22,168 nt of DNA, from the IMG/VR virus record IMGVR_UViG_3300028388_003059, positions 1-22,168 of that record; one strand, given 5' to 3'. The notes below the pieces were generated by a model. That model was not told the origin of the DNA, did no database searches, and worked only from the letters and a program-made list of their open reading frames with translations. A program made the translations under genes and the position numbers. Origin of the DNA: a virus. The first letter of the stretch is position 1, and every line of letters starts with the position of its first letter. This document shows positions 1-22,168 of the stretch, piece by piece.

Positions 1-76
1 ATGATTCTTTATTTTTGTCGGATACTATGAATTGAGCGATCATGTCGCTCCCGATTCTTTTTTTATTTGTTTTCAT
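1..76 (-). CDS. Possible 5' end of a small gene running off the left edge
   Basis: A minus-strand reading frame starts with ATG at 76 and stays open for 25 codons to the window edge. It begins MKTNKKRIGSD, is Lys-rich, and continues through MIAQFIVSDKNKES. It follows the metallophosphoesterase by 23 bases, in keeping with the tight packing of the operon. Against it, the ribosome-binding site is weak (only an AAAGA-like stretch), the DNA is AT-rich where all neighbours are GC-rich, and 25 codons is too few to be sure. A 6-bp inverted repeat (34-39 with 45-50) lies inside it. No family is recognisable. It could be a real gene start from a different genetic module, or chance. Confidence 0.35.
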   Translation of the reverse strand, partial: MKTNKKRIGSDMIAQFIVSDKNKES

Positions 77-99
77 AATTTGATCTTTATTTTTAATTT

Positions 100-996
100 T
101 TAATACAGCTCACCATTGACTATCGTCTTGATCTCAGGCCGGAAATGGCCGCTTTTCTCCATTCTAATTATTGCCACTCCCTGTGACCATTGATTGATTT
201 TTGCGTAATCCATCTCGCCGGCGAGGTAGCCCAGGGCGCCGCCCCAAAAGACCGAGCCGCCGATCTGTTTAAAGGGCTTGGTCTGGTTGCGGTGAAAATG
301 GCCGACGATAAAGTGATCGAGCACATATTTAAAAATCACGTTGGTGATATATTCGGGGTTATAGCTGCCGCCCGGTTTCTCGTGGCCGTGCAAAAACCAG
401 AGCCGGCCCAGGGCAAACGGGTCCTCAATAAATTCGATCTCGAGCTCTTTGAGGCCGAGCTGCTGCTCGAGCAGTTGATCGACCAGGTCGTAGATCTCCG
501 AGGCGCCGGCCATGATATAGGCGTCGAGACGGTCCTCGTGATTGCCTTTTTTATAGATGATTCGCGCTTTCGGAAAGCGGGCCCGCAGATCGGTCAAAAA
601 ATTTCGGGTATCCTTGATCTCGCCCGAGACCGATTTCTTTTTCGGGTTTTTGATCCAGCGGCTGATTTTATAAAAGTCGATCGCGTCGCCCAGGATCACG
701 ATCACGTCGACACACTGGCGCTCGAAATAGTCCAGCGCCGCCTCGAGGGCCGCCTCGTCGTGATAGGGGATATGCAGATCGGTGATCACGCCGATGGTGG
801 TGCCGTCCTCGAGCTCATACATGGTCGGCGCGTAGCGGATCACGTCTTTATTGTAGAGGGCGAACTCGTAGAGCCTGGCCATCGAGCCCGAGACCTGCAT
901 CGCCTCGTGGATCGCGCGCCGGCCGAATTTTTCGCCGCGGCGTTTAAACTCTTTCTCGAGGGCGATTAAACGGCCCCAGGTGTTACGATCGAGCAT
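100..996 (-). CDS. Calcineurin-like metallophosphoesterase
   Basis: This 298-aa protein carries the full metal-binding signature of the calcineurin-like metallophosphoesterase fold in order: DLH (D73, H75), GDAID (D104, D107), GNHED (N152, H153), HGH (H203, H205) and GHFH (H233, H235). These residues hold a di-metal centre that hydrolyses phosphomono- or phosphodiesters; the substrate cannot be read from the sequence. The first 65 or so residues are a charged, helical extension outside the catalytic domain. The start at 996 has a GAGG ribosome-binding site 7 bases upstream. It is the last well supported gene of the late operon, 9 bases after the small membrane protein gene. There is no signal peptide, so it should act in the cytoplasm. 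Possible roles are nucleic acid or nucleotide processing, or counter-defence; these are guesses. Confidence 0.93.
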   Translation of the reverse strand: MLDRNTWGRLIALEKEFKRRGEKFGRRAIHEAMQVSGSMARLYEFALYNKDVIRYAPTMYELEDGTTIGVITDLHIPYHDEAALEAALDYFERQCVDVIVILGDAIDFYKISRWIKNPKKKSVSGEIKDTRNFLTDLRARFPKARIIYKKGNHEDRLDAYIMAGASEIYDLVDQLLEQQLGLKELEIEFIEDPFALGRLWFLHGHEKPGGSYNPEYITNVIFKYVLDHFIVGHFHRNQTKPFKQIGGSVFWGGALGYLAGEMDYAKINQWSQGVAIIRMEKSGHFRPEIKTIVNGELY

Positions 997-1005
997 GGTC
1001 GTGCC

Positions 1006-1266
1006 TCAATATATTTTTTTTAAATACGTGACCAGGGCGGCGCCGAGCAGCGCGAGCCATAGCATTTTATAGGGATACATGACCGCGGCCGTGCCGGTGA
1101 GCTCAAAGAGCCATACATAAAGCGGGTTGAGCTCGCGGGCGCCGAGCGTGAGCAGCATCTCGGTCTGCAGCGCGTCGACCAGGCCGTAGGCGACCAGGGC
1201 GAGATATAACAGGGCGGTGACGCGCCTGGTGAGGCGATAGCGCTGCCGCCTGGTTGAACAGCTCAT
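1006..1266 (-). CDS. Small two-TM protein, DUF5658-like
   Basis: The 86-aa protein has a basic N-terminus (STRRQRYRLTRR) followed by two hydrophobic segments, roughly residues 16-32 and 60-80, which predicts an inner-membrane protein. The spacing of D (in GLVDALQT), then G..ELNP, then a Lys before the second helix matches what I remember of the DUF5658 family (D-T-G-E-NP-K). Its biochemical role is unknown. The start overlaps the stop of the upstream PLA2-like gene by ATGA, so translation is probably coupled. Its place in the small-protein cassette suggests an envelope or lysis-linked role, but this is inference. It could alternatively be a second holin-like protein. Confidence 0.72.
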   Translation of the reverse strand: MSCSTRRQRYRLTRRVTALLYLALVAYGLVDALQTEMLLTLGARELNPLYVWLFELTGTAAVMYPYKMLWLALLGAALVTYLKKIY

Positions 1267-1520
1267 CGCCTCGCCCTCATGGCCAGGGCCCCGAAAAGAC
1301 GCACGCCGACATACATGATCGCGCCCATACCAGGCAGCACCGCATTGACGCAGTCGCGCAGCTCCTGGTCGGCCATGAGCCGAAAGGCGGCCCGATCGTA
1401 GGCGAGCTCGAACCGATCATAATCGCGATCGTGCGCGGCGCAGCAGTGCCGCCAATCACGGCCGCCCGGCCAGCGGTTAAACCACCACGAGCAGGGCGGC
1501 TCGAACAGCCCCCAGAACAT
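1263..1520 (-). CDS. Small protein with phospholipase A2-like CCxxHD motif
   Basis: The 85-aa protein contains HCCAAHDRDY, with C26, C27, H30, D31 and Y34, and then AD at 50-51 and a Cys at 57. In secreted phospholipases A2 the helix motif CCxxHDxxY carries the catalytic His, and an Asp in the following helix completes the dyad; both are present here at plausible spacing. The N-terminus is Trp- and Cys-rich (PPCSWWFNRW) and the C-terminus hydrophobic and basic. It is shorter than a typical PLA2 (about 120 aa), and the canonical Ca-binding glycine loop is not clear, although WPGG at 17-20 may be a remnant. The gene overlaps both neighbours (TGATG upstream, ATGA downstream). Membrane-lipid hydrolysis during lysis is an attractive inference; a structural, non-catalytic role is possible. 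Confidence 0.65.
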   Translation of the reverse strand: MFWGLFEPPCSWWFNRWPGGRDWRHCCAAHDRDYDRFELAYDRAAFRLMADQELRDCVNAVLPGMGAIMYVGVRLFGALAMRARR

Positions 1521-1768
1521 CAGGCCGGCAGGGTCGGCTCGTCTTTTTTGAAGATCCCAACCCGGTTAAAAAAGGCGACGATCTTCTCGATCACGCCCTC
1601 GAGCGTCGGCCAGAGCTCATCGAGTTGATCATAGGCCTGGGCCATGATATCGCGGACCATGGCCAGCTTGGCGGCGCCCTGGCCGCCCTCGGGCAGCAGC
1701 TCCTCGACCGCCTTGATCACCTGGATCAGGGCCGGCACCAATTGCAATACTTTTAAAAGGGTGTCCAT
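1520..1768 (-). CDS. Small amphipathic phage protein, function unknown
   Basis: This 82-aa protein has an N-terminal hydrophobic or amphipathic helix (about residues 3-25, LLKVLQLVPALIQVIKAVEE), a Gly-rich turn, and a second helical part ending in a basic patch. There is no signal peptide and no clear full transmembrane span. The start at 1768 has an AGGAG ribosome-binding site 9 bases upstream. The gene follows the holin-like gene by one base between stop and start, and its last base overlaps the PLA2-like gene. I do not recognise the family. Position suggests a partner in lysis or a membrane-associated regulator, but nothing in the sequence proves it. Confidence 0.8.
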   Translation of the reverse strand: MDTLLKVLQLVPALIQVIKAVEELLPEGGQGAAKLAMVRDIMAQAYDQLDELWPTLEGVIEKIVAFFNRVGIFKKDEPTLPA

Positions 1769-1769
1769 C

Positions 1770-2027
1770 TTATTTAACTCCTATTTTTTTGGTGGTCGCC
1801 GGGGTCAAATACAGATTGATCGTCACCAGCACCGCGGCGATTATGCTGGTGATCTGCTCGGCGAGCTCGGCCGGGATATACACATCAGGCCATTTGTAGC
1901 GCACCAGGGCGAGCACGGCCATCACCAGGGCGCCGACCGTGTTGCTCAGATGCTGGCCTTTTTTCCAGCGCGCCGGATCGCTGAGCTCGTTGCCGGCCTT
2001 TAATGCTCTGATCACATTGCCTAACAT
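1770..2027 (-). CDS. Putative holin
   Basis: The 85-aa protein has two hydrophobic segments (about residues 28-46 and 57-75) separated by a short polar loop (RYKWPDVYIPAEL), and a basic tail (TKKIGVK). Size and topology fit a class II holin, a phage membrane protein that forms lesions in the inner membrane at lysis time. The N-terminal soluble part contains the segment NELSDPARWKKGQ. The start at 2027 has a strong ribosome-binding site (AGGAG, 9 bases upstream) and overlaps the end of the 52-aa gene by 7 bases. No sequence family is certain; two-TM phage proteins of other function exist. Confidence 0.72.
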   Translation of the reverse strand: MLGNVIRALKAGNELSDPARWKKGQHLSNTVGALVMAVLALVRYKWPDVYIPAELAEQITSIIAAVLVTINLYLTPATTKKIGVK

Positions 2028-2179
2028 TTTAAAAATCTCCTGATAGTCAGAATTGCCTTTTTGATTTTGCCGACACTGATCGGCACTATTATTTGAAAAT
2101 CGAGCGGCTGCAGGCCGCGGCCGCCCCGATCCTTGCGCCTGGCGAGATAGCGCACCGCCTTGTCAATTACATGCCTCAT
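2021..2179 (-). CDS. 52-aa basic protein, function unknown
   Basis: This short gene starts at the ATG at 2179, which overlaps the stop of the preceding 73-aa gene in an ATGA junction, and ends in TAG at 2021. The product starts MRHVIDKAVRYLARRKDRGG and is strongly basic, with a hydrophobic stretch (FQIIVPISV) near residues 29-37. The same frame is open further upstream to 2440, but that extension antiparallels the composition of the overlapping real genes and reads as Arg-rich out-of-frame sequence, so the short form is preferred. The function is unknown. It could be a membrane-interacting peptide or a coupling leader for the holin-like gene that it overlaps. Confidence 0.6.
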   Translation of the reverse strand: MRHVIDKAVRYLARRKDRGGRGLQPLDFQIIVPISVGKIKKAILTIRRFLKC

Positions 2180-2397
2180 GCGTCGCCCCCGAGCTTGTCG
2201 GCTCTGTGCTCGCACCAGATCAGCAGACGCACGCCGGCGAGCAGCAGCGCGGTCGCCACGGCGAACCATCTGAGGCTCAGCCATTGCGCGAGTACCATCA
2301 GGCCCAGCATATAGACCGCGACGCCACTCGCGACGGCGCCGATGCAGACGAGGTGCGTATAAAAGGCGGCGCTGCGCAGCAGCCGATCGAACCGCAT
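2176..2397 (-). CDS. Small two-TM protein, alternative holin or antiholin candidate
   Basis: The 73-aa protein is mostly hydrophobic, with two predicted membrane helices (about residues 13-35 and 42-60) and a charged C-terminus (WCEHRADKLGGDA). It starts in a TAATG overlap with the secreted Cys-rich gene and ends in an ATGA overlap with the 52-aa gene. Two small two-TM proteins lie within 600 bases; paired holin and antiholin proteins are a common phage arrangement, so this one and the protein at 1770-2027 may form such a pair. This is inferred from topology and context only. Confidence 0.75.
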   Translation of the reverse strand: MRFDRLLRSAAFYTHLVCIGAVASGVAVYMLGLMVLAQWLSLRWFAVATALLLAGVRLLIWCEHRADKLGGDA

Positions 2398-2678
2398 TAC
2401 TCGCCCCCGTCGATCCGATAGACTTCGCAGTCATAGGCACCGCCGGCGCCCTGGTCGACGTCGTAAGTGCAGCAGGTTTGCTGCTCCCAATCGGAAAAGC
2501 AGAGGCGGATCGAGCGCGGCGGCTCGGCCATGGAGTGAGCCACGGCGGTGACCGCGTTGGCGACGAGCGTCACCTCCTCGACACTATCAAAGACGTCGAG
2601 CTCGTCGATTTTGATTTTTGCGGCCGCGGGGATCGCGAACAGCACCAGGACCAGGGTTGCGCTAATGATTTTCTTCAT
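2397..2678 (-). CDS. Secreted Cys-containing small protein
   Basis: Starting at the ATG at 2678, the product is 93 aa and opens with a classical signal peptide: MKK, a hydrophobic core (IISATLVLVLFAI) and an AAA cleavage site near residue 20. The mature part is acidic and has four cysteines (60, 69, 70, 84), suited to disulfides in the periplasm. A GAGG ribosome-binding site lies 8 bases upstream, which supports this start over the longer frame beginning at 2738. The first 17 bases overlap the end of the coiled-coil gene. The arrangement recalls overlapping Rz/Rz1 spanin genes, but there is no lipobox cysteine after the signal peptide, so it is not a standard outer-membrane spanin. Function unknown. 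Confidence 0.8.
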   Translation of the reverse strand: MKKIISATLVLVLFAIPAAAKIKIDELDVFDSVEEVTLVANAVTAVAHSMAEPPRSIRLCFSDWEQQTCCTYDVDQGAGGAYDCEVYRIDGGE

Positions 2679-2985
2679 AGCTGTAGCCTCGCAGCAGATA
2701 TTTAATTTCTCGGATATCGCTCTTGATATGATCGACATCGGACTCCATTTTTATCGTTTTATCGGCGGCCTCGGCCGCGGCCTCGACGTGCTTTTCCACA
2801 AGGTCGGTGAGCTCGCAGATATCTTTTGCATTCTGAGCAATGGCTGCCTGGTTTTTGGCGATATTGGCATTTTGCTCGGCCTGCTTTTCGGCATAGGTCA
2901 TGGTCGTGGTAATGATTCCAACTACCATGGACAGCGCGACGATGAGCGAAAGCTCGATCTTGTTACCTTTGATCCAGGCGGTCAT
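2662..2985 (-). CDS. Membrane-anchored coiled-coil protein, inner-spanin-like
   Basis: The preferred start at 2985 gives 107 aa and has an AGGA ribosome-binding site about 9 bases upstream; a longer frame from 3027 lacks one. A single membrane segment at about residues 11-31 is followed by a long helical region, rich in Ala, Gln, Glu and Lys, to about residue 98, with heptad-like hydrophobic spacing. This topology (short cytoplasmic end, one TM, periplasmic coiled coil) fits an inner-membrane spanin, which with an outer partner disrupts the outer membrane at lysis. Its 3' end overlaps the secreted protein gene by 17 bases. Other TM-plus-coiled-coil phage proteins exist, so the assignment is tentative. 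Confidence 0.82.
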   Translation of the reverse strand: MTAWIKGNKIELSLIVALSMVVGIITTTMTYAEKQAEQNANIAKNQAAIAQNAKDICELTDLVEKHVEAAAEAADKTIKMESDVDHIKSDIREIKYLLRGYSYEENH

Positions 2986-2998
2986 AATGGGGTGTCCT

Positions 2999-3232
2999 TT
3001 ACACTCTGAAAATTTTAGGCCGAGCAAAGCGGCGGGCCGGCCCGACGATCCGGCCGTCGATCACCGTCACCTGGTCGGCGACCTGGTAGCTGGCAGCGGA
3101 CTCGGCGGTGCTGATCGTGCCGGCCGAGTCTTTGACCTCGTAGCGCCCGCGGGGCAGCACCGTCTGCACCGTGCAGAATTTTTTGAAGGACCGGCGGCCC
3201 TTGACTATGGTGGCAAGATCTGAGCGCTTCAT
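2999..3232 (-). CDS. Small beta-rich phage protein, function unknown
   Basis: The 77-aa product has a basic N-terminus (MKRSDLATIVKGRRSFKKF), a beta-rich middle (the RYEVKDSAGTIST and DQVTVIDGRIVG segments, typical of a small barrel), and a basic end (ARRFARPKIFRV). There is no signal peptide or membrane segment. The start overlaps the stop of the upstream gene as ATGA. Its position after the tail proteins and before the lysis cassette suggests a minor virion or tail-tip protein. I do not recognise a family. Confidence 0.83.
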   Translation of the reverse strand: MKRSDLATIVKGRRSFKKFCTVQTVLPRGRYEVKDSAGTISTAESAASYQVADQVTVIDGRIVGPARRFARPKIFRV

Positions 3233-3555
3233 GGTGCCAATCTCCGAAAGGTGAGACCGACCGAGGCCTGCGGCACGCCGCTCTCGTCGACGGCGATGGT
3301 GCCGGAAAAATCCTCGACCATGCCGACGCAGTCGCCTTGCCTCATGTCAAGATGGCGGATCACGTCGCCGGGTGCATAAAACGGACGCACGCCAAAGAGG
3401 ACGCCAGAGACCCGTTTTAATCCCTTGGTCGAGCGATCGATGGCGACGCGGCCGACCTCGCGCGCGGTGGCCTGGGCCTTGAAATATTCGAGCACGATAT
3501 CCTCGGGGCACTGATTATCGCCGGCCCCGCGGATCACTTCGACATGCAGACTCAT
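3229..3555 (-). CDS. Small structural-region protein, function unknown
   Basis: This 108-aa protein is a mixed alpha/beta protein with alternating beta strands in its second half (RVSGVLFGVRP, GDCVGMVEDFSGTIAV, ASVGLTFRRL), compatible with a small barrel. It starts at 3555 with a ribosome-binding site (AGGAG) that lies within the last codons of the upstream gene, and its end overlaps the next gene by ATGA. It lies between proteins of the distal tail region, so a tail-tip or baseplate accessory role is inferred. No family was recognised. Confidence 0.85.
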   Translation of the reverse strand: MSLHVEVIRGAGDNQCPEDIVLEYFKAQATAREVGRVAIDRSTKGLKRVSGVLFGVRPFYAPGDVIRHLDMRQGDCVGMVEDFSGTIAVDESGVPQASVGLTFRRLAP

Positions 3556-3557
3556 TA

Positions 3558-4070
3558 TTATTGCTCCTGATAATAGATATAGACGCGAAAGGGCACCGTG
3601 TCGTCGTCGTCAAAGGCGATCGAGACGGGCAGCTCGAGCCGATAGCGCCGCACCCAGGCCTGATAGTCGAATTTTGCCAGGCAGGGAAAGCCGCTCGTGT
3701 AACTGAGCAGCCGGCCGTCGAGCTCCTGGCCGCTGCCGTTGGTGCCGTACCAGCGGGCCGAGGGCGCCCCGTCGGGCCACCAGGTGAGCTGCTGCTGGTC
3801 GTCGGCGTCGGCAAAGCCGAGCAGATCAGAGGCCTCGAGCAGCCCATCATCCTCGCGGATCACCTCGCCGAGTGTGGCGGCGACGCGGGTGATCTCGACC
3901 GTGTCGTCGTGCTGCAGACAAAAGTAGCGATGATCGCCCGGCTCGATGGTGCTCACCGCGTTGCCCTGGGCGTCGACGTTTCTGGTCTCATCCCAGGCCG
4001 CGGCGAGCCCGTCGGTCGATTCGGCGCCGCCAAACTCGAGCACCATCGTTTTTTCCACTGTAGTCGTCAT
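3558..4070 (-). CDS. Tail-region protein, function unknown
   Basis: The 170-aa protein is acidic and Asp-rich, with several Trp and Tyr residues (WWPDGAPSARWYG) and a C-terminal strand-rich end (RVYIYYQEQ). It begins MTTTVEKTMVLEFGGAES, and the LEFGG segment suggests a beta domain. No signal peptide, membrane helix or catalytic motif is visible. The start has no strong ribosome-binding site; it lies 9 bases after the stop of the giant modular tail protein, so translational coupling is likely. By position it belongs to the distal tail or baseplate set. Its family is not recognised. Confidence 0.86.
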   Translation of the reverse strand: MTTTVEKTMVLEFGGAESTDGLAAAWDETRNVDAQGNAVSTIEPGDHRYFCLQHDDTVEITRVAATLGEVIREDDGLLEASDLLGFADADDQQQLTWWPDGAPSARWYGTNGSGQELDGRLLSYTSGFPCLAKFDYQAWVRRYRLELPVSIAFDDDDTVPFRVYIYYQEQ

Positions 4071-4079
4071 ATTTTCATA

Positions 4080-7000
4080 TCATTGCGTGATGCGCCGGGC
4101 GACGACCTGGACCGACTCGCTGCGCGGGTTGCGCACGATCCAGCGCCAATACCGGGCGCGGTAAGTAATCTCGAGCAGCGAGTCGCCGCCGGTATAATCG
4201 GTTTGATCCGCGTTCCAGACCCGTTGCCGCGCTGCGGTGAGCAGCCCGTCATCGTCTGGCGTCACGGCGCCGAGGTCGTCCTCGAGCCACTCGGTGGTGA
4301 GCACCTCGTCGACCGGCCGCGCGGTGCTGCCGCTGCCGTCGATAAATTCGACCGTCTCGGTGAGCTCCTCATAGTTATCGCCGCCAAAGGGCTCGATGCT
4401 CACCCATGAGCCGCCGGTATGATCGAGCTCGAACTGCAGCAGATCAGACCAGGGCGAGAGATAGAGCCGCACCTCGATCGTGTGCTCGTCGATCTGCTCC
4501 TGCACCAGGTTGGTGTTGTCCTCGGCCGTCTCCTGGTCGATGACCACAAATTTGTTGTAGCCCTTCTGGATATCGCTCGACTCGCTGGTCGAGGAAAAGC
4601 CGGAAAGATCGTCAATCGTGGCCGCCGGGTCGATCGTGCGCCAGCTCGGGATCGAGGTCTCATACTCCCAGACGACGCGCAGCGTATCACCCGCCGGCGT
4701 CGGCTGCAGCTTGGCCTCGTCGGGCAGGATGCGCTGCATGATCTCGGCCGGCGTTTCGTTGCTGGCCTCGATATCGTCGAGCCACTCATCGGTGATCTGA
4801 TAATCGATGGTGACGCCGTAGGGATCGGCGAGCGCCTGGAACATGGCCGAGGCCCAGGCCGAGTCGAGCTTGCCATTGACGGGTGCGGCGTGCGGGGCGC
4901 CGAGCCGTTTTACCTTGCTGTGTCCCTCGACCGTATAGACGAGCGAGCCGAATCCGCTCGACTCATTAAAGCCGCCCTCGACCTCGAAATGGTACTGCTG
5001 CCCGCCAAAGGTGAGCACGATCGGGGCGAGATCCTCGGCGAGCTGCGCCTGCTCCTGGCGTTTAAAACTCATCGAGATCGTGCCGTAAAAGCGCGAGCGC
5101 CGATAATCCCAGTTGATCACGTGCGGGCTCACCGCCTGGCCGGCCAGGCTGAGCTCATAGACAAAGTCGTGCCGGTGCGCCGGCGGGTCGCCGGGATCTC
5201 CCGCCCGCGCCGCCGGCAGCCCCTGCAGCAGATAGGGCTGCAGCAGCGAGGTCGTGAGCTGCCGGTGCTGATTAATGTCGTAAGCCTGCAGCAGCGCGGC
5301 CGCGAGCTGCGCGCCGCCGAGGCCGTAGCGCTGGATCAGGGCCGCCTCGAGGATCGCCGGGAATTGATAGGGCTGCTCGAGCCAGGCCATGAGCGCGCCG
5401 CTGTCGCCATATTTCTGCTCGAGCCAGGTTTTGAGTTGAGCCACGTCGCCGTAGCGCTGGATCAGCCAGGCCTTGAGCTGCCGGACGTCGCCGTAATATT
5501 GCACCAGGTAGGTCTGCAGCAGAAACGAGTAGGGCTGCTCGAGGTAGCTGGCCAGGGCGATCGCCATGCCATAGGGCTGCTCGAGCCAGGCGCGCATAGG
5601 GTCGGTCAGGTTGTAGGGCTGCTCGAACCAGGCGAGCAGGGCCACGCCACCGGAGCTACTGCTATAGGCTGACCAGGTGAGCAGATTGTTTAATAGTGAT
5701 TTCTGCTCCAAAACCATGTACGCATCGGAGCGTGCAACCGTTGAGAGGCGAAGCTCCGCCATTGAGCCGTCGTAATTGTACCCCGACGCTGTCCAGTACC
5801 CTATGCGGCCGACACCGGCCCCGATATTTGGGGTGCTTGCTGAGCCAGAACCTGCGACCTCGGCGCCATCTTTAAACAGCGTCGTGGTCGTGTTGATAAC
5901 ACCGGCGGCTTTTGAAAAACCGATTGCCTGCCACGTGTCGTTTGACATTGAGCCAGTAGTCTCATTAAAGCTATTCCCGCCATTAAATTGTGCGCCGAAG
6001 GTTCCCGCAGCAATGCCCAGGCCAAAAGTCTGCAATGACGAATGGACACCAGTCGAAAAAATTGCCTGGAAGGCCGTAGCCACATTGTCGGGGTTGATAA
6101 GCGCCTGGATTGAGCCAGCGACATCGCCTGTACCAAGGCCGTGATTCGGGGTTGTAACATAGGCAGAGCCATTAAAATCAAGCCCCGTGCCGATATTTGC
6201 GTCAACCTCAGAAGCAATAGATATCGCCGTTTGATCGTTTTGATTTCCGGTTGAGTCTAGGCATTCGGCCGTACCATTGGCAAAATGATATACTCGGTCG
6301 TAGCCGTCATTCCAGACTTGCGCATGAGGTGAATAAGCGTCCATTCCTTTGAAATACAGGGCCTTGCCGGAGTAGCTTGAAAAGCCTGTAGCGGTTGCTT
6401 GGCCGGTGTCCACTTGTCCACTCTTTTCATAGCCGACATAGTTTGTAGCAGTACCCCCGCTGTCATCTATCGGGGCTTGGCTTGTGCTGGAATTGAGCGC
6501 GAAAATGTACGACTTGCTTGGGTCTATCTCAACGTCAATAACATCTGATTCTTGGCCGTCACTTGTTACTGTCCATGTGCCACTGCCGCCAGATGTTATC
6601 TGTGATATTGTGGCCTCAACCATGTTTGGGCCGCTGCCTGTCCATTCGCCAATATGGCAGCTTGTTACTACATAATCGGTGTTGTTGTGCATGAACTTGA
6701 ACTTGACCTTGTTTCCGCTGAAGTCTATCTCAGCAGCGGGGATTAACAGTCTATGACAATAGGTGTTCCAGCCTGTGCCCTCTCTGTTGCTGGCAAGTTC
6801 ATTTTCAATAAGCGACCCAACATGATCAGTTGTAAGCCCGACATAATCATCATTATCGTCCTGTGTCTCATCCCAACTCAGCACGCCAGTAACGCCACCA
6901 GATGCGGTGATTGAGGGGATTTTGGTGTAAAGGACGCATGACGGCGGTTCATCTTCAAAAAATGCCAGCTCGCGCACGATGCAGTAGCCGCCGCCTCGGT

Positions 7001-8108
7001 TTGCGCTTACATTGACTCTATAATAGCGATATGCAGTTGTGTTGCTGACCTCGTGATATACCCACGCCGTGGTTTGTGACGCATCTGTGACAGTAAGCAG
7101 GGTCGTCCAGCTTGACGCATCGTTCGAACCTTCTAAAGTAAAATCCTTTGCCGCATTGGCGGTTGATTCGTTGTAAATGCCGAGCCGAGTTACCGTCTTT
7201 TCGTTGCCGCTGCCGTAATCCTTGCCTACGTAACCGCTGCTCAGCCAGCCACCGCTGTATGCGTACCACGAACCGGTGGCGTTGGGATCGGTTGTTGCAC
7301 CATCAAAGGCCCTGCCGGTATAAGACGGGTGCTCCTGCCCATAAGTGCTTCCCGCGGTGCGGTCAATCTCGACATAGCCGCCGCCAGGATTCCACTCATT
7401 AGGGCTTACTTCAACAGGACATTGGGTGCCGCCTATGTCTACTGATAGCTTTTTAATCGCATTGCGAAGCTGAATGCCTGATACGCCGTATACACTGCCT
7501 GCTGACGTTGAGCCGCCCCACGACACATCATCAGCGGTGTCACCACTTTGCTGCCCTTGGCCGATAATTGCCGACAAGCTCCCCGGCGAGCCGTTTCTGC
7601 TAGGGTTGCCCGCTGTTGTGTGAAAGCGCACGACCAGCTTGTCGGCTGGCTTGAGAGGCAAGTTTATCCAATCAGACCATGCGCCAGAGGTGCCAGAGCT
7701 GCCGCCGCTTGTGCCGCTTTGTGTGACCTCAACCGGCGTCGAGACAAAGTCGTAATCATCACTTGAATCGGCCACCTGTGCGTAGCACTTTGTCCAGTTC
7801 CATGACGTCCCTGTCGAGTACTCGTCGAACCACAAGCGGAACTGGCCAGCAGTGAAATCCAGCCCGATATCGGTATCGTCAAGATCAAAGACGATGGTCA
7901 GCGTGTGATTAGTGTAGCCGCTGGAGGCTGCGTCAAACGCATAGGGCGTCTGCTCTGCGGTTTTACCGAGCAGATCAGCGTGAAAATCCAATGTGCTTGG
8001 AATCGGCAGCGCCAGCGGAAAATCAGACACATCGGCAGACACATCGGCCGCATCGATTTCAAACTCATATTTATTGGCGTCTGCTATTGTGCCCGGATCA
8101 AAAACCAT
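4080..8108 (-). CDS. Large modular tail/adhesion protein with baseplate-hub-like C-terminus
   Basis: The 1342-aa protein is a chain of modules. Residues 1-230 are beta-rich and start like a DUF2341-type domain (VSDFPLALPIP). Residues about 235-388 resemble an F5/8 type C (discoidin) domain: a Trp-rich start, KDFTLEGSNDASSW, then YRYYRVNVSANRGGGYCIVRELAFFE. After a linker, residues about 600-806 are LamG/concanavalin-like, opening with VWNDGYDRVYHF and DSTGNQND. Residues 824-962 hold ten short tandem repeats. Residues about 975-1342 look like a phage baseplate-hub or tail-tip protein (SNETPAEIMQRIL then GDTLRVVWEY). Discoidin and LamG domains bind sugars or surface ligands, so this is probably a tail-tip protein that carries host-recognition modules. 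GC content is visibly lower from about 5680 to 8108 than in the C-terminal third, implying module acquisition. It starts in a TAATG overlap with the 134-aa gene. Confidence 0.9.
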   Translation of the reverse strand: MVFDPGTIADANKYEFEIDAADVSADVSDFPLALPIPSTLDFHADLLGKTAEQTPYAFDAASSGYTNHTLTIVFDLDDTDIGLDFTAGQFRLWFDEYSTGTSWNWTKCYAQVADSSDDYDFVSTPVEVTQSGTSGGSSGTSGAWSDWINLPLKPADKLVVRFHTTAGNPSRNGSPGSLSAIIGQGQQSGDTADDVSWGGSTSAGSVYGVSGIQLRNAIKKLSVDIGGTQCPVEVSPNEWNPGGGYVEIDRTAGSTYGQEHPSYTGRAFDGATTDPNATGSWYAYSGGWLSSGYVGKDYGSGNEKTVTRLGIYNESTANAAKDFTLEGSNDASSWTTLLTVTDASQTTAWVYHEVSNTTAYRYYRVNVSANRGGGYCIVRELAFFEDEPPSCVLYTKIPSITASGGVTGVLSWDETQDDNDDYVGLTTDHVGSLIENELASNREGTGWNTYCHRLLIPAAEIDFSGNKVKFKFMHNNTDYVVTSCHIGEWTGSGPNMVEATISQITSGGSGTWTVTSDGQESDVIDVEIDPSKSYIFALNSSTSQAPIDDSGGTATNYVGYEKSGQVDTGQATATGFSSYSGKALYFKGMDAYSPHAQVWNDGYDRVYHFANGTAECLDSTGNQNDQTAISIASEVDANIGTGLDFNGSAYVTTPNHGLGTGDVAGSIQALINPDNVATAFQAIFSTGVHSSLQTFGLGIAAGTFGAQFNGGNSFNETTGSMSNDTWQAIGFSKAAGVINTTTTLFKDGAEVAGSGSASTPNIGAGVGRIGYWTASGYNYDGSMAELRLSTVARSDAYMVLEQKSLLNNLLTWSAYSSSSGGVALLAWFEQPYNLTDPMRAWLEQPYGMAIALASYLEQPYSFLLQTYLVQYYGDVRQLKAWLIQRYGDVAQLKTWLEQKYGDSGALMAWLEQPYQFPAILEAALIQRYGLGGAQLAAALLQAYDINQHRQLTTSLLQPYLLQGLPAARAGDPGDPPAHRHDFVYELSLAGQAVSPHVINWDYRRSRFYGTISMSFKRQEQAQLAEDLAPIVLTFGGQQYHFEVEGGFNESSGFGSLVYTVEGHSKVKRLGAPHAAPVNGKLDSAWASAMFQALADPYGVTIDYQITDEWLDDIEASNETPAEIMQRILPDEAKLQPTPAGDTLRVVWEYETSIPSWRTIDPAATIDDLSGFSSTSESSDIQKGYNKFVVIDQETAEDNTNLVQEQIDEHTIEVRLYLSPWSDLLQFELDHTGGSWVSIEPFGGDNYEELTETVEFIDGSGSTARPVDEVLTTEWLEDDLGAVTPDDDGLLTAARQRVWNADQTDYTGGDSLLEITYRARYWRWIVRNPRSESVQVVARRITQ
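5223..5639 (-). repeat. Array of ten degenerate ~14-residue coding repeats
   Basis: Within the 1342-aa tail protein (residues 824-962) a unit of 12-16 residues recurs ten times. Its core is a small or aromatic pair, then L-x-Q-x-Y, then often G, and a Leu before the next unit. Examples of cores are AWFEQPYN, AWLEQPYG, SYLEQPYS, TYLVQYYG, AWLIQRYG, TWLEQKYG, AALIQRYG and TSLLQPYL. The Gln and the Tyr are invariant, while the residue between them varies (P, R, K, Y, A). At DNA level the copies are degenerate, so the conservation is at protein level rather than from a recent duplication. The array lies between the LamG-like module and the hub-like domain, so it could be a rigid or elastic spacer. 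Function unknown. Confidence 0.92.
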
Positions 8109-8512
8109 TAGATTTCTCCACCAAATACAAGCTCTGAATATCCGCAGCCGACGACAATCCGGTGATTAATAATCTGAGTACAGGCGATAATCACCGCATT
8201 GCCCTTTCTCATCTCTCGCAGCTCACCGCTATGACAATACGGGCACGGCTCGGCAGCGGGTAACGGAATTGCCTTTTTAAGCATCTCCCTCGCCTTCGGG
8301 TCGCGCATCATGCGTTTAAAATCGCGTGACATCTTGCGCTGCTCCGGCGTCATCTTGAACCTGTGCGATGTTCGGTGCAGGTGATTTGATGCCTGCTGTC
8401 TAATGATAGTTGAGTCTGTCACGCCCTTGCTCTCGCAATGCGCCAAAAACGCAATAAATCGTTGCAGCTCTCGCCCATCTGTAAATGAATCAAATCGAAT
8501 TGAGTCGTCCAT
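8108..8512 (-). CDS. 134-aa putative zinc-binding protein between two fibre genes
   Basis: The N-terminal 80 residues are helical and basic (MTPEQRKMSRDFKRMMRD), and the C-terminal part has a likely zinc site of four cysteines: C90 and C93 (CPYC), C111 and C123 (GCGY). The C-x2-C, then C-x11-C layout is reminiscent of a treble-clef or ribbon, although the second pair is widely spaced. No membrane or secretion signal is present. It starts 4 bases after the Cys-rich fibre gene and overlaps the next gene by one base (TAATG). It lies wholly inside the lower-GC block. A cytoplasmic assembly factor or chaperone for the adjacent adhesins is plausible but unproven; it may be a transferred cargo gene. 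Confidence 0.82.
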   Translation of the reverse strand: MDDSIRFDSFTDGRELQRFIAFLAHCESKGVTDSTIIRQQASNHLHRTSHRFKMTPEQRKMSRDFKRMMRDPKAREMLKKAIPLPAAEPCPYCHSGELREMRKGNAVIIACTQIINHRIVVGCGYSELVFGGEI

Positions 8513-8516
8513 AATA

Positions 8517-10253
8517 TCAGCAGTAGAATTGAGAAACTGTTACCCAGCGAGGATGCTTAAAGAATTTGTAAACCGGTTTATTAGGATCGGTGCAGTATCC
8601 ATATATCGGATTAGTATGGCCGCCTTGTGGATACGCATATTGTGCGGGGATCAGCAAGCCGGTTACTGGGCCACCGTGCCAGCTTACCGGGACATAATAG
8701 ATATTTTCAGCGCCACCTTGAGTATCGGCCCAATTGCCGCAGATGCCAAGGTTCACACGATAAAAGTTTAAATTTGAACTATACGAGGCCGTGTTCCACG
8801 CATATTTACCAGCTCTGCACATAAACGGCCCCTCTGGTGCTGCAGACAAGTAACCGCTGCAAGTGATATCGAGGCCAAGCCCTTCCCAATAGTCAATGGC
8901 TGCCTGTTCTGGGCTGTTTGGATCTGTCTGGTACTGCGCCCAGCAAGCGGGTTTCCATAGATCGAATATTGACGCCCAATATCCCTCAGTCGGATATATA
9001 TCGCCGTCTACCGTCACACCGCAGCTATCAGTCACCCTCACACCAATCCACTCGCATACCTCGCCCGTGTAGATTTTCCACGAATGTTGAGTGATGCCGT
9101 ATATTTCGCTTTCGGTTTTTTCCGGATTGACAAAGACCTCGCTGCCAGCCGTATCAAAGGTAATACTGAATGGCGGCACGCCGCCTTCCCAGTATATGAC
9201 GCCGGAGCTATTGCTGGCGATGGTGTCTGTGCTATTGGCGAAATCGTAGAGCAGCTCGTCCTCACATACTCCGGCCTCATATTCGTAGGTGCCATCGCCC
9301 GCATCGCCAGTTGTTGCCCAATAGGCAAGCACTGTGTGCTGGCCATAGGCGGGGTCGTTAGTGACATCTTTGAAAAATATCGCCTCGCCCTCGACGGCCG
9401 TGTACCCGTCGTAGCCGGCAGGGATCACTAGAGCGGTGTTTGTGTAGTGCGGCTCAGCCTTGACGGCAGCCACGAGCGCGTCTATATCGTTGTGCAGATA
9501 ATACCCATACGACTGCGCCGAATAGGTTGTCATGTCACCGTTAAAACCATAGATGGTCGTGCGCGCGCCATCGTCGCCGCCAACATGTGCCACACCGTCC
9601 TGATCCCATCCGTAATCGGACCACATCGCCTGATCGGCCACGCTGTTCCATGTACCATCGTTAAGCCAGAGCAGCTTGATAATATGCCGGCCGCAGCTAT
9701 CGGTGGCCACGAGCAGCACCGGGTCGCACATGCAAATATCGGTTTTGATCCGCACCAGGTCGTCGGTCTGGGCCACTATCCTCACCCCGTAGCCGTGAAC
9801 CGAAAACGAGATCGGCGTCGTGCCGCCAGAGACGCCGAAGGTGTAGGTCGCCTCGCGAGCGACTGCATTCAGCGTTTTTTGATCCGACCAATACATCGCC
9901 TGCGGATATTCGCAGCAGCCGAGCCGCCCGGTCCATTCGGTATATTTTTCACCGCACCTGCCTTTCAGCGGGCCGCCGGTACTAATGATCTCGTAATCGA
10001 TCAGCTTATCGCCGAGCGTCTTTTTCCACCTGGCCCATATCTCATTGATATCCCAGGCGCCGGTTTCGCCGGCGCCGTAGCCGTTCCAGGGCTCGAGCTT
10101 ACCGATATCGGTGCAGGGATCGGCGCCGGGGATCTCCTCGCAGCAGTCGGCGATCTGCTCGGCCGGCTCCCACCTGTCAAAACTAGACAGCTCCCCATAT
10201 TCGACATCGACGTCGATAATGTTGAGATGATCGTATGTGCCAGAGCCAGCCAT
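8517..10253 (-). CDS. Cys-rich fibre-like surface protein with Ig-like repeats
   Basis: This 578-aa protein is rich in Trp, Tyr, Gly and Cys. Two segments look like the short beta domains of bacterial surface adhesins: residues about 142-193 (SGGTTPISFSVHG ... ATDSCG) and about 356-420 (EGGVPPFSITFD ... VTDSCGVTVDGDI). Both begin GG-x-P-x-S/F and end with TDSCG. Other cysteines are scattered (C37, C38, C47, C100, C113, C114, C174, C176, C330, C400 and a terminal C578), suggesting disulfide or metal stabilisation. There is no signal peptide, as expected for a virion protein. The first 180 or so codons are GC-rich like the rest of the phage and the remainder is lower-GC, as in a fibre with a conserved base and an exchanged tip. 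Role as tail fibre or receptor-binding protein is inferred. Confidence 0.87.
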   Translation of the reverse strand: MAGSGTYDHLNIIDVDVEYGELSSFDRWEPAEQIADCCEEIPGADPCTDIGKLEPWNGYGAGETGAWDINEIWARWKKTLGDKLIDYEIISTGGPLKGRCGEKYTEWTGRLGCCEYPQAMYWSDQKTLNAVAREATYTFGVSGGTTPISFSVHGYGVRIVAQTDDLVRIKTDICMCDPVLLVATDSCGRHIIKLLWLNDGTWNSVADQAMWSDYGWDQDGVAHVGGDDGARTTIYGFNGDMTTYSAQSYGYYLHNDIDALVAAVKAEPHYTNTALVIPAGYDGYTAVEGEAIFFKDVTNDPAYGQHTVLAYWATTGDAGDGTYEYEAGVCEDELLYDFANSTDTIASNSSGVIYWEGGVPPFSITFDTAGSEVFVNPEKTESEIYGITQHSWKIYTGEVCEWIGVRVTDSCGVTVDGDIYPTEGYWASIFDLWKPACWAQYQTDPNSPEQAAIDYWEGLGLDITCSGYLSAAPEGPFMCRAGKYAWNTASYSSNLNFYRVNLGICGNWADTQGGAENIYYVPVSWHGGPVTGLLIPAQYAYPQGGHTNPIYGYCTDPNKPVYKFFKHPRWVTVSQFYC

Positions 10254-10257
10254 TGGT

Positions 10258-11412
10258 TTATGGGCAGGGAATTTTCACTGGATATTCTTCGAGGATCTCG
10301 TCGGTGCAGCGGTGCCGCTTGACTTTTAATCGATAGCAGTCGCCGTATCCCTCGCGATCGTCGTCACCGCTCGAGCTCGAGCTGCCGCCATCATCGTCTG
10401 AGCTGCCGGTGCCGCTGGTTTCGCTGTATTCATCGCAGCCGGGATAGCGGCCGCTGCCCTCACAAACCGGGCACTGACACGAGACGGTGGCGGACTCCTG
10501 GCAGCCGTCGATCAGGCCATCGCCCCCGCAGAAAAAGCATAAACAGGGATCGTCGGTAACCACGTCGACCTCGCCGTCGCCGTCAAAGTCATAGGAATAG
10601 GTGCCGCCCGGCACGATCACCGTGTTGCCATTCTCGTCAAGCATATACTGCAGGCACTCGCGCGCATCCTCGGGGATCTCGATGGCGCACTCGGCGAGCA
10701 GCGGATCGCCCGACGAGTCGAGACAAAAGCCGCGAACCGTGCAATCATAGACCTCGTTGAGATCATAAATATCGCTGCAGTTTACCCGCGGCGGAATAGC
10801 GATCGAGTAGCTGTCGTACTCCTCGCGGAATTTGAACAAAAAGGTGCCGAGATAGGGCTGATCAAAGTAGATGGTTTGTGTCTCGGCATCCCACTCGCCG
10901 CCCGACGGGGTGCGCGTCTGGCGGCCGTCGGCCGTAAAGGGCATCCCCTCCCAGACTCCGACTTGGCCATTTTGACGCAGCAGCTCCTCGACCCTATGGT
11001 CGCGGATCTCGATCTTGTCAGTCATCGGCACGTCAATGTGCAGCTCGGCATCGTCCTCGACCCGGCGATTAAAATGCAGCAGGCCATAGGACTCGATCAC
11101 CGTCGGGTCGAGGTGGTCGTGGCTCTTGATCACTTTGAGCCCGATCATAATGGTCGAGCCGCTGGCCTCGTCGCAGGGTCCATAAAACTGATCCTTGAGC
11201 TGCTCGATCAAAATCGTCGAGTCGATCGCCTGATCAGAGCTGTAAATCCTGTCGTAATAACCCTCGGCGCGCACCCATTGCCAAAAAGCAAAATCGTTTT
11301 TGGGCTCCTCGTCGACGAGCCGGTCCGCCTGGATTATGGTAATCCACTCGCCCCCGCCAGATGAGCCGGCCGGGCTGACTTGGCCCGATAACTGGTGCGT
11401 CTTATCCGCCAT
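10258..11412 (-). CDS. Tail-region protein with DnaJ-like zinc knuckles and a Ca-loop-like motif
   Basis: The 384-aa protein has a 210-residue N-terminal part without recognisable motifs (starts MADKTHQLSGQVSPAGSSGGG) and a Cys-rich C-terminal part. DFDGDGEVD at 275-283 resembles an EF-hand or dockerin-type calcium loop. It is followed by two CxxCxGxG knuckles, CFFCGGDG (292-299) and CPVCEGSG (314-321), plus C304, C312 and C326. In DnaJ-type proteins four such motifs form two zinc sites; two motifs could make one. A Ser/Asp/Gly low-complexity linker (about 333-357) and a short basic end with two more Cys follow. It lies 4 bases upstream of the Cys-rich fibre gene. A metal-stabilised structural protein or fibre-assembly factor is inferred. 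Confidence 0.86.
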   Translation of the reverse strand: MADKTHQLSGQVSPAGSSGGGEWITIIQADRLVDEEPKNDFAFWQWVRAEGYYDRIYSSDQAIDSTILIEQLKDQFYGPCDEASGSTIMIGLKVIKSHDHLDPTVIESYGLLHFNRRVEDDAELHIDVPMTDKIEIRDHRVEELLRQNGQVGVWEGMPFTADGRQTRTPSGGEWDAETQTIYFDQPYLGTFLFKFREEYDSYSIAIPPRVNCSDIYDLNEVYDCTVRGFCLDSSGDPLLAECAIEIPEDARECLQYMLDENGNTVIVPGGTYSYDFDGDGEVDVVTDDPCLCFFCGGDGLIDGCQESATVSCQCPVCEGSGRYPGCDEYSETSGTGSSDDDGGSSSSSGDDDREGYGDCYRLKVKRHRCTDEILEEYPVKIPCP

Positions 11413-11418
11413 CGTCTT

Positions 11419-12435
11419 TTAGAGGCCCTCGCTCGTGTGCAGCAGTATGACGCGGTTGCCCGAAAGCGCGCTGCAGTTGACCGGGATGATCTGTTTTTCG
11501 CCGACGTAGGCGATCGCGCCGGTCGTGTCAAAGGTGATCGTGTCATTGAGCTGGTGCGTCACGCCGCCATTCCAGCCCGCCAGATTTAAAGAGAATAGCG
11601 GCTTGTTCCACTCGGGATGCAGCGGCGCATAGGTGGCAGACTTTGAGCCGGCGGCCAGGGTGCCGAGCCGATCAGAGACGCAGACAAAATTGCTGTTATC
11701 CTGCATAGTGATCGTGAACGAGTCATCGATCGCGCCCATATTGTTAAAGGTGAGGGGGTAGGTCGTGAAGTCATACCCCGAGGCGCGGCTCTGCACGATG
11801 TTGCTCGCCGCCGCCTGCACGGCGCCGTGCTCGAGCACGCCGAGCACCTTGCCGCCGGTGCCGTCGGAGTACACCGCGTAATCGTTGGCGATGGTCTCGA
11901 CGGTGGCGATGGTGAGCTCGGTATCGTTGGCCACCGAGGGCGAGCCATTGACGGTCAGATATTCGCCGTTACCAGAGCTGCCCGGTGTATATTTATCGGT
12001 CAGATAGATTTTATCGCCGTCGGCGATATCGTTGACGCAGGCCGTATTCTTTACATCGACCACGACCGACTGATCGCCGGCGGTGACGGCGCTGATCAGG
12101 ACGCCGCCGGCATAATGCCGCTCGCTGCCGGTGAGATCGTCCTCGTATTGGCCGGCGGTCATCGCCAGGATGCGGATCACGTCATCGCCGAGCGTCGGCT
12201 CGATACCAAAGCGGGCCGAGGCCAGGTAGCCGTTGCCGTCCTGGTGAATTTTGAGCCCTATTTTTCTCAGGATCGTTTTGCCGCTTATCCGATCATCAGA
12301 GAGCACGTGATCAAAGACGTTGTTCATCGAGCCAGTGACGGCCTCGTCGTCGGTGATCGGCCCGCCGTTTTCTGCGGCCACGGCTGAAAAGGTGGTTTTA
12401 AAAAATTTTAATTCGCTGCTGCTCGGGGCGGTCAT
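11419..12435 (-). CDS. Distal tail structural protein, function unknown
   Basis: The start at the ATG at 12435 (MTAPSSSELKFFK) has a GGAGAG ribosome-binding site 5 bases upstream, giving 338 aa; the frame is open to 12543 but the extra residues are Ser/Arg-rich shadow sequence. The middle (DGDKIYLTDKYTPGSSGNGEY followed by beta strands with ANDTELTIATVETIANDYAVYSD) and the C-terminal part (DSFTITMQDNSNFV, THQLNDTITFDTTGAIAY) are beta-rich, like Ig-like virion domains. It sits directly after a small distal-tail-like gene and before the DnaJ-knuckle protein. I do not recognise a named family. A tail-tip or fibre-base role is likely from context. Confidence 0.87.
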   Translation of the reverse strand: MTAPSSSELKFFKTTFSAVAAENGGPITDDEAVTGSMNNVFDHVLSDDRISGKTILRKIGLKIHQDGNGYLASARFGIEPTLGDDVIRILAMTAGQYEDDLTGSERHYAGGVLISAVTAGDQSVVVDVKNTACVNDIADGDKIYLTDKYTPGSSGNGEYLTVNGSPSVANDTELTIATVETIANDYAVYSDGTGGKVLGVLEHGAVQAAASNIVQSRASGYDFTTYPLTFNNMGAIDDSFTITMQDNSNFVCVSDRLGTLAAGSKSATYAPLHPEWNKPLFSLNLAGWNGGVTHQLNDTITFDTTGAIAYVGEKQIIPVNCSALSGNRVILLHTSEGL

Positions 12436-12436
12436 A

Positions 12437-12799
12437 TCATCTCTCCAGTATATAAATTGATCCCTGCTCGAGGTCGTCGCCGACCCGTTCCACATGCTCG
12501 AGGGGCGCGGCGATATCGACCTGCTCGACGAGCACGTGTGCAAAGGTGCCGCGCGGGTGTACCAGAGTCACGTCCAGGCCCTCGAGGGCCTGGACCTGGT
12601 CGCCCTGGTCGGTGGTAAAAAAACCATAGAGCTCGAGGCGCCGACCGCCGTCGAGCTGGTGCACCAGGGTCTGATTTATGCCGCCCTTGGTGCGCTGCTG
12701 TTCTATTTGTACGCGCGGCGCCCGTAAATTTCTCAGCAGCAGATCATCAGATAAGACGACGCCGCCGAGCGTCACGGTGCCGGTACATTGCAAAGGCAT
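12437..12799 (-). CDS. Small distal-tail-like protein
   Basis: The 120-aa protein is made mostly of beta strands. It begins MPLQCTGTVTLGGVVLSDDLLLRNL, a strand-turn-strand pattern typical of tail-tip adaptor proteins, and includes RRLELYGFFTTDQ and TLVHPRGTFAHVLVEQV. It comes immediately after the tape measure (TGATG overlap), the position usually held by a distal tail protein in siphoviruses, and one base before the next gene. It is shorter than classical Dit proteins (about 200 aa or more), so the assignment rests on position and on the beta-rich sequence. Confidence 0.85.
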   Translation of the reverse strand: MPLQCTGTVTLGGVVLSDDLLLRNLRAPRVQIEQQRTKGGINQTLVHQLDGGRRLELYGFFTTDQGDQVQALEGLDVTLVHPRGTFAHVLVEQVDIAAPLEHVERVGDDLEQGSIYILER

Positions 12800-13887
12800 C
12801 AGCTCGAGCCCTCCATTGCCTCGCGCAGGATGCGCGTTAATCGTCCGGCCTCATCCTCGGCCGCGTAGACTGTAGCCGCCTGGCCACTGCCGGCTGAGCG
12901 CAGCACAATCTCGTGGTAGCCGCTCACCTGGGCCCCGCCGACGGCACCGCCGGCGGCCAGCATCTGCGGACCCGGCAAGCGCGGCACGGCGTTGATCGCG
13001 CCGCCGAGCTTGCGGCGGATTGCATCAGCTCCCAGCTTTTTCAGCAGCCCCTCGATCACCAGATCATAGCGGCCGGCGTGAAAGGCGCGGACCACCGGCA
13101 GCGTGGCGTGGCGCACCCGATATTTGTCCAGCATGTATTCGCCATCTTCGGCCACCACATGGCGCCGATCGCCGCCGCCAAAGCCAGGGAAAAAGCCGCC
13201 AGACAGCATCGAGCGCAGGCTCACCTGGCCGCCGGTGGCGAGCGGCAGCACCGGCCCGCCGGTGGCGAGCTGCTGCTGGTTGTTGGTGACCACGTCGACG
13301 ACCATCTGGTGCGGGCTGCTGAGCCAGGCCTCGATTTTGTCAAACTCGAGCGCGGCTTTGTCGCCAAAATCCTCGAGCACCTCTTTTAAGGTCTCGCCCA
13401 GGATCTCCGAGGCGGCGGTGATATTCTTGACGCCGCCCTCGGCGACGCCGGCCTGCTCGGCCAGATCAGAAAGGGTGACTTCCTTGAGCTTTTCGGCCGC
13501 CTCGTGGGCTGCCTGCTTTTGCGCTTTGAGCGCATCGATCGCGAGCTCGCCGCTTTCCTCGACGCCGGCCATGGCGACTTTGAGCGCCTCGCCTTTGGTG
13601 ACCAGGATCTGGTCGCCTTCTTTTATTTCGGTGTTGAGCGCGGCAAATTTTTCCTTGGCCAGATCGGCATTTTTGACCGCCGCATCAAAATCGCCCGATT
13701 TCATCGCCTGGCGCGCCGCCTCGCGATACTCCTCGGCCTCTTTTTTGAGATCTTCCCAGGCGGCCTTATCGCTCATCTCTGAGCGCGACATCGAGCGGAG
13801 CTGCTCGTCGAGGCTCTGCTCGCGGCCGACGATATCCTGGTGCAGCCGGGCATACTCGTCGGAATATTCTTTAAATTTGCGCTTCAT
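12799..13887 (-). CDS. Tape measure protein, C-terminal part (out of frame with the N-terminal part)
   Basis: This 362-aa frame opens at ATG 13887 but stays open and coiled-coil-like upstream to about 13965 (TTEQERAAQKAAEAT), just where the preceding tape measure frame stops. No ribosome-binding site precedes 13887. Residues 1-200 are helical, Ala/Lys/Glu-rich coiled coil; after about 210 there are the Gly-rich repeats LATGGPVLPLATGGQV and then GFGGGDRRHVVAEDGEYML, the typical end of phage tape measure proteins. The frame lies +1 relative to the upstream gene. Joined, the protein would be about 880 aa. So this is the C-terminal half of one tape measure protein, broken by a frameshift or made by an unusual event, rather than an independent gene. 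Confidence 0.88.
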   Translation of the reverse strand: MKRKFKEYSDEYARLHQDIVGREQSLDEQLRSMSRSEMSDKAAWEDLKKEAEEYREAARQAMKSGDFDAAVKNADLAKEKFAALNTEIKEGDQILVTKGEALKVAMAGVEESGELAIDALKAQKQAAHEAAEKLKEVTLSDLAEQAGVAEGGVKNITAASEILGETLKEVLEDFGDKAALEFDKIEAWLSSPHQMVVDVVTNNQQQLATGGPVLPLATGGQVSLRSMLSGGFFPGFGGGDRRHVVAEDGEYMLDKYRVRHATLPVVRAFHAGRYDLVIEGLLKKLGADAIRRKLGGAINAVPRLPGPQMLAAGGAVGGAQVSGYHEIVLRSAGSGQAATVYAAEDEAGRLTRILREAMEGSS

Positions 13888-13966
13888 TTCGGCGAGCGCG
13901 CTGCCGAGCGCTTTGCGCTGCGCGGCGGCGGTCGCCTCGGCCGCTTTTTGCGCGGCCCTCTCTTGT

Positions 13967-15421
13967 TCAGTCGTCGACCATTTTGTCGGTCCCGTCTTTG
14001 ACCGCCTGGGCCTGGGCCTCGACCGAATTTTTTGCCGCGCCGACCAGGACGTTATAGCCCGCGCGCACCGTGCCGGTGCCTTTGGTATAGGTGTCGGTGG
14101 CCTTGTCGTAATCGATGAGGCCCTCTTTGTAGGCCTGGCGCAGCTCGCGAACCGACTTGAGCTCTTTGCCGGCCGCCTCCGAGGCGCGGGCGAGCCGGTC
14201 CTCGTAGCGTTTACGCACCTCGGCGCCTTTTTCCAGCGAGTCGGTCAGGCCGCTTTGATGATCGGCCAGCTTTTTAAGCCCTTTCCAGGCGAGCGGGGCG
14301 ACGGTGGCGATCGCGCCGATGGCGAGCCCGAGCGGGCCCATGAGGCCAAGCAGCGCCCGGCCGCCGACGGCCGCACCGCGAAACAGCGCCGGCAGCTTGG
14401 CCAGCCAGGGGCCGAGCTGGCTGCCGGTCAAGACCTTGCTGGCCGCGTTTAATCCTTTAAAAATTCCCTGCAGGGTGCCGATCGCCTTGCCGACGATGGC
14501 GAGCGCGAGCGCGATTTTCCCTGCCCAGACGAGCCAGCCCTGATTTTCGACGAGGAATTTTCCGACCGCGGTCGCCGCACTGGTGACCGCGGTGGCCAGG
14601 TCGCCGATCTCCTCGGCGTTGTTCGCCACGTAGGTGGCGAGCTCCTGCATGGCCGCGGCCAGATCCTCGTGCTCGGTGATCGCGTCGTGCAAATTTGCTT
14701 TGGCGAGCGCATAAGCGCCGGCGAGCGTATTCACCGAGTCGGACGCCCGGCCGGTCGAGCCCTCGGCCTGCTCGAGCAGCACATTGTAGCGCACCTGGGC
14801 CTTTTCGATATCGGTGAGATCCTTCCAGGCGCCTTTCAATGCGCCCTGGGCCTCGTACCAGCCCTTTACATAGGTTTCGTTGAGGGTGAGCCCGAGCCGC
14901 TCGGATGCCTCGGCCTCGCCCCTGAGCGCAGCCGTCACCCGCTCGACCGAATCGGCGAGATCGAACTTGCCGGCGCCCAGATCGCCGGCCGCGACAATGA
15001 CCTTTCTCATCTGCTCCTCGTTCAGGCCGAGGCGCTTGGTCATGTCCAGGGTGAGGCTGGCCGCTTCGTTGAGCTCCGATTTTGAATAAATGCGCAGCTT
15101 GTCGCTGAGCGTGTCGATCGTGGCGCCCCAGGACTCGAGGCTGCCGACGTTTGAAAATTGACGATTTGCGGCCTGCAGCGAGCTCTGCAGATTAAACAGC
15201 GCGGTATTGCCCTCGGTGATAATCCGGCTCACCGAGCGCACCGTCTCAAAGCCGGCATAGGCGCCGATCAGGCCGGCGACCTGGCCCCTCATCTGGGCCA
15301 TGAGCCGGTTGCCGTGGCCGATTTCTTTATTGAAGGCGGCCAGGCCTTTCTGGGCTTTGGTAAAGGTGCCCCAGCCGCGGGTGCTGGCTGAAAGAACTAT
15401 CTGGATTGCGCGCTTTGACAT
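13967..15421 (-). CDS. Tape measure protein, N-terminal part
   Basis: The 484-aa product starts MSKRAIQIVLSASTRGWGTF and is mainly helical, with hydrophobic stretches around residues 300-318 and 360-390, common in tape measure proteins, which occupy the tail tube, set its length and help DNA entry. It follows the tail chaperone, the conserved position for this gene. The start is 7 bases after the end of the frameshifted chaperone product and has no strong ribosome-binding site, suggesting coupling. It ends DKMVDD then TGA at 13967 without the usual Gly-rich C-terminus, which is found instead in the +1 frame downstream (to 12799). Confidence 0.92.
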   Translation of the reverse strand: MSKRAIQIVLSASTRGWGTFTKAQKGLAAFNKEIGHGNRLMAQMRGQVAGLIGAYAGFETVRSVSRIITEGNTALFNLQSSLQAANRQFSNVGSLESWGATIDTLSDKLRIYSKSELNEAASLTLDMTKRLGLNEEQMRKVIVAAGDLGAGKFDLADSVERVTAALRGEAEASERLGLTLNETYVKGWYEAQGALKGAWKDLTDIEKAQVRYNVLLEQAEGSTGRASDSVNTLAGAYALAKANLHDAITEHEDLAAAMQELATYVANNAEEIGDLATAVTSAATAVGKFLVENQGWLVWAGKIALALAIVGKAIGTLQGIFKGLNAASKVLTGSQLGPWLAKLPALFRGAAVGGRALLGLMGPLGLAIGAIATVAPLAWKGLKKLADHQSGLTDSLEKGAEVRKRYEDRLARASEAAGKELKSVRELRQAYKEGLIDYDKATDTYTKGTGTVRAGYNVLVGAAKNSVEAQAQAVKDGTDKMVDD

Positions 15422-15428
15422 AGTCGTG

Positions 15429-15883
15429 TTAATCCATCCGGTTGTCGGCCGCGAGCTGCTCGGCCAGATCGTCCAGGGCGTCTAAGAATGTGCTAAATCC
15501 GTAGAACCAGACGCCGTGATGCCCTCGCTCAATAAGCCGGAAAGCGCCCCGCTTGATTCGCTGAGTAGTAAGGCGCTCGCTTTCATCGTGTCCGCCATCG
15601 TTTTGATGGCCCGCGCTAAAAAAGGGTTGAGCTCCTGGGCCACCTTGTAGAGCTGCTCGAGCTCGCCATGGCCCACGCCCTCGGTGAGCAGCGCTTTGAG
15701 CGGCTCCTTGAGAATCGCGTCCATGATAAACTCGGGCATAAATTCGTAAGCGTTGGCCAGATCGAGGTCGGTCGGGTCGTCGATCTCTCGCGCCCGACCG
15801 ACCAGCTCGATCATGGTGGCCACGTCGAGCTCGTGCACGGTGACCTCGCGGCCGCCGATGACGTGCTTTTTCGTTTTCAGCAT
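15429..15883 (-). CDS. Tail assembly chaperone, -1 frameshifted long form (GT-like)
   Basis: In frame 0 the gene reads from ATG 15883 to the TTA codon at 15619-15617 (89 codons). A -1 shift there gives an open frame of 62 more codons, ending in TAA at 15431-15429, for a 151-aa protein. The extension ends in a convincing protein sequence (GVWFYGFSTFLDALDDLAEQ, then LAADNRMD), with aromatics and an amphipathic helix, not random shadow coding. In lambda, gpG and the frameshifted gpGT bind the tape measure and tube subunits during tail assembly; both size and position (between tube and tape measure) agree here. The long form ends 7 bases before the tape measure start. Confidence 0.88.
15482..15883 (-). 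CDS. Tail assembly chaperone, short form (G-like)
   Basis: The unshifted product is 133 aa: MLKTKKHVIGGREVTVHELD, then helices (MIELVGRAREIDDPTDL, FIMDAILKEPLKALL) and a Ser/Gly/Leu-rich end terminating in TAG at 15482. The N-terminal beta hairpin plus helical body is typical of tail assembly chaperones. The ribosome-binding site AAGAGGA lies 10 bases before ATG 15883. As in other siphoviruses the short form should be the major product and the frameshifted form the minor one. It would act in the cytoplasm during tail assembly and not remain in the virion. Confidence 0.88.
   Translation of the reverse strand: MLKTKKHVIGGREVTVHELDVATMIELVGRAREIDDPTDLDLANAYEFMPEFIMDAILKEPLKALLTEGVGHGELEQLYKVAQELNPFLARAIKTMADTMKASALLLSESSGALSGLLSEGITASGSTDLAHS
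15594..15610 (-). promoter_or_regulatory. Frameshift-stimulating stem-loop
   Basis: The minus strand reads GCCATC (15610-15605), loop AAAAC, GATGGC (15599-15594): a perfect 6-bp hairpin placed 6 bases after the slippery heptamer. Spacing of 5-9 bases between slip site and structure is typical for -1 frameshifting. A longer pseudoknot with downstream sequence is possible and was not modelled. Confidence 0.7.
15617..15623 (-). promoter_or_regulatory. Programmed -1 frameshift slippery heptamer T TTT TTA
   Basis: Read on the minus strand, the codons CCT TTT TTA contain an X XXY YYZ heptamer (T TTT TTA) exactly in frame 0 of the tail chaperone gene. Both tRNAs can re-pair one base back. The shifted frame is open from here to TAA at 15429. 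Six bases downstream lies a perfect 6-bp stem with a 5-base loop, the usual stimulatory geometry. Confidence 0.88.
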
Positions 15884-15898
15884 GATCTGGGGGTCCTC

Positions 15899-16666
15899 TT
15901 AGACGGGCACGCCGTCGATTCTGGCCGGTGAATCCTGGCCGGACAGGGTTTCAAAACTCATATTAAAGACGATCGGCTCGCCCTCGCTGCCTTCTTCCGA
16001 GATGAAATTGATCTCGGAATCGGTGGCAAGCACGGCGGAATCGATCTCGAGCACATAGTGCTTGTCTCGATACTCGTCATACAAATGGGCGAGGATCTCG
16101 ACGCGGATCTGCACCGAGCTGCCGACCTTGACCTGGTAGCCCTCCTCGGCCGCGTAATCAAACGACACCAGGGTGTCGACCGTACCGGCCGCGAGCGCGC
16201 CGGCAGCCACTGAGGTGATCAGGCCGAGCTTTTCGTCGACCTCGTAATCGGTGCCCTCGGTGTAGGTGGTGCCCGCCGGGTCCGAGGTGACCACGACATT
16301 GTCAATGTCGCGCTTGGTGAGCGCGGCATATTCGCCGGGCTCAGGCATGGTGATTTCCTCATCGCTCACCGAGCCGCTGCTGCCGGTGCGCTCGGTGGCC
16401 GAACCGGAAAGCCCAAAGGCGAGATTTTTGGCATTCCACTCTTTAAGGGTGAGCTTGCCCTCGATCACGTCGATCTCGACCTTTGAGGCGATGACCTGGC
16501 CGGCGCGTTCCACCTGGCGGCTTTTCACCTCCATTTTTTTGGTCGAGACTCTCATGGTCAGAGGATAGGCGTCGCCGACCTGGAAAAATTTGCCGGTCGC
16601 GACTCCGCTCTCGTTTACCGGCCGCATAAACACGGTGCCGGTGCCAGAATAAATTTTAAAAGACAT
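15899..16666 (-). CDS. Major tail tube protein
   Basis: The 255-aa protein starts MSFKIYSGTGTVFMRPVN and is beta-rich, with the pattern AYPLTMRVSTKKMEVKSRQV (a strand-turn-strand segment) and a later basic-acidic strand series (QVKVGSSVQIRVEILAHLYD, VFNMSFETL). Residues about 120-165 (PAGTTYTEGTDYEVDEKLG) form a typical beta-repeat insertion seen in tail and fibre proteins. It lies between the tail completion protein and the chaperone, the standard position for the tube gene. A strong AAGGAG ribosome-binding site 8 bases before ATG 16666 fits high expression. Self-assembles into the hollow tail tube. Confidence 0.88.
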   Translation of the reverse strand: MSFKIYSGTGTVFMRPVNESGVATGKFFQVGDAYPLTMRVSTKKMEVKSRQVERAGQVIASKVEIDVIEGKLTLKEWNAKNLAFGLSGSATERTGSSGSVSDEEITMPEPGEYAALTKRDIDNVVVTSDPAGTTYTEGTDYEVDEKLGLITSVAAGALAAGTVDTLVSFDYAAEEGYQVKVGSSVQIRVEILAHLYDEYRDKHYVLEIDSAVLATDSEINFISEEGSEGEPIVFNMSFETLSGQDSPARIDGVPV

Positions 16667-16678
16667 AGTTTTTTCTCC

Positions 16679-17089
16679 TTATGTCCTGGCGAATTTTTCG
16701 GGAAAGACCCGCACCGCCAGGCTGACCGGGTAGACGGCGGTGCCGTACTCCCGGTATGATTCGATCTTGACAAACGGCACCTTAAAAAAGCCCTGCATCC
16801 CGATCACGTCATCGGGCCGCCAGCCGTTAAAGGCGGACCTGATCGCGTCGAGATGGTCGTGCATCTGGCGCTGCTGCTGGCCGTCTTTGTCGTGCGCGAC
16901 GACCACGGTGGCGGCAAAGACGAGCTCGAGGATCTCGGCCGGCTTGGATTCGATCTCGCGGATCTCGGCGAGCCAGACCTCGACCAGGGGATAGACGCGC
17001 TTGTCCTCGCTGAGCCCGTCGCAGACGCTGCCGAAACGGTCCAGGCTGACAAAACGCGCTTTGATCACATCGAAAAGATCGTTGATCAT
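16679..17089 (-). CDS. Tail completion/terminator-like protein
   Basis: The 136-aa protein begins MINDLFDVIKARFVSLDRFG and ends with a strand-rich stretch (YPVSLAVRVFPEKF). The alpha/beta layout, with a conserved-looking helix followed by strands around VYPLVEVWLAEI and LELVFAATVVVAHD, resembles lambda gpU-type tail terminators, which cap the tube and dock it to the head. It overlaps the upstream head-tail gene by ATGA and is followed by the strong ribosome-binding site of the tube gene. Order and size support the call; similarity is by pattern only. Confidence 0.8.
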   Translation of the reverse strand: MINDLFDVIKARFVSLDRFGSVCDGLSEDKRVYPLVEVWLAEIREIESKPAEILELVFAATVVVAHDKDGQQQRQMHDHLDAIRSAFNGWRPDDVIGMQGFFKVPFVKIESYREYGTAVYPVSLAVRVFPEKFART

Positions 17090-17397
17090 GGCGCCACCTC
17101 GCCGAGCGTTATCTCGACAAAGCCGTCGATCCGCGGCTCAATTGAGAGCACGCGCCAGATCCCGCCCTCGACCGTGATGATCGTGCCGTCGTCCTGGTCG
17201 CCGACGATCTCGAGATCGTCAACGTCGGCCTGGGCCGCGATACACCAGGGCGGCGTGCTCACGACCCCGCCGGCCTCATAATCGACCTGGGTGCCGGGGC
17301 CATGAAACTGGACATAGAGCTCGCCGTCCTCGGGCACCGTTGCCAGGCTGCCCAGGGCCTCGAGCATGGCCCGCTGATCGGTGGCGTCAAATTTCAT
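17086..17397 (-). CDS. Head-tail joining protein
   Basis: The 103-aa product begins MKFDATDQRAMLEALGSL and then is beta-rich (GELYVQFHGPGTQVDY, GTIITVEGGIWRVLSIEP, GFVEITLGEV). A short N-terminal helix followed by a small barrel and a conserved W-R-V near the end is what lambda gpFII-like head-tail joining proteins look like. Its start follows the stop of the 62-aa gene directly (TAGATG), and its stop overlaps the tail completion gene by ATGA. Located between head and tail modules, as expected. Confidence 0.8.
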   Translation of the reverse strand: MKFDATDQRAMLEALGSLATVPEDGELYVQFHGPGTQVDYEAGGVVSTPPWCIAAQADVDDLEIVGDQDDGTIITVEGGIWRVLSIEPRIDGFVEITLGEVAP

Positions 17398-17586
17398 CTA
17401 TCCCTCGACCTCGACCTCGGACTCGAGCCGATAGCCGCCGGCCCGATAGTTTTCGATTTCGGCCGGGTGCACGTCGGCAGTAAAGGGCCTGCCGTAATGC
17501 TCGGGCCGGATCATGCGCACGAGCTCGGGCGCTTTTGCTTTTGCCTTTGCCCTGGTGCGCGTGGTTGGTTTCTTAGGTGTCATCAT
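17398..17586 (-). CDS. 62-aa basic protein at the head-tail boundary
   Basis: The preferred start is the ATG at 17586 (or the adjacent one at 17583), giving MMTPKKPTTRTRAKAKAK and then a folded-looking end (IRPEHYGRPFTADVHPAEIENYRAGGY). An AGAGG ribosome-binding site lies 5 bases before 17586. A longer frame begins at 17634, but that start has no ribosome-binding site and would place the 12-bp terminator hairpin inside the coding region. The Lys/Arg-rich N-terminus could bind DNA or the capsid; small proteins of this type commonly follow the coat gene. Function unknown. Confidence 0.75.
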   Translation of the reverse strand: MMTPKKPTTRTRAKAKAKAPELVRMIRPEHYGRPFTADVHPAEIENYRAGGYRLESEVEVEG

Positions 17587-17597
17587 CTGAGCCTCTG

Positions 17598-17627
17598 AAA
17601 AGCGCCCAGGGGTCGCCCTGGGCGCTT
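17598..17627 (-). terminator. Hairpin terminator or attenuator after the major capsid gene
   Basis: A perfect 12-bp inverted repeat, AAGCGCCCAGGG (17600-17611) and CCCTGGGCGCTT (17616-17627), flanks a 4-base loop. On the minus strand the stem is followed by a short T run (four T from 17601 to 17598). It sits 28 bases after the coat gene stop. The T run is short, so partial read-through is likely, which would give more coat mRNA than downstream mRNA. Confidence 0.75.
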
Positions 17628-17654
17628 GCTTCATGGGTTGATCAGATCAGTCGA

Positions 17655-18788
17655 TCAATCGATCAAAAGGGCCATGTGCTCGGGCTTGGCTGCTTTCACG
17701 CCCCAGGCCACGGCGACCTCGATCAGCACGGCGCGGTAGGCCTTATACATGGCCACCTGGAAAAAGATGCCGGATACTGGATCTTGCACGACGATCACGT
17801 CGTCGGCCTGGTCGCCGCCCTCGGGCATCTGGGGCAGACGGGTGAGCAGGTGCACGGCCGACTTGCTAAAGGCCATGTTGGCGTCGTAATTGGCGTTGAG
17901 ACTGACAGCTTTGCCGTCGACGATTGCCCCGCGCAGGCCGGGCGCGTTGATGTCGAACGAGCCGCCGCCAAGCGCCGACGCAACCACATACTTGGCCGCG
18001 CTCGGATCGTCGGCGATGGTGACCACGTCGCCGGCGACGATCGTGCCGGTGCCGCCGTCGGCCGCGATTTCGGTTTCGCCCAGGGGCTCGCCGCCGTTGG
18101 TGACGTAGTTGGCGCCGGTGCCCTTGGTATGGGTTTTGATCTCGGCCGATTCGCGGATGGTGCAGCCGGCGATCGGCAGGATCAAACCGCTGCGCTGCTG
18201 GCTGTCGGTGCCGATGATATGCGCCTGGCTTTGTTTACCGATGATCCGCGCGCCGGCGGCGGTGTTGACCACGAGCTGCAGATCGGAAAGCGGGGCACCG
18301 TTGTCTTTCAAGATCTTGACGACGTTGGCGGCGTCGGAAAAATCGCCGGCCGAGTCAAAAAGATTGGTGCCGGCCGGGGCCACGGCCCGCGAGGCGGATT
18401 TGTAGAGGTTGCCGAGGTCCGACTCCATTTCATTGGCCAGGGCGCGGAAGGCCTGGGCGAATTTGTTATTTTCGATGCCGTCTTTTGCTTCGCGGCCGAT
18501 GGCGAGCTCGTCCTCGCCGGTCCAGTGAAACTTGACGCCGCGCACCTTGTTGATTTTCATGGTGCCGGTGCCGACGGTGGTGGAATCGAGCGCGGGGATC
18601 GCGTTCGACGGGGTGATATCGTAGCCGGTAGCCGCGGGCACGACATCATAGGTGATATCCTGGTTTTTGGCGGCCTGGTCGGCTTTGGAGTTTTTATAAA
18701 CTGCCGGGATCAGGCCGACGAGCTCGCGGCTCACAACGTCGACCGAGTCGTAGATGTACTGGATCAATCCAGTGAGTGTGTTTGCCAT
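17655..18788 (-). CDS. Major capsid protein, P22 coat-like
   Basis: The 377-aa protein begins MANTLTGLIQYIYDSVDVVS and continues with RELVGLIPAVYKN, then DITPSNAIP and KVRGVKFHWTGEDELAIG. These blocks match the N-terminal pattern of P22 gp5-type coat proteins (HK97 fold). Residues about 240-295 (TGTIVAGDVVTIADD ... SFDINAPGL) form a beta insertion of the kind inserted in P22-like coats, and LLTRLPQMPEGGDQA near the end is also typical. It is somewhat shorter than P22 gp5 (430 aa). A GAGGA ribosome-binding site precedes ATG 18788 by 9 bases. A terminator-like hairpin follows. Assembles the icosahedral shell around the scaffold. Confidence 0.92.
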   Translation of the reverse strand: MANTLTGLIQYIYDSVDVVSRELVGLIPAVYKNSKADQAAKNQDITYDVVPAATGYDITPSNAIPALDSTTVGTGTMKINKVRGVKFHWTGEDELAIGREAKDGIENNKFAQAFRALANEMESDLGNLYKSASRAVAPAGTNLFDSAGDFSDAANVVKILKDNGAPLSDLQLVVNTAAGARIIGKQSQAHIIGTDSQQRSGLILPIAGCTIRESAEIKTHTKGTGANYVTNGGEPLGETEIAADGGTGTIVAGDVVTIADDPSAAKYVVASALGGGSFDINAPGLRGAIVDGKAVSLNANYDANMAFSKSAVHLLTRLPQMPEGGDQADDVIVVQDPVSGIFFQVAMYKAYRAVLIEVAVAWGVKAAKPEHMALLID

Positions 18789-18855
18789 GGTGTTAAATCC
18801 TCATTTGTGAAAAATTGATTTTTTTTTCCGTTGATCAGATGCGCCGTCTTGCGCC

Positions 18856-19287
18856 CTAGTCGACGACCTTCACGCCAGCGCGGAGCTGCGCGCGCTGCGC
18901 GGCCGGGTCGAGCTTGTTAAAGTCGGCCCGCTTCATTTCGCTGGCGCCGTCGCCCGGTACTGCAGGCGGCACGATCTCGCCGGCCTCGTCCTCGAGCTCG
19001 GCAGCGGCCTCGCCTCTGAGCTCTTGCTCGGCTTTGACGATGGCGAGCGCGGCATCTTCGCCGGTCGATTCGCCGTCGGCGGCCATCTCCTCGATCAAGG
19101 CCTCATGGCCCGGCACGAGCTGCGCGCGCACGTCGGCGACGCGCTCCATTTCTTCCTGGCGGCCATATTCGACGCCCTTTTCGTAGGCATCATCGGCCAC
19201 TGCCAGGTCGACCTTGCCGTCGGTCGCCGCGGCCTCGATGGCCTCGACGAGCTCGGGGTGGTCGGCTTTCAATGTTTCAAGATTCAT
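18856..19287 (-). CDS. Nested in-frame scaffold protein (lambda Nu3-like)
   Basis: Inside the protease gene and in the same frame, the ATG at 19287 is preceded by AGAGGA with a 4-5 base spacer, an excellent ribosome-binding site that has no reason to be there for the long protein alone. The 143-aa product begins MNLETLKADHPELVEAIEAA, is acidic and helical (GRQEEMERVADVRAQLV), has a flexible Pro/Gly segment, and ends with a basic helix (KRADFNKLDPAAQRAQLRAG) that could bind coat protein. This mirrors lambda, where Nu3 scaffold is made from an internal start in gene C. Confidence 0.82.
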   Translation of the reverse strand: MNLETLKADHPELVEAIEAAATDGKVDLAVADDAYEKGVEYGRQEEMERVADVRAQLVPGHEALIEEMAADGESTGEDAALAIVKAEQELRGEAAAELEDEAGEIVPPAVPGDGASEMKRADFNKLDPAAQRAQLRAGVKVVD

Positions 19288-20187
19288 ATCGTCCTCTTGT
19301 ATGGTTGGTGACGTGGCGGCAGCACCGGCCCCTCGTCGGGTTTGGGGGTTGCGGGCCATTGCCCGCGCCTCGTCTATCGCCTCGGCCAGGGTCGAAACAC
19401 CGTCGACCAGGCCGGCCTCGATCGCTTGCTGCCCGGTAAAGATCCGGCCGTCCGCCATGCGCTCGAGCACCTCGCCGGTCTCGACGCCGCGATGAGTCGC
19501 GACGGCGTCGACAAACACGGAATAAATATGATCGAGCTGCTCTTGAATGTTGGCGCGGCCCGCTTCGGTGAGCGGCGCGTGCTGGCTGGCGATGCGTTTA
19601 TAGGTGCCGGCGGTGATCTCGGTGATCGCGATGCCGGCCTTTTTCTCTTTTTCGCTGGTGTCAATGTGTTTGGTGACGACGCCGATCGAGCCGGCCATCA
19701 CCACGTCGCTGCTGATCAGCACCTTGTGCGCGGCTGAGCCGATCCAGTAAGCCGCCGAAGCGATCATGCCGTCGGAAAAGGCGAGAATGGGCTTTTTGTC
19801 GCGGCCCCGATAGATCTGCTCGGCGAGCTCGGGGGTGCCGTCGACGCCGCCGCCAGGCGAGTCGATGGCGAGCACGATGGCGGAGACGTCGCGATCCTCG
19901 AGCGCCGCGCCCAGGTCGCGGGCGACCAGATCAGTTGAAACGCCGCCGCTGATTTTGGTAAACAGGTTCATGCGCTTAGAAATCACGCCGTCGAGCTGAA
20001 AAAGCGCGACCCCGTCGATCACCTGGTAGGGCTTGTGCTGATTGTCAAAGGTGAGCCCGGTGGACGCCTGCAGCGCCTCGAGATCGATTTTCTCGCCGCG
20101 CATGTGACGGCCATAAATGGCGTGGATCTCCTCGAGCATCTCGGGGCGGATCGCCCAGGGGCCGCTGATAATGTCGATCAGTCGCAT
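18856..20187 (-). CDS. Prohead protease (S49 family) fused to scaffold
   Basis: From ATG 20187 the protein is 443 aa (GAGGAG ribosome-binding site 10 bases upstream); the frame is open further right, inside the portal gene, but that part is Arg/Ser/Pro-rich shadow. Residues 55-290 are an S49 (SppA, lambda gpC-like) protease: AIDSPGGGVDG at 107-117, the nucleophile Ser144 in MIASAAYW, AGSIGV at 165-170, and a candidate general-base Lys197 in AGTYKR. The last 143 residues are acidic and helical and form the scaffold, also made separately from an internal start. It cleaves scaffold during head maturation. It lies between portal and coat genes, as in lambda-type head modules. Confidence 0.92.
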   Translation of the reverse strand: MRLIDIISGPWAIRPEMLEEIHAIYGRHMRGEKIDLEALQASTGLTFDNQHKPYQVIDGVALFQLDGVISKRMNLFTKISGGVSTDLVARDLGAALEDRDVSAIVLAIDSPGGGVDGTPELAEQIYRGRDKKPILAFSDGMIASAAYWIGSAAHKVLISSDVVMAGSIGVVTKHIDTSEKEKKAGIAITEITAGTYKRIASQHAPLTEAGRANIQEQLDHIYSVFVDAVATHRGVETGEVLERMADGRIFTGQQAIEAGLVDGVSTLAEAIDEARAMARNPQTRRGAGAAATSPTIQEDDMNLETLKADHPELVEAIEAAATDGKVDLAVADDAYEKGVEYGRQEEMERVADVRAQLVPGHEALIEEMAADGESTGEDAALAIVKAEQELRGEAAAELEDEAGEIVPPAVPGDGASEMKRADFNKLDPAAQRAQLRAGVKVVD

Positions 20188-20194
20188 CTTTTTT

Positions 20195-22108
20195 TTACTC
20201 CTCGCCCTCGTCCTCGAGGGGCTGGTCGGGGTCGTTGTCGGTGGTATCGCCGGCAGCCGCGGCCGCGGCCTCGGCCTCTTTGCCGCTGGCCAGGGTGACG
20301 GGCCGGCGGGTGCCGCCGTCTTTATCCCAGGCCTCGGCGACGGGCGCAGATACGGCGGGCAGCCCGAGGCGATCGCGAAAGTGATTCTCGTCGTCGACCT
20401 GGGGGGTGAGCGTGCCGGACCGGACGCCGATGCCGTAGGTATCCATTTTTGAGCGAATGAGGTTGACGTCCTCGAGCTCGTTGTCCTGGTCCGGCACGCC
20501 GCCTTGGGCGCCGCCCTGGGCGGCCGCCTCGGCCGCCGTCTCGTCAATGCCGGCAGCTCTGAGGATCTGTCGCTCTTTGATGAGCTGCGGCAGCTTATCT
20601 TCCCAGGGCGTCCCGGTGAGCTTGCGGCTCTCCTCGTCGAGCGTGGTGATCTGCAGCTCGACGCGCTTGGCCGCGGCGTTGATCTCTTTGAGCGGGTCGA
20701 TCTGGTTTTGAGCATCACCGAGCCAGGTGGTGCCGCACCAGGCGGCCCTGATCAGGGGATCGGCAAAAAAGCCGGGGGCGGAAAGCCGGCCGGCGGCGAC
20801 CGCCTCGGCGAGCACCGCCTCATAGACGGGCTGGCAGAGCTGCACCACGAGCCAGTGCCGGCGGCGCATGAAATAATCCCAGGCCTCTTCGAGGGCAGCG
20901 CGCGCTGCCGAATAACTGCTGGTAAAATGCTTGACCAGGATCTCGAAAGGCAGCTCGAGCGCCATGCCGATCTGGCGGGTGATGGCGATAAAAAACGGAT
21001 CAAAGGCGGTGTTAGGGCGATTCGGGTTGACCGTCTCGACCTTTTCGCCAGGTAAAAGGCCGACGACCGAGCCGTAACCGAGCTCGACGCCGGTGGTGTC
21101 GGCCTGCTGGGCCGGATCGCCTTCGGGATTATCGGCGGTCGGGGCCGGGCCGAAAGAGGCCTGGCCGTTTTCGTTGGTGACAAAGACGGTGAGCATCCCG
21201 GTCACGACCGCGGCCATCACCTCGGCGTCGGTGTAGCGGCCGAGCTGCTTAATGGTCTCGACCACCGGGGCCAGATAGGGCACGCCGCGGCTCTGATTCG
21301 GCCGCTGTTTATCGTAGAGATGCAGCACCAGGGGCGCGCCCGAGCTCGAAAAGGCTTTGAGCTCGGTCCAGCTAAACTTGTCGCGGCTCACGAGCCGGCT
21401 GCCGGGGTGCTGGTTGAGCACCTGATAGACGACCGGGGCACCGGTCTTTGCGTCGCGCTTGACGCCACCGGCGAGGGTGTCGCTGTCGGGCACGTTGTTT
21501 TTGTTGCAGATCCGCGCCGCCTCGATGAGCTGCAGCTTGAGCTTGTACGGGCTGCCGGCCCGCTTAAAGCGCGGCATATTGACGAGCACGTCGCCGCCGT
21601 CGAGCACCGATAAAAAGGCGAGACCCTGCAGCAGGGAAAAGGGCAGGGTACGCTCGACGTCGATCTCGCGGGTCTCGGTGGCGAGCTTGAACTCGCGCTC
21701 GGCTTGACGTTCCCAGGCGTCGGCCGCCTCGTCGGTGAGCTTGAGCACGTCGCGGTCGAGCTGGCTTTTGACTTTGAGCCCGCTGCCTACCACCTTGGTG
21801 ATGTTGGTGCGGATCGCGCCGCCGGCGATCGGGTTGTTTCTGAAAAGATGCTGGCTCTCGGCTCTCAGGGTTGAGAGATCGGGCAGGGTCGCCGCGTCGG
21901 CACTCATCTCGGGCTTGCTGCCGAGCTGGTTGGCGCGGCGCGTGCGATCGGCGCCGGTGTAGCCACCGGTCAGGGCCATGCGCAGCCGGGCCTGATAACG
22001 AGCGGCGCCGGCGGTCGGAGAAAAATAATTGATCACCTGGTCGGTCAAGGTGACGGGCACCTCGATCTCGCGACCGGCGATCGTGACTTTTTTATTAAGT
22101 CGACTCAT
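20195..22108 (-). CDS. Portal protein, lambda gpB-like
   Basis: The 637-aa protein contains the recognisable blocks of the lambda-type portal family: RARNNPIAGGAI-like LFRNNPIAGGAIRTNITKVV, GLKVKSQLD, the EREFKLATE/LQGLAFLSVLDGGDVLVN block, LIEAARICN and the HFTSSYSAARAALEEAWDYF segment in the C-terminal half. It forms the dodecameric ring through which DNA enters and leaves the head. The C-terminus (about 600-637) is a low-complexity Ala/Glu/Asp tail. The start at 22108 has a GAGGTGAT ribosome-binding site and overlaps the previous gene stop by ATGA. Its stop is 7 bases before the protease start. Confidence 0.94.
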   Translation of the reverse strand: MSRLNKKVTIAGREIEVPVTLTDQVINYFSPTAGAARYQARLRMALTGGYTGADRTRRANQLGSKPEMSADAATLPDLSTLRAESQHLFRNNPIAGGAIRTNITKVVGSGLKVKSQLDRDVLKLTDEAADAWERQAEREFKLATETREIDVERTLPFSLLQGLAFLSVLDGGDVLVNMPRFKRAGSPYKLKLQLIEAARICNKNNVPDSDTLAGGVKRDAKTGAPVVYQVLNQHPGSRLVSRDKFSWTELKAFSSSGAPLVLHLYDKQRPNQSRGVPYLAPVVETIKQLGRYTDAEVMAAVVTGMLTVFVTNENGQASFGPAPTADNPEGDPAQQADTTGVELGYGSVVGLLPGEKVETVNPNRPNTAFDPFFIAITRQIGMALELPFEILVKHFTSSYSAARAALEEAWDYFMRRRHWLVVQLCQPVYEAVLAEAVAAGRLSAPGFFADPLIRAAWCGTTWLGDAQNQIDPLKEINAAAKRVELQITTLDEESRKLTGTPWEDKLPQLIKERQILRAAGIDETAAEAAAQGGAQGGVPDQDNELEDVNLIRSKMDTYGIGVRSGTLTPQVDDENHFRDRLGLPAVSAPVAEAWDKDGGTRRPVTLASGKEAEAAAAAAGDTTDNDPDQPLEDEGEE

Positions 22109-22168
22109 TTGGGGATCACCTCGGCGACTGAAATACGGCCCGAGCGCTCGAGGCTCGCGACGCGGGCG
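22105..22168 (-). CDS. 3' end of an upstream gene (partial)
   Basis: In the frame that ends with the TGA overlapping the portal ATG, the window contains 20 codons reading ARVASLERSGRISVAEVIPK. The ATGA junction and clean coding composition indicate a real gene. In lambda-type head modules a small gpW-like head-completion gene sits between terminase and portal; that fits by position but 20 residues cannot confirm it. Confidence 0.6.
   Translation of the reverse strand, partial: ARVASLERSGRISVAEVIPK

Follow-up and report, generated by a model that had tools for sequence, protein, structure and literature searches.

A single gene in the tail module of this virus very probably encodes two proteins, a 133-aa tail assembly chaperone and a 151-aa −1 frameshift fusion, in the manner of lambda gpG and gpGT; we assign this reading a probability of about 0.93. 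A −1 frameshift in this gene had been proposed in a preliminary description of the DNA, and comparison of the sequence with that of relatives strongly supports the proposal. The window is the whole stretch of DNA analyzed, 22,168 nucleotides of IMG/VR virus record IMGVR_UViG_3300028388_003059. Its tail-module genes, and the elements of the predicted frameshift, are the following:

15899–16666, minus strand: major tail protein, upstream context (phrog_807, E = 1.7e-35)
15482–15883, minus strand: 0-frame product, 133 aa, gpG-like tail assembly chaperone, with the predicted slip at codons 88–89
15617–15623, minus strand: slippery heptamer T_TTT_TTA, in register as X_XXY_YYZ
15429–15617, minus strand: −1 extension, 62 aa and TAA, gpT-like (profile of the relatives' extensions, E = 2.1e-15)
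15474–15536, minus strand: conserved extension motif LIERGHHGVWFYGFSTFLDAL, with G32, H33, and Y39 the same in all 15 sequences
13967–15421, minus strand: tape measure protein, first ORF, downstream context (phrog_1686, E = 1.3e-8; TMP_3, E = 6.5e-8)

Tail-module context and the 0-frame protein

Profile matches of the neighboring genes give the order major tail protein, chaperone, tape measure, so that the window gene lies between the major tail protein and the tape measure, as lambda G/GT does. Family-profile searches, including PHROG, gave no match for the 133-aa protein or the extension of the window. Among the 15 aligned family members, 12 match phrog_7608 (function unknown) and five match phrog_1442 (tail assembly chaperone). 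An AlphaFold2 model of the 0-frame protein is confident to about residue 100, with confidence dropping after the slip at residues 88–89. The structural matches include HK97 gp13 (2ob9), which aligns with residues 1–87, the part that precedes the slip, with a weak Z score of 4.1 over 66 residues (rmsd 3.3), and several tail assembly chaperones, all weak, are among the matches in a viral structure library. Foldseek alone on the PDB gave nothing below E = 0.001, and profile searches of PDB sequences returned chance-level matches only.

The tape measure looks split between two minus-strand ORFs, 13967–15421 and 12799–13887, with the break at 13967–13887. After the ...GAC GAC TGA of the first ORF, the +1 frame carries directly on with plausible tape-measure protein (EQERAAQKAAEATAAAQRKALG...), and the tape measure of relative L005 is a single 627-aa ORF. 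The likelier cause of the split is an indel of one base in the sequence, and the less likely one a further frameshift (+1). Elsewhere on the minus strand, a 1342-aa ORF (4080–8108) contains a series of short imperfect repeats of the type LxAWLEQPYG, and a 384-aa ORF (10258–11412) has a cysteine-rich part (CFFCGGDGLIDGCQ...CQCPVCEGSG) that resembles a DnaJ-type zinc-binding domain. The listed GTG start of the minus-strand ORF 18856–20718 is too early, its protease-like part apparently beginning near MRLIDIISGPW; its C-terminal part is scaffold-like with a possible internal start (MNLETLKADHPELVEA), comparable to the Mu-type nested protease/scaffold genes.

The slippery heptamer and the open −1 frame

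On the minus strand, the 0 frame of ORF 15883–15482 reads ...GAG CTC AAC CCT TTT TTA GCG..., which places T_TTT_TTA in frame at 15623–15617, to the base as first described. Synonymous-codon resampling with the codon usage of the window gives a T_TTT_TTN heptamer in this gene with P = 0.007, and any X_XXY_YYZ heptamer with P = 0.17. From 15617, the −1 frame runs for 62 stop-free codons to a TAA at 15431–15429, 7 bases before the tape measure ATG at 15421, again as described, and the predicted 151-aa fusion consists of the first 89 residues of the chaperone and the 62-aa extension. Taken alone, an open −1 frame across the overlap is no surprise (P = 0.34, synonymous resampling), and stop codons are absent from this frame upstream of the slip as well, as far as 15950. 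Without the relatives, the heptamer, the hairpin, and the open frame would be suggestive; the relatives make the case decisive.

The open frame at P = 0.34 and the presence of other heptamers in the window would fit a coincidence, in a GC-rich gene, of an open frame with a heptamer that only looks slippery, a reading to which we give almost no weight; the −1 protein conserved among diverse relatives (E = 2.1e-15 for the held-out profile) already refutes it. Another such heptamer, an in-frame T_TTT_TTT at 12623 with a 61-codon −1 frame, is found in the minus-strand ORF 12437–12799 that follows the tape measure, and is probably there by chance.

A scan of the extension for start codons found no ATG, GTG, or TTG in the −1 frame, an upstream start is absent from the ORF list, and the only start-like codons of the extension are ATC, ATT, and CTG; separate initiation is therefore unlikely. 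It is thus very improbable that the extension is translated on its own, as a small protein made from an internal start or by re-initiation, even with the ATG that in L005 overlaps the 0-frame stop just ahead of the motif.

The heptamer and the extension are conserved among relatives

A scan with the fusion returned one close relative, L001 (71%), which shares the heptamer, hairpin, and extension, and a contig scan using the fusion alignment found no further relatives. A tape-measure alignment (conserved segment A4) recovered contigs of Desulfobacterota, of related genomes, and of IMG/VR viruses. Near-duplicates (L017, L019, L021, L023, L024, and L027) were left out of the counts, as were L011, which begins at a contig start and is without the chaperone region, and L016, which is not a tail module. 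T_TTT_TTN is found in frame at the equal protein position in 12 other tail modules, mostly of Desulfobacterota phages or prophages, and two relatives carry another heptamer at the equivalent site:

T_TTT_TTN relatives: L001, L005, L007, L008, L009, L010, L014, L015, L018, L020, L025, L026
C_CCT_TTC relatives, equivalent protein site: L012, L022

The slip in the relatives sits right after a conserved [EVL]-N. All 14 other tail modules have a −1 extension, of 53 to 109 aa, with the motif LIxxGHxxVWxYGxSxFLxAL. This motif lies mostly or wholly past the 0-frame stop in L005, L007, L009, L014, L022, and others, so its conservation is that of the −1 frame protein and not of the 0 frame. The extension is coding sequence: a held-out profile, from which the window and L001 were excluded, finds the −1 frame of the chaperone gene in the window at E = 2.1e-15, with no other significant match among 485 six-frame window segments, and also matches phage F10 (9.8e-13) and ctgwJ031 (7.5e-10), neither of which was used to build it. 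The extensions of the window and L005 match each other by BLASTP at E = 4e-9, and an AlphaFold2 model of the extension has two helices (pLDDT 83). The preliminary description had called the −1 product plausible protein and had staked the frameshift on homologs that keep both the extension and the heptamer; the held-out match and the shared motif bear out the first, and the heptamer class, its position, and the extension are all kept in the 14 other tail modules. L013 is the exception, with a weak extension match (E = 0.014) and without a canonical heptamer.

The slip codons are far more slippery than the peptide and the codon usage demand: if the 16 loci were independent, the product of the chances would be about 1e-18, a figure to be read as a guide only, since the loci share ancestry and every long open stretch was used to derive the codon usage. 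Identities of the 0-frame proteins within the family go down to 14%, from which we infer that most pairs should have reached saturation at synonymous sites. A dN/dS comparison of the overlap between the window and L001 gave no decisive signal; the stretch past the 0-frame stop is too short and too variable for it.

A second possible slip site overlaps the first:

15620–15626, minus strand: C_CCT_TTT (L012 and L022 carry C_CCT_TTC and no U6)

Slippage mainly at this site (15626–15620) rather than at T_TTT_TTA would give a fusion of equal length with a single difference, Phe at the position where the other has Leu or Phe. Both sites lie within CCCTTTTTTA or CCCTTTTTTG in the window, L001, L014, L018, and L020, and L012 and L022 have C_CCT_TTC alone, but T_TTT_TTN is kept without the preceding CCC in L005, L007, L008, L009, L010, L015, L025, and L026, so that the U6 heptamer is the commonly kept site and predominant use of C_CCT_TTT is unlikely. 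The T run, missing only from L012 and L022 and extended to nine T in L009, might instead cause RNA polymerase to slip, yielding mRNAs with a base more or less and a fusion translated from the altered transcripts. Six-base runs are short for RNA polymerase slippage, the C_CCT_TTC relatives are without a long run, and the X_XXY_YYZ register and downstream hairpins suit ribosomal slippage, so we regard the transcriptional route as improbable and the ribosomal −1 shift remains the preferred reading. The nine-T slip run of L009 (700–711, a Geobacteraceae contig) recurs in L019, a viral contig, and is long enough for transcript slippage too.

Candidate stimulators of the frameshift

Two elements flank the heptamer of the window:

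15594–15610, minus strand: hairpin with a 6-bp stem and 5-nt loop, 6 nt past the heptamer, likely stimulator
15632–15636, minus strand: AGGAG, Shine-Dalgarno-like, 8 nt before the heptamer, candidate upstream stimulator

The 6-base spacer (GCGCGG, 15616–15611) and the perfect 6-bp stem with its 5-base loop (GCCATC-AAAAC-GATGGC, 15610–15594) have the coordinates originally given for them. RNA folding, suggested as a check on the hairpin, gave a mixed answer, in that the hairpin itself stands out from dinucleotide shuffles (p = 0.015) and the longer 63-nt stretch downstream of the slip folds no better than its shuffles (z = −0.01). Clear hairpins 5 to 8 nt past the slip are found in the window, L001, L005, L010, L022, and L026 (13 bp); that of the window is kept in L001, and L005 has a different stem of 9 to 10 bp at equal spacing. 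No perfect stem follows the slip in L007, L009, L014, L018, L020, or L025. With near relatives excluded, the combined p for hairpins across the loci is about 3e-4. The frameshift had been styled a textbook case; conservation upholds the frameshift, and the epithet is too strong for a hairpin that is modest and missing in several relatives.

A Shine-Dalgarno-like stretch (AGGAG or GAGGT) is present about 10 nt before the slip in many relatives. We considered it as a dnaX-like upstream stimulator and rejected it, as its strength is already accounted for by codon usage and the E-V-N peptide (combined p = 0.19).

Named phages and known frameshift systems

A tblastn search of phages with the window fusion gave no match, and named phages were reached through relative L026. 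Pseudomonas phages F10, MD8, and LESphi3, whose proteins are distant (about 35% identity to L026), have an equivalent layout, with T_TTT_TTC and a homologous extension that ends 1 to 2 nt before the tape measure. The F10 extension matches the profile at E about 1e-12, and the shifted product predicted for F10 or MD8 would include this region:

GHHHVLEYPWSLF region: predicted shifted product, F10 / MD8

In the records of all three phages the extension is left unannotated, in agreement with the earlier expectation that ordinary annotation would miss the long product. No description of the site was found in papers on MD8 or in those containing TTTTTTA, within the open part of PMC.

Like lambda G/GT, the window gene has a −1 shift predicted near its 3' end that would give a minor longer form; the slip site in lambda is G_GGA_AAG. 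The in-frame slip site of the window, leading into an overlapping −1 frame, is kept in relatives, and the extension is conserved as protein. In contrast to this likeness, no sequence similarity to lambda G/GT was detected, and the window extension is short, with its GHxxVWxYG motif. In lambda, both forms bind the tape measure through their G part, and the tail tube protein is bound by the T domain (PMC5009743). U_UUU_UUA, the slip site of HIV, is far less shift-prone in E. coli than A_AAA_AAG (PMC5009743).

A T-run slip site in the tail chaperone is also a feature of P2 E/E+E' and of Smp131: the slip of P2 is T6G, and that of the P2-like Smp131 and its relatives T7G or T7C (PMC3931495). Those phages differ in having a contractile P2-like tail. 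The window has no match to Phage_TAC_7, the Pfam family of P2 E, and one relative matches it weakly (E = 0.0021). A T TTT TTC slip has been reported in PaMx73 (D3112 group, core ORFs 35/36) (PMC4378225). D3112 itself has T TTT TTC and a −1 frame that ends just before the next tail gene; its extension has no match to the window-family profile, the resemblance being limited to LVxxGH.

No functional description of the extension family was found in the libraries searched, which for papers were the open part of PMC. The extensions could, at roughly even odds, represent an undescribed family of frameshift-encoded tail domains in phages of Desulfobacterota and Pseudomonas, marked by LIxxGHxxVWxYGxSxFLxAL and a U6 or CCCUUUC slip, absent from public annotation and with GH..W.Y as the binding site for the major tail protein.

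Implications for tail assembly

What the sequence shows is the elements, their conservation, and an extension that codes for protein; slippage in cells, how often it happens, what the hairpin does, and the partners that the two forms bind are inferences. Most ribosomes would complete the 133-aa chaperone, and a minority would shift by −1 at T_TTT_TTA, with the hairpin 6 nt beyond it as stimulator, to make the 151-aa fusion of 89 residues and the 62-aa extension. If the two forms act as gpG and gpGT do in lambda, the short one would coat the tape measure protein, and the extension with GHxxVWxYG would recruit the major tail protein, giving a tail tube of the right length.

Both the frameshift mechanism and the U6 slip are already known in phage tails, where U6 is not unusual, and the picture of tail building is unchanged. 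The present genes extend the frameshifted tail chaperones by a well-supported group, in which the U6 slip site persists and the hairpin varies. With the motif and the profile, long forms that lack annotation would be found in many phage records, those of named Pseudomonas phages among them.
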